A stretch of 64,000 bases of DNA. Origin: Natronococcus sp. A-GB7. GTDB lineage: Archaea > Halobacteriota > Halobacteria > Halobacteriales > Natrialbaceae. The stretch lies in assembly GCF_029688865.1 (NCBI RefSeq), contig NZ_JARUKV010000009.1, positions 1 through 64,000 of the forward strand, read 5' to 3'. Positions 1-64,000 of this stretch are shown one piece after another; position 1 is the first letter of the stretch, and each line of letters begins with the position of its first letter. Under the pieces are notes generated by a model. It was not told where the DNA came from. It did not search any database and worked only from the letters and a program-made list of their open reading frames with translations. The translations under genes were made by a program, and so were the position numbers.

Positions 1-217
1 CACTACTATAGCTGATACAAATGGTGACGGAGAAGCGCTCACCGACACCAGTGATCGAATTGAAATAACCATTGATATGGAATCTAACCTTGAAGATGCA
101 GACGAGCTCCAGTCCGGAGATAGTGCAACGATCGAACTCGTCGATCAGTCCGGTGCGCAGTTCTCCTACGGAGTGACCGTGCCAGCAACCTTCGACGGTG
201 ACGTTGTGGAGGTCTAA
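1..217 (+). CDS. Archaellin (archaeal flagellin), 3' end only
   Basis: The window opens inside an open frame whose first complete codon is at position 2; it ends in TAA at 215-217. The translated tail contains the segment DQSGAQFSYGVT, which recurs in the C-terminus of the next gene, so this is the end of a paralogous archaellin, the subunit of the archaellum filament. The C-terminal half is acidic and beta-rich, as is usual for the outer filament domain. Only 3 nt separate its stop from the next start, so the two are co-transcribed. The N-terminal signal and helix lie outside the window. Confidence 0.85.
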   Translation, partial: TTIADTNGDGEALTDTSDRIEITIDMESNLEDADELQSGDSATIELVDQSGAQFSYGVTVPATFDGDVVEV

Positions 218-220
218 CCA

Positions 221-799
221 ATGTTCGAAACAATCGCAAACGACGATAATCGAGGTCAGGTCGGAATCGGAACGCTCATCGTGTTCATCGCGATGGTCCT
301 GGTCGCAGCGATCGCGGCCGGGGTTCTAATTAATACGGCCGGCTCGCTCCAGAGCCAGGCCTCCGACACCGGTACAGAAACCCAGCAGGCAGTAGCGAAC
401 CAGATCGAAGTCGTTCACGCATATGCGGAAGACACCGATGATGAGGGTGACTTCGATGACCTCAATCTCATCGTGAAGAAGTCCGCTGGATCGGATGTGA
501 TCGACATGGAGTCGGTCACCGTCCAGTATACTGATTCGGATGATTCCCTGACGTTAGCACACGGGGAAGGGTTCACTACCGAAGCGGGTACTGACGATAG
601 CGATGCTGATGCGCTGACGGAAACCAGCGACCGGATCGAACTCCAGATTGACTTCGATGATGCAGACGTAGAGACGGATGCGCTTGAACCAGGAGACAGT
701 GCAACCGTTATGCTCGTCGACCAGTCCGGTGCGCAGTTCAGCTACGGAGTGACGATGCCACAGACGGTCAGCGACTCTCAGACGATCGCTGACGTCTAA
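221..799 (+). CDS. arlB: Archaellin, filament subunit
   Basis: This 192-residue preprotein has a class III (type IV pilin-like) signal. A short charged leader ends in RG (residues 11-12), followed by QVGIGTLIVF, the typical site for the preflagellin peptidase ArlK/FlaK. A hydrophobic helix of about 25 residues (15-40) forms the filament core. The remainder is very acidic and contains the conserved C-terminal DQSGAQFSYGVT segment shared with the partial gene upstream. It starts 3 nt after that gene. Haloarchaea commonly carry two or three tandem archaellins making major and minor filament types; which role this copy has cannot be read from the sequence. Base composition is less G+C-rich than the neighbours. 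Confidence 0.92.
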   Translation: MFETIANDDNRGQVGIGTLIVFIAMVLVAAIAAGVLINTAGSLQSQASDTGTETQQAVANQIEVVHAYAEDTDDEGDFDDLNLIVKKSAGSDVIDMESVTVQYTDSDDSLTLAHGEGFTTEAGTDDSDADALTETSDRIELQIDFDDADVETDALEPGDSATVMLVDQSGAQFSYGVTMPQTVSDSQTIADV

Positions 800-913
800 T
801 CGGCTCTCCGTAGCATGGTATTCTCGATTTCTTTCGCGTGGAATAGCGGTTTCTTACGACTCACCGCTCGATATCGTCCAGAGATTTTTACACGTATACT
901 AACCACTGAGAGT

Positions 914-1540
914 ATGATCGACGACGGCACCTCGAGACGCCGCTTCCTCACCACTACCGCCACTGTAACAGCGGTAGGGCTATCAGGCTGTACCGGCTCC
1001 ACCGGACAGATCACGCCACAAGAACCGTCCGAGCCTCGAGAGGGCTCCCCCGAGGAGTTCTACTACTTCCTCGAGGACAACGACGTCGCGGTCGAGGAAC
1101 TCGCTCGAGAGGACGACGAACTGTTCCTGACCTACGACTCCGAGGCCGAGACGATCGAGGAGTCGGACGAGGAGATCATGGTGATCTACGAGGTGTACAA
1201 GCTGGCGCTGATCCACCGCGGCTCGGAGATCGAGTACCTCTACAGCGAGATCGCGGACCCCTTCGAGGAGCAGGCGCTTGGCTGGGGGATCGACAGCGAG
1301 TGGGTCCACCGGTTCGACGACGAGGAGGGCGAGGGCGACGAGACCGACGCCAACGAGTCGACGAACTCGAGCGTGGGCAACGAATCCGAAGAGCTGGACA
1401 TGGACCAGATCACCCTCTGGAGCAACATCATGAACACCAAAGTCTACGAGGACGACGTCGAGGCCGTCGGCAACGAGAGCGACGCGAACGAGACCGCGGC
1501 CAACGCGAGCGACGACGTCCTCGAGAACGAGAGCGACTGA
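914..1540 (+). CDS. Tat-exported lipoprotein, haloarchaeal, function unknown
   Basis: I chose the ATG at 914 because it gives a twin-arginine signal (SRRRFL, residues 7-12) followed by a hydrophobic stretch and a lipobox ending at Cys26 (LSGC), and because a T-rich box lies about 27 nt upstream, suggesting a leaderless mRNA. The mature protein (about 180 residues) should be folded before export and anchored outside the membrane by its lipidated Cys. It is strongly acidic, and its last third carries many N-x-S/T sequons, so it may be N-glycosylated. I see no enzymatic motif. The next, frameshifted gene starts 7 nt downstream, so the two form an operon. Confidence 0.75.
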   Translation: MIDDGTSRRRFLTTTATVTAVGLSGCTGSTGQITPQEPSEPREGSPEEFYYFLEDNDVAVEELAREDDELFLTYDSEAETIEESDEEIMVIYEVYKLALIHRGSEIEYLYSEIADPFEEQALGWGIDSEWVHRFDDEEGEGDETDANESTNSSVGNESEELDMDQITLWSNIMNTKVYEDDVEAVGNESDANETAANASDDVLENESD

Positions 1541-1546
1541 CCAGCC

Positions 1547-1955
1547 ATGAGCGAGGACCTCCCGTACGACGAGGGTGTGCTCACCCCCGAGGAGCTCTCG
1601 CTCGAGACCGACGCGGTCGACGAGCTCGGCGAGAACCGCTTTCTGGTTCGCTCCGAGGGCGACGATCCCTCGAGCGAGTTCTCCAACACGGTGGTGACCG
1701 ACGGCCGCGGCGGAACCGTGGACTCGAGTTCCGACGTCGGATCCGGCCTCGCCGACACCCCCCCAGCCCCACGCGGTCGACATCGCGCTGAAGGTCGACG
1801 GCGAGGTCGCGCGCCACCGCGCGGCCTCGAGCGACGTCCGCGAGGTGTTCGCCGAGCTGCTGACCTGGTACGCGACCCAGCTCGACGACGAGCTCTCGCC
1901 CGAGAAGACGCTGCGACTGATGCTCGAGCACGCCGACCTCGAGGCGAGGGGATGA
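1547..1955 (+). pseudogene. Conserved haloarchaeal protein, frameshifted in a C7 tract
   Basis: Reading from the ATG at 1547 gives about 70 well-behaved acidic residues and then, after the run of seven C at 1758-1764, an Arg-rich nonsense tail. Removing one C (or shifting frame there) restores a typical haloarchaeal ending: ...DTPQPHAVDIALKVDGEVA... through to EARG and a TGA at 1953-1955, with codon use like the first half. The repaired protein would be about 135 residues, with an N-terminal acidic region, a variable linker and a conserved helical C-terminal half. I recall similar C-terminal halves in intact haloarchaeal proteins, but give no function. A real mutation, a sequencing error or slippage at the homopolymer are all possible. 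Confidence 0.7.
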
Positions 1956-1992
1956 CGCGTCCTTTTTCCCGCTCGAGCGTCGATAGCGCCGT

Positions 1993-2421
1993 ATGAGTGA
2001 TCCACGCGAGGAGTTTCTGGCAGGGGAGCGACCCGAGGACGTCGCCCTGTTCCTGGCCGATTCGTACGTCGCCGACGAGCGCTTCGAGAAGTTCGGCGAC
2101 CCCGTCGAGAACGGGATCGTGATGATCGTCGACGGCGAGAGCGGCCGGAACGCGTTCAAGGCGGCGACCGACACCGACGCGATGGGCTTCGCCAAGACCG
2201 CGATGCAACAGGAGGGGGAGATCAACGACGACCTCACCAGCGGCGAGTGTCCCGACGCCGACGAGGACGGCGACCACGAGCCGCAGTTCGTCTTCGCGTT
2301 CGCCGAGGAACAGAACGAGGACGTCGGCGGGATCTACGCCGAGGGCGCGGTCGTCCACGCCTACGCGCAGTGTGCCTGCGGAACGGCCTACTCGGATCGC
2401 TGGAACGTCGCCGACTCGTAG
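1993..2421 (+). CDS. Conserved haloarchaeal protein (DUF5807-like)
   Basis: An acidic soluble protein of 142 residues with no signal or membrane segment. It begins MSDPREEFLAGERPEDVALF and has an Asp/Glu-rich stretch near residues 78-95. A short cysteine cluster (QCACGTAY) lies near the C-terminus, plus one further Cys at GEC, which could bind metal but does not match a family I can name with certainty. The resemblance to the haloarchaeal family DUF5807 is from memory. It lies 37 nt after the frameshifted gene on the same strand and may be the last gene of that small operon. Confidence 0.6.
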   Translation: MSDPREEFLAGERPEDVALFLADSYVADERFEKFGDPVENGIVMIVDGESGRNAFKAATDTDAMGFAKTAMQQEGEINDDLTSGECPDADEDGDHEPQFVFAFAEEQNEDVGGIYAEGAVVHAYAQCACGTAYSDRWNVADS

Positions 2422-2561
2422 GGACGAGCCACGACGCGAGTCGCGACCGACTCTCGCCGTCCCGACCCGCAACTCGAGGACGCACACCGACCGACGACCT
2501 GGACGGCGACGAGCAGCGCCAAGGAGCAGCCTTTTCCTGACGGCCCGGCTACTCGAGCGCA

Positions 2562-3260
2562 ATGAGCTCCTTCGAGACGCCACAGAAGACCGATCGCGGC
2601 TTCGGGCTGTCGCGCCGCGAGGTGACGGTCGTCGGCGGCGCGAGCAGCCTGATGGCGGTCACGATCGCGTTGATGTACGCCTTCGCGATGACCCCGATCG
2701 CCGAGGTCAACCAGCTCGTGTTCTCAGTCCCGATCGTAGGCGTCATCGTCTACGGTGCGGCGATCACGATCGGCGACCTGATCGCCGAACGGGGCGTCAA
2801 GAACGACAACATGGGGACGGCGTTTTTCGGAATGGTGATCCTCCAGGTCGCGTTCGCCGCCTTCGGCGCGGGCGTGATCGCGTTCGCCCCGCCCGATCTC
2901 CGGGTGACGATCCTCGGTATCACGGCGGTCATCACCGCGATCATGATGGCCCTGATCTCGGGGTACGTCTACGCCCGCTCGATCACCTTCGAGCACTGGG
3001 GGCGGTTCTCGACGTACGCCTTCATCGGCGGGCTGCTCACGATCCTCGTCGGTAGCTTCGTCCTCCCGGAGCTGCTGCTGGTCGGCTTCGCGCTGTTCTT
3101 CCTCGGCTTCGTCCTCCGGCTCGGCTACGAGATCTGGCAGGTCCGGGACAATCACAACGCCTCGGTCGGCCTGCAGACCATCGGCGTCTACGTCGCCGTC
3201 GCCGGGGTGTTCGTCCACGTCCTGCAGCTCGTCCGGGCCTACGTCCTCTCCCAGGAGTAG
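2562..3260 (+). CDS. Seven-helix membrane protein, Bax-inhibitor-1-like permease family (tentative)
   Basis: The 232-residue protein begins with a short hydrophilic tail (MSSFETPQKTDRGF) and then has about seven hydrophobic segments (near 23-45, 50-72, 84-108, 110-132, 142-158, 160-180 and 200-225). Length and helix number fit the BI-1/YccA family of small membrane proteins, which haloarchaeal genomes often label 'permease'. I see no decisive family motif, so this is tentative. It is monocistronic on the + strand, with its own spacer of 140 nt upstream. Confidence 0.6.
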   Translation: MSSFETPQKTDRGFGLSRREVTVVGGASSLMAVTIALMYAFAMTPIAEVNQLVFSVPIVGVIVYGAAITIGDLIAERGVKNDNMGTAFFGMVILQVAFAAFGAGVIAFAPPDLRVTILGITAVITAIMMALISGYVYARSITFEHWGRFSTYAFIGGLLTILVGSFVLPELLLVGFALFFLGFVLRLGYEIWQVRDNHNASVGLQTIGVYVAVAGVFVHVLQLVRAYVLSQE

Positions 3261-3304
3261 CTCTCACCGGCCGATTTAGGTCCCCGTTCGTGGAACCGTT
3301 CGTC

Positions 3305-3763
3305 GTGACACGCTACTACGAGGATCTGACGGTCGGCGACGTTTTCGAAACCGGTGGCTACACCGTCACGAAAGACGAGATCGTCGAGTTCGCCGAACAG
3401 TTCGATCCGCAGCCGTTCCACGTCGACGAGGAGGCGGCGGCGGAGTCGATGTTCGGCGAACTGGTCGCCAGCGGGCTGCACACGCTCTGCCTGTCGGTTC
3501 GGCTGTTCGTCACCGACGTCGTTCAGGGGGAAAACGGCGTCGCGAACATGGGTGGGCTCGGGATGGACGACCTGCGGTGGCACGAGCCGGTCCGTCCCGG
3601 GGAGACGCTCCGCGTTCGCGTCGAGGTGCTCGAGAAGACCCCGTCGGAGAGCCGATCCGATCGCGGCTACGTCACGTTCGGTCGGAGCGTCGTCGTCGAC
3701 GACGCGACCGTGCTGTCGATCACTTCGTCGAACGTCGTCGGGCGACGGGACGCCACGACGTAG
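3305..3763 (+). CDS. MaoC-family hot-dog dehydratase/hydratase
   Basis: A 152-residue single hot-dog domain protein. The MaoC hydratase-2 motif is clear: FDPQPFHVDEEAA followed by FGELVASGLHT. The catalytic Asp and His of (R)-enoyl hydratases correspond to the D and H of FDPQPFH. Substrates in the family are enoyl-CoA or related thioesters; the exact one cannot be told. An in-frame GTG at 3290 exists, but a box resembling TATA (GATTTAGG, near 3275) about 27-30 nt upstream favours the GTG at 3305 as a near-leaderless start, giving VTRYYEDLTVGD as the N-terminus. It is convergent with the DHH gene. Confidence 0.8.
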   Translation: MTRYYEDLTVGDVFETGGYTVTKDEIVEFAEQFDPQPFHVDEEAAAESMFGELVASGLHTLCLSVRLFVTDVVQGENGVANMGGLGMDDLRWHEPVRPGETLRVRVEVLEKTPSESRSDRGYVTFGRSVVVDDATVLSITSSNVVGRRDATT

Positions 3764-3819
3764 TCGACTCCGACGCCGAAAGCGAGAACGCGTCCTCGGT
3801 CCCGATCGCTCTCGAGGGA

Positions 3820-5064
3820 CTACGCGTCGTCGGACGGCTCGTCTTCGTCCGCCGACTCCGCGACGTCGCGGAACGCGTCGAGCAACACCTGCTTCGCGAC
3901 CGCGCCCCGAGAGGTCCAGTGCATCGCGTAGTCGAGCATGTCGTCGTAGATGTCGGGCTTGCAGCCCGCGGCCTTGGGGTGGCCCCCGCCGTTTACCTGG
4001 CCCGCAACCTCGTGGCAGCGCTCGAACTCGTCGGTTCCCCGGATAGAGGCGGATCCGGCGGGTTTGACGATGATCGAGGCGTCGGCCCCCCGCTCGCGCA
4101 TCGTCTCGGCGACCTCGTTTTGCGAACAGCGTCCGTAGGTGATCCCCACGGTGTAGCCGCCGATCTCGCGGAACTCCGAGCGACCGACCGCCTGCTCGAT
4201 CAGGGCCTCCTTCTCGACGCGGCGCTCGGTCAGAAACTCCTGGACCCACTCGGGCAGGTCGACGCCGTACTCCCGGACGACCTCGACGTACTCGGCGGGG
4301 TCGGTCCAGTAGGCGTAGTCCGCCAGGTCGTCGCTGCGGGGGTCCTCGCGAAGCCAGAGGTCGTGATCCCGCGTCACCGCCGCGAGTTCCTCGTACATCG
4401 GCGAGAAGTCGTACTCGAGCGAGCGGTAGACGACGTCGGCCGAACACTCCTCCTCGGAGTCGCCGACGACGAGGTCGACCCCTGCGTCGCGGACCGCCTG
4501 GGCGACGTCGTCGCCCCACTGGTGGTGGTCGTACCACGAGACCCGTTCAGCAGTTTCGAGGGCTGCATCGAGCTCCTCGTCGACGTACTCGTACCGATCG
4601 GGACAGAGGTCACAGACGAAGAGATCGATCCCCTCGTCGCCGTACTCGGCGACCCGCGCGAGAGCGTCCTCGACGTTGTGCGGACTCGCGGGGATGAGCG
4701 CGACGCCGTGGGGCGTCGGCTCGGGTTCGGCGAGCGGGTCGTCGGCTTCCCCCGCAGCGAGCGCGAGGTTCTCTTCGTGAGCGTCGTCCGCGGTCTCGGC
4801 GTCCGCGTCGACCTCGTCCTCGCCCGTGTCGGGTTCGGGAACGTTCCGGACGTCGTCGTAGGCCTCCCGGAGCAGGGCGACGCAGGCCAGCCCGTCGGCG
4901 TCGGCGTCGGCGACGACCGCGACCTCGGCGCCCTCGAGGGCGGCCTTGGTCTGTTCGTCCTCAAGATCCTCCTCTAGGTCGTCGGGGAGGAAGAAACCGG
5001 TTCCGGGGAGCACCGACTTGCGAGCGGTCGGCAAGTCGGCGCTGTCGATGAGATCCTCGTACAT
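3820..5064 (-). CDS. DHH/DHHA1-family phosphoesterase
   Basis: This 414-residue protein carries the DHH-superfamily signatures: DADADG (near residue 53), the Asp-His-His triad in WYDHHQWG (near 179) and the DHHA1 glycine motif GGGHPKAAG (near 359). The family hydrolyses phosphodiesters using two metal ions and includes RecJ-like single-strand nucleases and oligonucleotide/cyclic-dinucleotide phosphodiesterases; the substrate here is unknown. A very acidic insertion (about residues 75-117) splits the N-terminal domain, probably a halophilic adaptation. The ATG at 5064 is preferred over the one at 5073 because a TATA-like box (GGTTACTT on this strand, centre about 5093) would start the transcript at about 5066. 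Confidence 0.85.
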   Translation of the reverse strand: MYEDLIDSADLPTARKSVLPGTGFFLPDDLEEDLEDEQTKAALEGAEVAVVADADADGLACVALLREAYDDVRNVPEPDTGEDEVDADAETADDAHEENLALAAGEADDPLAEPEPTPHGVALIPASPHNVEDALARVAEYGDEGIDLFVCDLCPDRYEYVDEELDAALETAERVSWYDHHQWGDDVAQAVRDAGVDLVVGDSEEECSADVVYRSLEYDFSPMYEELAAVTRDHDLWLREDPRSDDLADYAYWTDPAEYVEVVREYGVDLPEWVQEFLTERRVEKEALIEQAVGRSEFREIGGYTVGITYGRCSQNEVAETMRERGADASIIVKPAGSASIRGTDEFERCHEVAGQVNGGGHPKAAGCKPDIYDDMLDYAMHWTSRGAVAKQVLLDAFRDVAESADEDEPSDDA

Positions 5065-5114
5065 GCCACCCACTGAGGGGGCTGGCGGGAAGTAACCGCC
5101 GATCGAGAGGCAGA

Positions 5115-5561
5115 TCAGGCCGCGGCGCCGTCGTCGGCCGTCTCGAGCTGGCGGACCGTCAGGACCGGCGCGGGCGAGCGACGGACGACGCGCTCGGCGA
5201 CGCTGCCCAGCAGGAGGCGGTTCTCGCCGTGGCGGCCGCGGGTCCCGGTGGCGACGACGTCGGCGTCGGTCTCACGGGCGTACTCGCAGATCTCGGAGGC
5301 GGGTCGGCCCTCCCGAACTGCGGTCGTCACCGCTCCGTCGGTTCGCTCCTCGACGGACGCGAGCGCGGCGTCGGCGGTCGTCTCGAGGGCCGTTCGGAGC
5401 TCCTCGCGGAGCTGTTCGGGCGAGGCGTCGACCTCGCTGGCGTCGATCACCGAGAGCACGTGGATCTCGGCGTCGAACTTCTCGGCGAGATCGAGCGCGA
5501 CGTCGACCGCGCGGTTGACGCTGTCGGAGCCGTCCGTGGCGACGACGACCGTATCGAACAT
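5115..5561 (-). CDS. Universal stress protein (UspA family), nucleotide-binding type
   Basis: A 148-residue single UspA domain starting MFDTVVVATDGSD. The ATP-binding signature G-x2-G-x9-G-S/T is present near the C-terminus (GTRGRHGENRLLLGSVAERVV), so it probably binds ATP. UspA proteins are cytoplasmic and accumulate in stress or starvation; partner and signal cannot be inferred. It is divergently transcribed from another UspA gene at 5710, with a shared 148-bp promoter region. Confidence 0.9.
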   Translation of the reverse strand: MFDTVVVATDGSDSVNRAVDVALDLAEKFDAEIHVLSVIDASEVDASPEQLREELRTALETTADAALASVEERTDGAVTTAVREGRPASEICEYARETDADVVATGTRGRHGENRLLLGSVAERVVRRSPAPVLTVRQLETADDGAAA

Positions 5562-5709
5562 AGCCGACACGTACGGGCGCCAGGGCTTAAACGCTCCCGT
5601 CGCGCTCGAGCCGATCCCGGAGAACGACCGACCCGCACCCGGGACGCGGGGCTTCGCGAACCCGCCGCCGTGGGGAGTCTTTTTGACGCCGGAACACACA
5701 CTGCCGCGT

Positions 5710-6168
5710 ATGGACGCCAGCGAGTCGTTTACCGTCGACACGGTTCTCGCACCGGTCGACGGGAGCGAGGAATCCGCGACCGCCGTCGAGTACGCCGTCG
5801 CCGTCGCCGACCGCTACGACGCGTCGGTCCACGCGCTGTTCGTGCTCGGCCGCGGCGTCGTACAGGGGATAGACGCCGGCACCGTCGAGGAGGAGGCCGT
5901 CGCCGACAGCACGCGGGGCTTTCTCGAGGACATCAGCCACATCGCCGACAGCGAGGGGGTCTCGCTGTCGACGTCGGTCGATCACGGGTTCTCGACGACG
6001 CGCAAGACACGTCACCCGGGTAACGTCGTGCTCGACACCGCCGACGCCGTCGACGCCGACTTCATCGTCCTGCCGCGAGAGCCAGTCACCGGGGCCTCAG
6101 CAGAGATCCTCGAGAAGGCCGCCGAGTACGTCCTCTCCTACGCCAGCCAGCCCGTGCTCTCGGTGTAG
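5710..6168 (+). CDS. Universal stress protein (UspA family), divergent
   Basis: A 152-residue UspA-fold protein (VDTVLAPVDGSEESATAVEYAV near the N-terminus). In place of the usual G-x2-G-x9-G motif it has REPVTGASAEILEKAAEYVL, so ATP binding is doubtful. It is read divergently from the UspA gene ending at 5115 and is followed by about 230 bp without a gene. Function beyond a general stress role is not deducible. Confidence 0.8.
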   Translation: MDASESFTVDTVLAPVDGSEESATAVEYAVAVADRYDASVHALFVLGRGVVQGIDAGTVEEEAVADSTRGFLEDISHIADSEGVSLSTSVDHGFSTTRKTRHPGNVVLDTADAVDADFIVLPREPVTGASAEILEKAAEYVLSYASQPVLSV

Positions 6169-6402
6169 CGAAAGAGCGCAGCACGTTTTCGTTTCCGGAC
6201 CCCGCCGATTCGGCCGTTGCGTCGGTAGGCGAACCTAACGCTGTCGCTTCTATCAGCTATCGGTGGTCGTGCTGAATACGGAGCGCATGTTGCTCACTGA
6301 GCAATTCCTTGGAGATTCTTGTCTTTCCGTTCACTCTCTGCCGGATTTTCACCAGATGAGTCTATCTGAGCGTGTCCCGTAGTAGATCAGGGTGACCCAC
6401 TA

Positions 6403-6861
6403 ATGGCAGAAGCCTCGGCGACTGAAACGAACAAAGAGATCGTCACCCGTTGGTGGAGTGAGTTCTGGGGTGAGTTGAATCCCAACGTTGTTGACGAACT
6501 CGCCGCAGACGACATCCGATGGTGCTACCCGCTAGCCGGTGAAGTACGGGGGTGTGAGGAAGTCAAGAAGCGCATTGTTGGATACAAAGAGAGGTTCCCA
6601 GAAGGAGGGTTCGAACTGACCGACGAACTGATCGCGGAGGGTGATCGCGTGGTCGCGCTCTGGGAAGGTGGCGGAACACACTCCGGCCGCTCTTGGGAGC
6701 TTCCAATAGGAACTCTCCCAGAGGCTTCCGGTGAAAAAGCACAGTATACCGGAACAACAGTATTCACGGTTCAAGACGGTAAAATCACCGAAGAGCACGG
6801 ACAGGCTGACTACCTCGGGGCGATGCAACAGCTCGGCCTCATTGGACCACAGACCGACTAG
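6403..6861 (+). CDS. SnoaL/NTF2-like protein (ester cyclase type)
   Basis: A 152-residue alpha+beta-barrel protein of the SnoaL-like/NTF2 superfamily. It has the N-terminal helix with NKEIVTRWWSEFW, a conserved pattern of aromatic and acidic residues (DDIRWCYP, GCEEVKKRI) and the C-terminal VFTVQDGKITEEHGQADYLGAMQQLG, typical of ester-cyclase-like members. The fold is used by small isomerases, cyclases and hydrolases; the substrate is unknown. Base composition and codon choice are visibly more A+T-rich than in surrounding genes, and the flanks (6169-6402 and 6862-7057) share this, so the segment may have been acquired horizontally. Confidence 0.8.
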   Translation: MAEASATETNKEIVTRWWSEFWGELNPNVVDELAADDIRWCYPLAGEVRGCEEVKKRIVGYKERFPEGGFELTDELIAEGDRVVALWEGGGTHSGRSWELPIGTLPEASGEKAQYTGTTVFTVQDGKITEEHGQADYLGAMQQLGLIGPQTD

Positions 6862-7057
6862 CGCTCTTCCTCCTCGTTCACTTCAATAGCGGCAAATTGG
6901 AGGAAACTCTGGCTGATGAATACGTTCTCTATACTCAGCAGGCTGCTCTTGACAGCTATCGGTGGAATCGATCGCTGCTCCTTGCCTGCTCGAACTATAC
7001 GGAACGAATCGCTGTGTGCTATCGCACTCGTTCCGACTGCCGAACGCACGACCGTCG

Positions 7058-7621
7058 TCAGTCGAGCAGGATCCCCATCTCCTGTTCGAAGTTCTCCGTG
7101 CCGGTGGGTTCGAACCCGACGCGTTCGTACAGCGCGATCGCGGGCGTGTTCCAGCGCTCGACGGTCAACCAGACGTGCGTGATCCCCAGCTCGATCGCGT
7201 GCCCGAGCAGCTGTTTCAACAACTGCGTGCCGATACCCGACTGCTGGTAGGCCTGGAGGACGAAGATCGCCAGCTCCCACTCGACGCCGTCGACGTCCTC
7301 GATCGAGCCGGGGTCGTCGGTGTCGGGGACGAGCACGGCGTGGCCGATCACGTCCTCGCCGTGTCGAGCGACGACGTTGACGCTGTGTTCCGCGATCGTC
7401 TCGAGCCAGTTGCGGATCCGCTCCTCGCCAGTCGGCGGAATCCCCTGGGCGCGGTCGGTCGGATCGAACTCGACGTACATTTGGACGGTGTCGTCGAGCA
7501 CCTCGCCCTCGAACTCGTCGACGGGCCGGAACTCGATCTCCCGACCCGACTGATCCTCGGCGGTCGACGGCGGGGCGGGAAACGACCCCGACGCCGTGTC
7601 GGGATACACTCTATCGGGCAT
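7058..7621 (-). CDS. GNAT-family N-acetyltransferase
   Basis: A 187-residue protein. The N-terminal 20 residues are hydrophilic; the acetyl-CoA-binding motif A is visible as VLQAYQQSGIGTQLLKQLLGHA (Q/R-x-x-G-x-G/A pattern), followed by motif B (LTVERWNTPAIALYERVGFEPTG). GNAT enzymes transfer an acetyl group to amines of small molecules or proteins; the acceptor cannot be inferred. It lies 2 nt downstream of a UspA gene on the same strand, so the two are co-transcribed, suggesting a stress-linked role (inference). Confidence 0.88.
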   Translation of the reverse strand: MPDRVYPDTASGSFPAPPSTAEDQSGREIEFRPVDEFEGEVLDDTVQMYVEFDPTDRAQGIPPTGEERIRNWLETIAEHSVNVVARHGEDVIGHAVLVPDTDDPGSIEDVDGVEWELAIFVLQAYQQSGIGTQLLKQLLGHAIELGITHVWLTVERWNTPAIALYERVGFEPTGTENFEQEMGILLD

Positions 7622-7623
7622 CG

Positions 7624-7992
7624 TTATCGCACCAGCTTGACCGTCGTCGGGGCGTTCAGCAGAACGAACTCCGTGATCGACCCCAGCTGAATCTTCCCCA
7701 TCGGGCTAACGGTGCCGCCGCCGATTACCAGCTGGTCGAACTCGCCCTGTTCGGCGTAGTCGACCAGCGAAGCACCCGGATCACCCTCGAGGCGCTCGAG
7801 TTCGGCGTCGAGGTCGGCCTCCGAGAGCAGCTTCTCGGCCTGGCGGTACATCTCCTCCTGAGAGCGATCCGTGTCGCCCTTCTCGAGGACCGCGACGGTG
7901 AGGTCGTCGCCGACGTCGTCGGTACGTTCGATCGTTCGGCGCAACGCCTTGATCGATTCGTCGCTTCCGGCCAGTCCCAGCAACACGTTCAT
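7624..7992 (-). CDS. Universal stress protein (UspA family), short
   Basis: At 122 residues this is a compact UspA domain (MNVLLGLAGSDESIKALRRTI). The C-terminal GGGTVSPMGKIQLGSITEFVLL resembles the family nucleotide-binding loop (G-x-x-x-x-G-K-x-x-L-G-S). It is the first gene of a two-gene operon with the GNAT acetyltransferase (2-nt gap). Confidence 0.85.
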   Translation of the reverse strand: MNVLLGLAGSDESIKALRRTIERTDDVGDDLTVAVLEKGDTDRSQEEMYRQAEKLLSEADLDAELERLEGDPGASLVDYAEQGEFDQLVIGGGTVSPMGKIQLGSITEFVLLNAPTTVKLVR

Positions 7993-8101
7993 GCGTACGT
8001 GTGTGAGCTAATGGACGAAAACCGTTGTGCCGCTCGAGCCGGGTCGCGAGCGTCGCCGCGTGACGACGACGTTAAGGGTGCGTAGAGAATACGTTGACGG
8101 A

Positions 8102-9511
8102 ATGAGTGACGCAGCGCTCGATGTCGTCGAGTTCGTGCTCACGACGAGCGTGTATTCGGACGACAGGACGCTGGACGAGAACGATCTCCCGCCGTCGTAC
8201 CGCCGTGTCTTCTGGACGGGCGGGAGCGACGACAGCGAGGACGACGACGATGGCGGTCGAACCCGAGGCGGGATCACCCGTCCGCTGTCCGCGACCAACA
8301 CTACCATACGACAGGCGACGGGTGTCGACCGACCCTGGGAGGCCGTCTCGGGGCTGATGTTCACCGATCGCGACGAGTTCTCCGGAACGATCACGTTCAC
8401 CGAGGAGGGGATGGCCGAACAGTGGTACCTCGATCGGGCCGACGACGAACGGCTGCTCGAGAACCCGACGCTTTCGAAACACTTCGCGGAACACGAGGAG
8501 TACGACGTCGGCGTCAGCCACGAGGACGCACGCGAGCGCAACCGGCCGATTCAGGCCGACCGGGTCTGGATCGACGGCCTGCTCGAGGAGTACTTCGATG
8601 AGGAGGAAGACGAGGAGATGCTCGACCTCGTCGACGTCCGCGCCCCCGAGGAGGTCGACGTTACGCTCGACGACCTCGTGCTGACTGCGGGCCAGGAGGC
8701 CGAGATCGACAAGATCGCGAAAGCGATCGAACATCGGGACTACCTCGCGGAGATCGGCCTGCGCGAGATCGGGAAACTGCTGTTCGTCGGGCCGCCGGGC
8801 ACCGGGAAGACCTCCACCGCACAGGCGCTGGCCCAGGACATGGACCTGCCGTTCGTCGAGGTCAAGCTCTCGATGATCACGAGCCAGTACCTCGGCGAGA
8901 CGGCCAAGAACGTCGACAAGACCTTCGAGGTAGCCAAGCGACTCTCGCCGTGTATCCTCTTTATCGACGAGTTCGACTTCGTCGCCAAGACGCGGCGCAG
9001 CGACGAACACGCCGCCCTGAAGCGCGCTGTGAATACGCTGCTCAAGAGCATCGACAACATCTCGCTGATCCAGGACGACGTGCTCCTGATCGGGGCGACG
9101 AACCACCCCGACCAGCTCGACGCCGCGGCCTGGCGGCGCTTCGACGAGATCGTCAACTTCCCCAAACCCGACTACAACATGCGGGCCGACATCCTCCGGG
9201 TCATCACCCGACAGATGCGGATCGACGAGTTCGACCCCGAACTCATCGCCGACGCCACCGAGGGGATGACCGGCAGCGACCTCCGGATGGTGCTCCGGGA
9301 GGCCGTCCTCGAGGCGCTGACCGAGGATCGCACCATGCTCACTCAGGAGGATCTGCTCAACGCCGTCGAGGAGTTCGAGGAGCGGGACAACCTGAAGAAC
9401 ATGGACATGATCGACGGCGACCACGACGCGCTCGTCGCGGGCGGCGACGTCGGCGACAGCGGCGACGGTCACAGTCACGATCACGACCACGACCACGATC
9501 ACGACCACTGA
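8102..9511 (+). CDS. AAA-family ATPase with His/Asp-repeat tail
   Basis: The ATG at 8102 gives a 469-residue protein. The N-terminal 190 residues form a variable domain with an acidic, Gly-rich patch near 41-58. A single AAA module follows: Walker A GPPGTGKT (230-237), Walker B ILFIDE (285-290), a sensor-like GATNHPDQLD and an alpha-helical lid ending near residue 440. The C-terminus is an unusual run of alternating His and Asp (GHSHDHDHDHDHDH). Family members are hexameric remodelling ATPases; no protease or DNA-binding partner is encoded next to it. A further start at 8027 is possible, but the A/T-rich box and protein-like sequence begin at 8102. Confidence 0.85.
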   Translation: MSDAALDVVEFVLTTSVYSDDRTLDENDLPPSYRRVFWTGGSDDSEDDDDGGRTRGGITRPLSATNTTIRQATGVDRPWEAVSGLMFTDRDEFSGTITFTEEGMAEQWYLDRADDERLLENPTLSKHFAEHEEYDVGVSHEDARERNRPIQADRVWIDGLLEEYFDEEEDEEMLDLVDVRAPEEVDVTLDDLVLTAGQEAEIDKIAKAIEHRDYLAEIGLREIGKLLFVGPPGTGKTSTAQALAQDMDLPFVEVKLSMITSQYLGETAKNVDKTFEVAKRLSPCILFIDEFDFVAKTRRSDEHAALKRAVNTLLKSIDNISLIQDDVLLIGATNHPDQLDAAAWRRFDEIVNFPKPDYNMRADILRVITRQMRIDEFDPELIADATEGMTGSDLRMVLREAVLEALTEDRTMLTQEDLLNAVEEFEERDNLKNMDMIDGDHDALVAGGDVGDSGDGHSHDHDHDHDHDH

Positions 9512-9581
9512 CGACGTCGGTCGGACCCGTCACCGGTATCGAGAGCGCAACGACCAACTATTCGGGTTCCGTCGACCCGGT

Positions 9582-10373
9582 ATGTACGATTTCCACGCCC
9601 ACACGAACTACTCCGACGGCTCCTTTCTGCCGGGGATGGTGCGGGCCGCCGAGGAGGCGGGGCTCGAGGGGATCGGGCTGACCGACCACTGCTCGATCAG
9701 CGCACGCGACGGAGCCAACGCCACCCGCAACCGCTACGGGTTCAACCTCGATCTCACCTACGAGCGACGCCGCGACGCGATCGAGCAGGTCCGCGAGCGT
9801 ACCGGGATCGACGTCTACGACGCCGTCGAGATGGACTACGACCCCCGGGACGAGGCCGAGATCGAGAGCTTCCTCGAGGAGGCGGAGTTCCAGTACGCGA
9901 TCGGCAGCGTCCACGCCATCGAGGGCGAGAACGTCCAGGTGGCCTCGAACTTCGAGGGGCTCTCCGAATCCGACCGGGACACTGTCGTCGACGACTACAT
10001 CGATCGGCTGGTCGCGCTGATCGACTCGGAGCTGTTCGACGTCGCGGCTCACCTCGACCTGATCGAGCGTACGCCACCGTTACAGGGACGGACGACGACC
10101 GACCACTACGAGCGGGTCGCGAGGGCCTTCGACGACTCGCGGACGGTCCCCGAGATCAACGCCGGCCGGGCGACCCGCGAGGAGTCGATCGTCCACCCAT
10201 CCGAGGAGTTCCTCGAGGCCCTCCAGACGTACGACGTCTCGGTAACACTCGGCACCGACGCCCACGCACCAAAGGAGGTCCGCGAGCGGACGACCTTCCT
10301 CGAGAAGTATCTCACCGAGCGCGACCTCGAACCGGTGAGCCCGCCGAGCCTGGAGTCACACACGCGGGAATGA
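9582..10373 (+). CDS. PHP-domain metal-dependent phosphatase/hydrolase
   Basis: A 263-residue protein beginning MYDFHAHTNYSDGS, the first PHP motif (His5, His7). Further metal ligands are seen in GLTDHCSIS, the AVEMDYDP segment, IGSVHAIEG, HLDLIE and the C-terminal LGTDAHAP. The PHP family includes histidinol-phosphatases (HisK/HisJ type), and the organisation matches this trimetal phosphoesterase class. Histidinol phosphate is a reasonable but unproven substrate. A T/A-rich box (CAACTATTC, about 9555) lies one promoter distance upstream, consistent with a leaderless mRNA. Confidence 0.85.
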   Translation: MYDFHAHTNYSDGSFLPGMVRAAEEAGLEGIGLTDHCSISARDGANATRNRYGFNLDLTYERRRDAIEQVRERTGIDVYDAVEMDYDPRDEAEIESFLEEAEFQYAIGSVHAIEGENVQVASNFEGLSESDRDTVVDDYIDRLVALIDSELFDVAAHLDLIERTPPLQGRTTTDHYERVARAFDDSRTVPEINAGRATREESIVHPSEEFLEALQTYDVSVTLGTDAHAPKEVRERTTFLEKYLTERDLEPVSPPSLESHTRE

Positions 10374-10394
10374 CGGTCTCCCTGCGACCGCCGT

Positions 10395-10436
10395 GCTGAC
10401 TTCCTCCCACGGCTGAGGTCGTTGGCTTCCTCCTTG
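10395..10436 (+). mobile_element. Possible relic of an IS200/IS605 (IS1341-type) element end
   Basis: The stretch GCTGACTTCCTCCCACGGC, continuing through a T-G-A-G loop into GTCGTTGG and CTTCCTCCTTG, resembles the subterminal hairpin at the end of haloarchaeal IS200/IS605-family elements. The stem is imperfect (one mismatch and one G-T pair), and no transposase gene is adjacent, so at most it is a decayed end. The recognition is from memory of such ends. Confidence 0.35.
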
Positions 10437-10509
10437 AACCACTGTAACCGACCGCGACGCACGGTCCTGTCGACACCACGTTTTTCCGCGCTCCGTCCGA
10501 CGGTTCGGT

Positions 10510-10932
10510 ATGACCACCGATCGGAACGTGTTCGGCACCGAACTCGAGCCCTGCAGCACCGACCCGATGACCGGCTTTCTGCGGGATGGCTGCTGTCGAC
10601 GCGTCGAGGGCGACCGGGGCCGTCACGAACTCTGTGCCGTCCTCACCGAGGAGTTCTTACAGTTCAGCAAGGCCCGCGGCAACGACCTCACGACGCCTCG
10701 GCCCGAACTCGAGTTCCCCGGGCTCGAGCCCGGCGACCGCTGGTGTCTCTGCCTGGGGCGCTGGCTCGAGGCCGAGGAGGAAGGCTGTGCGCCCCCAGTG
10801 GTACTCGAGTCAACCCACGAAGCCGTCCTCCGGGACGTCGAGCCGGATCTGCTCCGCGAACACGAGTACGACCCGCGGGACGACGATCCGTCGGGCTCGA
10901 GTTCCGATTCGGTCTCGGGCTCGGCGAACTGA
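10510..10932 (+). CDS. DUF2237 family protein
   Basis: A 140-residue protein starting MTTDRNVFGTELEPCSTDPMTG with the hallmark DUF2237 pattern: RDGCCRRVEGDRGRHELCAVLTEEFLQFSKARGNDL, then PGDRWCLCLGRWLEA and APPVVLESTHEAVL. The family is widespread and uncharacterised; several Cys residues are conserved. The last 25 residues form a Ser/Asp-rich tail that is not part of the domain. A T-rich box (CGTTTTTCC) sits about 27 nt upstream of the ATG. Confidence 0.88.
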   Translation: MTTDRNVFGTELEPCSTDPMTGFLRDGCCRRVEGDRGRHELCAVLTEEFLQFSKARGNDLTTPRPELEFPGLEPGDRWCLCLGRWLEAEEEGCAPPVVLESTHEAVLRDVEPDLLREHEYDPRDDDPSGSSSDSVSGSAN

Positions 10933-11280
10933 TCGGGGACACGGTCTACCAGCTTCTTGTTTTCGATAGGGATCTCGTTCCAGGAACCCGTTACGTATAG
11001 GCTAAGGCGGTATCGCTGCGGGCGGAGTGCAAGCGTAGCACCCGCGAGCGACCATCGGGAGCGAGCGGCCTTTTTAGCGTAGATTTTTGCGCCGAGCGGT
11101 TCCGAGCGCAGCGAGGAATCCCGAGGCGGAAAAAGGTACGTGGGCACCTGTACGTAGCAAATTCGCACGATACAGAAATCACACCCAACAACTGGTAATG
11201 CCGGATCGACCACTCCCTCGACGTCGACTCCCCCCGTGTCGACCACTACCGATTAGTACAACGGAGCGATAGCCACACCT
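10933..11280. other. 348-bp spacer between DUF2237 gene and thiDN
   Basis: No gene is supported here. The region contains simple-sequence stretches built from GAGCG/GCGAG words (about 11035-11125), broken by two T-runs (CCTTTTTAGCG and GATTTTTGCG). These words can pair with each other and resemble the low-complexity spacers found after many haloarchaeal genes. A TATA-like GATTAGTAC near 11250-11258 probably serves thiDN. I see no riboswitch-like element. Confidence 0.5.
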
Positions 11281-12585
11281 ATGAGAACGCCAGCACCCGA
11301 TTCCCGTCCCGTGGCACTGACTATCGCGGGCAGCGACTCCGGCGGTGGCGCCGGGATTCAGGCCGATCTCGCGACGATGACTGCCCACGGCGTCTTCGGG
11401 ACGTCGGCGATCACCGCGGTCACCGCCCAGCACACCCGCGGCGTCGAATCGTCGTTCGTGCTCCCGCTCGAGGAAGTCGAGGCCCAGCTCGACGCGGTCA
11501 CCGGCGACTTCGCGGTCGGCGCCGCGAAAACGGGCATGCTCGCGACCACCGAAATCGTCCGGCTGGTCGCCGACCGGGCACCCGAGTTCGAGTTCCCGCT
11601 GGTCGTCGACCCCGTGATGGTCGCGACCTCGGGCGATCGGCTGCTCGAGCCCGAGGCCGAGCAGGCCTACGAGGACCTGCTCGGCGAGGCGGCGCTCGCG
11701 ACCCCGAACGCCGACGAGGCCGAAGTGCTGACTGGTATCGAGGTCGTCGACGCCGCCAGCGCTCGCGAGGCCGGCGAAGCGATCCTCGAGACCGGCGTCG
11801 ACGCCGTTCTCGTGAAGGGTGGTCACGTCCCCGGCGAGACGGTTCGGGACCGCCTCGTCACCGAAGAGGGGGTCAGGACGTTCGAACACCCGCGGATCGG
11901 CACCGAGGCGACCCACGGCTCGGGCTGCACGCTGGCCGCGGCGATCGCCGCACGGCTGTCGAAGGGCGAGTCCCTCGAGCCGGCCGTCGAGGGTGCGACC
12001 GACTTCCTCGCCCGTGCAGTCCGGTACTACTACGACGTCGGCGAGGGCCACGGCGCGGTCAACCACGCCGTCGATCTGCGGAACGCGGCCGCCCGCGAGC
12101 CGACCGCCGAGGCAGTTCAGGAAGTCGTCGATCGATTCGTCGATCGCGACGTCTCGGGGCTCGTCCCCGAGGTCGGGATGAACGTCGTCGGCGCGACCCC
12201 CTACGCGGAGTCGGTCGCCGAGACGGCCGCCGTCGAGGGCCGGATCGCGCGCACGCTCGAGGGCGTCAAGCCGAACCGCGGGGTTCGCTTCGGCGCCTCG
12301 AGCCACCTCGCCGCGTTCCTGCTCGCAGCCCGCGAATCCGCGCCGGAGCTCCGGTTCGCCGTCAACTGTCGGTTCGACGGGGGGATCGAGGACGCGCTCG
12401 AGGAACTGGGCTGGCTCGTCGTCGAGAACGGTTCGGACGAGGACGTCTTCGCCGACCGCGAGACGTCGCCGGACGCGGTGGTCGACCCCGCCGACGTCGG
12501 GCAGGAGGCGACGGTGAAGCTCGTCGCCGAGGACGCCGAGGTGCTAACCGAGCGAACGCTCGAGCTGCGCGATCGCCTCGAGTGA
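11281..12585 (+). CDS. thiDN: Bifunctional HMP/HMP-P kinase and thiamine-phosphate synthase (ThiD-ThiN fusion)
   Basis: A 434-residue two-domain enzyme. Residues 1 to about 265 are a ribokinase-fold HMP(-phosphate) kinase ThiD: TIAGSDSGGGAGIQADL near 14-30, PVMVATSGDRLL, TPNADEAEVLTG, LVKGGH and the anion-hole GTEATHGSGCTLAAA with its catalytic Cys. Residues from about 275 to 434 match ThiN, the archaeal thiamine-phosphate synthase that replaces ThiE (VGMNVVGATPYAES, KPNRGVRFGASSHLA, FAVNCRFDGGI). Together they phosphorylate hydroxymethylpyrimidine and couple it to the thiazole phosphate. A leaderless start is likely (TATA-like box near 11254). Confidence 0.93.
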   Translation: MRTPAPDSRPVALTIAGSDSGGGAGIQADLATMTAHGVFGTSAITAVTAQHTRGVESSFVLPLEEVEAQLDAVTGDFAVGAAKTGMLATTEIVRLVADRAPEFEFPLVVDPVMVATSGDRLLEPEAEQAYEDLLGEAALATPNADEAEVLTGIEVVDAASAREAGEAILETGVDAVLVKGGHVPGETVRDRLVTEEGVRTFEHPRIGTEATHGSGCTLAAAIAARLSKGESLEPAVEGATDFLARAVRYYYDVGEGHGAVNHAVDLRNAAAREPTAEAVQEVVDRFVDRDVSGLVPEVGMNVVGATPYAESVAETAAVEGRIARTLEGVKPNRGVRFGASSHLAAFLLAARESAPELRFAVNCRFDGGIEDALEELGWLVVENGSDEDVFADRETSPDAVVDPADVGQEATVKLVAEDAEVLTERTLELRDRLE

Positions 12586-12597
12586 GTCGCCGCCAGG

Positions 12598-13794
12598 TCA
12601 GTCACTTCCCTCGGCGGGGGTCAGCGCGTGGAGATCGCCGCTGCCGAAGGGACCGCCGAACGAGACCGCATAGAGGGTCTCGCCGACGGCGGCCATCCGC
12701 CCATCGGTTCGCAGTTCCGTGTCGTGCCACCGGACCGTGCCGTCGGGCTCGACCGCGAACAGTCCCTCGTTCGGCGTCCCGAAGTAGACGCCGTCGGCGA
12801 CGGCGACTGGCTGGTCGCTGTAGAAGTCCGTCTCGAGCGTCCACAGCGACTCGCCCGACTCGAGGTCGAGACAGACCGTTCGCGACCGGGTCTCCCTCGG
12901 TAGGTAGACCCGACCGTGCCCGACGGCCGGCTGCGTGGTGCCCGTCGTGCCGCGGTCGTGGCTCCAGACCGTCGTCCCGTCCACGCGGTCGAGCGCTGTG
13001 AGTCGACCGTCCCTCGAGCTAGCCAGGACGAACTCGTCCGTGACGACGGGGGGTTCGAAGCAGTCGGTGACGTCCTCGCGGCTCCAGACGACCTCGCCGT
13101 CGGCGACCGCGGCCGCACCGCCGTCGTCGCTCGTGCTCGTCATGTACACGGTTCCGTCGGCGACCGCCAGCGCCCGCGGATTCGGCGGATCGGCTTCCCA
13201 CGCCGTCGCGCCGGTTTCGGGATCGAGCGCAACGATACCCGACCCGCCCAGCGCGTAGAGATAGTCTTCGGTCAGGACGGGCGATCCCCAGCGGACGAAC
13301 GCGTCGGTCGTCCACAGCTCCTCGCCGTCGGCGGCGTCGAGCGCGTACGTCCCGTTGTCCGAGGTGACGTAGGCGACGTCCTCCGCGAGCGACGGGACCG
13401 AGCGGACCCCCGCTGCGGTGTCGGCCTCGTACGCCCAGCGACGTCGTCCCGTCGTCGCGTAGCAGACGACGTCGCCCCCGGAGCCGAAGTAACAGCGGTC
13501 GCCGGCGACCGCGACGCCGCCGCCCAGCGAGGTCTCGATCCCCGACCCCTCGCCGGTGATCGCCGTCGCGTCCGGGGGTACCTCGAGCAGTTCGGCATCG
13601 GGGTTGTACCCCGTGTTCTCGGCGTCGAACCCCTCACTCGGCCAGGCGTTCGTCCCGTCTGTCAGCGGGGTGGGATCGCGGCCGTCGATCGAGCCCGGAT
13701 CCGAGAATCGGTCCTCGAGCGAGGCCGCACAGCCGGCCAGCGCTGCTGTGAACGTGGTGCCGAGGGCCGAACGGAGAAGTCGACGGCGATCCAT
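12598..13794 (-). CDS. PQQ-type beta-propeller Tat lipoprotein
   Basis: The ATG at 13794 yields a 398-residue precursor with a Tat motif (DRRRLLRSALG) and a lipobox ending at Cys22 (LAGC), so it is exported folded and anchored to the outer face of the membrane. The remainder is a series of beta-propeller blades of the PQQ-like (YVTN/quinoprotein) type. Repeated A-x-D-x-x-[TG]-G-x-x-x-W units appear as YALDAADGEELWTT, VALDPETGATAWEA, TALDRVDGTTVWSH and CLDLESGESLWTLE. No PQQ-binding catalytic residues are apparent, so a binding or scaffold role is more likely than dehydrogenase activity. It is transcribed divergently from the OB-fold gene at 13902. Confidence 0.85.
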   Translation of the reverse strand: MDRRRLLRSALGTTFTAALAGCAASLEDRFSDPGSIDGRDPTPLTDGTNAWPSEGFDAENTGYNPDAELLEVPPDATAITGEGSGIETSLGGGVAVAGDRCYFGSGGDVVCYATTGRRRWAYEADTAAGVRSVPSLAEDVAYVTSDNGTYALDAADGEELWTTDAFVRWGSPVLTEDYLYALGGSGIVALDPETGATAWEADPPNPRALAVADGTVYMTSTSDDGGAAAVADGEVVWSREDVTDCFEPPVVTDEFVLASSRDGRLTALDRVDGTTVWSHDRGTTGTTQPAVGHGRVYLPRETRSRTVCLDLESGESLWTLETDFYSDQPVAVADGVYFGTPNEGLFAVEPDGTVRWHDTELRTDGRMAAVGETLYAVSFGGPFGSGDLHALTPAEGSD

Positions 13795-13901
13795 ACGTCC
13801 CCATTCGTAGCAACGATATTGAACGTTCGGACCACCAACAGCTCGTCGGCAGATTCTGCTGTCGGCCCTAGAACTATGCGATCGCGAGTCGCCGTCGGGG
13901 T

Positions 13902-14237
13902 ATGGTCGAGAATCCGTTCGACGTCGAGATCCGCGTCGGCGAAGTCCTCGAGGCCGAGTCGTTCCCCGAGGCGAACAAGCCGAAGATGACCAAGCTGTGG
14001 ATCGACCTCGGCGACGAGGGCGGCGAGATCCAGTCCGCCGCACAGCTCGATCACCACTACGACCCAGACGAGCTCGAGGGACGACGGGTGCTGTGTGCGA
14101 CGAACCTGGGCTCCGTTCGGATCGCGGGGTTCAAATCGGAGGCGCTGACGGTCGGCGTCCCGGACGAGGAGGGGTATCCGATCCTCGTCGAGCCCGATCG
14201 GGAGAGAGCGGTCCCGATCGGCGGGCTGCTGTTCTGA
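13902..14237 (+). CDS. tRNA-binding OB-fold protein (CsaA / MetRS C-terminal domain type)
   Basis: A 111-residue stand-alone tRNA-binding domain. The EMAP-II-like OB-fold pattern is visible: FDVEIRVGEVLEAESFPEANKPKMTKLWIDLG, QSAAQL, LEGRRVLCATNL, RIAGFKSEALTVGV and the terminal VPIGGLLF. Homologues are fused to methionyl-tRNA synthetase or act as the chaperone-like CsaA. On its own the protein probably binds tRNA in trans. A TATA-like box (GAACTATGC, about 13875) 27 nt upstream indicates a leaderless transcript. Confidence 0.88.
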   Translation: MVENPFDVEIRVGEVLEAESFPEANKPKMTKLWIDLGDEGGEIQSAAQLDHHYDPDELEGRRVLCATNLGSVRIAGFKSEALTVGVPDEEGYPILVEPDRERAVPIGGLLF

Positions 14238-14309
14238 ACGCACGAGCGGATCGAAGCGGTTGCGATCGCTCGCGGCAGAAATATACGTCCCGCTAAAATA
14301 TCGACGTTC

Positions 14310-15725
14310 ATGGACGAGCCGTCGCACGAAGGAACCAACATCGAAGGCGAGTCCCCGCGGGTCGAGCAGACCGTCGAGACGGAGGAGGTGACGATCACGG
14401 ACGACGCCGAACTCGAGCGAACGCTCGGGCTCTCCGGCGGGTTGGCGATCGGTATCGGGACGATGATCGGTGCCGGTATCTTCGTCTTTCCCGGACTGGC
14501 TGCCGGGCAGGCCGGCCCCGCTGCGGCGGCCTCGTTCGCCATCGGAGCCGTCGTCGCCCTGCTGGTCGCGCTGCCGGCCTCGGAGCTCGCGACGGCGATG
14601 CCCAAAAGCGGGGGCGGCTACTACTTCATCTCGCGGGGACTCGGCACCCTCGCCGGAGCGGTCGTCGGCCTCTCGCTGTGGTTCGGGCTGGTGTTCGCGA
14701 CGGCGTTTTACCTCGTCGGCTTCGGCTACTACGCCGTCGATACGCTCGCCGAACTCGGCGTCGCCGTCGGCGAGGGACTCGTCATCCCGCTTGCGCTGTT
14801 GTTCGGCGCAGCGTTCACCGTCCTGAACGTCACCGGGACCGAGAACGCGGCAAAGCTCCAGAACGGGATCGTCGCGCTGCTGCTGTCGATCCTCGTCGTG
14901 TTTCTGGGCTACGGCGGGCTCGACGCGGCGGGACTCGTCGGCGAGCCGACCGCGCCCGAGCAGTTCGCCCCCTTCGGGGCCGTCCCTGTAATGACGACGG
15001 CGGCGCTCGTGTTCACCTCCTACCTCGGCTTCGCGCAGGTGGCGACCGTCGCCGGGGAGATGAAAGACCCCGGGCGAAACCTGCCGCTGGCGATGGTCGG
15101 CTCGGTGCTGATCGTTGGCGTGCTGTACGTGGCGACGATCTTCGTCGCGACGAGCGCGTTCGGAAGCGAGCAGCTCGCGGGGTTCGGCGAGACCGCGATG
15201 GTCGAAGTCGGGCGCCACTACCTCGGTGCAGTCGGCGCGTTCGCGATCGTCTTCGGCGGTCTGCTCGCGACGATGTCGAGTGCCAACGCGTCGGTACTGA
15301 GCACGTCGCGGGCCATCTACGCCGTTTCCAAGGACGCTCTACTACCACGGGGCGCGAGCCGGATCAACCTCCGGTACGGGACCCCTCACGTCGCGCTGGG
15401 GATGGCCGGCGGGCCGATCCTGGTCCTGACCGCGACCGGACGGGTCGAACTGCTCGCCGAGGTCGCCTCGTTCCTGCATCTCATCATGTACGGGCTGATC
15501 TGCGTCGCGCTGATCGCGCTGCGACGAGACGAGCCCGAGTGGTACGATCCCGACTTCCGGGTGCCGGGCTATCCCATCGTTCCGGCGATCGGGGCGGTCG
15601 CCAGCTTCGCGCTGATCGGGTTCATGCAGCCCACCTCGCAGCTCGTCGGCGTCGGAATCATGATCGCGACGGCCGGATGGTACTTCTACTACGCTCGCGA
15701 CGTCGACCTGAAAGGTGCACTATGA
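14310..15725 (+). CDS. APC-superfamily amino acid permease
   Basis: A 471-residue integral membrane protein with about 12 hydrophobic segments after a 40-residue acidic N-terminal tail. The first helix carries the APC signature [21 protein letters not shown]; later landmarks include [15 protein letters not shown] and [20 protein letters not shown]. These transporters import amino acids or amines by proton or sodium symport, or exchange them. Specificity is not evident. Its stop overlaps the start of the following UspA gene (ATGA), so translation is coupled, as seen for many haloarchaeal permease-UspA pairs. A TATA-like box (AAATATACG, about 14283) suggests a leaderless start. Confidence 0.9.
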
Positions 15726-16468
15726 CACGCATACTCGTTCCACTGGCGGTACTGGAGGGCGAATCGGTCTCGGCCGGGCTGACGGCGCTGCTCGAGCCGA
15801 TGTACGTCACCGTACTCGGCTATCACGTCCTGCCCGAGCAGACGCCGCCCGACCAGGCCCGCGACCAGTACGGCGAGCGTGCCACCGACGCGCTCGAGGA
15901 TCTCGCGACGGAGTTCGGGGCGGCCGAGGGGACCGCCGACTACCGCCTCGTCTTCACCCACGACCGGGAGCAGACGTTCGATCGGATCGCCGCGGAAACG
16001 AGATCGGAAGTCTACGCGATTCCGGGCGCAACCGGCCCGATCGACCGACTGCTCGTGGCGCTCACCGGCGACGTCGCCGTCGAGCGGATCGTCTCGTTCG
16101 TCGGGGAACTGGTCGGCGACCGGGAGATCGGCGTCACGCTCTTTCTGGCGACCGACGACGAGCCCGCGGGCCGAGAACTGCTCGAGACGGCCGCCGTCCC
16201 CCTCGCCGCTCGCGGCATCGATGTGGGTACCGAACTCGCCGCCGACCGACCGCCGCTCGAGGCGCTCGTCGACGCGGCGGTCGACCACGACGCCGTCGTG
16301 ATGGGGGAGCGAGCCCCGTCACTGCTGACGCTCGTCTTCGGTGAGGACGCCGAACGGGTCGCGGCCGAGTCGGTCGGCCCGGTCCTCGTCGTCCGGAACG
16401 TCGACGAAGTCGACGAGGATCCGGACCAGGACCCGGACGATCGAACGGCGAACACCGAGGAGTCGTAG
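15722..16468 (+). CDS. UspA-domain protein coupled to the amino acid permease
   Basis: The ATG (15722-15724) overlaps the permease stop TGA (15723-15725). The 248-residue protein begins [20 protein letters not shown] and contains the stretch [18 protein letters not shown], shared with the UspA protein at 17523-18329. The C-terminal half is Usp-like ([35 protein letters not shown]). Two degenerate Usp units may be present. By position it probably modulates the permease in response to energy or nucleotide status (inference). The last 20 residues are an acidic tail. Confidence 0.85.
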
Positions 16469-16560
16469 CCGAGGACGCGCTCCAGCGGCCTACCACAGCC
16501 CGTTCCCGATGTCACCATGGCTCCATGCGAGCCTATGTGCTCTCGGTGCCGTTCTCCCCC

Positions 16561-17385
16561 ATGGCTCTCTCCGAAGAGACTGACGTTCGTCGAGTCGTGA
16601 AACTCGTCGGCGTCGTTGGGCTCGTGATCGCACTCGTGGTCGTCTTCCTGGCCGGCGTGGTCTTCACAGCGGCGACGGCGATGGCGTACAACTCCTACTC
16701 GAGCGAGTATCGGTACGACGCCAGCGTCACGACGGACCAGTCGGTCGACGAGCTAACGCTTCACCTCCCCGCTCCCGTCGGCGAGGACGGTGTCGTCGTC
16801 GACGAGTTTTCCGTCTTCAGCGACGGCGCGTCCGTCGACTCGTGGACGGTCGACGTGACCGAGACGGAACACGGGCCGATGCTCGAGGTCCACCTTTCGA
16901 GGGTGACGCTGGAGGACCGTCCGGCCGATCGACCGGCAGACGACGGCGTCCCGCCCGGACCGGGTGACCTCGAGGACGACGAGGCTGCCTTCCCGGAGCG
17001 GACGACGGGGACGATATCCGTACACACCGTCGTCGAATCGGACGATCCCGTCGAAACCCGATCTCCTCGCGGTTCCGAACCGGTCATCGCACCCGCCTAC
17101 AACCTGACGGAGGTCCCCTACACGGGCCACGACGGCTGGGCGGACCGGGCGGAAAGCTACGCGTTCGACAGCCGCGTCATGATCGACGGAATGGGTGCCG
17201 AGAACGCGTCGATCGATCTCGTCGTCGATCACACCGGCGAGAACAGCTGGTGGTCCGGCGGGTGGAGCCGAAACTACTACGAGGGGCGCGTTTCGGCGGT
17301 CGATCGATCCGTCGACGACGACTGGCAAACCGTCTCCGGCGAGTTCCACTCGGGGGAGGGCAGCTATCCCTGGTTCTTCCGGTGA
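16561..17385 (+). CDS. Single-pass membrane protein with acidic extracytoplasmic domain, unknown
   Basis: A 274-residue protein: an N-terminal cytoplasmic stub (MALSEETDVRRVVKL), one hydrophobic segment (about 17-40), then an acidic soluble domain of some 230 residues with few Lys, aromatic patches (ENSWWSGGWSRNYYEG) and an NLTEVPY sequon. The topology suggests the large domain lies outside the cell. I do not recognise a family. An upstream ATG at 16525 is possible, but MALSEE gives the more usual haloarchaeal N-terminus. It is convergent with the UspA gene ending at 17523. Confidence 0.65.
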   Translation: MALSEETDVRRVVKLVGVVGLVIALVVVFLAGVVFTAATAMAYNSYSSEYRYDASVTTDQSVDELTLHLPAPVGEDGVVVDEFSVFSDGASVDSWTVDVTETEHGPMLEVHLSRVTLEDRPADRPADDGVPPGPGDLEDDEAAFPERTTGTISVHTVVESDDPVETRSPRGSEPVIAPAYNLTEVPYTGHDGWADRAESYAFDSRVMIDGMGAENASIDLVVDHTGENSWWSGGWSRNYYEGRVSAVDRSVDDDWQTVSGEFHSGEGSYPWFFR

Positions 17386-17522
17386 ACCGGTCCGGAGTCG
17401 AGTCGGTCGAGAGGCCACACCGCTCGTGATTGAGGAAGACACCCACTTCCGAGCGACACGGCGCTCTCGGCCTGTTCCGCCCGTCGGCGCCTTCGTCCTG
17501 CCGACGCCGAGTTGAAAACGGG

Positions 17523-18329
17523 TCAGGACCCGTCTTCGATCACGTCGACATCGTCGGTCTCGACCGTCTCACTGCTCGCGTCTTCGTCGTCACCGTCGTC
17601 CGTCTCGAGGTACTCCCCACGAATCACGAGTACCGGGTCGACGGTTTCTCTAGCCAGTTTCTTCGCCCGGTCGCGGAAAATGTACCGACGGATCGATGGG
17701 CGGCTCTCGCCGACGACGAGCATGTCGTGCTCGCCCGCGGCCTCGAGGATCGCCCCCGTCGGCGAGCCGTCGACGACGAGGTCGGTCCCGATCCGAGCGC
17801 GGTCGACGCCGACGGCAACCAGTTCCTCGATCGCCTCGTCGAGGAGGTCGGTCCCGCGCTCCCGGTCGCTCTCGTCGGGGGCGACGTGGAAGAACGTCAC
17901 CTCGAGTTCGGTCCCGGCGAGCAACGCGCCGAGCAGCCGGGCGATGTACTCGAGGTTGACGTCGCCGCGAATCGCCACGAGGACCCGTTCGAGCACGGGT
18001 GCGGGGTTGAGCAGCAGGATCGCGTCACAGTTGGCGTCGACGGCGACGCGTTCGAACGTCTTCAGGCGATCGCGGGTGAACACGAGTCGGGACGAGACGT
18101 CGAGACAGCCCGCGTCCTCGAACACGCCGTGGAGCTCGTCGAGCTCGTCGCGGGCGCGGGCCCCGTACTGGTCGCGGGCCTGGTCGGGCCCGAGCTGGTC
18201 GGGGATTTCACGGTAGCCGAGGAGAACGACTGGGACCGATGCGAACGCCTCGATGACCGTTTGCGGGACGTTCTCTCCGCCGAGGACGTCGACCGGGACG
18301 AGCACGCGGTGGTCGCGAGACGGATCCAT
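17523..18329 (-). CDS. UspA-domain protein, paralogue of the permease-linked one
   Basis: A 268-residue protein starting MDPSRDHRVLVPVDVLGGENVPQ, with the segment [21 protein letters not shown] that mirrors the protein at 15722-16468. The C-terminal part (ILEAAGEHDMLVVGESRPSIRRYIFRDRAKKLARETVDPVLVIRG) is Usp-like. A 25-residue acidic tail follows. Both paralogues therefore share an unusual two-part Usp architecture. No permease is adjacent here; the gene stands alone between convergent and divergent neighbours. An ATG at 18347 is an alternative start. Confidence 0.8.
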   Translation of the reverse strand: MDPSRDHRVLVPVDVLGGENVPQTVIEAFASVPVVLLGYREIPDQLGPDQARDQYGARARDELDELHGVFEDAGCLDVSSRLVFTRDRLKTFERVAVDANCDAILLLNPAPVLERVLVAIRGDVNLEYIARLLGALLAGTELEVTFFHVAPDESDRERGTDLLDEAIEELVAVGVDRARIGTDLVVDGSPTGAILEAAGEHDMLVVGESRPSIRRYIFRDRAKKLARETVDPVLVIRGEYLETDDGDDEDASSETVETDDVDVIEDGS

Positions 18330-18537
18330 ACTAGGAGTAAGTACCATACGACAGCGAGGGTAATAGTATTCCGTCGAAGCGCCGAGGACAGTCAGGAGAT
18401 CGGAACCGTCGCGAGCGCGGAACCGAGTCGTCCGCGGAACGCGTGGTAGCCGGAGCCCTCACGACTCCGGTCGCCCCGCCGATCACTTTCGCCGCGGATC
18501 CCGCAGGGTTTTTGCGATGGAACGCCAGGCTCCGCGT

Positions 18538-21195
18538 ATGACCGAGGCGACGGGGATCGTGGGGGAGTTTCTCTCGCTCAAGGAGGAGACGGAGGCCGAC
18601 CTGCTGGCGATGCAGTGTGGTGACTTCTACGAATTTTTCGCGGAGGACGCCGAGATGGTCGCCGACGAACTGGATCTCAAGGTGTCCCAGAAGTCGTCGC
18701 ACGGCTCGTCGTACCCGATGGCGGGCGTGCCTCTCGACGATCTGACACCCTACCTCAAGGCGCTGGTCGAGCGCGGCTACCGGGTCGCCGTCGCCGACCA
18801 GTACGAAACCGACTCCGGGCACGCCCGCGAGATCGTCCGCGTCGTCACGCCCGGCACCTTACTCGAGACCAGCGACGCCGACGCACAGTACCTGGCCGCG
18901 ATCGTCGCCGACACCGGCGGGCGCGACGACCCCGCGTACGGCCTCGCGTTCGCCGACGTGACCACTGGACGATTCCTCGTCGCGGAGACCGAGGACGCCG
19001 ACGAGGCGCTCACCGAACTCTATCGGTTCGACCCCGTCGAGGTGTTGCCGGGCCCCGAGGTCCGGGCCGACGACGACCTGCTCGGACTGGTTCGCGAGCG
19101 CCTCGAGGCGACACTCACGCTTCACGAGACCGAGGCGTTCGCGCCCAAGCGGGCCGACCACGCCGTCCGCGAGCAGTTCGGCGACGGCACCGTCGCCCGC
19201 CTCGACGTCGGGGAGTCCGCGGTCGCGGCCGCGGGCGCCGTCCTCGAGTACGTCGAGGAGACCGGCGCCGGCGTGCTGGCCTCGATGACCCGTATCCAGG
19301 CCCACCGCGGCGACGACCACGTCACACTCGACGCGACCACCCAGCGCAACCTCGAGCTGACCGAGACGATGCAGGGCGAGCGCGAGGGGTCGTTGTTCGC
19401 GACGATCGATCACACCACGACCAGCGCCGGGGGTCGGCTGCTCAAGGAGTGGCTCCAGCGACCGCGGCGGTCGATCGAGGTCCTCGAGCGCCGCCAGGAG
19501 AGCGTCGGCGCGCTGTCGACGGCCGCGCTGGCTCGCGACGAGCTCCAGGACGTCCTCGGCGAGGCGTACGACCTGGCGCGGCTGGCCTCGAAGGCGAGCC
19601 ACGGGAGCGCCGACGCGCGGGATCTGGTCGCGGTTCGTGAGACGCTGGCCGCGCTGCCGGCAGTCGCCGACGTCGTCGCCGCGAACCCGGATCTCGCCGA
19701 CTCGCCGCTCGCCGAAATTCTCGAGCGTCCTGATCGAGATGCTGCCCGCGAGCTTCGCGAGATCCTCGAGGACGCCATCGCCGACGAGCCGCCGTCGACG
19801 GTAACCCAGGGCGAACTGTTCCGATACGGGTACGACGCGGAGCTCGACGAGGTGATCGAGCGCCACGAGGAGGTCCGAGGCTGGCTCGAGGGGCTCGCCG
19901 ACCGGGAGAAGCGCCAGCACGGCCTGAGCCACGTCACCGTCGACCGGAACAAGACCGACGGCTACTACATCCAGGTCGGCAAGTCCGCAGCCGACGGCGT
20001 TCCCGACCACTACGAGCAGATCAAGACGCTGAAGAACTCCAAGCGGTTTACGACCGACGAACTCGAGGAGAAAGAACGCGAGATGCTGCGGCTGGAGGAG
20101 CGCCGGGGCGACCTCGAGTACGGGCTGTTCGAGGCGCTCCGCGAGGACGTCGCCGCCAGCGCGGAACTGTTGCAGGACGTCGGCCGGTCGCTCGCGACCG
20201 TCGACGCGCTGGCGAGCCTGGCGACCCACGCCGCGGAGAACCGGTGGGTGAACCCCGCGCTACACGAGGGGGGTCGCCTCGATATCGAGCAGGGCCGTCA
20301 TCCCGTGGTCGAGCAGACGACCGAGTTCGTCCCCAACGACGTCCGACTCGACGATGACCGGGGCTTTCTCGTCGTCACCGGGCCAAACATGTCCGGGAAG
20401 TCGACGTACATGCGCCAGGTCGCCGCGATCGTGCTCCTGGCCCAGATCGGCAGCTTCGTCCCCGCGAAGAGCGCCGAGATCGGGCTGGTCGACGGCATCT
20501 TCACGCGAGTCGGAGCCCTCGACGAGCTCGCACAGGGACGCTCGACGTTCATGGTCGAGATGAGCGAACTCTCGAACATCCTCCACACCGCCACCGAAGA
20601 GTCGCTGGTCGTCCTCGACGAGGTCGGTCGCGGAACCGCGACCTACGACGGGATCTCGATCGCCTGGGCCGCCACGGAGTACCTCCACAACGAGGTCCGA
20701 GCGAAGACGCTGTTTGCCACTCACTACCACGAACTAACGGGACTGGCCGATCGACTCCCTCGAGTCGCCAACGTCCACATCGCGGCCGACGAGCGCGACG
20801 GCGACGTCACCTTCCTGCGGACCGTCCGCGACGGCCCCACGGATCGCAGCTACGGGATCCACGTCGCCGACCTTGCGGGCGTCCCCGAACCCGTCGTCGA
20901 CCGCTCCCGTGACGTCCTCGAGCGCCTGCGCGAGGAGAAGGCGATCGAGGCGAAAGGCGGCGCTTCGAGCGAGCCCGTCCAGACGGTGTTCGACGTCTCG
21001 AGCGGCCAGTTCAGGGGTGCGGCCAACACCGACGGCGGATCGCCCGAATCGCGCGCCGAGGACGACGACGCGGGAGCGATCGACGCCGAAACCGAGCGGG
21101 TGCTCGAGGATCTCGCCGACGTCGACGTGAACGAGACCTCGCCCGTGGAACTGCTCTCGAAGGTACAGGAGTGGCAACGAACCCTCGAAGAGTAG
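18538..21195 (+). CDS. mutS: DNA mismatch repair ATPase MutS
   Basis: A full-length MutS1-type protein of about 885 residues. The N-terminal mismatch-binding domain has the F-x-E motif (CGDFYEFF, near residue 34). Connector, core and clamp domains follow. The ABC-type ATPase carries Walker A GPNMSGKST (near 615), the RSTFMVEMSE signature, Walker B VVLDEVGRGT and the ATHYHELTGL switch, then the helix-turn-helix dimerisation part. An acidic linker (about 810-860) precedes the C-terminal helix. An upstream in-frame ATG at 18517 is possible. mutL lies 2.4 kb downstream on the same strand, separated by three genes. It recognises mismatches and recruits MutL, although the importance of this pathway in haloarchaea has been debated. 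Confidence 0.93.
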   Translation: MTEATGIVGEFLSLKEETEADLLAMQCGDFYEFFAEDAEMVADELDLKVSQKSSHGSSYPMAGVPLDDLTPYLKALVERGYRVAVADQYETDSGHAREIVRVVTPGTLLETSDADAQYLAAIVADTGGRDDPAYGLAFADVTTGRFLVAETEDADEALTELYRFDPVEVLPGPEVRADDDLLGLVRERLEATLTLHETEAFAPKRADHAVREQFGDGTVARLDVGESAVAAAGAVLEYVEETGAGVLASMTRIQAHRGDDHVTLDATTQRNLELTETMQGEREGSLFATIDHTTTSAGGRLLKEWLQRPRRSIEVLERRQESVGALSTAALARDELQDVLGEAYDLARLASKASHGSADARDLVAVRETLAALPAVADVVAANPDLADSPLAEILERPDRDAARELREILEDAIADEPPSTVTQGELFRYGYDAELDEVIERHEEVRGWLEGLADREKRQHGLSHVTVDRNKTDGYYIQVGKSAADGVPDHYEQIKTLKNSKRFTTDELEEKEREMLRLEERRGDLEYGLFEALREDVAASAELLQDVGRSLATVDALASLATHAAENRWVNPALHEGGRLDIEQGRHPVVEQTTEFVPNDVRLDDDRGFLVVTGPNMSGKSTYMRQVAAIVLLAQIGSFVPAKSAEIGLVDGIFTRVGALDELAQGRSTFMVEMSELSNILHTATEESLVVLDEVGRGTATYDGISIAWAATEYLHNEVRAKTLFATHYHELTGLADRLPRVANVHIAADERDGDVTFLRTVRDGPTDRSYGIHVADLAGVPEPVVDRSRDVLERLREEKAIEAKGGASSEPVQTVFDVSSGQFRGAANTDGGSPESRAEDDDAGAIDAETERVLEDLADVDVNETSPVELLSKVQEWQRTLEE

Positions 21196-21337
21196 ACGGC
21201 GATCGCGTCCACTCTCGGTTCTCGATTCTCTTACTGTTGGTTGTATTTATAACCTATCTAACTAGTAGCAACGTTCTACAATCAGAGATATTGAAATACA
21301 TTTATTAGCTACTGGATATTCAGTGATTGTAAGAGAG

Positions 21338-21754
21338 GTGGAACGGGTGCTACGAAATCTACTGATAGTCGACGACAATCCAGCTGACGTCAGATACACG
21401 GAAGAGATGCTGAAGGAGGCGGGGGTGGAGAGCGATCGACACGTCGTGAAAGACGGTGTCGAAGCACTGCGGTTTCTCCGCCAGCGCGGCGAGTACGCCG
21501 ACGCGCCGCGTCCGGATCTGGTCCTGCTCGACTGGCATCTCCCGCGGAAAAACGGTCGGGAAGTGTTAGCCGAATTGCGAGCCGACGGACGCCTCGCCGA
21601 CGTTTCGGTGGTCGTAATGACGGGGTCGCGACTCGAGGCGGAGTCGCTCCGGACCGAATCCGAGGGGGCTGACACCTACGCCGTCAAGCCCCTCGAGGCC
21701 GACGAGCTACGGCAGTTCGCCGAACGACTGGGTGGGGCTCGGCGGCTCGCGTAG
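21338..21754 (+). CDS. Single-domain response regulator (CheY/Rcp1-like receiver)
   Basis: The receiver domain is complete: acidic pair in LLIVDDNPADVRYTEEML, phospho-acceptor Asp in LVLLDWHLPRKNG, Thr/Ser switch in VVVMTGS and the conserved Lys in YAVKPLEADEL. No output domain follows, so it signals through protein contact. Several GTG starts exist (21323, 21338, 21347). The TATA-like TTTATTA at 21301-21307 places a transcript start near 21331, which argues for 21338 or 21347. The partner histidine kinase is not in the window. The upstream 120 bp are markedly A+T-rich. Confidence 0.87.
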   Translation: MERVLRNLLIVDDNPADVRYTEEMLKEAGVESDRHVVKDGVEALRFLRQRGEYADAPRPDLVLLDWHLPRKNGREVLAELRADGRLADVSVVVMTGSRLEAESLRTESEGADTYAVKPLEADELRQFAERLGGARRLA

Positions 21755-21760
21755 CACGGA

Positions 21761-22597
21761 TCACGACACGCGAACGGTTTCCGTCGTCTCCGATTCCTCG
21801 CCCGAACTCCGGTCCGATCCGTCGGTGTGGTGGCCGCCGACCACGACGTTGATCGCCGCCCCGACGAGTAGGACGAGGGCGTTGCCATAGAGCCAGACGA
21901 GTAACAGAATGACCGCCCCGAGGGTCTCGTAGGTGCCGACGGTGTCGACGATGCCGGCGTAGATTCCGAAGACGACCTCGAGCAGGACCCAGCCCGCCGC
22001 GGCGACGAGTGTCCCCGGCAGGGCCTCACGAACGCCGATATCGGGGTCGGGGAAGACGTAGTACATGGGGAAAAAGGCGACCGAGAGGCCGACGAGCAAC
22101 GCGAGCGGGGAGAGCGTTTCGACGAGCGCGCTGTCGACCGTGGCCAGGGTCGCCGCGACCGCGCCGGCGCCAACGGTCGCGATCAGGATGACGGTAAAGA
22201 CGACGACACCGTCGAGCAGCTTTTCGGCAAACGAGCTCTCTCCGCCGCCGTAGAGTTCGTCGAACGCGGTGTTGAGCCCGCGAAAGATCCGCAGCATCCC
22301 CCACAGCAGGGAGGCGACGCCGATCAGCGACGCGCCGGCGCGCTCGGAGGCGTGGGTCAGCGCCTCGAACACCAGCCCTTCGCCCGCGGGACTCAGATGC
22401 TGACGGGCCAGCACCGTGATCTGCTCGGTCAGGTAGTCGTTGCCGACCGCCCCGACGAGGATGAACAGCAACAGCAGGAGAGGGAGGATCGAGAGGAAAG
22501 CGGCGTGGGCGATGCTGCCCGCCATGAACGTCACGTTGTGCTCGCGGATCACGTTCGCGACGTCTCGAGCGACGGAGCCAGCCCGTCGCAGGTCCAT
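21761..22597 (-). CDS. YihY/BrkB-family membrane protein
   Basis: A 278-residue membrane protein with six hydrophobic helices. The family signature is clear: an N-terminal helix ending FMAGSIAHAAFLSILPLLLLLF, the segment LLWGMLRIFRGLNTAFDELYG and the C-terminal FPDPDIGVREALPGTLVAAAGWVLLEV. BrkB proteins were once labelled ribonuclease BN, but the family is an uncharacterised membrane protein group; transport or envelope roles are suggested. A His/Ser/Glu-rich hydrophilic tail closes the protein. A longer paralogue lies at 48840-50147. It is convergent with the response regulator (6-nt gap). Confidence 0.88.
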   Translation of the reverse strand: MDLRRAGSVARDVANVIREHNVTFMAGSIAHAAFLSILPLLLLLFILVGAVGNDYLTEQITVLARQHLSPAGEGLVFEALTHASERAGASLIGVASLLWGMLRIFRGLNTAFDELYGGGESSFAEKLLDGVVVFTVILIATVGAGAVAATLATVDSALVETLSPLALLVGLSVAFFPMYYVFPDPDIGVREALPGTLVAAAGWVLLEVVFGIYAGIVDTVGTYETLGAVILLLVWLYGNALVLLVGAAINVVVGGHHTDGSDRSSGEESETTETVRVS

Positions 22598-22687
22598 ATC
22601 GGACGAACGACAGCTGGATCAAAAAGGACGGAGCCGGAAGCTGCCGTCGCTCCGGTCGACGGGGAGACGACGGGCCGAGCCGGACCG

Positions 22688-23452
22688 TTACAGGGAGAGC
22701 AGAATCGCGGCGTAGCCGACGGCTCCCGCCGCGAACGCCCAGAACCGACTCTGTTCCGTCCGCGGGAGTTCGTCCTTGATCGCGTTGAAGACGATCCCGC
22801 CGGTCAGCAGACCGAGCAGGACCGTGAACGCGGCGTCGTCGATCGCGTAAACCGCGCCGAGCCCGCCGCCGAGCAACACCGCGCCCGCGAGCACCCAGCG
22901 TCCGATCCGACGGTAGGGCTCTCGGTGGTGGTGTTCCATCGCCGCGTCGTTGCCGAACAGGTGCAGCGCCATCGCGCCCGCGAACAACGCGGTGCTCTCG
23001 GTCCCTGTCTCTCCCTGCACGAGCACGTACCCGATGAACGCGTTGTAGACGGCGAAGCCGCCGACGTGGATCCAGAGGACCGGCGCATCGGTGAACGGCC
23101 CCAGATCGCGTTCGAACTCGTGTGAGCGCGAAATCGCGGCCAGGCGCTCGAGCCCGTAGAACAGCGCCAGGCCGGCGAACGCAAGCCCATAGATGTGGTG
23201 TCCCGCGAGCGACCCGACGAGGAGGTCGACGCCCTCGAGCGCTTCGCGCCGGTGGTCGAGTTCGGGAAACAGGTGGAGGAAGGCGTAGACGATCGAGACC
23301 CCGCCCGCCGCCGAGAGCAGGCTGTGACGCGAGAGCCCGCTCGAGAGCGGCAGCTCGTCGGGGAGGAGGTGGACGAGCGCTACCGCGACGACGAGCGCCG
23401 GAACGAGGAGCGAGTCGCCGCCGAGGAGTGCAAGTGCGAGCGCGACGGGCAT
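22688..23452 (-). CDS. Polytopic membrane protein, ZIP-like (tentative)
   Basis: A 254-residue protein starting MPVALALALLGGDSLLVP with about eight hydrophobic segments. Histidine/acidic motifs lie within or next to helices (LVHLLPDELPL, AFLHLFPELDHR, SLAGHHIYGLAF, ALHLFGNDAAMEHHH), reminiscent of ZIP-type metal transporters, where His and Glu/Asp in helices bind zinc or iron. The exact ZIP signature is not visible, so the assignment is tentative. It lies between brkB and mutL on the opposite strand to mutL. The spacer to the mutL start is about 190 bp. Confidence 0.55.
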   Translation of the reverse strand: MPVALALALLGGDSLLVPALVVAVALVHLLPDELPLSSGLSRHSLLSAAGGVSIVYAFLHLFPELDHRREALEGVDLLVGSLAGHHIYGLAFAGLALFYGLERLAAISRSHEFERDLGPFTDAPVLWIHVGGFAVYNAFIGYVLVQGETGTESTALFAGAMALHLFGNDAAMEHHHREPYRRIGRWVLAGAVLLGGGLGAVYAIDDAAFTVLLGLLTGGIVFNAIKDELPRTEQSRFWAFAAGAVGYAAILLSL

Positions 23453-23638
23453 CCATCTCCGTCTTCGGCGCCCGACGTGCTCGTTCTTTCGCTGGGAGCC
23501 GCCTGCGTCGCCGACGCGACGACAGGCGACTACGTTCGCTCCGGACGCGTAAGACCTAACCAGCCGCTGTGAGTACGAGTTACTGATGATCCGCGGACGC
23601 GGCCGAAGCCTCGAGCGCGCCGATTCCGGACCACCACA

Positions 23639-25828
23639 ATGAGCGACGACACCACCACCCCGGAGGGGACAGACATCCGCCAGCTCGACGAGGACACCGT
23701 CGCCAGGATCGCCGCCGGCGAGGTCGTCGAACGGCCCGCCAGCGCGGTCAAGGAGCTCCTCGAGAACAGTCTCGACGCCGGCGCCGACAGCGTCGACGTC
23801 ACCGTCGAGGCGGGCGGTACCGAGCTGATCCGGGTCGCCGACGACGGCCACGGGATGAGCGAGGCTGATCTTCGGGCCGCGGTCCGCCAGCACACCACGA
23901 GCAAGATCGCCGGCCTCGAGGACCTCGAGTCGGGCGTCGCCACGCTCGGATTCCGGGGCGAGGCCTTACACACCATCGGCTCGGTCTCGAAGCTGACCAT
24001 CCGCAGTCGGCCCCGCGAGGCCGACGGCGCCGGCACCGAACTCGTCTACGAGGGCGGCGACGTCGAACGCGTCGAGCCGACGGGCTGTCCCGCCGGAACC
24101 GTCGTCGAGGTCGCGGACCTCTTCTACAACACCCCCGCGCGCCGGAAGTTCCTCAAGACGACCGCGACCGAGTTCGCCCACGTCAACCGGGTCGTCACCC
24201 GGTACGCGCTGGCGAACCCCGACGTCGCCGTCTCGCTGACCCACGACGGCCGCGAGGTGTTCGCGACGACCGGCCAGGGCGACCTGCAGGCCGCGGTCCT
24301 CTCGGTGTACGGCCGCGAGGTCGCCTCGGCGATGATCCCCGTCGAGGCCGACGGCGACGAGCTTCCCGTGGGACCGCTCGAGTCGGTCACCGGGCTGATC
24401 TCGCACCCGGAGACGAACCGCTCGAGTCGGGAGTACCTCGCCACGTACGTCAACGGTCGCGCGGTCTCGGCCGACGCCGTCCGCGAGGGGATCATGGGCG
24501 CCTACGGCACCCAACTGGGCGGCGATCGCTACCCCTTCGTCGTCTGCTTTCTCGACGTTCCGGGGGAGGCGGTCGACGTCAACGTCCACCCGCGCAAGCG
24601 GGAGGTGCGCTTCGACGACGACGACGCCGTACGACGGCAGGTCGACGCGGCTGTCGAGTCGGCGCTGCTCGAGCACGGTCTGCTTCGGTCCCGGGCGCCC
24701 CGCGGTCGATCGGCGCCCGACGAGGCCCGGCTCGAGCCCGGCGAATCGGGATCGGGAGGACGGCCGGCTACTGCGGGCCCGGGACGGCGGGACTCGAGCC
24801 CGTCGAGCGATCGGTCGACGTCTCGAGAGGCCGACGCCGAAGCGTCCGACTCACTGTCGGACGACACCGACACGGTCGACTCGCAGACGGCCGACGTCGA
24901 ACCGGCCCCAGCGTCGTCGGGTTCGGACGACGAGACGCGAACGGACGACGCTCGAGCAACCGACTCGACCGCCGACGGGAGCCCGACGACCGACGACGCC
25001 GAAGATGTCGCCGCGAGCACGCCTCGCGACTCCCCCGCGCCGGGCGCCGAAGCGACAGTCGAGCCGAACAACCAGGCAGCCGAACCGGCGGCCGATCCCG
25101 ACTCGAGTTCGGACGGCCCCGCACGTCGAGACGAGGCTGACTCGAGTCGTCGCTTTTCCGGACCGACCGAGCAGCGAACGCTCGGCGGCGAGGCCGCCAA
25201 CGGCGAGGCCTCGGAGTTCGACTCCCTGCCCTCGCTGCAGGTCCTCGGTCAGTACCGGGACACGTACCTCGTCTGTGAGTCTCCCGACGGGCTCGTCCTC
25301 ATCGACCAGCACGCCGCCGACGAGCGGGTCAACTACGAGCGCCTGCGCGCGGCCTTCGCCGACGATCCCGCCGCCCAGTCGCTGGCCTCGCCCGTCGAAC
25401 TCGAGCTCACCGCCACGGAGGCCGAGGCCTTCGAGAGCTACCGGGAGGCCCTCGCCCGGCTCGGCTTTCACGCGAACCGGACCGACGACCGCACCGTCGC
25501 GGTGACGACCGTTCCCGCGGTGCTCGAGGAGACCCTCGAGCCCGAGCGACTGCGGGACGTCCTCACCTCGTTCGTCGAGGGCGACCGCGAGGCCGGCGCG
25601 GAGACGATCGACGCGCTGGCCGACGAGTTCCTCGGCGACCTCGCGTGTTACCCCTCGATCACGGGCAACACCTCGCTGACGGAAGGCTCGGTCGTCGACT
25701 TGCTCGCCGCGCTCGACGACTGCGAGAACCCCTACTCGTGTCCGCACGGCCGACCCGTGATCGTCCGCCTCGAGGAGAGCGAGATCGAGGACCGGTTCGA
25801 GCGGGACTACCCCGGTCATCACGGCTGA
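23639..25828 (+). CDS. mutL: DNA mismatch repair protein MutL with endonuclease motif
   Basis: A 729-residue GHKL-ATPase protein. The N-terminal ATPase motifs are intact: ELLENSLDAGADSVDV, DDGHGMSEADL, TLGFRGEAL and the NVHPRKREVRF lid segment near residue 320. A low-complexity acidic, Ser/Thr-rich linker runs from about 345 to 515. The C-terminal dimerisation domain contains DQHAADERVNYE (from residue 556), which matches the DQHA-x2-E-x4-E nicking-endonuclease motif, plus SCPHGRPVIVRL, the other conserved metal-site segment. So it should be a MutL of the nicking type, as in organisms without MutH. It works with MutS encoded at 18538-21195. Confidence 0.94.
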   Translation: MSDDTTTPEGTDIRQLDEDTVARIAAGEVVERPASAVKELLENSLDAGADSVDVTVEAGGTELIRVADDGHGMSEADLRAAVRQHTTSKIAGLEDLESGVATLGFRGEALHTIGSVSKLTIRSRPREADGAGTELVYEGGDVERVEPTGCPAGTVVEVADLFYNTPARRKFLKTTATEFAHVNRVVTRYALANPDVAVSLTHDGREVFATTGQGDLQAAVLSVYGREVASAMIPVEADGDELPVGPLESVTGLISHPETNRSSREYLATYVNGRAVSADAVREGIMGAYGTQLGGDRYPFVVCFLDVPGEAVDVNVHPRKREVRFDDDDAVRRQVDAAVESALLEHGLLRSRAPRGRSAPDEARLEPGESGSGGRPATAGPGRRDSSPSSDRSTSREADAEASDSLSDDTDTVDSQTADVEPAPASSGSDDETRTDDARATDSTADGSPTTDDAEDVAASTPRDSPAPGAEATVEPNNQAAEPAADPDSSSDGPARRDEADSSRRFSGPTEQRTLGGEAANGEASEFDSLPSLQVLGQYRDTYLVCESPDGLVLIDQHAADERVNYERLRAAFADDPAAQSLASPVELELTATEAEAFESYREALARLGFHANRTDDRTVAVTTVPAVLEETLEPERLRDVLTSFVEGDREAGAETIDALADEFLGDLACYPSITGNTSLTEGSVVDLLAALDDCENPYSCPHGRPVIVRLEESEIEDRFERDYPGHHG

Positions 25829-25944
25829 CTTCCGTTCGGAGCCGTACTCGCCACCGCGGTCGATGGTTGGACCGGTCGGCGCCAGCATCGTCCGCTCGAG
25901 CAGAAAGCACTTATATTAATACAGCAATGAAAGTATTGTTGAAA

Positions 25945-26079
25945 ATGAGTGTGTTACTCATACTCGTTGGGTGGCTGGTGGTGCTCTGCCTGTACCTTGG
26001 GTTCTTCGTCGGGATGAGCGTCCCGAAAAGCGATCGTCGGGAACCCGACTACGCGCAGCGCCGTCGCGGCTCTCGGTAG
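25945..26079 (+). CDS. Small single-pass membrane protein
   Basis: A 44-residue protein (MSVLLILVGWLVVLCLYLGF...) with one long hydrophobic helix (residues 2-24) and a basic, Arg-rich tail ending RRRGSR. An in-frame ATG at 25927 would add six residues. However, the strong TATA-like sequence CTTATATTAATA (about 25909-25920) places the transcript start near 25941-25945, so a leaderless start at 25945 is more likely. Function is unknown; the positive-inside rule puts the tail in the cytoplasm. Confidence 0.6.
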   Translation: MSVLLILVGWLVVLCLYLGFFVGMSVPKSDRREPDYAQRRRGSR

Positions 26080-26251
26080 CGCCGTCAACCGATCGTGCCG
26101 TCGGCGACCGCTCCTCGAGCAGGGGAAGTGACGACGCGACTCCCCGTCGAAACTTTCCAAAATTCGATCGTTACCGCGGATAGTTTATCCCCTCTCGATC
26201 ACCGGTTCCACAACGATTACATTACTAACCATGATCGACTTTTGTGTCGCT

Positions 26252-27496
26252 ATGACACGACATACAAAAACTCGGCGGCGGGTGCTGCAGGGAATTACGG
26301 CAGCGGGGCTGTCGGTCGGAATGGTAGGGGCTGGAAGCGCCGGTTCGTCAACGACCTACGTCGTCACGGGTGGCTCGAGGGGACGGCTCGAGGACGCCGG
26401 CTTCTCGGTTACCCGCGAACTCGCGGGTGGGTCGGTTTCGATCGTCTCCGGTCCGGACGGGTCAGAGGGCGACCTCGAGGCGGTATCGGGCGTCAGTGGG
26501 GTAACCGAGAACTTCGAGGTCGATTTCGCAGACCCCGTCGAGAGCGCCGATCCGCAGACGACCGACGACGCCGACTACACCGACCTCCAGTGGGACAAGG
26601 AGATCACCGACACCTTCGAGGCCCACGACTACGCCACGGGCGAGGGCTCCCGAATCGTCATCGCCGACACGGGCGTCGACGGTAGCCATCCGGATCTGAA
26701 AGATAACTTCAACGAGGATGAGAGTCTCGCGTTCGTCGATGGAGATGGGACCCCGAGCCCGTATGACGGAGATAGCGGTGACCACGGAACTCACGTTGCA
26801 GGAACCGCAGCAGCGACGGGTGCCGAAGGCGTGACAGGTACCGCTCCCGACGCGGAGATCGTTTCAGTACAGGTTCTCGACGACGGCGGGACGTTCGCGG
26901 ACATTCTCGCTGGGGCCGATCACGCCGCAGAGATCGGTGCCGACGCCGCGAACTTCAGCCTCGGCGCAGGACCGTATCCACCACAGGCGAACAGCGACGG
27001 TCTGCGCGTCGCCACTCAAAAAGTGATGCAGGACGTCGCTCGTCGCGGCACCGTCCAGACGGTTTCCTCCGGGAACGCCGAGACGAACCTCCAGCAGGGT
27101 GGAATGTACTATCTACCGGGAACCGTTCAGGGCGTAATGACCGTCTCCGCGAGCGGCCCGAACGACGAACTCGCCTTCTACTCGAACTACGGGACGAACG
27201 AGATCGAAGTCGGCGCGCCCGGCGGCGGCCGCGCGACCCTCGAGGAGACAACCATCCCGGACGACCTCGTCTACTCGACCGAGCCCGACGGCACGTACGG
27301 CTGGAAAGCAGGTACCTCGATGGCGGCCCCGCAGGTCGCGGGTCTGGTCGGCCTCGTCCGCGAACTCGAGCCCGAGATGAACGCCAACCAGGTCGAGAAC
27401 AACATCGCCCACGGCGCGGAGCTGGCCAGCGGTCGGAGCAGTTCGGAGTTCGGTGCCGGACGCATCAACGCGCTGAACACGGTCCAGCGAATCTGA
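26252..27496 (+). CDS. Tat-exported subtilisin-like serine protease
   Basis: A 414-residue precursor starting MTRHTKTRRRVLQGITAAGL, a Tat signal (RRRVLQG) with a cleavable hydrophobic core. Residues from about 30 to 115 form an I9-like propeptide. The S8 catalytic triad is present: Asp139 (ADTGVDGSHPD), His178 (GDHGTHVAGT) and Ser356 (GTSMAAPQVAG), with an oxyanion Asn in VSSGNAET. No C-terminal extension follows the catalytic domain, unlike typical halolysins. The ATG at 26252 fits a TATA-like box (TTACATTAC, about 26217-26225); the ATG at 26231 would precede the transcript start. Confidence 0.92.
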   Translation: MTRHTKTRRRVLQGITAAGLSVGMVGAGSAGSSTTYVVTGGSRGRLEDAGFSVTRELAGGSVSIVSGPDGSEGDLEAVSGVSGVTENFEVDFADPVESADPQTTDDADYTDLQWDKEITDTFEAHDYATGEGSRIVIADTGVDGSHPDLKDNFNEDESLAFVDGDGTPSPYDGDSGDHGTHVAGTAAATGAEGVTGTAPDAEIVSVQVLDDGGTFADILAGADHAAEIGADAANFSLGAGPYPPQANSDGLRVATQKVMQDVARRGTVQTVSSGNAETNLQQGGMYYLPGTVQGVMTVSASGPNDELAFYSNYGTNEIEVGAPGGGRATLEETTIPDDLVYSTEPDGTYGWKAGTSMAAPQVAGLVGLVRELEPEMNANQVENNIAHGAELASGRSSSEFGAGRINALNTVQRI

Positions 27497-27559
27497 ACGG
27501 TTCCAGGGCGACTTTTTTCGTTCGGCAACGGTAGGTAACTCGAGCCCGTACCCCGAGCC

Positions 27560-28639
27560 ATGCGCGAACTCGACGGCTCGGACGCCGGCGGGCAGTTCCT
27601 CCGGACCGCACTCACGCTGTCCGTTCTCGAGAACGAGCCCGTTCGGCTGGAGAACGTCCGCGGCGACCGACCGAATCCGGGACTGGCGAACCAGCACCTG
27701 GCCGTCCTCGAGGCCCTCGCCGCGGTCGCCGACGCCGAGGTTTCGGGGGCCGAACTGGACGCGGAGACGGTCGAGTTCGAGCCCGGTAACTCGAGTACGG
27801 GTGGACTCGAGGGCGGCTCCTACGCCGTCGATATCGGAACCGCGGGCAGCGTCACGTTGCTGTTCGACGCCCTCCTGCCGCTGGCGACGGTTCTCGAGGC
27901 GCCGCTGTCGGTCACTGCGACGGGCGGGACGGACGTTGAGTGGTCGCCGCCGCTGGACTACTTCCGGCAGGTCAAGCTCCCGCTGCTCGGAGCCCACGGG
28001 CTCGTGGCGTCCTGCGAGGTCGATCGCCGCGGATTCTACCCCGACGGCGGCGGACGAGCGACGCTGCGGATCGCCCCCTCGAGTCTCGAGCCCCTGGCGC
28101 TCGAGCGACGGGGCGAACTCGAGGGCCTCCGACTTTATTCGACCGAGTCGGCGTCACTCGCGGATCGGGACGTCGCCCACCGCCAGCTCGAGGGCGCCCT
28201 GGAACGACTCGATCTCACGAACGTCGACGGAAACGCCGACGGCGGGAGCGACGGGGAGGGAGGGCTCGAGGTTCTCGAACGCCAGGAGCGAACCGCCGAG
28301 AGCCCGTCGCCGGGCTCCGCGCTGGTGATCAGGGTCGATCACGGTACCGGGATCGCGGGGTTCGACGCACTGGGCGAGCGAGGGAAGCCGGCCGAGCGCG
28401 TCGGCGAGGACGCCGCCAACGCGGCGAACCGGTTCCTCGAGGGGGAGGCGGTCGTCGATCGCCACATGGGGGATCAGTTCCTGATTTTCCTCGCGCTCGC
28501 CGGTGGACAGGTTCGGATCCCGCGGGTAACCGACCACGTCGAAACCAGCCGAGCACTGCTCGAGGCGTTCGACCGGGGGATCGATCTCGATCCCCGCGAG
28601 GAGAGTGCCGTCGTCTCGCGGTCGCCCGATCCGCCGTAG
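27560..28639 (+). CDS. rtcA: RNA 3'-terminal phosphate cyclase RtcA
   Basis: A 359-residue protein of the RTC/EPT fold. Characteristic segments are [18 protein letters not shown] near the start, [21 protein letters not shown], the glycine-rich [29 protein letters not shown] and the catalytic His in [15 protein letters not shown] (His302), which is adenylylated during catalysis. RtcA converts RNA 3'-phosphates into 2',3'-cyclic phosphates with ATP. It is a stand-alone gene; the ligase RtcB is not in the window. The middle insert (about 215-245) is acidic and halophile-specific. Confidence 0.92.
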
Positions 28640-28683
28640 CGTCGAACGACACACCTTAACCACAGCCGATCGATCATCCGCAC

Positions 28684-28734
28684 ATGAACACACCAGCGAG
28701 TACCGACGGGAGCGATCGGGGGGCGGCACAGTGA
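28684..28734 (+). CDS. Possible 16-residue leader peptide overlapping the sugar-kinase start
   Basis: An ATG at 28684 opens a 16-codon frame ([16 protein letters not shown]) that stops at TGA 28732-28734, sharing GTGA with the kinase start codon at 28731. A TATA-like CCTTAAC (28654-28660) lies about 27 nt before this ATG, so a leaderless transcript would begin exactly at the small frame. It may be a translated leader whose termination couples to the kinase start. A chance frame cannot be excluded. Confidence 0.35.
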
Positions 28735-29687
28735 GCGAGATCGTCACCTTCGGCGAGACGATGTTGCGGCTCTCGCCGCCCGATCAGCGACGGCTCGAGG
28801 AGACGGCCGAGCTCGAGGTTCGTGCTGCAGGCGCGGAGAGCAACGTCGCCATCGCCGCCCAGCGGCTTGGATCGGCGTCGGCGACCTGGACCTCGAAGCT
28901 GCCGGACTCGCCCCTGGGTCGGCGCGTCGTCGGCGAGCTCGAGGGGTACGGGATCGATACCGAAGTCGTCTGGAGCGACGAGGGACGGCAGGGAACGTAC
29001 TACCTCGAGCACGGGGGCAAACCCCGCGGAACGAACGTCATCTACGACCGGAGCGACGCCGCGGTCACGACCGCCGAGACCGCCGAACTCGATACCGAGC
29101 TGATCGAGGACGCCGACCTCTTCTTTACGACCGGGATCACGCCCGCGCTGTCGGAGACGCTGCAGGAGACGACGGCAGAGCTGCTCGAGGCCGCCGTCGA
29201 GAACGGGACGAAGACCGCCTTCGATCTCAACTACCGGGCGAAACTCTGGTCGCCCGAGGAGGCCAACGAGTGTCTGCGCGAGCTGCTCCCGTCGATCGAC
29301 GTGCTCGTCGTCGCAGCCCGGGACGCCCGGAACGTGCTCGGTCTCGAGGGCGAGGCCCGCGAGCTGGCCGACGAGCTAGCCGAGACGTTCGGGTTCGAGA
29401 CCGTCATCGTCACCCGCGGCGCCGAGGGCGCCCTCGCCTGGAACGACGGCGAGGTCGTCGAACAGCCCAGCTACGAGACCGAGACGCTCGACCCGATCGG
29501 TACCGGCGACGCCTTCTCGGGCGCCTTCTTCGCCCGCCGGCTCGAGGGTGACGACGTGGCGACCGCCCTCGAGTACGCCGCGGCGACGGCCGCGCTGAAG
29601 CGGACGATCCCCGGCGACGTCGCCCTGGTCACCCGCGAGGAGGTTGAGGCGGTCGTCGCCGAGGACGAAAGCGAGATCTCGCGGTAG
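28731..29687 (+). CDS. kdgK: PfkB-family sugar kinase, probable 2-keto-3-deoxygluconate kinase
   Basis: A 318-residue ribokinase-fold enzyme starting at GTG 28731 ([19 protein letters not shown]). PfkB signatures include [16 protein letters not shown] near residue 36 and the C-terminal [18 protein letters not shown] with the catalytic Asp. The Leu/Arg-rich opening and overall length match haloarchaeal KDG kinases, which phosphorylate 2-keto-3-deoxygluconate in the semi-phosphorylative Entner-Doudoroff route. Ribokinase- or fructokinase-like specificity is the alternative. Its start overlaps the stop of a short upstream frame (28684-28734). The next gene follows after 46 nt. Confidence 0.78.
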
Positions 29688-29733
29688 GGTCGGCCTGCAG
29701 AATCTCTTTTTGCCCGTCGCCCGTATCCCAGGT

Positions 29734-31191
29734 ATGGTTCACGTCGCGATCGTCGGAGCGTACGGGAGCGCGGGCGTCGCCGTCGCCGACGGGTTACTCG
29801 AGCGAGCCGAGGAGCTGTCCGACCTCGAACTGACGCTGATCGACGACGGGGATCCCGGCGGCGGGCTCTGTATCCTGCGGGGCTGTATGCCGTCGAAGGA
29901 GGTCCTCTCGGCTGCCGACCACCGGTTCCGGGCGCGCCACGACGACCGTCTGGAGGGCGTTCCCGAGGTCGATCCCGAGGCGGTCGTCGCCCGTAAGGAC
30001 GACCATATCTCGGGGTTCGCCGAACACCGTCGAGACCACGTTCACGACCTCGCCGAGCGCGAGAACGTCGAGTTCCTCCGCGAGCCCGCACGGTTCGTCG
30101 ACGACCGCGTCCTCGCAGTCGACGGCCGACGGCTCGAGCCCGACTACGTCGTCGTCGCGACGGGATCGACGCTCAACGTCCCCGATCTGCCGGGAATCGA
30201 CGACGTCGAGTTCATGGGAAGCGCCGACGTTCTCGACGCGACCACCTTTCCCGACTCGGGGATCGTCATGGGCTTTGGCTACGTCGGGCTCGAGCTTGCA
30301 CCCTACCTCAGCGAGGCCGGCGGCGTCGACCTCACGGTGATCGAACACGACGACCATCCCCTCGACGAGTTCGAGTCCGAGTACGGCGAGACGATCCTCG
30401 AGCTCTACCGCGAGCAGTTCGGGATCGAGGTGCTGACCAACGCCGACGAGCAGCGCCTCGAGCGCACCGACGACGGCGGGGTTCGGCTGTACGCCGACCA
30501 GGAGGGCGAGGAACGGGTCGTCGAGGCCGACCAGCTCTACTGCTTTACGGGACGGCGACCGAACCTCGACGGGCTCGGCCTCGAGGAGACGCGGCTCGAG
30601 TCCGGCGAGGGATGGGTCGAGCCGACGATGCAGGCGGCCGACGACGACCGCGTCTTCGTCGTCGGCGACGCAAACGGCCGCGAACCGATCCTCCACGTCG
30701 CCAAGGAACAGGGCTTTGCGGCGGCACAGAACATCGTCAGCCACGCTCGCGAAGAGGAGTGCGAGCCGTACGCGAACATTCCCCACCACGTGATATTCTC
30801 GGGACTGGGAACGTACCCGTTCGCCCGCATCGGTCACACGCCCGAGACCGCAGCCGAGACCGAGATGGAGACGATCGTCGTCACCCGCGAGGCGAGCGGC
30901 GACGGCGTGTTCAAGACGAAGGGCCACCCCGAGGGGCGGGCGACGATCGTCGTCGAGGCCGACGGGGGAACGGTGCTGGGGTTCCAGGGGCTACACCTCC
31001 ACGCCGACGTGATGGCCAAGACGATGCAGGTGCTCGTCGAGATGAAAGTCGACGTCCGCGAGGTTCCAAAGCGGGCCTACCACCCCACGACGCCCGAGAT
31101 TCTGGACGGGTTGCTCCGGGAGGCCTGCGAGGAACTCGGCGACGAACAGGACTGCGTCGACGACACCGACGCCCGCGATCTGGCGCTGTAG
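29734..31191 (+). CDS. Pyridine nucleotide-disulfide oxidoreductase (dihydrolipoyl dehydrogenase-like)
   Basis: A 485-residue two-FAD/NAD-domain protein. The redox pair sits in GGGLCILRGCMPSKE (Cys46 and Cys51, spacing C-x4-C), as in lipoamide dehydrogenase and mercuric reductase. Other landmarks are VVVATGSTLNVPDLPG, an NAD-binding GFGYVGLELAPYLS, the FAD-binding VFVVGDANGREPILHVA and the C-terminal HPTTPE dimer-interface motif with the active-site His. No lipoyl-complex genes are adjacent, so it may be a mercuric- or trypanothione-like homologue or a stand-alone reductase. The ATG at 29734 is chosen because the Rossmann strand begins immediately (MVHVAIVGAYG). Confidence 0.85.
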   Translation: MVHVAIVGAYGSAGVAVADGLLERAEELSDLELTLIDDGDPGGGLCILRGCMPSKEVLSAADHRFRARHDDRLEGVPEVDPEAVVARKDDHISGFAEHRRDHVHDLAERENVEFLREPARFVDDRVLAVDGRRLEPDYVVVATGSTLNVPDLPGIDDVEFMGSADVLDATTFPDSGIVMGFGYVGLELAPYLSEAGGVDLTVIEHDDHPLDEFESEYGETILELYREQFGIEVLTNADEQRLERTDDGGVRLYADQEGEERVVEADQLYCFTGRRPNLDGLGLEETRLESGEGWVEPTMQAADDDRVFVVGDANGREPILHVAKEQGFAAAQNIVSHAREEECEPYANIPHHVIFSGLGTYPFARIGHTPETAAETEMETIVVTREASGDGVFKTKGHPEGRATIVVEADGGTVLGFQGLHLHADVMAKTMQVLVEMKVDVREVPKRAYHPTTPEILDGLLREACEELGDEQDCVDDTDARDLAL

Positions 31192-31255
31192 CGGCGTGCT
31201 ATCTCGGTTCTCGCAATCTTTATTATTAACTATGGCCTATATATCTCGATCAGTT

Positions 31256-31726
31256 ATGAGATCCTTTGACGAAATGAACCGCATGTTTCGCGAGATGGAC
31301 CGCGCGTTCGACCAGTTCCGCTCGAGCTGGCCCGAGGAGTTCCCGGCCGATGACCGAGGGGTCGGTCGCCCGTCCCTCGAGGGCGCCGGCACTGTCGAAC
31401 CGACCGCGACGGACCACGGGGTGGCGAACGTAGAGGAGATGGACGACGAGTACGTCTTCGTGATGGACCTGCCCGGGTTCGAGAAGGCGGACATCGACCT
31501 CTCCTTCCGGGAGGGCGTGCTGTCGGTTCGGGCCCACGCCGACGCCGAGGAAGGGGCGGAGAGCTACCGAGCGCGTCGCTCCCGACGAGTCGCCAGACAG
31601 GTTCCGATCGCGAAGAGTATCGCCGACGACGAGATCTCGGCGACGTACCACAACGGCGTCCTCGAGGTTCGCCTCCCGATCGTCGACGACGAGCGCGAGG
31701 ACGACCACCGGATCGAGATCGAGTGA
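31256..31726 (+). CDS. Small heat-shock protein, Hsp20/alpha-crystallin family
   Basis: A 156-residue protein with a variable N-terminal region (MRSFDEMNRMFREMDRAFDQFR) and the alpha-crystallin domain from about residue 60: VANVEEMDDEYVFVMDLPGFEKADIDLSFREGVLSVRA, then the A-x-x-x-n-G-V-L motif (ATYHNGVLEVRLPI). It forms oligomers that hold unfolding proteins. In-frame ATGs exist upstream (31196, 31232), but the TATA-like CTTTATTATTAA (about 31218-31229) puts the transcript start near 31250, just before the ATG at 31256. Confidence 0.9.
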   Translation: MRSFDEMNRMFREMDRAFDQFRSSWPEEFPADDRGVGRPSLEGAGTVEPTATDHGVANVEEMDDEYVFVMDLPGFEKADIDLSFREGVLSVRAHADAEEGAESYRARRSRRVARQVPIAKSIADDEISATYHNGVLEVRLPIVDDEREDDHRIEIE

Positions 31727-31959
31727 GGGCGTCGACGGCACTCCTTTTGCCGGGAAGCGAGCCGACTCGTCGGCTCACGACAACGGGTAAACGGAGTCCT
31801 GGAGCGTGTGACAGGGATCCAGACTCCAGCCGTACTTATATACTATCTAATAAAATATGTTGTCAATTTCTCAGCGTTTGAAGTTCGCCGATAGCTGTAA
31901 ATCGAACCGCCAGTCGTGTCCCTCGAGACCGCGTCGGCCGCTTCGAAACCGCTCGAGCG

Positions 31960-33243
31960 CTACTCTGGGTCGTCGACCACTTCGATCCCGCGGTTGTTGA
32001 CCGCAGCGGGGTCGAGACCGACCTCCTGGAGGAACTGCTTGTACTCCCGTTCGCACTGTTCTGCGTCCTTCTGTTTGTCGCTGGCCCGATCGCAGAGTTC
32101 GATCAGGTTCTCCGGCACGTCGTTCTGGTAGACGATCCAGTGGTTGATCAGGTCCGACAGGCGACGGATGGGGCTGGTGAAGTGGCCGTAAATCTCGAAG
32201 TTCAGCGCGTGGTGGCCGCCGAAGGGGTCGTTCATATACTTCGCGCGGGGCATCACCTTCATCACGGCCCACTGGATCTTGTCGAGCTGGCGGCCGGGGG
32301 CCTCCTCGAGGGTCGCGTTGACCGCCTTTCGGGGATCGTCCCACTTGTCGCCGGGGATCGAGACGCCCTCGAGGTCCTGGATCTCCCGCAGGGCTTCCGA
32401 CCACTCGTCGGGGCTGGGCTGGGGGTGGACCCGGTACATCGCCTCGACGCCGCGAGACCACATGAGCTCGTGCGTGACGGCCTTGTTGGCCTTCAGCATG
32501 CACTCCTCGATGATCGTGTGGGCGCGGTCGCGGGCGGGGTTCAGGACGAGCGAGCCGTCCTCCTTGCGCTGTTCGTGCATCTGATCGGCGACCTCGTGGA
32601 CGAGAACGTTCTCCTTGTGTAACGGCGCGTCGGGATCCTCGAGTCGATTCTCGGCCTGCGTGTAGGTGAGCCGTTCGTCGGACTGGATCACCGACTTGTA
32701 GATCTCGATGTTCTCGTAGCCGAGGTTCTCCTTGTCGAGGTGCATCTCGACGGTGTGGGCGAGTCGGTCCTCGTTGGGGACGAGCGAACAGACCGTCTCC
32801 GCGAGGACGGGTGGGAGCATGTGGATGGTGTACCCCGGCAGGTAGACCGTGTTGGCGCGCTCGACGGCCTCCTCCCACATCTCGGAGTCGGGGTGGACGT
32901 AGTGGGTGACGTCGGCGATGTGGACCCAGAGGACGTACTCGTCCTCGCGCTCCTCGATCGAGAGCGCGTCGTCGAAGTCCTGGGCGTCGATCGGGTCGGT
33001 CGTCCACGTCGTCAGCTCCCGGAGGTCCTCGCGTTCGTCGACCTCTTCTTCGATCTCGGCCTGGACGCCCTCGGTGCGCTCGCGGGCCTCCTCGAGCACC
33101 GCCTCGGGGAACTCGTCGCGGATCTCGAACTTCTCGAACAGCTCCTCGCGCTTGTTCTCGAGGTGGCGCGCGACCTCCTCGGAGATCTCGACCGGGCCCT
33201 GACCCTCGGCCGTACCGGCCTGGGCCTGTGCGTCGTCGCTCAT
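31960..33243 (-). CDS. RNase R-like 3'-5' exoribonuclease (RNB domain)
   Basis: A 427-residue protein with a short acidic N-terminal region followed by the RNB catalytic domain. The metal-binding Asp cluster is in TTDPIDAQDFDDALSIEE, with further conserved segments VLWVHIADVTHYV, YLPGYTIHMLPPVLAETVCSLVP and FGHFTSP-like HFTSPIRRLSDLINHWIVY. It lacks the N-terminal cold-shock and C-terminal S1 domains of bacterial RNase R, as seen in shortened haloarchaeal RNase R proteins. It degrades RNA processively from the 3' end. The zinc-ribbon gene lies 50 nt upstream on the same strand. Confidence 0.88.
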   Translation of the reverse strand: MSDDAQAQAGTAEGQGPVEISEEVARHLENKREELFEKFEIRDEFPEAVLEEARERTEGVQAEIEEEVDEREDLRELTTWTTDPIDAQDFDDALSIEEREDEYVLWVHIADVTHYVHPDSEMWEEAVERANTVYLPGYTIHMLPPVLAETVCSLVPNEDRLAHTVEMHLDKENLGYENIEIYKSVIQSDERLTYTQAENRLEDPDAPLHKENVLVHEVADQMHEQRKEDGSLVLNPARDRAHTIIEECMLKANKAVTHELMWSRGVEAMYRVHPQPSPDEWSEALREIQDLEGVSIPGDKWDDPRKAVNATLEEAPGRQLDKIQWAVMKVMPRAKYMNDPFGGHHALNFEIYGHFTSPIRRLSDLINHWIVYQNDVPENLIELCDRASDKQKDAEQCEREYKQFLQEVGLDPAAVNNRGIEVVDDPE

Positions 33244-33292
33244 AGGCTGGCCTACGAACGTCGGGGTGAAAGTCGTGTCGGGACGGCTACGA

Positions 33293-33586
33293 TCAGGACT
33301 CCTCCTCGAGCGGCCCATCTTGGTTCTCGATGGCGGCAACGTACTCTGCGAGGAACGTCTCCCAGGGGTAGTCGTCGTCTTCGAGTTCGACCAGCAGCGC
33401 CTCGAGCCCCTCGCGCGGGAGGTGACACAGCTCGCCGTAACAGGGCTTACAGAGGTACTCGAAGCGCTTGTTCTCGCGGTCCCACCGGTCGCCGTACTTG
33501 TCGTACTCGCGGGCGCTCGAGCGCGGGACCTCGGATCCGCACGCGGGGCAGACGACGGACGGATCGCGGTTCCGAGAGAACCACAT
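33293..33586 (-). CDS. Small zinc-ribbon protein, conserved in haloarchaea
   Basis: A 97-residue acidic protein. A treble-clef/zinc-ribbon pair is visible: VCPACGS (residues 12-18) and CKPCYGELCHLP (about 46-57), with the intervening loop rich in charged residues (REYDKYGDRWDRENKRFEY). The family resembles DUF7562-like haloarchaeal proteins (from memory). It probably binds nucleic acid or protein. It is followed 50 nt later by the RNase R-like gene in the same direction, so an RNA-related role is conceivable. Confidence 0.75.
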   Translation of the reverse strand: MWFSRNRDPSVVCPACGSEVPRSSAREYDKYGDRWDRENKRFEYLCKPCYGELCHLPREGLEALLVELEDDDYPWETFLAEYVAAIENQDGPLEEES

Positions 33587-33709
33587 ACTACCGACCAGCG
33601 CATGAACCTACTTAGCGATTGGCACACCTGGCGTTCGACCGGAGTCTCCGTCGAGGCGGTCGGTCGCGGGAACGGGCGTTTTATACTCCGACCGGTCCTC
33701 CCCACGGGT

Positions 33710-34189
33710 ATGCAGGTCAAGTCTCGCCATCACCTCCGCAGCGACGCCATCTCCGAGATCGAGGAGATGCTGTCGGCGCAGCTGGGTGTCTCCCCGGAGG
33801 GCGACACCTACGAACGCGTGGAGTTCGAGGAGAACGACTGGGAGGTCGTCCTGATCGACGGCGAACCGCAGGTCGCCTTCTTCGACGAGGAGCCGTTCCT
33901 GACGGTCCGGGGCGCGAACGCGTACGATCCCGAAAAACACGTGGTCACCGTCGACAGCGGCGCGATCTCGTTCGTCAGCGACGGCGCCGACGTGATGCGT
34001 CCCGGTATCACCGAGGCGACCGACGACATCTCGCCCGACGACCTCGTGTTGATCGCCGAGGAGTCCCACGGGAAGGTGCTGGCGGTCGGCCGAGCCCGCG
34101 TCGAGGGGTCGGAGATGGTCGGCAACGAGGGGAAGGTCGTCGACTCGCTGCACCACGTCGGCGACGAACTCTACGAGTTCGCGGGCTAG
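33710..34189 (+). CDS. PUA-domain RNA-binding protein (MCTS1/Tma20-like)
   Basis: A 159-residue protein: an N-terminal alpha+beta region (MQVKSRHHLRSDAISEIEEML...) and a C-terminal PUA domain (KHVVTVDSGAISFVSDGADVMRPGITEATDDISPDDLVLIAEE...GKVLAVGRARV). Archaeal members are related to eukaryotic MCTS1/Tma20, which act on ribosomes and initiation or recycling. A TATA-like TTTTATACTCC (about 33679-33689) lies 27 nt upstream of the ATG, so the transcript is leaderless. It overlaps the convergent PPOX gene by 4 nt. Confidence 0.88.
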   Translation: MQVKSRHHLRSDAISEIEEMLSAQLGVSPEGDTYERVEFEENDWEVVLIDGEPQVAFFDEEPFLTVRGANAYDPEKHVVTVDSGAISFVSDGADVMRPGITEATDDISPDDLVLIAEESHGKVLAVGRARVEGSEMVGNEGKVVDSLHHVGDELYEFAG

Positions 34190-34653
34190 CCGTCGTTTCG
34201 CTCTCGAGTCGCCGGGGACGGATACGACTGATCCCGAGCGACGACCGTCTCGGGCGAAAACTCCAGGAGCCGGTACGCGTCGGGGTCGAGGTCGACGAAC
34301 GCCGCGGGCCAGTCTTCGCGGCGCGTCCCCAGGTAGTTCTCCAGCAGCCGTCCAGCAACCGCCTCGTCGTACGGCTCGAGCGACGCCGTGCCCCGCATGC
34401 CGACGTGTTCGACCCGGCCCGTAGCGGGGTCGAAGTCGACGACCGCGAGCGCGGCCTCGGGGTGCTGTTGGACCCGATCCGGGTACGAACGCCCCTCGAG
34501 CTGGGCGATGATCCAGACGGTTTCGTCCTCCCACAGAAACCAGAGCGGGGAGACTCGGGGCCCGCTATCTGAGCGCTGGGCCAGAAAACAGAACAGCGGT
34601 CGGGCGAGAAACGCCTCGAGATCGACCTCGAGTGTGTCCTCGAGTAGCTCCAC
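34186..34653 (-). CDS. Pyridoxamine 5'-phosphate oxidase-like (flavin-binding split barrel) protein
   Basis: A 155-residue split-barrel protein. The PNPOx-like pattern is MELLEDTLEVDLEAFLARPLFCFLAQRSDSGPRVSPLWFLWEDETVWI, followed by QHPEAALAVVDFDPATGRVEHVGMRGTASLE. Family members bind FMN, F420 or heme; nothing in the sequence decides which. The C-terminal end overlaps the convergent PUA gene by 4 nt. The upstream DUF1028 gene ends 2 nt before this start, so both are one transcript. Confidence 0.8.
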   Translation of the reverse strand: MELLEDTLEVDLEAFLARPLFCFLAQRSDSGPRVSPLWFLWEDETVWIIAQLEGRSYPDRVQQHPEAALAVVDFDPATGRVEHVGMRGTASLEPYDEAVAGRLLENYLGTRREDWPAAFVDLDPDAYRLLEFSPETVVARDQSYPSPATRERNDG

Positions 34654-34655
34654 GG

Positions 34656-35405
34656 TTACTCTGCGGCCTCTTCGAGGGAGTCCTCCTCGAAGGCATCCGC
34701 GTACCGGCCCAGGGTGTCCTCGTACCCCTCGAGTGCTAGCTCGTAGGTCTCCCGCAGGTCCTCGATCGGCGACTCCGTCGCATCTACCCGCAGGTCGTTG
34801 TACGGCGGGGTGAACTCGTAGTCCTCGGTCGTCTCGACGACGACGGCCGCGCTCTGAATCGGGAGCTCCTCGCGTTTGTCACCGCCCTCGCGGTGGCCCG
34901 CCTCGAGGGCGTCGATCAGCCGCTTCGCGAGCGGGTCGGCGCCGACTCCTGCGCCCGCGGTCTCGTCGGTCGTCTCGTGGACCGCGCTCTCGGCGTAGGC
35001 GTTGGCGGTCGCCTCGAGCACTGACTCCCCGACGAGCATGTTGCCGGCGACGGTGTAGTGGTCGCCCTCGAGGTCGCCGAACCAGCCCTCGCAGTCCTCG
35101 CCCGAAAAGGCGAACGTCGAGTCGGTGTCGACGCCGTGGAGCTGGCGCTGGGAGGCGCCGTCGTCGGCGTTGAGCAAGGCCTCGAGCGCGTCGTCGACGG
35201 CGAGCCCGTCGTCGACGTACCGGATCCCGTCCCGTCCGAGGTCGACGTTGACCAGACTCTGGGTCGCGACGGCGCCGTTCTCGCTGACGAACGGACAGAG
35301 CGTGCCGACTCCCGGAAGACGCGTCGTGACCGCGACACCGAAGCGGTCGTGGGTCTCCCCGTCGGGCGTCTCGTATGCCTCGCGGACGCAGATGCTGAAC
35401 GTCAT
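34656..35405 (-). CDS. DUF1028 family protein (Ntn-hydrolase-like)
   Basis: A 249-residue protein. DUF1028 features are MTFSICVREAYE...FGVAVTTRLPGVGTLCPFVSENGAVATQSLVN, the GVDTDSTFAFSGEDCEGWFGDLEG segment and HYTVAGNMLVGESVLEA. The family is thought to have an Ntn-hydrolase-like fold; activity is unproven. I start it at the ATG 35405; an upstream ATG at 35432 would add nine residues. It is the first gene of a two-gene operon with the split-barrel protein. Confidence 0.85.
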   Translation of the reverse strand: MTFSICVREAYETPDGETHDRFGVAVTTRLPGVGTLCPFVSENGAVATQSLVNVDLGRDGIRYVDDGLAVDDALEALLNADDGASQRQLHGVDTDSTFAFSGEDCEGWFGDLEGDHYTVAGNMLVGESVLEATANAYAESAVHETTDETAGAGVGADPLAKRLIDALEAGHREGGDKREELPIQSAAVVVETTEDYEFTPPYNDLRVDATESPIEDLRETYELALEGYEDTLGRYADAFEEDSLEEAAE

Positions 35406-35453
35406 ACGCGAGACCAGAGACCGATCCGGCAAAAAAGAGTGGCTCCCGGCAGC

Positions 35454-36983
35454 CTAGTAGGAACGAGTGTCGCTCGTCTCGTTGCCCTCTTCGTCGACGA
35501 CGGTGAGGCGAACCTCTTCGGGATCGTCGTCCGAGCGCAGTTCGTGCTCGCCGTCGGCGCTCGAACCACCGACGCTCGAGGACTCGCTATCGAGGACGGT
35601 CCCGTCGGCGGCGAGCAGTTCGCTCGTCACCGACTCGAGGGCACCGTCGTCGTCGGAGACCGCCCAGTCGACGTCCGCCCGGTTCCAGCGGCCGGTGGTC
35701 TGCGTGGAGACGCCGAAGGTGTCGATGTCGGGACTCGACGGTTCCTCGTCGTCGTCACCATCATCGTCGTCCTCGTCATCGTCATCGCCGTCGTCCTCGA
35801 TATCGAGCGCGTCGGCGACGTTGAGCCGACCCGCACCCTGCTCGTTGTCATCGAGGCCGACGTCGTCGGCAGCCGCCATCAGTTCGCCTCGGACGTCCGC
35901 GGGATCGGTTCCCGCCGCGATGAGCGTCGCGGCCGCGCCGGCCACGTGGGGCGACGACATCGACGTCCCGGAGAACTCGTCGTAGTCGTCCCGCGGGATC
36001 GTCGAGAGCACGTCGACGCCCGGCGCCGCGATGTCGACTTCGGGGCCGGTCGAGGAGAAGTCCGCGAGGTCGTCGTCTTCGTCGGTGGCAGAGACGGCGA
36101 TGACCTCGTCGTAGGCGGCCGGGTAGCCGACGCAGTCAGTACACGGACCGTCGTTACCGGCGGCTGCAACCATCACGACCCCCCGTTCGTCGGCGTACTG
36201 GACCGCGTCCCTGACCACGTCGGAGTCGGTGTCGGAACCGAGGCTCATGTTCTGGACGTCGTGGCCCTGATCGGCGGACCACTGGATCCCCGCGGCGATG
36301 TCGTCGAGGGTACCACCGCCGTCGCACTGCAACACCTTGACCGCGTGCAGCGTCGCGTCGGGTGCGACGCCCAGGACGCCGGTGCCGTCGTCGGCCGCGC
36401 CCGCGGTTCCCGCACAGTGGGTGCCGTGGTCGTTGTCGTCGTCCCACTCCTCGAGACAGTCGTCGATGTCGTTCCCGCCGCCGAACGGACCGCCACCGCA
36501 GTCGGTCGTACACGCAGCGTCCTCCGTCGCGTACCCCTCGCCGAGGTTCGCTTCGAGGGTTTCGTGCTGGGCGTCGATCCCCGTGTCAATGATCGCGACG
36601 CTGACTCCGTCGCCCGTCTCGCCATCGTCGACGGCGAGGTCCGCGTCGACCTGTTCGATCCCGTACGGCGTCTCCTGCTCGAGGGCCCGCATCAGTCCGT
36701 TTCGCTCGACGTAGCGAACGTTCGGGTTGTTCTGCAGGTTCTCGACGGCGTTTTCGGAGAACCGGCCGGACACTGCGCGACCGATCGAGCCGAAATCGAA
36801 CTCCCGGCGAACCTCGTCGGCGGCCTCGCGGGCCCGATCGAGTCCTCGGTCAGGATCGACGCCGACGACGTACTCGTCGTTCCGGACGTCGGCCGCCGAC
36901 GCCTGTCCGGCGAGGGCCGTCCCGGCGACACCTGCGCCGACGCCACGAAGAATCGTCCGTCGTGAGAAATCTTCACTGGGCAT
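35454..36983 (-). CDS. Tat-exported subtilase (halolysin type) with C-terminal domain
   Basis: A 509-residue precursor. The Tat signal is SRRTILRGVGAGVAGTALAG, then an I9-like propeptide (about 35-100). The S8 triad is Asp133 (IIDTGIDAQH), His186 (NDHGTHCAGT) and Ser341 (GTSMSSPHVAG), with the oxyanion Asn in AAAGNDGPC. Several Cys residues (DAACTTDCGGG, GPCTDCVGY) may form disulfides or bind metal. An Asp-rich linker (about 395-415) separates a C-terminal beta-sandwich-like extension ending DTRSY, which resembles halolysin tails used for stability at high salt. The TATA-like box at 37017-37028 gives a short 5' UTR. Confidence 0.93.
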   Translation of the reverse strand: MPSEDFSRRTILRGVGAGVAGTALAGQASAADVRNDEYVVGVDPDRGLDRAREAADEVRREFDFGSIGRAVSGRFSENAVENLQNNPNVRYVERNGLMRALEQETPYGIEQVDADLAVDDGETGDGVSVAIIDTGIDAQHETLEANLGEGYATEDAACTTDCGGGPFGGGNDIDDCLEEWDDDNDHGTHCAGTAGAADDGTGVLGVAPDATLHAVKVLQCDGGGTLDDIAAGIQWSADQGHDVQNMSLGSDTDSDVVRDAVQYADERGVVMVAAAGNDGPCTDCVGYPAAYDEVIAVSATDEDDDLADFSSTGPEVDIAAPGVDVLSTIPRDDYDEFSGTSMSSPHVAGAAATLIAAGTDPADVRGELMAAADDVGLDDNEQGAGRLNVADALDIEDDGDDDDEDDDDGDDDEEPSSPDIDTFGVSTQTTGRWNRADVDWAVSDDDGALESVTSELLAADGTVLDSESSSVGGSSADGEHELRSDDDPEEVRLTVVDEEGNETSDTRSY

Positions 36984-37016
36984 GTGTGTTCAAATCACAT
37001 GATACTCGTACAGGTC

Positions 37017-37028
37017 ATAGTATAAATA
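37017..37028 (-). promoter_or_regulatory. Promoter (TATA-like) of the halolysin gene
   Basis: Read on the minus strand, the sequence is CTATTTATACTA, a strong archaeal TATA element. Its centre (about 37022) predicts a start of transcription near 36995, twelve nt before the ATG at 36983. Confidence 0.5.
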
Positions 37029-37153
37029 GCTGACTAGTGAGATACATAATATATGTCTGCAGAAGAATGGAGACAAGCGGTTTCTGGAGCGGCGTCGATC
37101 TACCGCGTCGTCTGACGTAAGAACTATACTGGCGGCCACGCAGGATATCGTCA

Positions 37154-37522
37154 ATGGGATTCATGGATAAGATCGTCGGCACCGGTGGACAGTCTACGAC
37201 CACCACCGACGATTACGTCGAACTGGACCTCGACGACATCTCGACCGAGTCGGCCGAGGCGCGGATGCAGGTTCGGATCGCCGAGATCAGCGGTCAGGCC
37301 GACGCGGTCGCCATCAAGGACGCCGTCTACGACGGTGACGTCGTGTTCGCGGATATCACTCGGCTGCGGACCAACGACAGCACCGTCGAACACATCGTCG
37401 ACGAGCTGCGGCAGGTCGCTCACGAGGTCGACGGCGACATCGTCCGCAAGGGCGACGATCAGATCATCGTCACACCCGCGGGCGTACGGATCAACCGGAC
37501 GAAGCTGGGCCAGGACTCCTGA
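37154..37522 (+). CDS. sepF: Cell division protein SepF (archaeal FtsZ anchor)
   Basis: A 122-residue protein: an N-terminal amphipathic start (MGFMDKIVGTGG), a short linker with TTTTDD, then the SepF core (YVELDLDDISTESAEARMQVRIAEISGQADAVAIKDAVYDGDVVFADITRL...DELRQVAHEVDGDIVRKGDDQIIVTPAGVRI). Archaeal SepF binds the membrane and tethers FtsZ1/FtsZ2 to the division ring. CTATACT near 37126 is a TATA-like box 27 nt before the ATG, so the mRNA is probably leaderless. Confidence 0.94.
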   Translation: MGFMDKIVGTGGQSTTTTDDYVELDLDDISTESAEARMQVRIAEISGQADAVAIKDAVYDGDVVFADITRLRTNDSTVEHIVDELRQVAHEVDGDIVRKGDDQIIVTPAGVRINRTKLGQDS

Positions 37523-37669
37523 TCCCGGAACTCCACGACCCCTGATCCAGCGTCTGTCGACAGACGTCGATTCCCTGTTCGACGAGTGTAATCTCTGATA
37601 CGGTCGAGAGCCCCGTTCCCGCGGCCTGCAAACGATAATACTTTTCCATTACTATACGAAAGCCCGAGT

Positions 37670-38818
37670 ATGGTTGACGATCTCGAGAAAGGGCTGGAGG
37701 GAGTTCTGGTCGCAGAGTCCGGGCTCAGCTCGGTCGACGGTGATGCCGGACGCTTGATCTACCGCGGCTATTCGATCGAGGATCTCGCTCGCGGCGCGAG
37801 CTACGAGGAGGTCGTCTACCTCCTCTGGCACGGCGAACTCCCGACCGAAGACGAGCTGGAGTCGTTTACCGCGTCGCTAACCGAGGAGCGGTCGGTCGAC
37901 GACGACGTTCTCGAGACGGTCGAGCAGCTCGCCGACGCGGACGAACGACCGATGGCGGCGCTGCGGACGGCGGTGTCGATGCTCTCGGCGTACGAGCCGG
38001 AAGCCGACGCCGAGCCCGACGACCTCGAGGCGACGCGCCGGCAGGGACGACGGATCACCGCCAAGATCCCGACGGTCCTCGCGGCGTTCGAGCGCTACCG
38101 CCTCGGCGAGGAACCGGTCGATCCGGATCCCGATCTCGGACTCGCGGCCAACTTCCTCTACATGCTGACGGGCGAGGAACCCGACGAGCTGGCCGCGGAG
38201 ACGTTCGACCAGGCGCTGACGCTGCACGCCGACCACGGGCTGAACGCGTCGACGTTCACCTCGATGGTGATCGGGTCGACGATGGCCGACATCTACAGCG
38301 CGGTTACCGGCGGCATCGGCGCCCTCTCGGGACCGCTTCACGGCGGCGCCAACCAGGACGTTATGGAGGTCCTCATGGAGATCGACGAGAGCGACCTCGA
38401 CCACCGTGAGTGGATCGAACAGGCAATCGACGAGGGGCGTCGTATCCCCGGCTACGGTCACCGCGTCTACAACGTCAAAGATCCGCGCGCGAAGATCCTC
38501 GAGGAGCGCAGCGAGGAACTCGCCGAACAGGGCGAGAGCAAGTGGTACGACTACACCACGACCATCGAGCAGTACCTCGTTGAAGAGCAGGGACTCGCCG
38601 AGAAGGGAATTGCGCCCAACGTCGACTTCTACTCCGGCTCGGTCTACTACCAGCTCGGGATCCCGATCGATCTCTACACCCCCATCTTCGCGATGAGCCG
38701 CACCCCCGGCTGGATCGCCCACGTCGTCGAGTACCAGGAGAACAACCGCCTCATCCGCCCGCGCGCCCGGTACACGGGTCCCGAGGATCAGGAGTTCGTC
38801 CCCCTCGAGGAACGATAG
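37670..38818 (+). CDS. citZ: Citrate synthase
   Basis: A 382-residue protein of the citrate synthase family, which condenses acetyl-CoA and oxaloacetate in the TCA cycle. Diagnostic segments are LIYRGYSIEDLARGASYEEVVYLLWHGELP, ALTLHADHGLNASTFT (active-site His), GPLHGGANQDVMEVL, PGYGHRVY (second active-site His) and VDFYSGSVYYQLGIP with the catalytic Asp. Length fits the archaeal/small citrate synthase type. A TATA-like AATACTTTT around 37636-37644 predicts a start right at the ATG. No other TCA gene is adjacent. Confidence 0.95.
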   Translation: MVDDLEKGLEGVLVAESGLSSVDGDAGRLIYRGYSIEDLARGASYEEVVYLLWHGELPTEDELESFTASLTEERSVDDDVLETVEQLADADERPMAALRTAVSMLSAYEPEADAEPDDLEATRRQGRRITAKIPTVLAAFERYRLGEEPVDPDPDLGLAANFLYMLTGEEPDELAAETFDQALTLHADHGLNASTFTSMVIGSTMADIYSAVTGGIGALSGPLHGGANQDVMEVLMEIDESDLDHREWIEQAIDEGRRIPGYGHRVYNVKDPRAKILEERSEELAEQGESKWYDYTTTIEQYLVEEQGLAEKGIAPNVDFYSGSVYYQLGIPIDLYTPIFAMSRTPGWIAHVVEYQENNRLIRPRARYTGPEDQEFVPLEER

Positions 38819-38897
38819 GGCGGCCAAGCGGCCGAACGGACTCATCGGTCAAGGGAAACCGGCGCTACTTTTTGCGACACGCGAGAGTGACGGTTTC

Positions 38898-39335
38898 ATG
38901 GCAACGACGCGTACGACTGAGACGGTGTTCGTCTACGGAACGCTGACCGACCCCGATCGGGTCGAGGCCGTTCTCAGAACCCTCCCGAACGCGGACTACG
39001 AGCTCGGTTCGACGGCCGTCCTCGAGGGGCTTCGTCGGGTCGAAGGCGAGTACCCGACGCTGGCACCCGGCGACCACACCGAGGGCCAACTCCTCGCGGT
39101 CGACGAGCGCGGGCTCGAGGCCCTCGACCGGTACGAGGGCGTCGACCGCGGGCTGTACGAACGGGTCGCGGTACCCCGCGAGGACCCGGACGCCGGTGAG
39201 GTCTGGGTCTACGTCGGCGACCCGGACCGACTCGGAGTGGCCGAACGGATCGACTGGCCCGACGGCACCTCGCTCGAGGAGCGGGTTCGAACGTACGTTT
39301 CGAACCGGGGTGTCGTGATACGAGCGAGCGAATGA
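38898..39335 (+). CDS. Gamma-glutamylcyclotransferase-like (AIG2/GGCT) protein
   Basis: A 145-residue protein with the GGCT fold. It has the substrate-loop motif VFVYGTLTDPDRVEAVL, the YPTLAPGDHTEGQLLAVDERGLEALDRYEGVDRGLYERV segment with the catalytic Glu, and the VWVYVGDPDR strand. GGCT enzymes cyclise gamma-glutamyl amines to 5-oxoproline. This is notable since many haloarchaea contain gamma-glutamylcysteine, but the substrate here is unproven. A T-rich box (CTACTTTTTG) is near 38871. Confidence 0.87.
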   Translation: MATTRTTETVFVYGTLTDPDRVEAVLRTLPNADYELGSTAVLEGLRRVEGEYPTLAPGDHTEGQLLAVDERGLEALDRYEGVDRGLYERVAVPREDPDAGEVWVYVGDPDRLGVAERIDWPDGTSLEERVRTYVSNRGVVIRASE

Positions 39336-39410
39336 CGGACGTCTGTCCAGCGTCTGACGGCCGATAGACCGCGGCGCCGTCTTGCGGTTTCACTTCCGCT
39401 CCGGGTGCAT

Positions 39411-39547
39411 GGGTTTTATGGTGTCTCCACCCGCGACTACAGTCGCAGGTCACACGCCGTGCAATCCTGTATTCCCTGTCGTGTTGCCCCACCGGCAACA
39501 CAGACTATCGGGTTGAGGGGGTAGCCGACACACCGATTCCCGATAGT
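39411..39547 (+). other. Hairpin-rich spacer upstream of ilvA, possible structured RNA or leader
   Basis: No protein is supported in 39336-39581. Four inverted repeats follow one another: GGTG-TCTC-CACC (39420-39431); GCGAC-TACA-GTCGC (39433-39446); GTGTTGCC-CCACC-GGCAACAC (39481-39501, perfect 8-bp stem); ACTATCGGG...CCCGATAGT (39504-39547, perfect 9-bp stem). A TATA-like GTTTTATGG lies at about 39412-39420. The ilvA promoter box (CCTTAC, about 39553) follows the last stem. A noncoding RNA, a terminator cluster or an ilvA control region are all possible; I do not recognise a known RNA family. Confidence 0.5.
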
Positions 39548-39581
39548 AAATCCTTACAGTACGTACCCACTACTCGAGCGT

Positions 39582-40793
39582 ATGCTTCAGCTATCGGATA
39601 TTCTCGAGGCGGAAGATCGGGTCCGCGAGACCTCCAGGCGGACGCCGCTGCAGTACTCCTACACCTACTCGTCGATGACCGACGCCGAGGTGCACCTGAA
39701 ACTCGAGAACAGCCAGCGAACGGGCGCGTTCAAGATCCGCGGCGCGACCAACCGGATCGCGACGCTGTCGCCCTCGGAGAAGGAGGCTGGCGTCGTCACC
39801 GCAAGCGCGGGCAACCACGCCCAGGGAGTCGCCCTCGCCGCGACCCGGGCCGGTGTCGACGCGACGATCGTCATGCCCCAGCACGCCCCGATCTCGAAGG
39901 TCAAGGCGACCAGAAACTACGGCGCCGAGGTCGTTCTCGAGGGTACTGACTACAGCGAGGCCGCCGACCGAGCCCACGAGATCGAACGCGAGGAGGGCCG
40001 GACCTACCTCCACGCCTTCGACGACGAGGACGTGATGGCCGGCCAGGGGACGATCGGCCTCGAGATTCTCGAGGACTGTCCCGACGTCGACACCGTCGTC
40101 GTCCCGATCGGTGGGGGTGGACTCATCAGCGGGATCGCGACGGCGGTCAAGGGAAAGAAACCCGACGCGCGCGTGATCGGTGTCCAGGCCGAGGGCGCCT
40201 CCAGCGCCGCTCCCTCGCTCGAGAAGGGTGAACGGATCTCGCTGGACGGCGTGGACACGATCGCGGACGGGATTGCCACCCGCAGCGTCGGCGAGCGGAC
40301 GTTCCCCTACATTCAGGAGCGGGTCGACGAGGTCGTCACGGTCTCCGATCCCGAGATCGCGATGGCGATCGTCCACCTGCTCGAGCGATCGAAGACGGTG
40401 GTCGAAGGGGCGGGTGCGGTGCCGCTTGCAGCCGTCCTCTTCGAGAAGTTCGACTACGACGAGGGCGAGACGATCGTCCCCGCGCTGTGTGGCGGCAACA
40501 TCGACCTCAACACGCTCAGCAACGTCATCGTCCGCGGGCTCGTCGAGACTGGTCGCTACCTCAAGATCCGGACGGTACTCAAGGACCGCCCGGGCTCGCT
40601 CGAGGAGCTGCTGGCGATCCTGACCGCCCACCAGGCGAACATCTACGCGATCCACCACGATCGGACCTCGAGAGACGTCGAGATGAGCGACACCGAGGTC
40701 GAGATCGAACTCGAGATGCGGGGCACCGACCACGTCGAGCGGTTCCTCGCGGATCTGCGCGACGAGGGGTACGAGGTCGACGTCCTCGCGTAG
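39582..40793 (+). CDS. ilvA: Threonine ammonia-lyase (threonine deaminase) with ACT domain
   Basis: A 403-residue fold-type II PLP enzyme. The PLP lysine is Lys51 in RTGAFKIRGATNRI; the phosphate-binding loop is VPIGGGGLISGIATAVKG, and SAGNHAQGVALAA is the conserved substrate loop. A C-terminal ACT domain (about 325-403; KIRTVLKDRPGSLEELLAILTAHQANIYAIHHDR) offers allosteric control. The reaction converts threonine to 2-oxobutyrate and ammonia, feeding isoleucine synthesis. The architecture matches short IlvA/TdcB-plus-ACT proteins. A TATA-like box 27 nt upstream suggests a leaderless transcript. Confidence 0.93.
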   Translation: MLQLSDILEAEDRVRETSRRTPLQYSYTYSSMTDAEVHLKLENSQRTGAFKIRGATNRIATLSPSEKEAGVVTASAGNHAQGVALAATRAGVDATIVMPQHAPISKVKATRNYGAEVVLEGTDYSEAADRAHEIEREEGRTYLHAFDDEDVMAGQGTIGLEILEDCPDVDTVVVPIGGGGLISGIATAVKGKKPDARVIGVQAEGASSAAPSLEKGERISLDGVDTIADGIATRSVGERTFPYIQERVDEVVTVSDPEIAMAIVHLLERSKTVVEGAGAVPLAAVLFEKFDYDEGETIVPALCGGNIDLNTLSNVIVRGLVETGRYLKIRTVLKDRPGSLEELLAILTAHQANIYAIHHDRTSRDVEMSDTEVEIELEMRGTDHVERFLADLRDEGYEVDVLA

Positions 40794-40839
40794 GACGGTG
40801 CCGTTAAGAACGGTCGGACGGACTCTCGAGTGAGAAGCG

Positions 40840-41085
40840 ATGACCGGCCACTCGAACGACGACCCTCTCGGCTTCTCGCGGCGGGCGAAGTCCGCGCTGC
40901 TGTGGGGAGTCGTCGGCGCGCTCTCCTTTCTGGTGCTCGTCCAGGGGTATGCCCTGTTCGTCGAACCGCTCGTGACGATCACCCAGGGCGCGCTCGTGGC
41001 CGTCCTCGTCGGTATCGGTGCAGGGATCGGCAGCTATCTGCTCGAGCACCGCGTCGCTGCGTGGACGAGCCGACGCGCGGAGTGA
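40840..41085 (+). CDS. Small two-helix membrane protein
   Basis: An 81-residue protein with a hydrophilic N-terminus (MTGHSNDDPLGFSRRAKS), two hydrophobic helices (about 20-42 and 46-66) and a basic tail (HRVAAWTSRRAE). A TATA-like box (GTTAAGA, about 40807) lies upstream. It resembles small conserved haloarchaeal membrane proteins of unknown function (I recall a DUF7534-type family, unconfirmed). Confidence 0.7.
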   Translation: MTGHSNDDPLGFSRRAKSALLWGVVGALSFLVLVQGYALFVEPLVTITQGALVAVLVGIGAGIGSYLLEHRVAAWTSRRAE

Positions 41086-41132
41086 CCCTATCTCGTAACA
41101 GTTAAACGACGGACGCGGCTAAGATAACTCGA

Positions 41133-41213
41133 GCCAGGATGGCCGAACGGTAAGGCGCACGCCTGGAAAGCGTGTTCCCTTTGGGATTCTGGGTTCAAAT
41201 CCCAGTCCTGGCG
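41133..41213 (+). tRNA. tRNA-Ser (anticodon GGA)
   Basis: A complete class II tRNA. The acceptor stem is GCCAGGA/TCCTGGC with discriminator G at 41213. The D stem is GCC/GGC. The anticodon stem CACGC/GCGTG has loop CTGGAAA, giving anticodon GGA (serine UCC/UCU). A variable arm TCCC-TTT-GGGA follows, and the T stem is CTGGG/CCCAG with loop TTCAAAT. No intron and no encoded CCA. A run of T follows directly. Its last 22 nt are repeated at 41339-41360. Confidence 0.97.
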
Positions 41214-41219
41214 TTTTTT
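41214..41219 (+). terminator. Oligo-T terminator of tRNA-Ser
   Basis: Six consecutive T immediately follow the tRNA discriminator base, the normal archaeal termination signal. Confidence 0.7.
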
Positions 41220-41338
41220 GCGTTTCACACCGGCGAGCGGCGCGTAGCGACGCGAGCCAATCGAACGCGAAAAGCGACAACGGCGGGATTTGAATCAGGC
41301 CGAGGTTCTGCGAGCAACGCGAACAGGTTCTCGGACGT

Positions 41339-41360
41339 GGTTCAAATCCCAGTCCTGGCG
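41339..41360 (+). repeat. Duplicate of the tRNA-Ser 3' end (attachment-site scar)
   Basis: These 22 nt (beginning GGTTCAAATCCC and ending CCTGGCG) are identical to 41192-41213, the 3' end of the tRNA-Ser gene. The two copies are direct repeats 147 bp apart. Such a pair is what tRNA-targeting integrases leave at the ends of an element (attL/attR). Nothing but 125 bp of non-coding sequence lies between them, so this would be a remnant after loss of the element. Confidence 0.65.
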
Positions 41361-41439
41361 TATTCTGTCGCAAGCAAGCTCGCGAGCGACCAGCGACGCG
41401 GACGCCTCGAGCGACCCCCTCTCGAGCCCCCATCGAGCT

Positions 41440-41565
41440 CTACTGCTCGATTTCGACCGGGCTGTCGCAGGCGATCCAGCGGTCCGGCTCCGAACGCTCG
41501 CGGACCTCGAAGAACCCGTCCTCGCTGAACCGTGCTTCGTACTCCGAATCCTCGTTCGATTGCAT
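41440..41565 (-). CDS. Very small acidic conserved protein
   Basis: A 41-residue acidic protein (MQSNEDSEYEARFSEDGFFEV...) ending DSPVEIEQ. It reads as a compact beta-rich micro-protein: E-Y-E-A-R-F-S-E-D-G-F-F-E-V followed by WIACDSPVEIE. Short haloarchaeal proteins with this pattern (a DUF7331-like family, from memory) are common and of unknown function. A start at 41565 is supported by the conserved YEA-F-x-E-D-G pattern beginning a few residues later. Confidence 0.6.
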   Translation of the reverse strand: MQSNEDSEYEARFSEDGFFEVRERSEPDRWIACDSPVEIEQ

Positions 41566-41721
41566 ATCCGTCTCGAGCACGGACGGCGTGATGAGTACGA
41601 GGGACGTACCGAGTTTGATCGTCCGGAAACCGACGCTTGGGCGACCGTTTCGCGGAGTGGAACGATCGGCGATCGAGCCTCGAGCGGGGTGTATTTGCCC
41701 GTCCGACACGTAATCGCTCGT

Positions 41722-42477
41722 ATGTGCGGTCGCTACACGCTGTTCGTCGACCGAGATGAGCTCGAGGAACGCTTCGACGCCCGCTTCCCCGAGTCGACGG
41801 CGCCGTTCGAGCCGCGGTACAACGCGGCGCCGGGCCAGGAGCTGCCGGTGATCACGAACGAGGCGCCCGAGGAGTTCCACCGCCTCGAGTGGGGGCTGGT
41901 TCCGTCGTGGGCCGACGACGACAGCGGCGGGCTCATCAACGCGCGCGCCGAGACGGTCGACGAGAAGCCGAGCTTCCGGGCGGCCTACGAGTCTCGGCGC
42001 TGTCTCGTCCCGGCCGACGGGTTCTACGAGTGGGTCGAGACGGACGGCGGTGGGCGAACCGGAGAGTCGCAATCCTCGTCAGCTCTCGGATCTGACGGCG
42101 GAAAACAGCCCTATCGGGTCGCCTTCGAGGACAATCGCCCGTTCGCGATGGCGGGCCTGTGGGAGCGCTGGGAGCCCGAGACGACCCAGTCGGGGCTCGA
42201 CGCGTTCGGCGGCGGCCTCGAGGACGAGTCCGACGACGGACCGCTCGAGACGTTTACGATCGTCACGACCGAGCCAAACGACCTGGTCTCGGAGCTCCAC
42301 CACCGGATGGCGGTCATCCTCGAGCCCGGCCGAGAACGGGAGTGGCTGACCGCCGACGATCCGCGGTCGTGTCTGAAACCGTACCCGGGTGAGGAGCTGC
42401 GAGCCTATCCGGTGTCGACGGCCGTCAACGATCCGAGCACGGACGAGCCGTCGCTGGTCGAACCGATCGAGTCGTGA
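41722..42477 (+). CDS. SOS-response-associated peptidase family protein (SRAP, YedK/HMCES)
   Basis: A 251-residue SRAP-domain protein starting MCGRYTLF; Cys2, exposed after Met removal, is the catalytic residue that forms a thiazolidine crosslink with abasic sites in single-stranded DNA. Other signatures are the RYNAAPGQELPVI loop (Asn), WGLVPSWADD, NARAETVDEKPSFRAAYESRRCLVPADGFYEW and the HHRMAVIL motif with the active-site His. An acidic insertion lies around 105-125. It protects abasic sites during replication. TATA-like GTATTTGCC near 41695 suggests a leaderless start. Confidence 0.93.
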   Translation: MCGRYTLFVDRDELEERFDARFPESTAPFEPRYNAAPGQELPVITNEAPEEFHRLEWGLVPSWADDDSGGLINARAETVDEKPSFRAAYESRRCLVPADGFYEWVETDGGGRTGESQSSSALGSDGGKQPYRVAFEDNRPFAMAGLWERWEPETTQSGLDAFGGGLEDESDDGPLETFTIVTTEPNDLVSELHHRMAVILEPGREREWLTADDPRSCLKPYPGEELRAYPVSTAVNDPSTDEPSLVEPIES

Positions 42478-42642
42478 GGACCGGCGCGAAGTCACTTAAA
42501 TATAGTTGCGAGATCGGACCGTTCCGGCGTCGGTAGCTATGATATTCAGTCTCATGACTGGGCGGTACCGGTCCGCAGTACCGTGGTTTCAGCCGTCGCT
42601 CGGCGAACGGCTCGAGATCGCGCCGACGATCGATAACGGTGT

Positions 42643-42652
42643 TCTTATATAG
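42643..42652 (+). promoter_or_regulatory. Thermosome promoter, TATA box
   Basis: TCTTATATAG is a near-consensus archaeal TATA element. Transcription would start about 42674, which argues that the first used start codon is the ATG at 42679 rather than the one at 42664. Confidence 0.6.
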
Positions 42653-42678
42653 AAGGACAATCAATGAACCAGCTGACT

Positions 42679-44346
42679 ATGAGCCAGCGAATGCAGCAGG
42701 GACAGCCGATGATCGTGATGAGCGAGGACTCCCAGCGCGTCAAGGACCAGGACGCGCAGGACTACAACATTCGCGCCGCTCGAGCGGTCGCCGAGGCCGT
42801 TCGCTCGACACTCGGCCCGAAAGGGATGGACAAGATGCTCGTCGACTCGATGGGATCGGTAACGATCACCAACGACGGCGTCACCATCCTCCAGGAGATG
42901 GACATCGACAACCCGACGGCCGAGATGATCATCGAGGTCGCCGAGACACAGGAGGACGAGGCCGGCGACGGCACCACCACTGCGGTCGCGATCGCGGGTG
43001 AACTCCTCAAGAACGCCGAGGATCTCCTCGAGCAGGACATCCACCCGACGGCGATCATCAAGGGCTTCCACCTCGCGAGCGAGCAGGCCCGCGAGGAGAT
43101 CGACGACATCGCCACCGACGTCGACACCAGCGACGAGGAGCTCCTGCGCTCGGTCGCGGAAACCTCGATGACGGGCAAGGGTACCGAGGTCAACAAGGAG
43201 CACCTCGCCCAGCTCATCATCGACGCGATCAGCCAGGTCACCGTCGAGAACGAGGCCGGCGAGAACGTCGTCGACCTCGAGTTCCTCAACATCGAGACCC
43301 AGACCGGCCGCAGCGCCGGCGAGTCCGATCTGCTGGAGGGCGGCATCGTGGACAAAGACCCCGTCCACGACAACATGCCCACCGAGGCGACCGACGCCGA
43401 CATCCTCCTGCTGAACACGCCGATCGAGGTCGACGAGGCCGACGTCGACACCGAGGTCTCCGTCACTGACCCCGACCAGCTCCAGAAGTTCCTCGACCGC
43501 GAGGAGAAACAGCTCAAGGAGAAGGTCGACCAGATCGCCGATCTGGGCGCCGACGTCGTCTTCTGCCAGAAGGGCATCGACGACCTCGCCCAGCACTACC
43601 TCGCGAAGGAGGGCATCCTCGCGGTCCGCCGCGCGAAGAAGTCCGACCTCGAGTTCCTCAAGGAAGTCGTCGGCGCAAACATCGTCTCCGATCTGGCGAA
43701 CGCGACCAGCGACGACCTCGGGCACGGCGACGTCACCCGTGACGACGAGGACGAGCTGTTCTACGTCGAGGGCGAGGACGCCCACGGCGTCACGCTGCTG
43801 CTGCGGGGCTCGACCGACCACGTCGTCGACGAGCTCGAGCGCGGCGTCAACGACGCGCTCGACGTCGTCGCTCAGACCGTCTCCGACGGCCGCGTGCTGG
43901 CCGGCGGCGGCGCCATCGAGGTCGAGCTCGCCTCGCGACTCCGTGACTACGCCGACAGCGTCTCGGGACGCGAGCAGCTCGCAGTCGAAGCGTTCGCCGA
44001 CTCGCTCGAGCTCGTTCCGCGCGTGCTCGCCGGAAACGCCGGTCTCGACTCCATCGACACGCTCGTCGACCTGCGTGCGGCCCACGACGACGGCGACATC
44101 ACGGCCGGCCTGAACGTCCTCTCGGGCGACGTCGAGGACACCTTCGAGGCTGGCGTCGTCGAGCCGGCTCACGCCAAGGAGCAGGCCGTCACCTCCGCTG
44201 CCGAGGCCGCGAACCTCGTGCTCAAAATCGACGACATCATCTCCGCCGGCGACCTCTCGACGGACAAGGGCGGCGACGAGGAAGGCGCCCCCGGCGGCGG
44301 CATGGGCGGCATGGGCGGTATGGGTGGCATGGGCGGCGCGATGTGA
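42679..44346 (+). CDS. Thermosome subunit (group II chaperonin)
   Basis: A 555-residue group II chaperonin. Equatorial-domain motifs are LGPKGMDKMLVDSMG, NDGVTILQEMDIDNPTAEM and the nucleotide-binding GDGTTTAVAIAGELL. The intermediate/apical region and the C-terminal GGGAIEVELASRLRDYA and DLRAAHDDGDITAGLNV follow. The protein ends in a flexible Gly/Met-rich GGMGGMGG repeat tail inside the ring cavity. It assembles with paralogues into an eight- or nine-membered double ring and folds proteins with ATP. A promoter is visible at 42643-42652. Which haloarchaeal paralogue (Cct1-3) it is cannot be said. Confidence 0.95.
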   Translation: MSQRMQQGQPMIVMSEDSQRVKDQDAQDYNIRAARAVAEAVRSTLGPKGMDKMLVDSMGSVTITNDGVTILQEMDIDNPTAEMIIEVAETQEDEAGDGTTTAVAIAGELLKNAEDLLEQDIHPTAIIKGFHLASEQAREEIDDIATDVDTSDEELLRSVAETSMTGKGTEVNKEHLAQLIIDAISQVTVENEAGENVVDLEFLNIETQTGRSAGESDLLEGGIVDKDPVHDNMPTEATDADILLLNTPIEVDEADVDTEVSVTDPDQLQKFLDREEKQLKEKVDQIADLGADVVFCQKGIDDLAQHYLAKEGILAVRRAKKSDLEFLKEVVGANIVSDLANATSDDLGHGDVTRDDEDELFYVEGEDAHGVTLLLRGSTDHVVDELERGVNDALDVVAQTVSDGRVLAGGGAIEVELASRLRDYADSVSGREQLAVEAFADSLELVPRVLAGNAGLDSIDTLVDLRAAHDDGDITAGLNVLSGDVEDTFEAGVVEPAHAKEQAVTSAAEAANLVLKIDDIISAGDLSTDKGGDEEGAPGGGMGGMGGMGGMGGAM

Positions 44347-44479
44347 AGTAGGCTCACGAGCCCCCACACCCGAAAACGACCGTCCCGTCCGATTATCAAT
44401 CGAACGCCCGTTTTTTGTGTCGTCGCGCTCCGAACCGGTGAGTACGTAACCCTATACTGCAACGCGTGGAGGGTCCACT

Positions 44480-44968
44480 ATGGCGTCACCGTTCGTCCTG
44501 CTAAAGACTGGCCTCTTTTCGGCGCTCGTTCCGGGAACCGTCGCCGGACTCGTCCCGTGGTTTCTGGCCCGGCGCGATCAGCTCACGCTTCCGATTCCGT
44601 CGAGTGTCGCTCGAGCCGCGGGCCTCGGGTCGCTCCTCGCCGGCATCGCGCTGTACGCCCACACCGCGTGGCGGTTCTCGGACGAAGGTGGCGGGACGCC
44701 GTCGCCCGCCGACGAGCCGCCCGAACTGGTGACCGGCGGGGTGTACCGCTACGTTCGGAATCCGATGTACGTTGCCGTCCTCCTGTGTATCGGTGGACAG
44801 GCGCTGTTATACCGGTCGGTGCTGGTCGCCTGGTGGGCCGCGGGCTGCTGGCTCGGTTTCCACAACCGAGTCCTCGAGTACGAGGAGCCTCATCTGGCGG
44901 CGAAACACGGTGCGGAGTACGACGAGTACCGGAGGCGGGTGCCGCGGTGGATCCCGCGACCACCGTGA
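44480..44968 (+). CDS. Isoprenylcysteine methyltransferase-like integral membrane methyltransferase
   Basis: A 162-residue membrane protein with about four hydrophobic segments. The signature of the ICMT/PEMT-like group is present: GGVYRYVRNPMYVAVLLCIGGQALL followed by the C-terminal NRVLEYEEPHLAAKHGAEYDEYRRRVPRWIP. These enzymes use S-adenosylmethionine to methylate lipids, isoprenylcysteine or phosphatidylethanolamine-type substrates. The substrate here is unknown. The micro-protein at 45020 begins 52 nt downstream. Confidence 0.85.
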   Translation: MASPFVLLKTGLFSALVPGTVAGLVPWFLARRDQLTLPIPSSVARAAGLGSLLAGIALYAHTAWRFSDEGGGTPSPADEPPELVTGGVYRYVRNPMYVAVLLCIGGQALLYRSVLVAWWAAGCWLGFHNRVLEYEEPHLAAKHGAEYDEYRRRVPRWIPRPP

Positions 44969-45019
44969 GACGCGGGTGGCAGGCCGGTGAACTATTGATC
45001 TTGACGGCGTACGACGGGT

Positions 45020-45160
45020 ATGGCATATCAGACGACGATCGGCTGGTCGCTGTTCTCCTCGGGTATCGTCACGCTCATCCTCAAGGTCATGCCCGGCGAT
45101 TCGCTGTGGTGGGGGCTGTTGTTGCTCGCACTCGGGGCGATAGTCCTCTATATTCGGTGA
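45020..45160 (+). CDS. 46-residue two-helix membrane micro-protein
   Basis: Starting at the ATG 45020, the protein MAYQTTIGWSLFSSGIVTLI... runs 46 residues to a TGA at 45158-45160. It consists of two hydrophobic helices (about 7-23 and 29-45) separated by MPGDSLWW. A T/A-rich box (GAACTATTGATC, about 44991-45002) lies one promoter distance before the ATG, so a leaderless mRNA is likely. Function unknown. Confidence 0.6.
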   Translation: MAYQTTIGWSLFSSGIVTLILKVMPGDSLWWGLLLLALGAIVLYIR

Positions 45161-45239
45161 CGGTTTGGGGAGGGACGTGACGCGTCACCGCGACTCGAAC
45201 CGGTGAACGTTTACGATTCGAAACGGTAGCGCACCGCCA

Positions 45240-47168
45240 GTGAGTACTCACGACGACGAGACCCCGTTCGACGCTTATCGGGAGGCGGTCGACCGACCGC
45301 TCTCGCGGCTCTTTCGCGAGTACGCTCCCGGCCGCCTCGGCTGGTTCTCGGCGGGGATGCTCGCCAACTTCGTCGCGCGGATGGCGAGTCTCGTGCCGCC
45401 GCTGATCCTCGGGGTCGCCATCGACGCGATCTTCCTCGACGAGGGGCCGTTCTCGCTCCCGGTAGTTCCCGACGCCTGGCTGCCGACCGGGAACGCCGAG
45501 CAGTTCCAGTTCACGGTCGTCGCCATCGCGGGCTCGTTTCTGGTCGTCGCCGTCTTCACCTGGATCTACGGTGTCACGGCCAACCTGTTCGCCCACGACG
45601 TGATGCACGCCGTCCGGGTCGAGAGCTTCGAGAAGATGCAGCGGCTCGACACGGCCTTCTTCGACGAGAAACAGACCGGGGAGGTCATGGCCGTCCTGAA
45701 CAACGACACGCAGAACTTAGAGCGGTTTCTGGACGACGCGCTGATGAACTCGGCGCGGCTGCTGGTGATGGTCGGCGGCATCGCCGGCGTCCTGTTCTAC
45801 CTGAACTGGCAACTGGCGTTCGTCACCCTGTTCGCCGTGCCCGCGATGGTCGCCTTTACGATCTGGTTCATGCGGGCCGCCGAGCCCCGGTACGTCAGCC
45901 AGCGCTCGGCCGTCGGCCGGCTGAACACGCGCCTCGAGAACGCCATCTCCGGGATGGGGCTGACGAAGGCGACCTCGAGCGAGGCCCACGAGGTCGATCG
46001 GGTGCGCCGATCCTCGCGGAACTTCTTCGATCGCACGATGGCCGTATTGAAGCTGAGCTACATCTACCGGCCGGGGATGGAGCTGCTCGCGGGGATCGCC
46101 TTCGCCGGGACCTTCCTCGTCGGCGGGCTCTGGCTCACGACCGGGACCGCACCCGGCCCGCTGACGGGAACGCTCTCGGTCGGCGACTTCGTCGTCTTCC
46201 TCTTTCTGACCCAGCGGATCGTCGACCCGCTCGCCGAGGTATCGAACATCGTCGACCAGTACGAGAACGCCAAGGCCTCGAGCGAACGGGTCTTCGGGTT
46301 GATGGACATCCCGGTCCACGTCGCCGACCCGGAGGATCCCGTCGCCCTCGAGCCCGTCGAGGGGCGGGTCGCGTACGACGACGTCTCCTTCAGCTACGCC
46401 GACACCGAACACGCCGACGCCGACGGGGATTCGGACGCGGCGTTCGAGGAACCCGTCCTCGAGAACGTCTCCTTCGAGGCGAAGCCGGGCGAGACGGTAG
46501 CGTTCGTCGGGCCGACCGGGGCCGGAAAGTCGACCCTGCTGAAGCTCCTGCTTCGGTTCTACGACGTCCAGGAGGGAGCGGTGCGGATCGACGGTCACGA
46601 CGTTCGCGACGTCGCGCTGGCGGACCTGCGGTCGGCCGTCGGCTACGTCAGCCAGGACACGTTCCTCTTCGACGGGACGATCGCCGAGAACGTTCGGTAC
46701 GGTCACTTCGAGGCGTCGGACGAGGCCGTTCAGGACGCAGCGAGGGCAGCGCAGGCCCACGGGTTCATCAGCGAGCTTCCGGAGGGGTACGAGACCCGCG
46801 TCGGTGAGCGCGGTATCAAGCTCTCGGGCGGCCAGCGCCAGCGAGTCGCGCTCGCCCGGGCCGTGCTGGCCGATCCGGAGGTACTCATCCTGGACGAGGC
46901 GACCAGCGCCGTCGACACGAAGACCGAACTCGAGATCCAGCGATCGATCGACAGGCTCACCGAGAACCGGACGACGCTGGCGATCGCCCACCGGCTGTCG
47001 ACGATCAAGGACGCCGATCTGATCCTCGTCCTCGAGGACGGCCGGGTCGTCGAACGAGGCTCCCACGAGGAACTGCTCGAGCGAGACGGCACGTACGCGC
47101 GGCTCTGGGCGGCCCAGGCTGGCGACCGCGAGCGAGCGGCCGAGGCGCTGCTCGAGGGCGACGACTGA
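45240..47168 (+). CDS. ABC exporter, fused permease and ATPase (MsbA/MDR type)
   Basis: A 642-residue half-transporter starting at GTG 45240. Residues 1-330 hold about six transmembrane helices of the type I exporter fold, with long extensions. The nucleotide-binding domain (about 370-625) has Walker A GPTGAGKST (from residue 424), Q-loop VGYVSQDTFLFDGTIAENV, signature LSGGQRQRVALARAVL, Walker B VLILDEATSAVD and the H-loop AIAHRLSTIKDAD. It should function as a homodimer or with another half-transporter to expel lipids or drugs. The substrate is unknown. It is convergent with the Lrp gene (11-nt gap). Confidence 0.93.
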   Translation: MSTHDDETPFDAYREAVDRPLSRLFREYAPGRLGWFSAGMLANFVARMASLVPPLILGVAIDAIFLDEGPFSLPVVPDAWLPTGNAEQFQFTVVAIAGSFLVVAVFTWIYGVTANLFAHDVMHAVRVESFEKMQRLDTAFFDEKQTGEVMAVLNNDTQNLERFLDDALMNSARLLVMVGGIAGVLFYLNWQLAFVTLFAVPAMVAFTIWFMRAAEPRYVSQRSAVGRLNTRLENAISGMGLTKATSSEAHEVDRVRRSSRNFFDRTMAVLKLSYIYRPGMELLAGIAFAGTFLVGGLWLTTGTAPGPLTGTLSVGDFVVFLFLTQRIVDPLAEVSNIVDQYENAKASSERVFGLMDIPVHVADPEDPVALEPVEGRVAYDDVSFSYADTEHADADGDSDAAFEEPVLENVSFEAKPGETVAFVGPTGAGKSTLLKLLLRFYDVQEGAVRIDGHDVRDVALADLRSAVGYVSQDTFLFDGTIAENVRYGHFEASDEAVQDAARAAQAHGFISELPEGYETRVGERGIKLSGGQRQRVALARAVLADPEVLILDEATSAVDTKTELEIQRSIDRLTENRTTLAIAHRLSTIKDADLILVLEDGRVVERGSHEELLERDGTYARLWAAQAGDRERAAEALLEGDD

Positions 47169-47179
47169 AAACGAGTCCG

Positions 47180-47641
47180 TCAGGCGTCCTCGATCTCGAG
47201 TTCGAACTGCTCGTTCTCGGAGACGGCGTTGAGGACGACGCTCGTGTTTGACGCCTTGATGTCCGGATCGGTCAGGAGCTGTTTGATCTGGTCGTTCATC
47301 CCGTCGGTATCCCTGAACTTACCGATGGCGATGACGTCGTAGTCGCCGGTGACCTCGTAGACGCTGGTCATCTGTCGGTGATCCCGGAGCGTGTCCGTGA
47401 TCTCGGGGAGTGCGTTCCCCTCGACTTGCAGCTGGATGACGGCGGTGACGTCGTAGCCGACCGCGTCGTAGTTGACTCGCGGCGTGTACCCCTGGATCAC
47501 GCCCTCGTCCTCGAGGTCCGACAGGTGGTTCGAGACCGTCGTCACCGAGACGTCGAGCTCCTCCGCGAGGCTCCGGAGACTCGCCCGCCCGTCGCCCAGC
47601 AGGGCGTTTACTAGCTTTGCGTCGAGATTTTCGTACGTCAT
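47180..47641 (-). CDS. Lrp/AsnC-family transcriptional regulator
   Basis: A 153-residue regulator. The N-terminal winged helix ([47 protein letters not shown]) is a canonical Lrp helix-turn-helix. The C-terminal RAM/ACT-like effector domain is in [21 protein letters not shown] and [30 protein letters not shown]. Such proteins form octameric rings and sense amino acids. The target is unknown; no amino-acid biosynthesis gene is adjacent. I start at the ATG 47641 because CTAAAGG (about 47664-47670) gives a transcript start at about 47640; MRNYV upstream (47656) would precede it. Confidence 0.92.
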
Positions 47642-47878
47642 CACATAATTCCTCACATCCCGCCCTTTAGAAGTTTACGAACATCCAACTGCGGGCCGTA
47701 GACGAGTGATTTGATCGAACCAGTGAGAATTAGTAATGGGGATGCTCGGGGAGCGAGCCGAGAAAGCTAACAAGCGGGAACATCCACGCTGCTCGTTTCG
47801 AACGCACTGCGCGACGTCGCTCGGAGGTCGGTCGAACGGAGAGACGGCGTCTCGTCGCGCAGAACGGGGAACGCGACG

Positions 47879-48787
47879 TTAGCTCGCCGGCTGCCGGAAC
47901 GCGGCGACCGACGACCGCGCCGCGGCGACTGCGGGGAGGCCGACGACGACTGCGCCGCCGACCAGGCCGACGAGGAACCAGACGAGGTGGCCGTCGACGA
48001 CGAGCAGCGTCAGCGCGATCCCGCCGAGCAGCCCTGTCCCGAGTACGGCCGGGAGCGACCCCCGAAGCGTGCGGTCCCAGGGCTCCCGTGGCGGCGTCGC
48101 GTACCGCCACGCGAGCACGCTGCCGACCGAGCCGCCGAGCAGGGCCGCGGTATCGACCCGTCCGTCGGTCACTAACGCGAGTAACGATAGAACGACGCTG
48201 ACCGCGAAGACGGCGGTCGTGGCCGCGTGGTTGCCTCGAGTTCGCATCCGGCTTCGGATCGCCAGCATCGCCGCGACGTACCCCAGGCCGACCAGCGTAC
48301 CGACGACGACGTCGATCGGGAAGTGGACCCCGACGACGACCCGCGAGAGCGAGACGAGGCCGACCACCGCGGTCGCGGTCGCGACTCGCTGGCGTCGCGT
48401 CCCGACGTCGAGTTCGAGCGCGAGCATCGTCCAGATCACTACCGCGGCCATCGCGTGGCCGCTCGGAAAGCTCGAGGTGCTGATCTCGACGGCAGGGGCG
48501 TAGACGACCGCGACGGGCAGGGGCAGCGACTCGACCGCGACTGCAGGATCGACGCCGGGACGTGGCGTCTCGAAGAACCCCTTGAGTCCGATCATGACGG
48601 CATAACACCCCAGCACGATGCCGATCCAGGAGGCGAACCGACGGGGGTCGAGATACCAGAACGCGAGGACGACCGCCGGCGCGACGAACCAGACGCTGCC
48701 GAGATGGGAGAGAAAGGCGACGAGAAACGCCAACCACTCGGGGAACGCGTCCCTGACGGTTTCGACCTGGGCGGACTCGAACCACAT
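47879..48787 (-). CDS. PAP2-family membrane phosphatase
   Basis: A 302-residue membrane protein with about eight helices. All three PAP2 phosphatase motifs are present: KGFFETPRPG (K-x6-R-P), SFPSGHAMAAVV (P-S-G-H) and SLSRVVVGVHFPIDVVVG (S-R-x5-H-x3-D). These enzymes dephosphorylate lipid phosphates such as undecaprenyl, dolichyl or phosphatidic substrates on the outer membrane face. TATA-like GGATATAGTC (about 48806-48815) precedes a leaderless start. BrkB-like 48840-50147 lies next to it, read in the same direction. Confidence 0.9.
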   Translation of the reverse strand: MWFESAQVETVRDAFPEWLAFLVAFLSHLGSVWFVAPAVVLAFWYLDPRRFASWIGIVLGCYAVMIGLKGFFETPRPGVDPAVAVESLPLPVAVVYAPAVEISTSSFPSGHAMAAVVIWTMLALELDVGTRRQRVATATAVVGLVSLSRVVVGVHFPIDVVVGTLVGLGYVAAMLAIRSRMRTRGNHAATTAVFAVSVVLSLLALVTDGRVDTAALLGGSVGSVLAWRYATPPREPWDRTLRGSLPAVLGTGLLGGIALTLLVVDGHLVWFLVGLVGGAVVVGLPAVAAARSSVAAFRQPAS

Positions 48788-48839
48788 CGGAAGCCACTAC
48801 GGCGGGTGCGAGGATATAGTCAACGCTCTGTCCAATAGG

Positions 48840-50147
48840 TTAGGAGCGTCGCTCTCCGATAACGTTTCGGAGGCGGCCGGGAACGCCGAGCAGTGTGAGT
48901 CCGGCACCGAGCAACACCATCAGGACGTACAGTCCGAGCGTCGAGGTAAAGACGACCAGCAGCGCCAGGATCGCCCAGCCGCCGCTGAGAAAGTAAAACG
49001 CCGCGATCGACATCGCCGTTCCGTACAGTAAGACGAGGTACGGACCCCAGCCGTGGGCGTGACCGCGTCGTACCCGACGGCGGACGTACCGCTTGAGTTC
49101 GGCCTGGAGCGACTCCTTCTCGACGGTGCGTCGCTCGACCGACGTCTCGAACTCGTCGATTCGGTCGCGGAGCCGCTCGATCTCCTCGCGGAGCGCGTCG
49201 GCGTCGTCCGCCCGATCCCGAGTGCGGGCGCTCGAGTCCGTCCTCGTCCGATCCGTGTCGTCCGGATCCGGACGATCTCTCGTGGTCCCCTCGTCGGCAC
49301 CCGTGGCGTCATCAGTCATCGCTTCTGTCGAAAGCTGTCGAGGGCGGGGACTTTGTAGCTGCCGATCCAGTTCGCGATCCGCGAGCACCGCGTTGAGTGT
49401 CGCCCCGAAAACGAGGATGATCGCCCCGGCGTACAGCCAGACGAGAACGAGAAAGACGGCACCGAGCGCGCCGTAGACGGCGTACTGTCCGGCGAGGTCC
49501 GCGTACAGCGAGAACACGCGACTGAGGACGAACCATCCCACCGCCGCGAGGAGCGTTCCTGGAAGCGCCTCACGAACGTCGACGTTCGCGTCGGGAAAGA
49601 TCATGTACAGCGGCAGGAAGGCAGCGATCAGTCCAAGCAGGACGAACAGCGGGCCGAGGACGAGCTGTCCGGTAAAGGGGACGAATCGAACCACCAGTTC
49701 GATACCGGCGACGATCGAGAGTCCGATCACGATCGCGGCGGCGGCGATCGTCGCGTCCCAGAACGTATCGACCAGCGACTTCGAAGCCACGGTGCCGTAC
49801 ACCGACGAGAAGGCACGATCGAGACCACGGAACACGCGACTCGAGCCCCAGAGCAGGCCGAGCGCCCCGACGACGGTCGCTCCCTGTTGGCCCGTCTCGT
49901 CGACGATCGTCTCCGTGAGGAGTGCCTGTGCCGACGGCGTCAGCACGTCGTCGGTCGTGTCGGTCACCTGCGCCGCCAGCGTCTCCCCGCCGATCGAGGC
50001 CGCAATCGCCAGCGAGAGCAGTGCCAGCGGTGCGAGCGAGAGAAACGCGTAGAAGGCGACTCCGGCCGCCAGAAGCGTCAGCTGCTCCTGTCGGGCCAGT
50101 TGGACGAGCCGTGTTCCGAGCTCGAGCGCGCGGCTGTAGTCGAGCAC
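48840..50147 (-). CDS. YihY/BrkB-family membrane protein with coiled-coil extension
   Basis: A 435-residue protein. Residues 1-270 form the BrkB domain with six helices (LLAAGVAFYAFLSLAPLALL, ALGLLWGSSRVFRGLDRAFSSVYG, FPDANVDVREALPGTLLAAVGWFVL). An acidic, Arg/Asp-rich linker (270-315) leads into a coiled coil (about 316-365: REEIERLRDRIDEFETSVERR) and two further C-terminal helices (380-430), not found in the shorter paralogue at 21761-22597. The added coiled coil hints at oligomerisation. TATA-like CAAATATGC is about 27 nt upstream. Confidence 0.88.
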   Translation of the reverse strand: MLDYSRALELGTRLVQLARQEQLTLLAAGVAFYAFLSLAPLALLSLAIAASIGGETLAAQVTDTTDDVLTPSAQALLTETIVDETGQQGATVVGALGLLWGSSRVFRGLDRAFSSVYGTVASKSLVDTFWDATIAAAAIVIGLSIVAGIELVVRFVPFTGQLVLGPLFVLLGLIAAFLPLYMIFPDANVDVREALPGTLLAAVGWFVLSRVFSLYADLAGQYAVYGALGAVFLVLVWLYAGAIILVFGATLNAVLADRELDRQLQSPRPRQLSTEAMTDDATGADEGTTRDRPDPDDTDRTRTDSSARTRDRADDADALREEIERLRDRIDEFETSVERRTVEKESLQAELKRYVRRRVRRGHAHGWGPYLVLLYGTAMSIAAFYFLSGGWAILALLVVFTSTLGLYVLMVLLGAGLTLLGVPGRLRNVIGERRS

Positions 50148-50258
50148 GAGTGTACGTTCGGGTCGGACTCAAATATGCGGTTGTGTGGCACTGGCCTGCA
50201 GCGCTCGTCGGGCGGATGGTTTGGGTATGGTTCGTAGAGCGAACCGGGACGGGATCGG

Positions 50259-51374
50259 CTACTCGAGGGAGTCCGCGGTCGCCGCCCGGATCTCGCCGAC
50301 CGAGGCGTCGGTCTTGAACGTCGTGCCACCGTAGTGTGCTCTCGAGGCGTCGTAGCCGGCTTTCCGCAGATCCTCGAGAAAATCGTCCATCGCGTTGGCG
50401 GGCAGCCCCCAGTTGCGACAGAGCTTGTGCTGGTCGTAGTGGGTCGGCTCGTCGAGTTCGGCCTCGAGCGTCTCGCACAGTTCGCGGACCTTCCCGGCGG
50501 TGCCAAACGACTCGGGAACGCGCTCGCGAACGTCGGCGACGAACGCCCGATCGCGGATCGGGCCGAGCCAGAGCGGGCCGGCGACGAGGATCCGGGTGCC
50601 GCCGCAGTGCGGACAGCGCTCGAGCGGGTCGGCGATCAGTCCCGGACTCGCCTCGCGGTAGAGACAGTCCTCGCAGTGAGAGAGGTAGCCCAGCTCCTCG
50701 AGGGTGGCGTCGGCCGCGGTGGGTTTGTGCTCGAGTTCGAGGTAGGTTCGGACGTAGTGGCTCGTCGCGTGGGTCAGAATCGGCTCGACGCCGACGTCGA
50801 AGCGGGCGCCACTTCTCGCGAGCGCCGACAGCAGGATCCGGACGCCCATCTCGGCGTGGTAGTCGGTGTTCTGTGGCACCGCGGAGTACGATCGAACGCC
50901 GCTGTTGAAATGGGCGCCACACAGCGGTGCCGTGTCGGTCGCGGTGACACAGACCAGATCCCGACAGTTCGCGAAGGCGGCGTCGGCGAACGGCATCGGC
51001 GTCCCGTAGGGGTCGAGGTCGATCACGTCGAAGACGTCCTCGTGCATGAGGGCGTTGACGTCGCGGTTGACGACGGTGGCCTCACAGCCGTTTCGCTCGA
51101 GGTTTCCGCGGGCGAGCGAGACCGCCTCCTCGTCGACGTCACAGCAGGTGACGTCCCAGCCGTCCGTGGCGGCTCGCGTCCCGCGAACGCCGCTCGCGGT
51201 CATCGCGTCGAGATAGGACTCGGCACGCGGTTCGCGCTCGCGGTAGGCCCGCAGCGTCGCGATCGTCAGATCCCGGTTCAGCTCCTGTCGCGGGTTGTAG
51301 AACACCGACTCCTCGATCCCCTCGGTCTGTTCGCCGGGGACCTCGAGTTCGATCTCGCCCTCGGTGACGCGCAT
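50259..51374 (-). CDS. trm1: tRNA (guanine-26 N2)-dimethyltransferase Trm1
   Basis: A 371-residue SAM-dependent enzyme starting [15 protein letters not shown]. Diagnostic segments are [36 protein letters not shown] and the motif [17 protein letters not shown] zinc finger is visible as CEDCLYREA...[10 protein letters not shown]. Trm1 forms N2,N2-dimethylguanosine at position 26 in the core of tRNAs. The start at 51374 is preferred over the ATG at 51467, since the methyltransferase homology begins within a few residues. Confidence 0.95.
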
Positions 51375-51516
51375 ACCGTCTCTCGTCGGCGGAGGTCGAA
51401 AAAGCGCGTGATCTTCCGTTCGGTCCATCGGCTTTCGTATGGGGTGGCGAATGGTATCGAGACTCAATAGGTAGGGAATCTGAAAATTTTATCACACGGA
51501 CCGAACGTGATATCGT

Positions 51517-52065
51517 ATGGAACGACAACCGCTCTCCCGCCGACAGTTCGCGACGACCGCCGCAGCCCTGACCGCGGTCGGGCTCGCCGGCTGTTCGGAC
51601 GACGACGGCGACGACGAGAACGGCGACGACGAGACGTTCGAGACGGACGACCCCGGCGCGCTCACGCTCTTCTTCGAGACCGAGGACGGCGAACCGGTTT
51701 CGACCGGGTTCAGCGTCCTGATCGAACACGAGGAGGAGGACTACAGCTCCACCTACGCCGAGGGAATCGAGGACGGCGAACTCGCCGACATCAACCTCAT
51801 CCACGAGGGCGAGTACACGATCACCGTCGAAAGCGAGGACGGCGAGTTCGACGACGTCGAGGAGACCGTCACGCTCGAGGAGGACGACGACGAGGAAGAG
51901 ACGCTCGTCCTTGAGGGCGCGACGCCCGACTCCGAACTCGAGGACGAGGAAGAACCGGGCGACGAAGACGGCGAAGAGGAAGCCGACGACGAAGAGGGGG
52001 AGACCGACGACGAGAACGGTGAAGCCGACGACGAGGACGAAGCGGACGACGAGAACGACGAGTAG
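51517..52065 (+). CDS. Tat-exported acidic lipoprotein, function unknown
   Basis: A 182-residue precursor with the Tat motif SRRQFATTAAALTAVG and a lipobox ending at Cys26 (LAGC). The mature part has a small folded region (about 45-130) with a beta-sandwich-like pattern (ALTLFFETEDGEPVSTGFSVLI...GEYTITVESEDGEF), like a carboxypeptidase-regulatory or transthyretin-like domain. It ends in a 50-residue run of Asp/Glu/Gly. It is anchored outside the cell; function unknown. TATA-like AAATTTTATC is about 27 nt upstream. Confidence 0.8.
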   Translation: MERQPLSRRQFATTAAALTAVGLAGCSDDDGDDENGDDETFETDDPGALTLFFETEDGEPVSTGFSVLIEHEEEDYSSTYAEGIEDGELADINLIHEGEYTITVESEDGEFDDVEETVTLEEDDDEEETLVLEGATPDSELEDEEEPGDEDGEEEADDEEGETDDENGEADDEDEADDENDE

Positions 52066-52197
52066 CACGTCCGTCCCGCGCGCCGAAGCTCTTTCTCGAG
52101 GTCTTTCGGGCGCCGAGCGACGCCTCCGCCGGGACCCGCGTTCTCTCGTCGGCCGAACAACCAAACCGATTTGACGGTCCGTTCCCGAGTCTCGAAC

Positions 52198-52554
52198 GTG
52201 TCGGAAGCGAACCCCGTCGAGCGCTGGCAGGCCCGGCTCGAGGAGACCGGCGAGCTCACGCCGGAGATCGTCGACCGGATCTCGACGCTCCACGGCGACC
52301 GCGGGGTTCGCGCCATCGAGGCGGTCGGCGAACATCGCGTCAAGTCCTACCGCGATTTCACGATCGTCGTCGGCTACGAGGACGAGTACATCGTCGAGGA
52401 CGGTGGCTGTACCTGCAAGGACAGCGAGTACAACTTGAACGACGACGATCCGACCGAGCTCTGTTGGCACTCCCTCGCAGTGGCGATCGCCCGCCGGGTG
52501 GGTCACGTCGACTACCACGATATGTGGTACTCCGACGTTCGCGAACTGCTCTGA
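52198..52554 (+). CDS. SWIM zinc-finger protein
   Basis: A 118-residue protein starting at GTG 52198 (VSEANPVERWQAR). The SWIM motif C-x-C-x(n)-C-x-H appears as GGCTCKDSEYN...LCWHSLAVAIA. SWIM domains bind DNA or protein and occur near recombination and transposition proteins, including homologues that work with Rad51 paralogues. It is convergent with the orc1/cdc6 gene (24-nt gap) next to the origin, which may be meaningful. Another in-frame GTG upstream is not favoured. Confidence 0.82.
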   Translation: MSEANPVERWQARLEETGELTPEIVDRISTLHGDRGVRAIEAVGEHRVKSYRDFTIVVGYEDEYIVEDGGCTCKDSEYNLNDDDPTELCWHSLAVAIARRVGHVDYHDMWYSDVRELL

Positions 52555-52578
52555 GAACCGTTCGTCGGAGCCGAGGCG

Positions 52579-53778
52579 CTAGTCGGACTCGTTGCAGGCC
52601 GCGATGATGACCTCCGGATCGTCGATCAGCCGGTTTTCCATGTAGTTGCCCTTTCCCTTCCCCGCCCACTTGCGCTCCTGTTCGATGATCGAGAGGAACT
52701 CGAGCTCCGAGAGGATGTCTCGTACCCGCCGGAGCTTCAGGTGGTCCGAGCGATCCCGATCGCAGAGGCGCTTGTAGAGGTCGTAGGCCTCGTTGGTCGT
52801 CACCGGGGCGTCCTCGCCTTCCTTCTGCTGGGTCAGCAGCGCCATCGCCTCGAGGACGAGTTTCGCGTGACTCGGGCTCTTCGAGATGAGCTCGGCCAGT
52901 CGGCTGGTCTCCTCGCGCTCGTGGGCATGGTCGACGCAGGCCTCCGTGACCCTCTCGAGGTCGTCCTCCTCGGCGATCTCGCCGGCAAAACGGAGGATGT
53001 CGATCGCCTTCCGGGCGTCACCGTGTTCGCGTGCGGCCAGAGCGGCGACGCGAGGAACAACGCCGTCTTCGAGGACGCCGTCGTGGAAGGCGTCGGATCG
53101 CGAGCGCAGGATCTCACGGATCTGTGAGGCGTCGTACGGGGAGAAGACGTACTCGCGTTCACAGAGGCTCGATTTGATCCGCTCGTCCAGGGAGTCCTTG
53201 TACCGGACTTTGTTCGAGATGCCGATGACGCCGACGGTGCTGTCCGTGAGTTTGCCGGATTCGACCGCCCGCGAGAGCTGCATCAGGATGTCGTCGTCCT
53301 CGATCTTGTCGACTTCGTCCAGGATTATCAGCGCAACGTCGTACCCGGTGTCGACGATCCGCCAGAGCCGTCGGTAGTACTCGGCGGTGCTCAGCCCCGA
53401 GTGGGGGATCGAGATCCCCGTCTCGGGCTGGTCGTTGAGCTGGTGGGCCGTCGACTGGACGGCCTGGGTTTCGGTCGACTCCTGGAGGCAGTCGACGTAG
53501 GCGACCCCGATCGAGACGTCGTTGCCCTCGGCGCGGTCGATCGCCTGGTTCGTGATGAACTTCGAACACAGCGACTTGCCCGTCCCGGTTTTCCCGTAGA
53601 CGAGGACGTTGTTCGGCGTGTTCCCCCGCGTGGCCGGTTTGATCGCGTTCGCGAGGTTCGTCAGCTCGTCCTCGCGACCGATGATGCGGTCGCCGTCGGG
53701 GAGGTGTGACACCTGCAGCAGCTCCTTGTTTCGGAAGATCTCGGTTTCGCTGCCGAAGTAGTCCATCGAATCCGACAT
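52579..53778 (-). CDS. orc1/cdc6: Orc1/Cdc6-family replication initiator
   Basis: A 399-residue AAA+ initiator. Walker A is GKTGTGKS (62-69), Walker B LIILDEVDKIEDD (about 150), and sensor I VIGISNKV is followed by the Arg-finger region and an AAA lid (to about 280). A winged-helix domain (about 300-395; SPSHAKLVLEAMALLTQQKEGEDAPVTTNEAYDLYKRL) recognises origin recognition boxes. Eight such boxes lie in the spacer immediately upstream of the gene, the classic archaeal layout of initiator next to its own origin. ORB1 begins 106 bp before the ATG, so autoregulation is likely. Confidence 0.95.
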   Translation of the reverse strand: MSDSMDYFGSETEIFRNKELLQVSHLPDGDRIIGREDELTNLANAIKPATRGNTPNNVLVYGKTGTGKSLCSKFITNQAIDRAEGNDVSIGVAYVDCLQESTETQAVQSTAHQLNDQPETGISIPHSGLSTAEYYRRLWRIVDTGYDVALIILDEVDKIEDDDILMQLSRAVESGKLTDSTVGVIGISNKVRYKDSLDERIKSSLCEREYVFSPYDASQIREILRSRSDAFHDGVLEDGVVPRVAALAAREHGDARKAIDILRFAGEIAEEDDLERVTEACVDHAHEREETSRLAELISKSPSHAKLVLEAMALLTQQKEGEDAPVTTNEAYDLYKRLCDRDRSDHLKLRRVRDILSELEFLSIIEQERKWAGKGKGNYMENRLIDDPEVIIAACNESD

Positions 53779-53883
53779 TCAGCTACTCCGACTATCGGGA
53801 GGGGTGGCTTGTAAACGTTCGGAACCGGATTGCCGCTGTAATTCCCTCGGTTTCGTTGCGTCGCGTTCTGAGAAACGGGAACG

Positions 53884-53907
53884 ACACCCCTCGATGCCGC
53901 TGTATAG
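53884..53907 (+). repeat. Origin recognition box 1
   Basis: ACACCCCTCGATGCCGCTGT followed by ATAG. Nearest box to the orc1/cdc6 start (106 bp). Confidence 0.85.
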
Positions 53908-53918
53908 GCCGTTCGGGG

Positions 53919-53941
53919 ACTCCGGAGTGCCGCTGTATGAG
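53919..53941 (+). repeat. Origin recognition box 2 (variant)
   Basis: ACTCCGGAGTGCCGCTGTAT followed by GAG: conserved core, degenerate C-string (CCGGAG in place of CCCCTCG). Confidence 0.8.
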
Positions 53942-53984
53942 TGTGTCTCTCGCGGTCGGTCGGCCGCGAACTGCGCTTCAGGAC

Positions 53985-54008
53985 ACACCCCTCGGTGCCG
54001 CTGTATAA
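53985..54008 (+). repeat. Origin recognition box 3
   Basis: ACACCCCTCGGTGCCGCTGT followed by ATAA; full match to the consensus. Confidence 0.85.
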
Positions 54009-54051
54009 ACGGGTCTCTCACAGCGAGGCGCTGTGCGAGGTGGAGTCGAGA

Positions 54052-54075
54052 ACACCCCTCGATGCCGCTGTATCG
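54052..54075 (+). repeat. Origin recognition box 4
   Basis: ACACCCCTCGATGCCGCTGT followed by ATCG. Confidence 0.85.
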
Positions 54076-54127
54076 GCGAGTGGATGGGTGAACCTGAACT
54101 GTCGCCGACAACGCTCGAGGAGTCGGC

Positions 54128-54151
54128 ACACACCGGAGTTCCGCTGTATGT
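54128..54151 (+). repeat. Origin recognition box 5 (variant)
   Basis: ACACACCGGAGTTCCGCTGT followed by ATGT; core TTCCGCTGTAT has one change (T for G) and the same CCGGAG string as box 2. Confidence 0.78.
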
Positions 54152-54190
54152 GGACAAATTGTTCGGTAGAAAGCCGTATTCGTTCGTCTC

Positions 54191-54214
54191 CCACCCCTCG
54201 GTGCCGCTGTATAG
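54191..54214 (+). repeat. Origin recognition box 6
   Basis: CCACCCCTCGGTGCCGCTGT followed by ATAG. Confidence 0.85.
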
Positions 54215-54222
54215 ATACACAC

Positions 54223-54245
54223 ACACCCCACAGTGCCGCTGTAAC
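54223..54245 (+). repeat. Origin recognition box 7 (variant)
   Basis: ACACCCCACAGTGCCGCTGT followed by AAC; last of the direct series. Confidence 0.8.
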
Positions 54246-54437
54246 GGGGCGGAGGTGGGGGAGTCGAAACGGAGGGTGATCGGGAACTGGCGTCCGCGAC
54301 GACGCGATAGCCGACGCCGACTTCGACTCTTGCACGATATTATCGAGGGATGCTGGCGAGAGATGCTGTACAGCCTCCGAAACGGATCACAGATGCCTCG
54401 AAACGGCCGTCGATAGCCACACAACAAAAAACCCGTC

Positions 54438-54503
54438 CGACCGCGAGGAACTACCCAGTCGGTTGTGAGGAACCACCCACTCGACCGCGAGGAACCTTAC
54501 AGC
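54438..54503 (+). repeat. Three 22-bp tandem repeats inside the origin
   Basis: Three back-to-back 22-nt units share CG-N5-(C/T)G(A)GAGGAAC(C/T): CGACCGCGAGGAACTACC at 54438, CGGTTGTGAGGAACCACC at 54460 and CGACCGCGAGGAACCTTA at 54482. They lie between the seven direct boxes and the inverted one. They may bind another origin protein or help strand opening. Confidence 0.65.
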
Positions 54504-54633
54504 GACTTCTGCCCCGGACTCGAGCGACGAACCGAAGGACGTGGCCGAGACGGAAACCGGATCGACTCCGAACCCCGGATTCGACTCGAGTCGTCTCCCC
54601 GTTCGATACGATCGAACGCAGTCTCGTTCGATA

Positions 54634-54682
54634 CTGCTAATGGACTTTGACTCAGTAATAGTATTTATGTATGGTGATATCC
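54634..54682. other. A+T-rich tract, candidate duplex unwinding element
   Basis: The most A+T-rich stretch of the origin (ACTGCTAATGGACTTTGACTC, then AGTAATAGTATTTATGTATG and GTGATATC). It sits between the two oppositely oriented groups of origin recognition boxes, where haloarchaeal unwinding elements are expected. Confidence 0.5.
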
Positions 54683-54832
54683 GTAGAGAAGAGTTCGGTC
54701 GAACGAATCGACATCTTCAGTCGGGAACTCACAACCCAACTCATCGGCTGTAGGTCTCACAACCGCTCGAGAGGAGTTTTTCGGCTCCACGCAGCGACCG
54801 TCCGGTCTTCCACCCCGCCCCCTCTCCGTGAG

Positions 54833-54858
54833 CTATACAGCGGCACCGCGGGGTGTGT
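54833..54858 (-). repeat. Origin recognition box 8 (inverted)
   Basis: On the plus strand CTATACAGCGGCACCGCGGG followed by GTGTGT; the reverse complement matches boxes 1-7. It is the only box facing the opposite way, on the far side of the A+T-rich tract. Confidence 0.85.
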
Positions 54859-54873
54859 CTCTGCCACTTCCGC

Positions 54874-54942
54874 GTCCGCAGTCGGCTCGCCCACCCACGT
54901 CCGCAGTCGGCTCGCCCACCCACGTCCGTAGTCGATTCGTCG
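54874..54942 (+). repeat. 25-bp tandem repeat (2.7 copies)
   Basis: Two perfect units beginning GTCCGCAGTCGGCTCGCC and ending CACCCAC (54874-54898 and 54899-54923) and a third, partly diverged unit (54924-54942). They lie just beyond the inverted origin box. Such short tandem arrays arise by replication slippage; a function at the origin is possible but unproven. Confidence 0.7.
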
Positions 54943-55008
54943 ATCTCCGGACGTCCCCGAGCGACGACCTCACTCACGGTTCCCGGCGATTCCGCTCACA
55001 GCCCCGGC

Positions 55009-55830
55009 TCACACGGGCGCCGCCTTCTCCTCGCGCAGTCGTTCGATCGCCTCCCGAACCGTCTCGAGGTCTTCGGGGTACGTGCCGTAGACGATCTCGT
55101 CGGCATGGGGCCGAACCCGTCGGGTGACGTCGGCGAGTCGCCCGGGATCGATCTCCGCTCCCGAAAGCTGGATCGACAGCGAGACCTCGAGTCCCTCGAG
55201 CCGACGCGCGAATCCGCGGGCCAGCGACTCGACCCAGTAGCTCGTCCCGTAGCCGGGATCGCAAAGCGGGACGAGGAAGGCGTCGACGTGGGTCGCGAGC
55301 CGCTCCGGCTCGAGCCCCGCCCGCTCGCGGAGGCTTCCCGGATAGGGATCCGGGTACAGCGTTGCGCTTAGCTCGCCGTCGACTCGAGTCGCCGCCTCCG
55401 CGACGAACGTCGTGAGAACGTCAGTCCGCCACGCGTCGCGCTCGGCCCACTCGCTCTCTTCGAACCGCCGGTCGCAGCGCTCGCACCGACAGAACCCCGC
55501 GCCCGGAAACCCGAGCGTCGTCAGCCGAACGTCGCCCTCGATTCCTCCCAGCCGCTCGAGCAACCCCTCGCGGTAGTCGGGATCGGTCGGGCAGACGGTG
55601 CCCCAGTGGTGGCCCTCCGCGTCAGGGGTGGCCCGCGTCCCGTCGCCGTCGACGGCCGCCCGCCCGGGTTCGTCACGGACCGTCGCCGTATCGCCCCAGC
55701 AGGCGACGGAGCTAACGGCGCCCTCGAGCGGTTCCTGTCGACGCCCGTCGACGTACTCCGCGAAGTAGTAGCTGCGATCGCCGACCCCGGCTCGAGCCAG
55801 TTCGGAGTCGTCGGTGAGGATGGCGTACAT
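55009..55830 (-). CDS. Uncharacterised protein with a CxxC-type Cys pair
   Basis: A 273-residue acidic protein (MYAILTDDSELARAGVGDRSYYF) that I do not recognise. It has no signal or membrane helix. Repeated strand-helix units and the segments FLVPLCDPGYGTSYWV, LEVSLSIQLSGAEIDPG and DEIVYGTYPED suggest a TIM-barrel-like fold such as a glycosyl-hydrolase-like domain. A Cys-rich site, GAGFCRCERCDRRF near residue 115, could bind zinc or iron. It is the first gene beyond the origin. Confidence 0.6.
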   Translation of the reverse strand: MYAILTDDSELARAGVGDRSYYFAEYVDGRRQEPLEGAVSSVACWGDTATVRDEPGRAAVDGDGTRATPDAEGHHWGTVCPTDPDYREGLLERLGGIEGDVRLTTLGFPGAGFCRCERCDRRFEESEWAERDAWRTDVLTTFVAEAATRVDGELSATLYPDPYPGSLRERAGLEPERLATHVDAFLVPLCDPGYGTSYWVESLARGFARRLEGLEVSLSIQLSGAEIDPGRLADVTRRVRPHADEIVYGTYPEDLETVREAIERLREEKAAPV

Positions 55831-55906
55831 GGCTCGCAGTGCCGTGCGAACGACCTTAAAAGGTTACTCGCGACCGCCCGTTGCTCGTCCCGCGACCGCC
55901 GAATCG

Positions 55907-56626
55907 CTACTCCTCGCTACAGATCTCGACGAAGTTCCGAAGGATTCTCAGTCCCGTTTCGCCGCTCTTCTCGGGGTGGAACTGGGTACCGAAGACGTTG
56001 CCGGCTTCGTTGGCGACGATCGAGGGGAAGTCGATTTCGTAGTCGGTTGTCGCCACCGTGGCGTCCTCGTCGTCGGGGACAGCGTAGTAGGAGTGGACGA
56101 AGTAGGCGTACCGGCCGTCGACGGATCCGCCGCTAGCGGATCCGTCCTCTCGCTGGCTCTCCGATTCAACGCCGTCGATTCCCTCGACGAGCGGGTGGTC
56201 GCGTTCGACCGACAGCTGATTCCAGCCCATGTGGGGGACCTTCTGGCCCTCCGCAAAGCGGACGTTCGTTCCGGGGATCAAATCGAGTCCCTGCACCGCG
56301 GACTCGCCCTCGTTCGCTCCTTCCTCGCTGGTCGTCAGCAGCATCTGCATGCCGAGACAGATCCCGAACAGCGGCGTGCCGGAGTCGGCGACCTCGAGCA
56401 GATCCTCCCGGAGCGGGTCGGCGTTCTCGACGCCCTCGCGGAACGCGCCCACGCCGGGGAGGACGACGCCGTCGGCGTCGGCGAACGCCTCGGGATCGTC
56501 GGTGATCTCGACGTCGGCGCCCGCGCGCTCGAGCCCACGGGTGACGCTGCGGAGGTTGCCGAGGCCGTAGTCGACGACCACGACGTCGGCGAGCGACTGC
56601 TGCTGGTCGGACGTAACGGTGCTCAT
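55907..56626 (-). CDS. hisH: Imidazole glycerol-phosphate synthase, glutaminase subunit HisH
   Basis: A 239-residue class I glutamine amidotransferase. The oxyanion-hole/nucleophile motif is FGICLGMQML with the catalytic Cys; the His-Glu pair is in FGTQFHPEKSGETGL. The N-terminal VVVVDYGLGNLRSVTRGLERAG and GVGAFREG are HisH-specific. It feeds ammonia to HisF in histidine biosynthesis. The start at 56626 (MSTVTSDQQQSL) is chosen as the first Met before the Rossmann strand. An acidic Ser/Gly-rich insertion near 160-170 is haloarchaeal. No other his gene is adjacent. Confidence 0.95.
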   Translation of the reverse strand: MSTVTSDQQQSLADVVVVDYGLGNLRSVTRGLERAGADVEITDDPEAFADADGVVLPGVGAFREGVENADPLREDLLEVADSGTPLFGICLGMQMLLTTSEEGANEGESAVQGLDLIPGTNVRFAEGQKVPHMGWNQLSVERDHPLVEGIDGVESESQREDGSASGGSVDGRYAYFVHSYYAVPDDEDATVATTDYEIDFPSIVANEAGNVFGTQFHPEKSGETGLRILRNFVEICSEE

Positions 56627-56853
56627 GCTCCGTCCTCGGTGGGGCGGAAAGAAGTGTATTGTTATTCGCGCAGTTCTCGGCGTTCGGAACCCGCTCGAGA
56701 GGCCACGCAGAACCGGCGACCCGAACCGTTCGAACCGAAACCCCTGATCCAAGTCAAACCGGCAATCGTCCCACCGCTCGAGTGCGGACCCGGCGTCCCA
56801 CCGCTCGAGTGTGAACCCAGGAGTTACTACCCGTACCGTCCGTAGCTTCCCGT

Positions 56854-57210
56854 ATGGTCGAAGCCGATCCGGAAACCGTGGTACGGAGCTACTACGACGC
56901 CGTCGACGACGAACGCTACGACGACCTCGTCGCGCTGTTCGCCGAGGACGTTCGCTACGAGCGTCCGGGACAGGGCGCGATCGAGGGCCGAGAGGAACTC
57001 CGGGAGTTCTACCTCGAGGGGCGGCCGCTCGAGGAGGGGAGCCACGAGGTCGACGACCTGATCGTCGACGGCGACACGGTCGCGGTTCGGGGTTCGTTCT
57101 CGGGTCGACAGGACGGCGAGGAGGTCGCGTTTTCCTTCGCCGACTTCCACGAATTCGAGGAGGGTAAGATCGCGCGGCGCTACTCGTTTACCGATCGCGA
57201 CGAGGTGTAG
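56854..57210 (+). CDS. NTF2/SnoaL-like small protein
   Basis: A 118-residue protein with the NTF2-like fold pattern: ETVVRSYYDAVDDERYDDLVALFAEDVRYERPGQGAIEGREELREFY, then DTVAVRGSFSGRQDGEEVAFSFADFHEFEEGKIARRYSF. It is related to, but more acidic than, the protein at 6403-6861. The fold serves as a small hydrolase, isomerase or ligand-binding domain; function unknown. Confidence 0.8.
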   Translation: MVEADPETVVRSYYDAVDDERYDDLVALFAEDVRYERPGQGAIEGREELREFYLEGRPLEEGSHEVDDLIVDGDTVAVRGSFSGRQDGEEVAFSFADFHEFEEGKIARRYSFTDRDEV

Positions 57211-57556
57211 GGAGCAGAAGCAAACGTGGTGTCGGAAGACCGAAAGAACGTGCTATCGGAAAACTGAAGCCGAAACCTGCACGTTCTGCCGAGCTGGCAA
57301 CACGGAGTTTCCACGCTCTCCCCAACCGATTCGTTCGTTCACGGGTCGTTCCTCCCCGTTCGCTCACTCGTTCACTGTCAGAGCACGCTCTGACAAGCCT
57401 TCGTTCACGCTATTCACGAAGACCTCGCACGGCCCCAGCCGATAGCTCGCTGTTCGCTCGCTATCGTCCAGCGCGCGCCACCGCAGCGTGGCCTGATCAA
57501 TAGCGTGGCCCGATCAATAAGGCGACCACTGTCGACGACTGAAGCGGAACGACCTC
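57211..57556. other. 346-bp spacer between convergent genes
   Basis: No gene is supported. It contains a perfect 8-bp inverted repeat, TGTCAGAG-CACG-CTCTGACA (57376-57395), and two tandem 17-bp units with one difference (AGCGTGGCCTGATCAAT at 57485 and AGCGTGGCCCGATCAAT at 57502). The sequence is otherwise rich in short GTTC/GAAC and CGCT words. As the flanking genes converge here, the hairpin could end one or both transcripts. Confidence 0.5.
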
Positions 57557-58144
57557 TCAGAAGCCGTCGAGACGCGTCTGACCGCCCTCCGATCCGTCGA
57601 CGTCCGCGAGTTCCGCAGCGCGCTCGAGGGCATCGGCGAACGTCTCCTCTTGGCTGCGGTCGTACAGCGTCGCCGCGGGGTGGACGCAGATCAACAGTCG
57701 GCGCGGCGTTCCCTCGATGCGGACCTCCTCGACGGAGCCGGCTTCCTTCGTCACCGACACCGATCGGTCCAGCAGGTGTTCGGTCGGCACCTTCCCGAGC
57801 GTGACGATCACGTCGGGGTCGAGCCGATCGATCTCCGTCTCGAGGTAGCCCCGGCAGTTCTCGAGTTCCTCCGTCGTCGGGTCTCGGTTCTCCGGGGGGC
57901 GACAGCGCACGCAGTTGGTGATCCGGACCGTCTCACGATCCAGGCCGACCGTTCGCAGCTGTTCGTCGAGTACGGAGCCGCTCCGGCCGACGAACGGCTC
58001 GCCCTGCTCGTCCTCTCGCGCCCCGGGGCCCTCGCCGACGAACAGCACGTCGGCGTCCTCGGGACCGGTGCCGTTGACGATCCGACTCCGCGACTCGACG
58101 AGTTTCGGACACCGGGTACACTCGGTGACACAGAGATCCTCCAT
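57557..58144 (-). CDS. Uracil-DNA glycosylase, family 4 (Fe-S type)
   Basis: A 195-residue protein. The four Fe-S cysteines appear as CTRCPKL near residue 10 and NCVRCRPPENR, with a further Cys in LENCRGYL. Catalytic motifs are GEGPGAREDEQGEPFVG near 38 and the C-terminal VHPAATLY. Family 4 enzymes remove uracil from DNA. A TATA-like TAGTAGGA (minus strand, near 58177) argues for the ATG at 58144 rather than 58153. Confidence 0.9.
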   Translation of the reverse strand: MEDLCVTECTRCPKLVESRSRIVNGTGPEDADVLFVGEGPGAREDEQGEPFVGRSGSVLDEQLRTVGLDRETVRITNCVRCRPPENRDPTTEELENCRGYLETEIDRLDPDVIVTLGKVPTEHLLDRSVSVTKEAGSVEEVRIEGTPRRLLICVHPAATLYDRSQEETFADALERAAELADVDGSEGGQTRLDGF

Positions 58145-58242
58145 CGTTCCCATGGCCGTCCCTCAGACGGCTTCCTACTACGCTTTTCGGGTCGCAGCTG
58201 CCGGTCGACGATCGAGGATCGACGGCCGGTAGCTGACGGCTC

Positions 58243-58836
58243 TCACCCGCCGCGGGCGAGCGAGTCCGCGTACGTGTCGGCCGCTCGAGCGGCCTGTCGG
58301 GCGACCCGGATCGGCTCCGGACGCCCGCCCTCGGGGGTAAAACCGCGAACGACGTCGGCTGCCTCGGTCGACTCGAGGCCGACGCTGCGAACGTACACCG
58401 TCTCGTCGTTCACCGAAACGGGGCGTCGCTCGGGAAGCTGGCGATACCGCTCGAGGCGCTCCTCGAGCGCCGCTCCGGAGAAGGCGTCCTCGAGGCCAGC
58501 CTCGAGGCCGTCGCTCTCCTCGAAGGTCACCGCGAGAACCGGTCGCTGGGCGTGTTCGTACACTGCCGAAAGATCGAGAACGTTGTACCAGGCGGGCGCG
58601 ACGGCGCCGATCAGCACGTACCGAACGTCGGGGCGACCGAGGTCGTCGACGAGCCGGCAGATAGTCTCGGTCGCGTCGGTGTCACCCACGGTACACCTGC
58701 GGTAGCTGACGCCGTCTAAGACGCGGTCGGCACGGACGACGGTACCGGCGACCGTGCTCCAACCCAGTTCGCTCGGAGCGTCCGATTCGACGCGGAACGA
58801 CTCGGCGACGCCGAGTGCCCGCGTCCCGGCCTTCAT
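58243..58836 (-). CDS. DUF99 family protein (endonuclease V-like fold)
   Basis: A 197-residue protein. DUF99 landmarks: MKAGTRALGVAESF, VAGTVVRADRVLDGVSYRRCTVGDTDATETICRLV, VRYVLIGAVAPAWYNVLDLSAVY, RPVLAVTFEES and the tail HARGG-like SLARGG. The fold resembles endonuclease V, but catalytic activity is unproven. Its ATG overlaps the stop of the DUF5786-like gene (ATGA, 58833-58836), so translation is coupled. Confidence 0.88.
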   Translation of the reverse strand: MKAGTRALGVAESFRVESDAPSELGWSTVAGTVVRADRVLDGVSYRRCTVGDTDATETICRLVDDLGRPDVRYVLIGAVAPAWYNVLDLSAVYEHAQRPVLAVTFEESDGLEAGLEDAFSGAALEERLERYRQLPERRPVSVNDETVYVRSVGLESTEAADVVRGFTPEGGRPEPIRVARQAARAADTYADSLARGG

Positions 58837-59009
58837 TCGGGGTCGTCCTTGATTTCCTCGAGTCGATCGAGCAGCTCGTCGCTCGAGGCGCCGTTCTCGA
58901 ACTCGATCGAGCCGTGGTGATGGTTCTGTTCCGACTGGACGGCGTCATCATCATCAAAATCGGCGTCGACCTCCTGTTGTTCGGATTCGTCGTAGCTCCC
59001 GAAGCCCAT
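58833..59009 (-). CDS. DUF5786-like micro-protein
   Basis: A 58-residue protein (MGFGSYDESEQQEVDADFDD..., with an Asp-rich stretch, HHHGSIEFENGASSDELLDRLEEIKDDPE). Conserved haloarchaeal proteins beginning MGFGSYDESEQ are of unknown function. It is the first gene of an operon with DUF99; the stop overlaps that gene's start. I recognise the family from its N-terminal signature. Confidence 0.75.
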   Translation of the reverse strand: MGFGSYDESEQQEVDADFDDDDAVQSEQNHHHGSIEFENGASSDELLDRLEEIKDDPE

Positions 59010-59195
59010 ACGGTGTCACGTTCGAGAGCGGAACTGAAAAGTTTCGTGGTGGCCCACCTTCAACTGCCTTAAATGCAGCAATATGACATGATTGGGCCTC
59101 GAGCTGCTCCCTGACTCGACAGTACGCCCAACGGGACTCCTGGTGCCCGCGGCTCCGGCAGTACCGTTTTGCCGCCGGCCCACGACCGATCCCGT

Positions 59196-59807
59196 ATGGA
59201 GGTTCACCACGTCACCGAGGACGCGGAGACGTTCACCTGCAACGCCTACCTCGTCGAGGGCGAGCGAACGACGCTGGTCGACGCCGGCTCGTGGGACGGC
59301 GTCGTCGAGGAGATCCGCAGCCACATCGACGAGCTCGACGCCGTCGCGATGACCCACCAGCACGGCGATCACGTCGAGCAACTCGAGGCCGTCTGCGAGG
59401 CGTTCGACCCCGAGGTGTACGCCTACGACCACCATCCCCAGCGGGATCACGCGATCGAGGACGGCGACACGATACAGATCGGCGACGAGGAGTTCGACGT
59501 GGTCTACACGCCCGGTCACTCGGACGACCACGTCTCGTTCGTCTCCGAGACGACGCTGTTCTCCGGCGACGTTGTCGTCCACGACGACGGCGCCTTCGAC
59601 TACGGCAGCTTCGGTCGCACCGACATGGCCGGCCAGTCCCGCGAGCGGCTCATCGAGAGCATCGAGGACCTCCTCGAGCGCATGCCCGAGGGGGTCGAGC
59701 ACATGTACGCGGGCCACGGTGACGTCTTCCACGGGGACGTGCGCGACGTCGTGGAGACGGCACTCGAGCGGGCGGAGAAGCGGGAGCCGAAGTATCCCGA
59801 CGAGTAG
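59196..59807 (+). CDS. Metallo-beta-lactamase fold hydrolase
   Basis: A 203-residue MBL-fold protein. Metal ligands: MTHQHGDHVEQ (H-x-H-x-D-H), YTPGHSDDHVSFV (third His), FSGDVVVHDDG (bridging Asp) and the C-terminal YAGHGDVF. The family includes glyoxalase II-type thioesterases and other hydrolases; substrate unknown. The ATG at 59196 (MEVHHVTEDAETF) is preferred; a T-rich box (ACCGTTTTGC) lies about 27 nt before it. Confidence 0.88.
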   Translation: MEVHHVTEDAETFTCNAYLVEGERTTLVDAGSWDGVVEEIRSHIDELDAVAMTHQHGDHVEQLEAVCEAFDPEVYAYDHHPQRDHAIEDGDTIQIGDEEFDVVYTPGHSDDHVSFVSETTLFSGDVVVHDDGAFDYGSFGRTDMAGQSRERLIESIEDLLERMPEGVEHMYAGHGDVFHGDVRDVVETALERAEKREPKYPDE

Positions 59808-59862
59808 TACCCCGACGAGTAGCGGTCGCCCGCGCGGGTGCGAGGGGCGAACGCCCGATCTC

Positions 59863-60126
59863 TCAGGGCTTCCAGATGACGGTAACCACGTCCTCCTCCC
59901 GATCGAGCGTCTCGTGTGTGTAGCCGCGCTCCTCGAGCTTCGGAAAGAGGAACTGCGGGACGCGGTCGTTGCGCTGGACGAGCACTGTTTCGTCGGGTAG
60001 CTCGGCGAGTCGCTCGAGGGTCCGCTGGAGCGGTTCCGGCGGACCGAGCGACCGGACGTCGAGGTGGTCGGTCGGCCGATCGGTCGGGGCGTCGGTTCGA
60101 TCGAGGACGTCGACGCGTGACTCCAT
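59863..60126 (-). CDS. DUF2249 domain protein 1
   Basis: An 87-residue protein. After an Asp/Thr-rich N-terminus, the DUF2249 core (HLDVRSLGPPEPLQRTLERLAELPDETVLVQRNDRVPQFLFPKLEERGY) is clear; the D-V-R-x-L-x-P-P/H-x-R pattern matches this SirA/TusA-like fold family. Members sit in denitrification clusters (next to nirK) and in other gene sets. A CGAA-N4-TTCG palindrome lies 38 nt upstream of the ATG. This is one of three tandem paralogues. Confidence 0.87.
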   Translation of the reverse strand: MESRVDVLDRTDAPTDRPTDHLDVRSLGPPEPLQRTLERLAELPDETVLVQRNDRVPQFLFPKLEERGYTHETLDREEDVVTVIWKP

Positions 60127-60164
60127 GCTCGAACGATCGTGCCGACGGAACCAGACGTTCGTGC

Positions 60165-60176
60165 CGAACGGGTTCG
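60165..60176 (-). promoter_or_regulatory. CGAA-N4-TTCG palindrome, DUF2249 gene 1
   Basis: CGAACGGGTTCG, 38 nt upstream of the ATG at 60126. It resembles the binding site of a NarO-type anaerobic regulator (motif CGAA-N4-TTCG, from memory). Confidence 0.6.
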
Positions 60177-60219
60177 GGCAGGCGGTCCTCGCCGTCCACC
60201 GACCCCCAGTCAGTTCCCG

Positions 60220-60453
60220 TCAGCCGCTTCGTTTCGGGAACGTCGCCTCGAACTCGTTCGGGGCGACCCGCTCGACGGCGTAGCCGTCCGCGTCGAACGA
60301 GTCGACCTCCGCCTGGAACTCGTAGAACAGCGGCTTCGGTTCGTGGTCGTTGACGATCGTGAGCGATTCGCCGGCCTCGAGGTCCTCGAAGGCCTCGTGG
60401 ATCATCGGGTGGCGCTCCGGCGGCGGGACCTCCCTGACGTCGAGTCGTGACAT
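60220..60453 (-). CDS. DUF2249 domain protein 2
   Basis: A 77-residue protein almost entirely DUF2249: MSRLDVREVPPPERHPMIHEAFEDLEAGESLTIVNDHEPKPLFYEFQAE then the C-terminal strand. It contains the H-x-P motif (ERHPMIHEAF) that is typical of this family's core. It has its own palindromic promoter element at 60494-60505. Confidence 0.9.
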   Translation of the reverse strand: MSRLDVREVPPPERHPMIHEAFEDLEAGESLTIVNDHEPKPLFYEFQAEVDSFDADGYAVERVAPNEFEATFPKRSG

Positions 60454-60493
60454 ACGGATAGAGCTCCGGGCTCCGGTCGTATCGGTATTCGTC

Positions 60494-60505
60494 CGAACCC
60501 GTTCG
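60494..60505 (-). promoter_or_regulatory. CGAA-N4-TTCG palindrome, DUF2249 gene 2
   Basis: CGAACCCGTTCG, 40 nt upstream of the ATG at 60453. Confidence 0.6.
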
Positions 60506-60581
60506 GGGAGGATCAAAACGGCGTTCGAAGCGCCAGTCGTATTTTGAAGCGACGGCCGTATCCTCGAACCGAGCCGTCCGC

Positions 60582-60809
60582 TCACGGACGTTCGATCAGC
60601 ACGTGCCACTCGTTCTCGCCGGACCGTTCGGTTTCGAACGACAGCCCGCGTTCCTCGAGCACCTCGTACAGCGGCACCGGTTCGAACCCCGCGATCAGTC
60701 GCAGTCGCTCGTCGGCCTCGAGGGCCTCCAGCGCGTCGGAGATCGGTCCGAACGGCGGACCGTCGATCTCGCGAACGTCGAGCGTCGTCTCGGTCGTGGT
60801 CGTTCCCAT
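60582..60809 (-). CDS. DUF2249 domain protein 3
   Basis: A 75-residue DUF2249 protein: MGTTTTETTLDVREIDGPPFGPISDALEALEADERLRLIAGFEPVPLYEVLEERGL. The usual core His of the family is replaced here (GPPFGPISDAL in place of P-P-x-R-H-P), so it may not share the same ligand or contact. Its palindromic element is at 60849-60860. Confidence 0.88.
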   Translation of the reverse strand: MGTTTTETTLDVREIDGPPFGPISDALEALEADERLRLIAGFEPVPLYEVLEERGLSFETERSGENEWHVLIERP

Positions 60810-60848
60810 ACGCGACCGATAGCACGGGCCGGAAGGAGGACGTTCGTG

Positions 60849-60860
60849 CGAACACGTTCG
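60849..60860 (-). promoter_or_regulatory. CGAA-N4-TTCG palindrome, DUF2249 gene 3
   Basis: CGAACACGTTCG, 39 nt upstream of the ATG at 60809. Confidence 0.6.
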
Positions 60861-60884
60861 ACTGCGCCTCGAGCCGATCGAGCT

Positions 60885-60950
60885 CCCGCTCCGAACCGGT
60901 CGCCTTCCCGCTTCGAACCGGTCGCCTTCCCGCTTCGAACCGGTCGTTTC
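60885..60950. repeat. Three 22-bp tandem repeats
   Basis: Three adjacent 22-bp units: CCCGCTCCGAACCGGTCGCC (+TT) at 60885, CCCGCTTCGAACCGGTCGCC (+TT) at 60907 and CCCGCTTCGAACCGGTCGTT (+TC) at 60929. They lie between the palindromes of two divergent promoters. Each unit holds a CGAACCGGTCG that is close to half of the CGAA-N4-TTCG element, so weak regulator binding is conceivable. Confidence 0.7.
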
Positions 60951-60997
60951 ACTCGAGGACCGCGGGGCGCCTCGTTCCCCAACCCTCCGACGACCGC

Positions 60998-61009
60998 CGA
61001 ACGGGTTCG
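60998..61009 (+). promoter_or_regulatory. CGAA-N4-TTCG palindrome, NnrS/oxidase-like gene
   Basis: CGAACGGGTTCG, identical to the element at 60165-60176, 38 nt before the ATG at 61048. Confidence 0.6.
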
Positions 61010-61047
61010 GGAGCAGGGCGACGGTCGCCCGGTTCGAACGACGAGAT

Positions 61048-62409
61048 ATGAGTACGATTCCGGACGGATTGCGGACGGATCGGACGCCGCCGATCGCGAT
61101 CCCGCTCCAGCACTTCCTGGTCGGGCTCTGCTTTCTCGTCGTCGGGATCGTCGCGGGGACCGTCCTGTCGGTCACCGTGCTGCCGGGACTGGCCGATATC
61201 GCCCAGCTCCACCTGCTTCTGGTCGGCTGGATCGCGCTGACGATCATGGGTGCGATGACGCAGTTCGTTCCCGTCTGGTCCGGCGTGGCGCTCCACTCGA
61301 GGCGGCTCGCGACGGCCCAGCTCTGGCTGGTCGCGGGCGGACTGGTCGGCTTCGTGGCCGCCCTCGCGACCGGGTCGGTCTCGCTCCTGCCGATCGCCGC
61401 GGGACTCTTGCTCGCCGGGGTGTGGCTCTTCGTCTACACGATCGGCCGAACCCTGCTGCGGGCCCGACCGCTCGATCGAACGGAGCGACACTTCGCGTTC
61501 GCTCTGCTCTGTTTCGCCACGCTCGCCCTGCTCGGAGCGCTGCTCGCGGCGTCGTTCTCGACGCCGGTGCTCGAGTCCCTCCCAGTTACGCGAGGCGGTA
61601 TCCTCCTCGCTCACGCGACGGTCGCGCTCTACGGCGCCGTCCTCGTGACGATCGCCGGCGCACTGTCACAGCTCGCGACGATGTTCACCCAGACCGAGTA
61701 CGCGGCGATCGATCGTCGACTCCTCGGGCTCGAGGAACTCGCCCTCTACGGCGGCGTCGCGGCGTTCGCCGTCGGCCGCGGGATCGGCCTCGAGCCCCTC
61801 GCCCGCCTCGGCGCGCTGGGGGTGCTCGTCGGTGCGGCCGCGCTGGGGATCGCGATCGCTCGAGCGCTGTTCCGGTCGACCGTCGAGCGCAGCCCGATGA
61901 CCGCACGGTACTGGGTCGTCGTCGGCTCGCTGCTCGCCTGGGTTGTCCTCGCCGCGCCGGCGTGGTGGCGCGATCCGACTGGCCAGGCGGGACTGTTCGG
62001 CGCCCCCGGAACGACCGACCTGCTCGTCCTCGGCGTGTTCGGTTTCGTCGTCGTCGGCACGCTCTACCACGTAATCCCGTTTATCGTCTGGCTCGAACAC
62101 TACAGCGATCGGATCGGGCTCGAGCCCGTTCCGACGATCGACGACCTCTATTCGAGCCGGCTCGAGCGTACCGACTTCGGGCTCACGCTCGCCGGCTTCC
62201 TCGTCCTCGCGGTCGCTGGCTCGCTCTCACTGCCAACCTGGCTCGCCGCGGTCGGCGGCACCCTCGCGAGCGTCGGATTCGCGCTCTTTGCGGCCAACAT
62301 GTTGCTAACGCTCCGGCGACACGATCCCGACGGGGTCGGCGGTGTCGTCCGCGGAACCGGCAGCGATTCGGAGCCCGACGCGACCGAGGTCGACCGCGTC
62401 GGCGATTAG
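61048..62409 (+). CDS. Twelve-helix membrane protein, NnrS / heme-copper oxidase subunit I-like
   Basis: A 453-residue polytopic protein with about 12 hydrophobic segments and an acidic C-terminal tail. Histidines within helices (AQLHLLLVGW near 54, ILLAHATVAL near 190, LYHVIPFIVWLEHYSDR near 346) are placed as in NnrS-type or heme-copper-oxidase-subunit-I-like proteins that cluster with nitrite/NO-reduction genes. No copper-site Tyr-His crosslink pair is evident, so it may bind heme only or be catalytically silent. A regulatory palindrome lies 38 nt upstream. Function: probably nitrogen oxide metabolism (inference). Confidence 0.7.
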   Translation: MSTIPDGLRTDRTPPIAIPLQHFLVGLCFLVVGIVAGTVLSVTVLPGLADIAQLHLLLVGWIALTIMGAMTQFVPVWSGVALHSRRLATAQLWLVAGGLVGFVAALATGSVSLLPIAAGLLLAGVWLFVYTIGRTLLRARPLDRTERHFAFALLCFATLALLGALLAASFSTPVLESLPVTRGGILLAHATVALYGAVLVTIAGALSQLATMFTQTEYAAIDRRLLGLEELALYGGVAAFAVGRGIGLEPLARLGALGVLVGAAALGIAIARALFRSTVERSPMTARYWVVVGSLLAWVVLAAPAWWRDPTGQAGLFGAPGTTDLLVLGVFGFVVVGTLYHVIPFIVWLEHYSDRIGLEPVPTIDDLYSSRLERTDFGLTLAGFLVLAVAGSLSLPTWLAAVGGTLASVGFALFAANMLLTLRRHDPDGVGGVVRGTGSDSEPDATEVDRVGD

Positions 62410-62492
62410 GCTCCGGACGAACCGTTTTCGACCGCACCCGAGGATAACGACCGATTTTCGACAGAAGAGACGTCGCTGAACGGGCTTACGGC

Positions 62493-63005
62493 TCACTCCG
62501 AGAGCGCCGCCTCGAGCGGTTCGCCCGCCTCGAGCGCCTGTTCGGCGCGCTCGAGTGAGGCCTCGAGCGCGTCGGCCTGCTGGTGCATCGGGTGGACGCG
62601 TACCCGAACCCGATCGTACTCGTGTCGGTCCGCGAGCGCGTTCCACGCCCGGAACGAGCCCGTGACGAGCGCGTCGGCGATCGGACAGAACGCCGTCGTC
62701 GGCGAAAACTCCGCCCGGAGCACGCGGTGGTCGTCGGCGTCGACCGCGTACCTGAAGCCGGCCTCGGGCTGTCGGCGGTCGAGGTTGAGTCTGGCGAGGT
62801 TGTAGCCGAAGGTCGCGTCGTACACGCCCCGCTCCTCGAAGAGCTCCCGGGTGAGTCGGTGAAACGCCGCGTGATCCCCGCCCTCGAGGAGCGCGTGCCC
62901 CTCGAGGAACGGCCCGGGATCGGGGAGGTGAGCGGGGACGAACTCGTTCCAGCCGTCGAACTCCGCGGAGGCGTCGTCGGATCGGCCGCGCGAGAGCGGG
63001 TTCAT
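62493..63005 (-). CDS. Uncharacterised protein of the DUF2249/NnrS-like regulon
   Basis: A 170-residue soluble protein (MNPLSRGRSDDASAEFDGWNE). The first 95 residues contain HLPDPGPFLEGHALLEGGDHAAFHRLTRELFEERGVYDATFGYNLARLNLD. The C-terminal part begins FCPIADALVTGSFRAWNALADRHEYDRVRVRVHPMHQQADALE, with a Cys-Pro-x-x-Asp segment a little like MIP18/DUF59 proteins, and a coiled-coil-like end. I do not assign it to a family. It shares the palindromic promoter element (63044-63055). Confidence 0.6.
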   Translation of the reverse strand: MNPLSRGRSDDASAEFDGWNEFVPAHLPDPGPFLEGHALLEGGDHAAFHRLTRELFEERGVYDATFGYNLARLNLDRRQPEAGFRYAVDADDHRVLRAEFSPTTAFCPIADALVTGSFRAWNALADRHEYDRVRVRVHPMHQQADALEASLERAEQALEAGEPLEAALSE

Positions 63006-63043
63006 GCTCGAGCGTACGGACGGCGAAACCCTTGCCCTGCTGC

Positions 63044-63055
63044 CGAACGGATTCG
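63044..63055 (-). promoter_or_regulatory. CGAA-N4-TTCG palindrome, gene 62493-63005
   Basis: CGAACGGATTCG, 38 nt upstream of the ATG at 63005; fifth copy of the element with the same spacing. Confidence 0.58.
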
Positions 63056-63154
63056 GTCGTCGAGCGATCGCTCGAGGAAGAACTCGACGGACCCGTTCGA
63101 GGTCGGAACTGGAGAGAACTCGCTCGAGGGTCGAAAACGCCGCAGAGAACCGAG

Positions 63155-63304
63155 TTAGGCCGCTCGCGGCTCGGTCGCCTTCGGTCGGAGGTTCTTGTAA
63201 CCGCACTTGCGGCAGCTGTCGGCGTCCTTCGCGTTGCGCGCGTTACAGCGCATACAGATCATCTTCTGGAGCGTCCGGTTTTTGGCGGCGTCGAAACTTG
63301 GCAT
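63155..63304 (-). CDS. rpl40e: Ribosomal protein eL40
   Basis: A 49-residue basic protein ([20 protein letters not shown]...). Two C-x2-C pairs (CMRC and CRKC) form the zinc-binding site of eL40 (L40e), a 50S subunit protein. It is one of the few basic proteins here, as expected for ribosomal binding. GGTTATATGG on the minus strand (about 63327-63336) is a TATA box 27 nt before the ATG, so the mRNA is leaderless. Confidence 0.95.
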
Positions 63305-63397
63305 GTCGCTCCGTTGGCCCGTCGTCCATATAACCGCTGTGGTCGCGAACCGATCTCGGACCGAATAATTATCTCTCGCCGATACGAACTGTCGATC

Positions 63398-64000
63398 GTG
63401 TCGGGCTCCGTTCACGAGTGGTCGATGCTGCCGGAGGAGGCCCCACTCCGTCGCGTCCTGGTGTACGCGCCGTACGGGCTGTACGGCGGGTTCGCCGCGT
63501 GGATCGTCGCTGCCGCCGTCCTGTTCACCGTCGGTCAGGCGTTCGCCGGTTCGCCGCTCGCGCTCGCGATGGTCGCGGTACTCCTCGGCGGTCCAGCCTC
63601 GGTCGTCGCGCTGTGGTTGCTCGTCCGTCACGACAGCCTTCCGAAGTGGCTGGACGGGCTATACCTGACCGACAGGCTCACCCGTCGCGGACTCGCGCTC
63701 GCGATCGCCGTCGGCGCCGCGTTCGTCGGCGTTGTCGGGTTTCTCTGGCCACGGGGGACGGTACTGCTCGTCTTCCTCGGGACGTTCGTGCTGGCGACGG
63801 TCTCCAGTTCGGCCGAGACGACGGTCGCGTTCGATCCGGACGCCCGCCGGCTGGTGGTCCGAAACGATCGACGCCGAGATAGCGGGGCGACGAAACGGAT
63901 CGCCCTCGCGAACGTCACCGCGACCTACCGCCTTCCGCTCGGATCGGTCGGCCTGTACGTCTGTCGGCGCGCCGGGGCGACCCCGGCCCTCGTCTCCGTT
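63398..64000 (+). CDS. Membrane protein, 3' end outside the window
   Basis: An open frame from GTG 63398 to the window edge (201 codons, no stop): [20 protein letters not shown] then hydrophobic helices (about 25-50, 52-72, 95-112 and 114-133) and an Arg-rich region that looks like a cytoplasmic PH-like or beta domain ([19 protein letters not shown]). AATAATTATC (about 63364-63373) lies 27 nt before the GTG, supporting a leaderless start. An ATG nine codons downstream is the alternative. Family not recognised. Confidence 0.65.

Follow-up and report, generated by a model that had tools for sequence, protein, structure and literature searches.

What kind of origin, if it is one, carries a long row of initiator boxes on one side of its A+T-rich stretch and a single box on the other? 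The usual picture of archaeal origins has Orc1 boxes around an A+T-rich stretch. In a 64,000-nucleotide stretch of Natronococcus sp. A-GB7 DNA (the window, meaning this whole stretch), 8 same-facing ORB-like boxes (53820-54246) and 1 inverted box past an A+T-rich tract lie upstream of an orc1/cdc6 gene, with the following features:

52579-53778, minus strand: orc1/cdc6 initiator gene, 399 aa
53808-53822, minus strand: BRE/TATA-like core promoter of orc1 (CCGAACG-TTTACAAG), which abuts P1 and overlaps it
53820-53843, minus strand: direct box P1, promoter-proximal, GG-only (TTACAGCGGCAATCCGG); kept at -64 in 62/63 orthologs, with GGGG in none
53884-53907, minus strand: direct box P2 (GGGG), from weight matrix and ortholog scan
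53917-53940, minus strand: direct box P3, box 2 of the preliminary description, a Natronococcus variant without GGGG
53985-54008, minus strand: direct middle box, from weight matrix and ortholog scan
54052-54075, minus strand: direct middle box, from weight matrix and ortholog scan
54128-54151, minus strand: direct box D3, box 5 of the preliminary description, a GG-only slot; box present in 56/63 orthologs
54191-54214, minus strand: direct box D2 (GGGG), 32 bp from D1 (62/63 orthologs)
54223-54246, minus strand: direct box D1, gene-side flank of the A+T-rich spacer; GGGG in 97% of orthologs
54631-54680, unstranded: A+T-rich minimum and putative unwinding element, the lowest 50-mer at 30% GC
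54833-54856, plus strand: single inverted box I (CTATACAGCGGCACCGCGGGGTGT); GGGGTGT in 63/63 orthologs

The gene product matches TIGR02928 at 417 bits (cut-off 181.3) and has Cdc6_lid and Cdc6_C domains; among solved structures it is closest to Aeropyrum ORC1 (2v1u) and S. solfataricus Orc1-1 (2qby_A). A weight matrix built from the window's boxes, which are 21-24 nt long, scores them at 27-38 bits, against 7.2 bits for the best match in the 50 kb of the window outside the locus. Taken in the orientation of orc1, the direct boxes have the sequence TATACAGCGGCA-CCGAGGGGTGT and their G-string faces the gene; the G-string of every box is directed away from the A+T-rich tract. The preliminary description had placed seven direct boxes here and a lone inverted one beyond an A+T-rich tract. 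Seven good direct copies do span 360 bp at 53884-54246 in the orientation given, the inverted box lies about 590 bp off at 54833-54856, and the 50-mer at 54631-54680 bears out the tract; the count of seven was too low, and the eighth box, at 53820-53843, is weaker because its 3' end merges into the orc1 promoter. Inverted G-string ORBs around an A+T-rich region, directly adjacent to an orc1/cdc6 gene, are the known haloarchaeal origin type (PMC3528665, PMC3936714), so the earlier reading of the locus as a predicted replication origin holds. The strongest boxes, I and D1, directly border the A+T-rich spacer, and from the sequence we predict with high confidence an oriC-type origin made up of canonical flanking boxes plus an accessory array. 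By analogy with other archaeal origins, Orc1 bound to I and D1 would load MCM inward and the spacer would open there.

The asymmetry that was pointed out at first is marked, and it is kept across 63 genomes. We scanned the upstream regions of 63 distinct orthologous loci (at least 78% identity, nearly all Natrialbaceae) drawn from GTDB contigs and further genomes, and direct boxes stand on the gene side in all of them, numbering 5-20 with a mode of 8. Past the spacer there is one inverted box in 60 loci and two in 3, and the spacer itself measures 286-850 bp from box start to box start, with its A+T minimum closer to the inverted box in 54/63. Boxes at the gene end occupy positions -64, -128 and -160 in almost all loci, and the triplet at the spacer end keeps its 32-bp step in 62/63 and its 63-bp step in 56/63, so that one module, a pair 32 bp apart with a third box after another 63 bp, occurs twice per locus. 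Strict helical phasing was also considered for the array from end to end, and we rejected it: the triplets are fixed at 32 and 63 bp, yet the middle boxes vary freely in number and spacing across the 63 loci and show no strict helical phase. One locus, L039 of Natrarchaeobius chitinivorans, is an extreme array expansion, with 20 direct boxes in near-regular 33-36-bp steps.

Box type also follows position. GGGG is found across the 63 loci in 100% of I, 97% of D1, 90% of D2, 90% of P2, 85% of middle boxes and 74% of P3, and is nearly absent from the third slots (5% in D3, where it is missing in 95% of the 56 orthologs with a box, and 0% in P1). The weak type therefore marks the third position of each module. 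Boxes 2 and 5 of the window do share CCGGAG, which had suggested that two box subtypes alternate, but weak boxes occupy fixed slots in the orthologs, so the supposed alternation is really positional and the pairing of 2 with 5 coincidental: the P3 variant of the window (GGAGTCC) occurs in 5 loci, all Natronococcus, in a slot that has GGGG in 74%.

In other haloarchaeal families, relatives with 60-69% identity share the box core, have a promoter-proximal box as well (at about -55) and retain the polarity, mostly with 2-4 direct boxes and sometimes with a longer row on the opposite side. Three loci outside Natrialbaceae (L136, L121 and L130) have extra boxes on the far side of the spacer, in 61-bp steps in L136. 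The view that seven boxes in one orientation are unusual is half right. A canonical oriC1 has two inverted ORBs, and 2-4 direct boxes are the norm in the 60-69% relatives, but Haloarcula hispanica oriC2D has 11 ORBs (PMC3936714) and a second orc locus of the same genome (L010, G000:C3) has boxes TTCATTTCGAC, 7 in one direction and 2 in the reverse. A polar array is thus not restricted to the window's initiator; by a crude count, boxes are fewer at the remaining orc loci of this genome.

What, then, might the array do? It is possible, if doubtful, that a directional array carries a cooperative Orc1 filament, acting directly in opening and MCM loading and needing all boxes serially, much as the DnaA boxes of bacterial oriC might be pictured. 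The single orientation shared by all boxes would fit such a filament, as would the 32-bp and 63-bp steps of the distal triplet (62/63 and 56/63 loci) and the near-regular 34-bp steps of the 20 boxes in L039. But box number ranges from 5 to 20, the middle spacings are loose and lack a helical phase, and the 60-69% relatives mostly manage with 2-4 direct boxes, some with extras on the opposite side. For the strict spacing of the distal triplet, a structural part in initiation and a part in titration are equally good explanations.

We favor a role for the array in titration and autoregulation. P1 continues straight into CGAACGTTTAAG, the BRE/TATA of orc1 (CGAACGTTTACAAG in the window), at the same place in the orthologs, and from this fusion autoregulation of orc1 is the natural inference. 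Orc1 binding at this end of the array would lie on the orc1 promoter and could turn orc1 off. The extra gene-side boxes could serve as a local initiator reservoir that buffers free Orc1, with opening itself needing none of them. The two recurrent triplets, whose 32 and 63 bp correspond to about 3 and 6 helical turns and whose third box is weak, may hold cooperative Orc1 assemblies, one beside the spacer and the other on the promoter. Judged from sequence, initiator titration together with orc1 autoregulation is the most likely role of the array.

A second question is what lies in the spacer. Alignment of the spacers, followed by a matrix search against shuffled spacers, brought out a conserved element:

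54611-54632, minus strand: inverted repeat ATCGAACG-AGACTG-CGTTCGAT after the core
54614-54673, minus strand: conserved spacer element, 60 bp, TAAATAC...CTGAGTCAAAGTCCATTAGCAGTATCGAACG...
54635-54645, minus strand: element core (GTCCATTAGCA), a diverged form of GTCCATTRAGT

The element has the consensus TAAATA...CTGTGTNAAAGTCCATTRAGTGTATTGAACG and usually sits about 100 bp inside the inverted box; over its roughly 60 bp the core AAAGTCCAYTRAGT is followed by a hairpin with varying arms. The window copy (54614-54673, minus strand) is somewhat diverged. Matches above shuffled spacers are present in 63/63 orthologs, which is not an independent count since the matrix was refined on these same 63 loci. 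A second origin family (Orc about 57% identical), whose ORB is TTTCACCGGAAA, shares this core, as AAAGTCCATTRAGT, within the A+T-rich spacer at nearly all of 21 loci; because the Orc proteins of the two families are related, common descent may explain part of this sharing. Exact-pattern genome searches with a 12-mer and a 15-mer provide an independent test. Across 125 Natrialbaceae genomes the 12-mer AAAGTCCAYTRA turns up 55 times; judged by coordinates, at least 35 of the copies fall in the roughly 1.1 kb upstream of an orc gene, and tblastn confirms an orc at 19 of the 30 loci fetched. The 15-mer WAAAGTCCAYTRAGT has 27 exact matches in 391 haloarchaeal genomes, of which 26 lie less than 1.5 kb from an orc gene and the other lies 12 bp from a contig end. 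The orc genes beside the core belong to at least three types besides the window's (nearest own-genome paralogues L002, L004 and L005), although most matches are of the L002 type and so are not all independent. The core was not found at oriC1 or at the other scanned orc loci of the window's genome.

The spacers also contain tandem repeats. In the window there are CCGCGAGGAAC units within the spacer (54431-54505) and three 25-bp units past the inverted box (54870-54944), and L024 has different repeats at the corresponding place. Slippage may be the cause of variable spacer length.

The hairpin after the core changes in sequence from species to species while its arms stay complementary, as in AACCCGTGAT-TTT-ATCACGGGTT, AAGATGGATC-ATAT-GATCCATCTT and GAAGCGAC-GTTA-GTCGCTTC. 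Stems of at least 6 bp occur at the expected place in 18/25 loci of the second family and others (17 different arms, vs 1.7% in shuffles) and in 34/63 loci of the window family (vs 1.3% in shuffles), where the pairing excess is modest, 0.68 vs 0.60 for column shuffles (maximum 0.64). The repeat after the core is often threefold and alternating (a, a', a), as in L229, L237, L271, L272, L287 and the window (54602-54632), a pattern that would permit two mutually exclusive hairpins.

We infer that AAAGTCCAYTRAGT and its hairpin most probably serve as the site of some origin factor distinct from Orc1, with a role like that of the ucm motif of Sulfolobus. A different explanation, conceivable but in our judgment improbable, is that the element is a promoter with a short structured RNA and no protein site. 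One might expect from such a promoter the TATA-like TTTATA/TAAATA that does lie at a fixed distance, about 20 bp upstream of GTCC, and from such an RNA the compensated hairpin arms in many different sequences described above. Yet a BRE-like sequence is not evident, the 14-bp core is conserved better than is usual for a start-site region, and the orientation relative to orc is inconstant (L271, L272 and L278). An Rfam search returned no match to the element, and RNA folding of the window copy alone was no better than shuffles (z -0.19). The evidence inclines us, with some reserve, to the broader view that haloarchaeal origins of several Orc1/Cdc6 types share an unwinding-region cis-element, made up of a TTTATA-like tract, AAAGTCCAYTRAGT and a hairpin with changing but complementary arms, which would be read by a non-Orc1 factor or act as a structured strand.

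Does such a locus fire? In haloarchaea, orc genes and predicted origins outnumber the active origins, and the source genome (a draft of 4.88 Mb in 77 contigs) has more than 12 orc1/cdc6 genes above the family cut-off. The window's initiator is a separate paralogue whose nearest relatives by identity are in Natronococcus genomes and whose nearest other in its own genome is L002, about 56% identical. In the sister chromosome, a complete Natronococcus chromosome of 4.01 Mb, another Orc of about 575 aa (G089:C1:1484-2878) is encoded about 2 kb in from the start; an extra stretch of about 100 aa splits its TIGR02928 match in two, as also happens in the window's genome (L009/L015, G000:C23), and it is probably the oriC1-type Orc1. 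The predicted origin unit of the window lies, in most orthologs of about 90% identity or more, between hisH and a SWIM-domain gene/trm1, a context that points to chromosomal vertical inheritance. The SWIM label of the 127-aa ORF at 52171-52554 was read from its Cys/His pattern, and Pfam gave no match to this ORF. Copies with 83-86% identity sit on megaplasmids, for example Natrinema versiforme pNVE414 and Natronosalvus rutilus unnamed1. A single-orc megaplasmid was considered as proof of origin function and rejected, as the N. halobius, N. rutilus, Natrononativus and pNVE414 plasmids each bear at least two orc genes.

The GC-skew plot proposed in the preliminary description as a check gives a divided answer. 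Cumulative GC skew has a local maximum at 53-54 kb of the window, in agreement with a published note that places Haloquadratum origins close to skew high points (PMC3119063), but over 80 samples of the sister chromosome no clear inflection emerges at the orthologous site from GC skew, from third-position skew corrected for strand or from gene-strand bias. It is worth asking whether the locus is regulatory or dormant, its boxes mainly controlling orc1 and titrating Orc1 with little or no initiation. We regard this as unlikely, although the surplus of orc genes and predicted origins and the flat skew would both fit, as would two precedents: oriC2D of H. hispanica, a cluster of 11 ORBs, does not initiate and holds back oriC2 (PMC3936714), and in Natrinema J7 a predicted 8-ORB cdc6-adjacent origin, which may not be a homologue of the one here, lacked ARS activity, its plasmid giving 0 transformants (PMC5350488). 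Unlike oriC2D, however, the window's array lies upstream of its gene, an inverted box, A+T-rich spacer and spacer element accompany it in 63/63 loci, and megaplasmids carry the same orc1-array-spacer unit. Chance or functionless repeat expansion we set aside almost entirely, since the layout, the orientation rule and the slot-specific box types are kept in 63 genomes, a conservation that already refutes it even though species-specific short tandem repeats show that local expansion occurs in the spacers. The reading that we consider likely as a whole joins a chromosomal Orc1/Cdc6-dependent origin, a reservoir and autoregulatory array, and a spacer site for a non-Orc1 factor.

The conserved layout yields testable rules, namely that box G-strings face away from the spacer, that modules keep 32/63-bp steps and that a weak box merges with the initiator's promoter, and it exposes the candidate Orc-independent element within the spacer. 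In the literature searched we found no description of a polar array that combines fixed modules with a box fused to the promoter. The spacer element is the more novel result and the part most worth following; its 15-mer is a nearly specific tag for locating origins, with 26 of 27 exact matches beside orc genes.

Among known systems, Haloarcula hispanica oriC1 likewise lies upstream of orc1/cdc6 and has an A+T-rich region flanked by inverted ORBs with G-strings, and in that species the inverted ORBs and their G-strings are essential while an ORB cluster acts negatively (PMC3936714). G/C-rich stretches just inside both flanking boxes in Natronococcus recall the oriC1 enhancer repeat (PMC3936714), though this inner G-rich repeat is not conserved outside Natronococcus in the 63-locus comparison. 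Two ORBs suffice at oriC1, which belongs to the universal Orc1 (PMC3936714), whereas the window's locus has eight boxes to one side of the spacer and differs in both ORB sequence and Orc paralogue, and its neighbors are hisH and SWIM/trm1 instead of the conserved oriC1-type Orc1 and its gene context. The oriC2D cluster of H. hispanica is likewise dense (11 ORBs in 722 bp by cdc6), and initiator titration has been proposed for it (PMC3936714), but it is non-initiating and lies downstream of its gene, whereas the window's array stands upstream of orc1, is polar and belongs to a complete origin layout. The boxes of 'origin II' of Hla_3512 / Hwa_HQ2959A (ORB TAACAGCGGAAACAGTGGGGTGGGG; PMC3528665) have a nearly identical core, AACAGCGGAA...GGGGTG vs TACAGCGGCA...GGGGTG; the layout reported for them is two origins beside one gene.

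For the spacer element the nearest parallel lies further away. At Sulfolobus oriC1, ucm is essential and bound by UBP, a protein reported only from Sulfolobales/Desulfurococcales (PMC12141716). A text search for the element's sequence found no haloarchaeal paper, subscription papers being outside its scope, and the element would be a haloarchaeal counterpart of ucm that we did not find described in the literature searched. By eye, its core AAAGTCCAYTRAGT is unlike the ucm oligo, which contains AATTATACAAACTC (PMC12141716), and the hairpin after the core is a further difference. Both are conserved non-ORB motifs in the unwinding region that are common to origins with different initiators, and the spacer element thus resembles ucm in position and logic, not in sequence. 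The 2025 ucm/UBP paper asks whether other archaeal lineages possess an analogous origin factor (PMC12141716), and in haloarchaea the spacer element offers a concrete bait for one.
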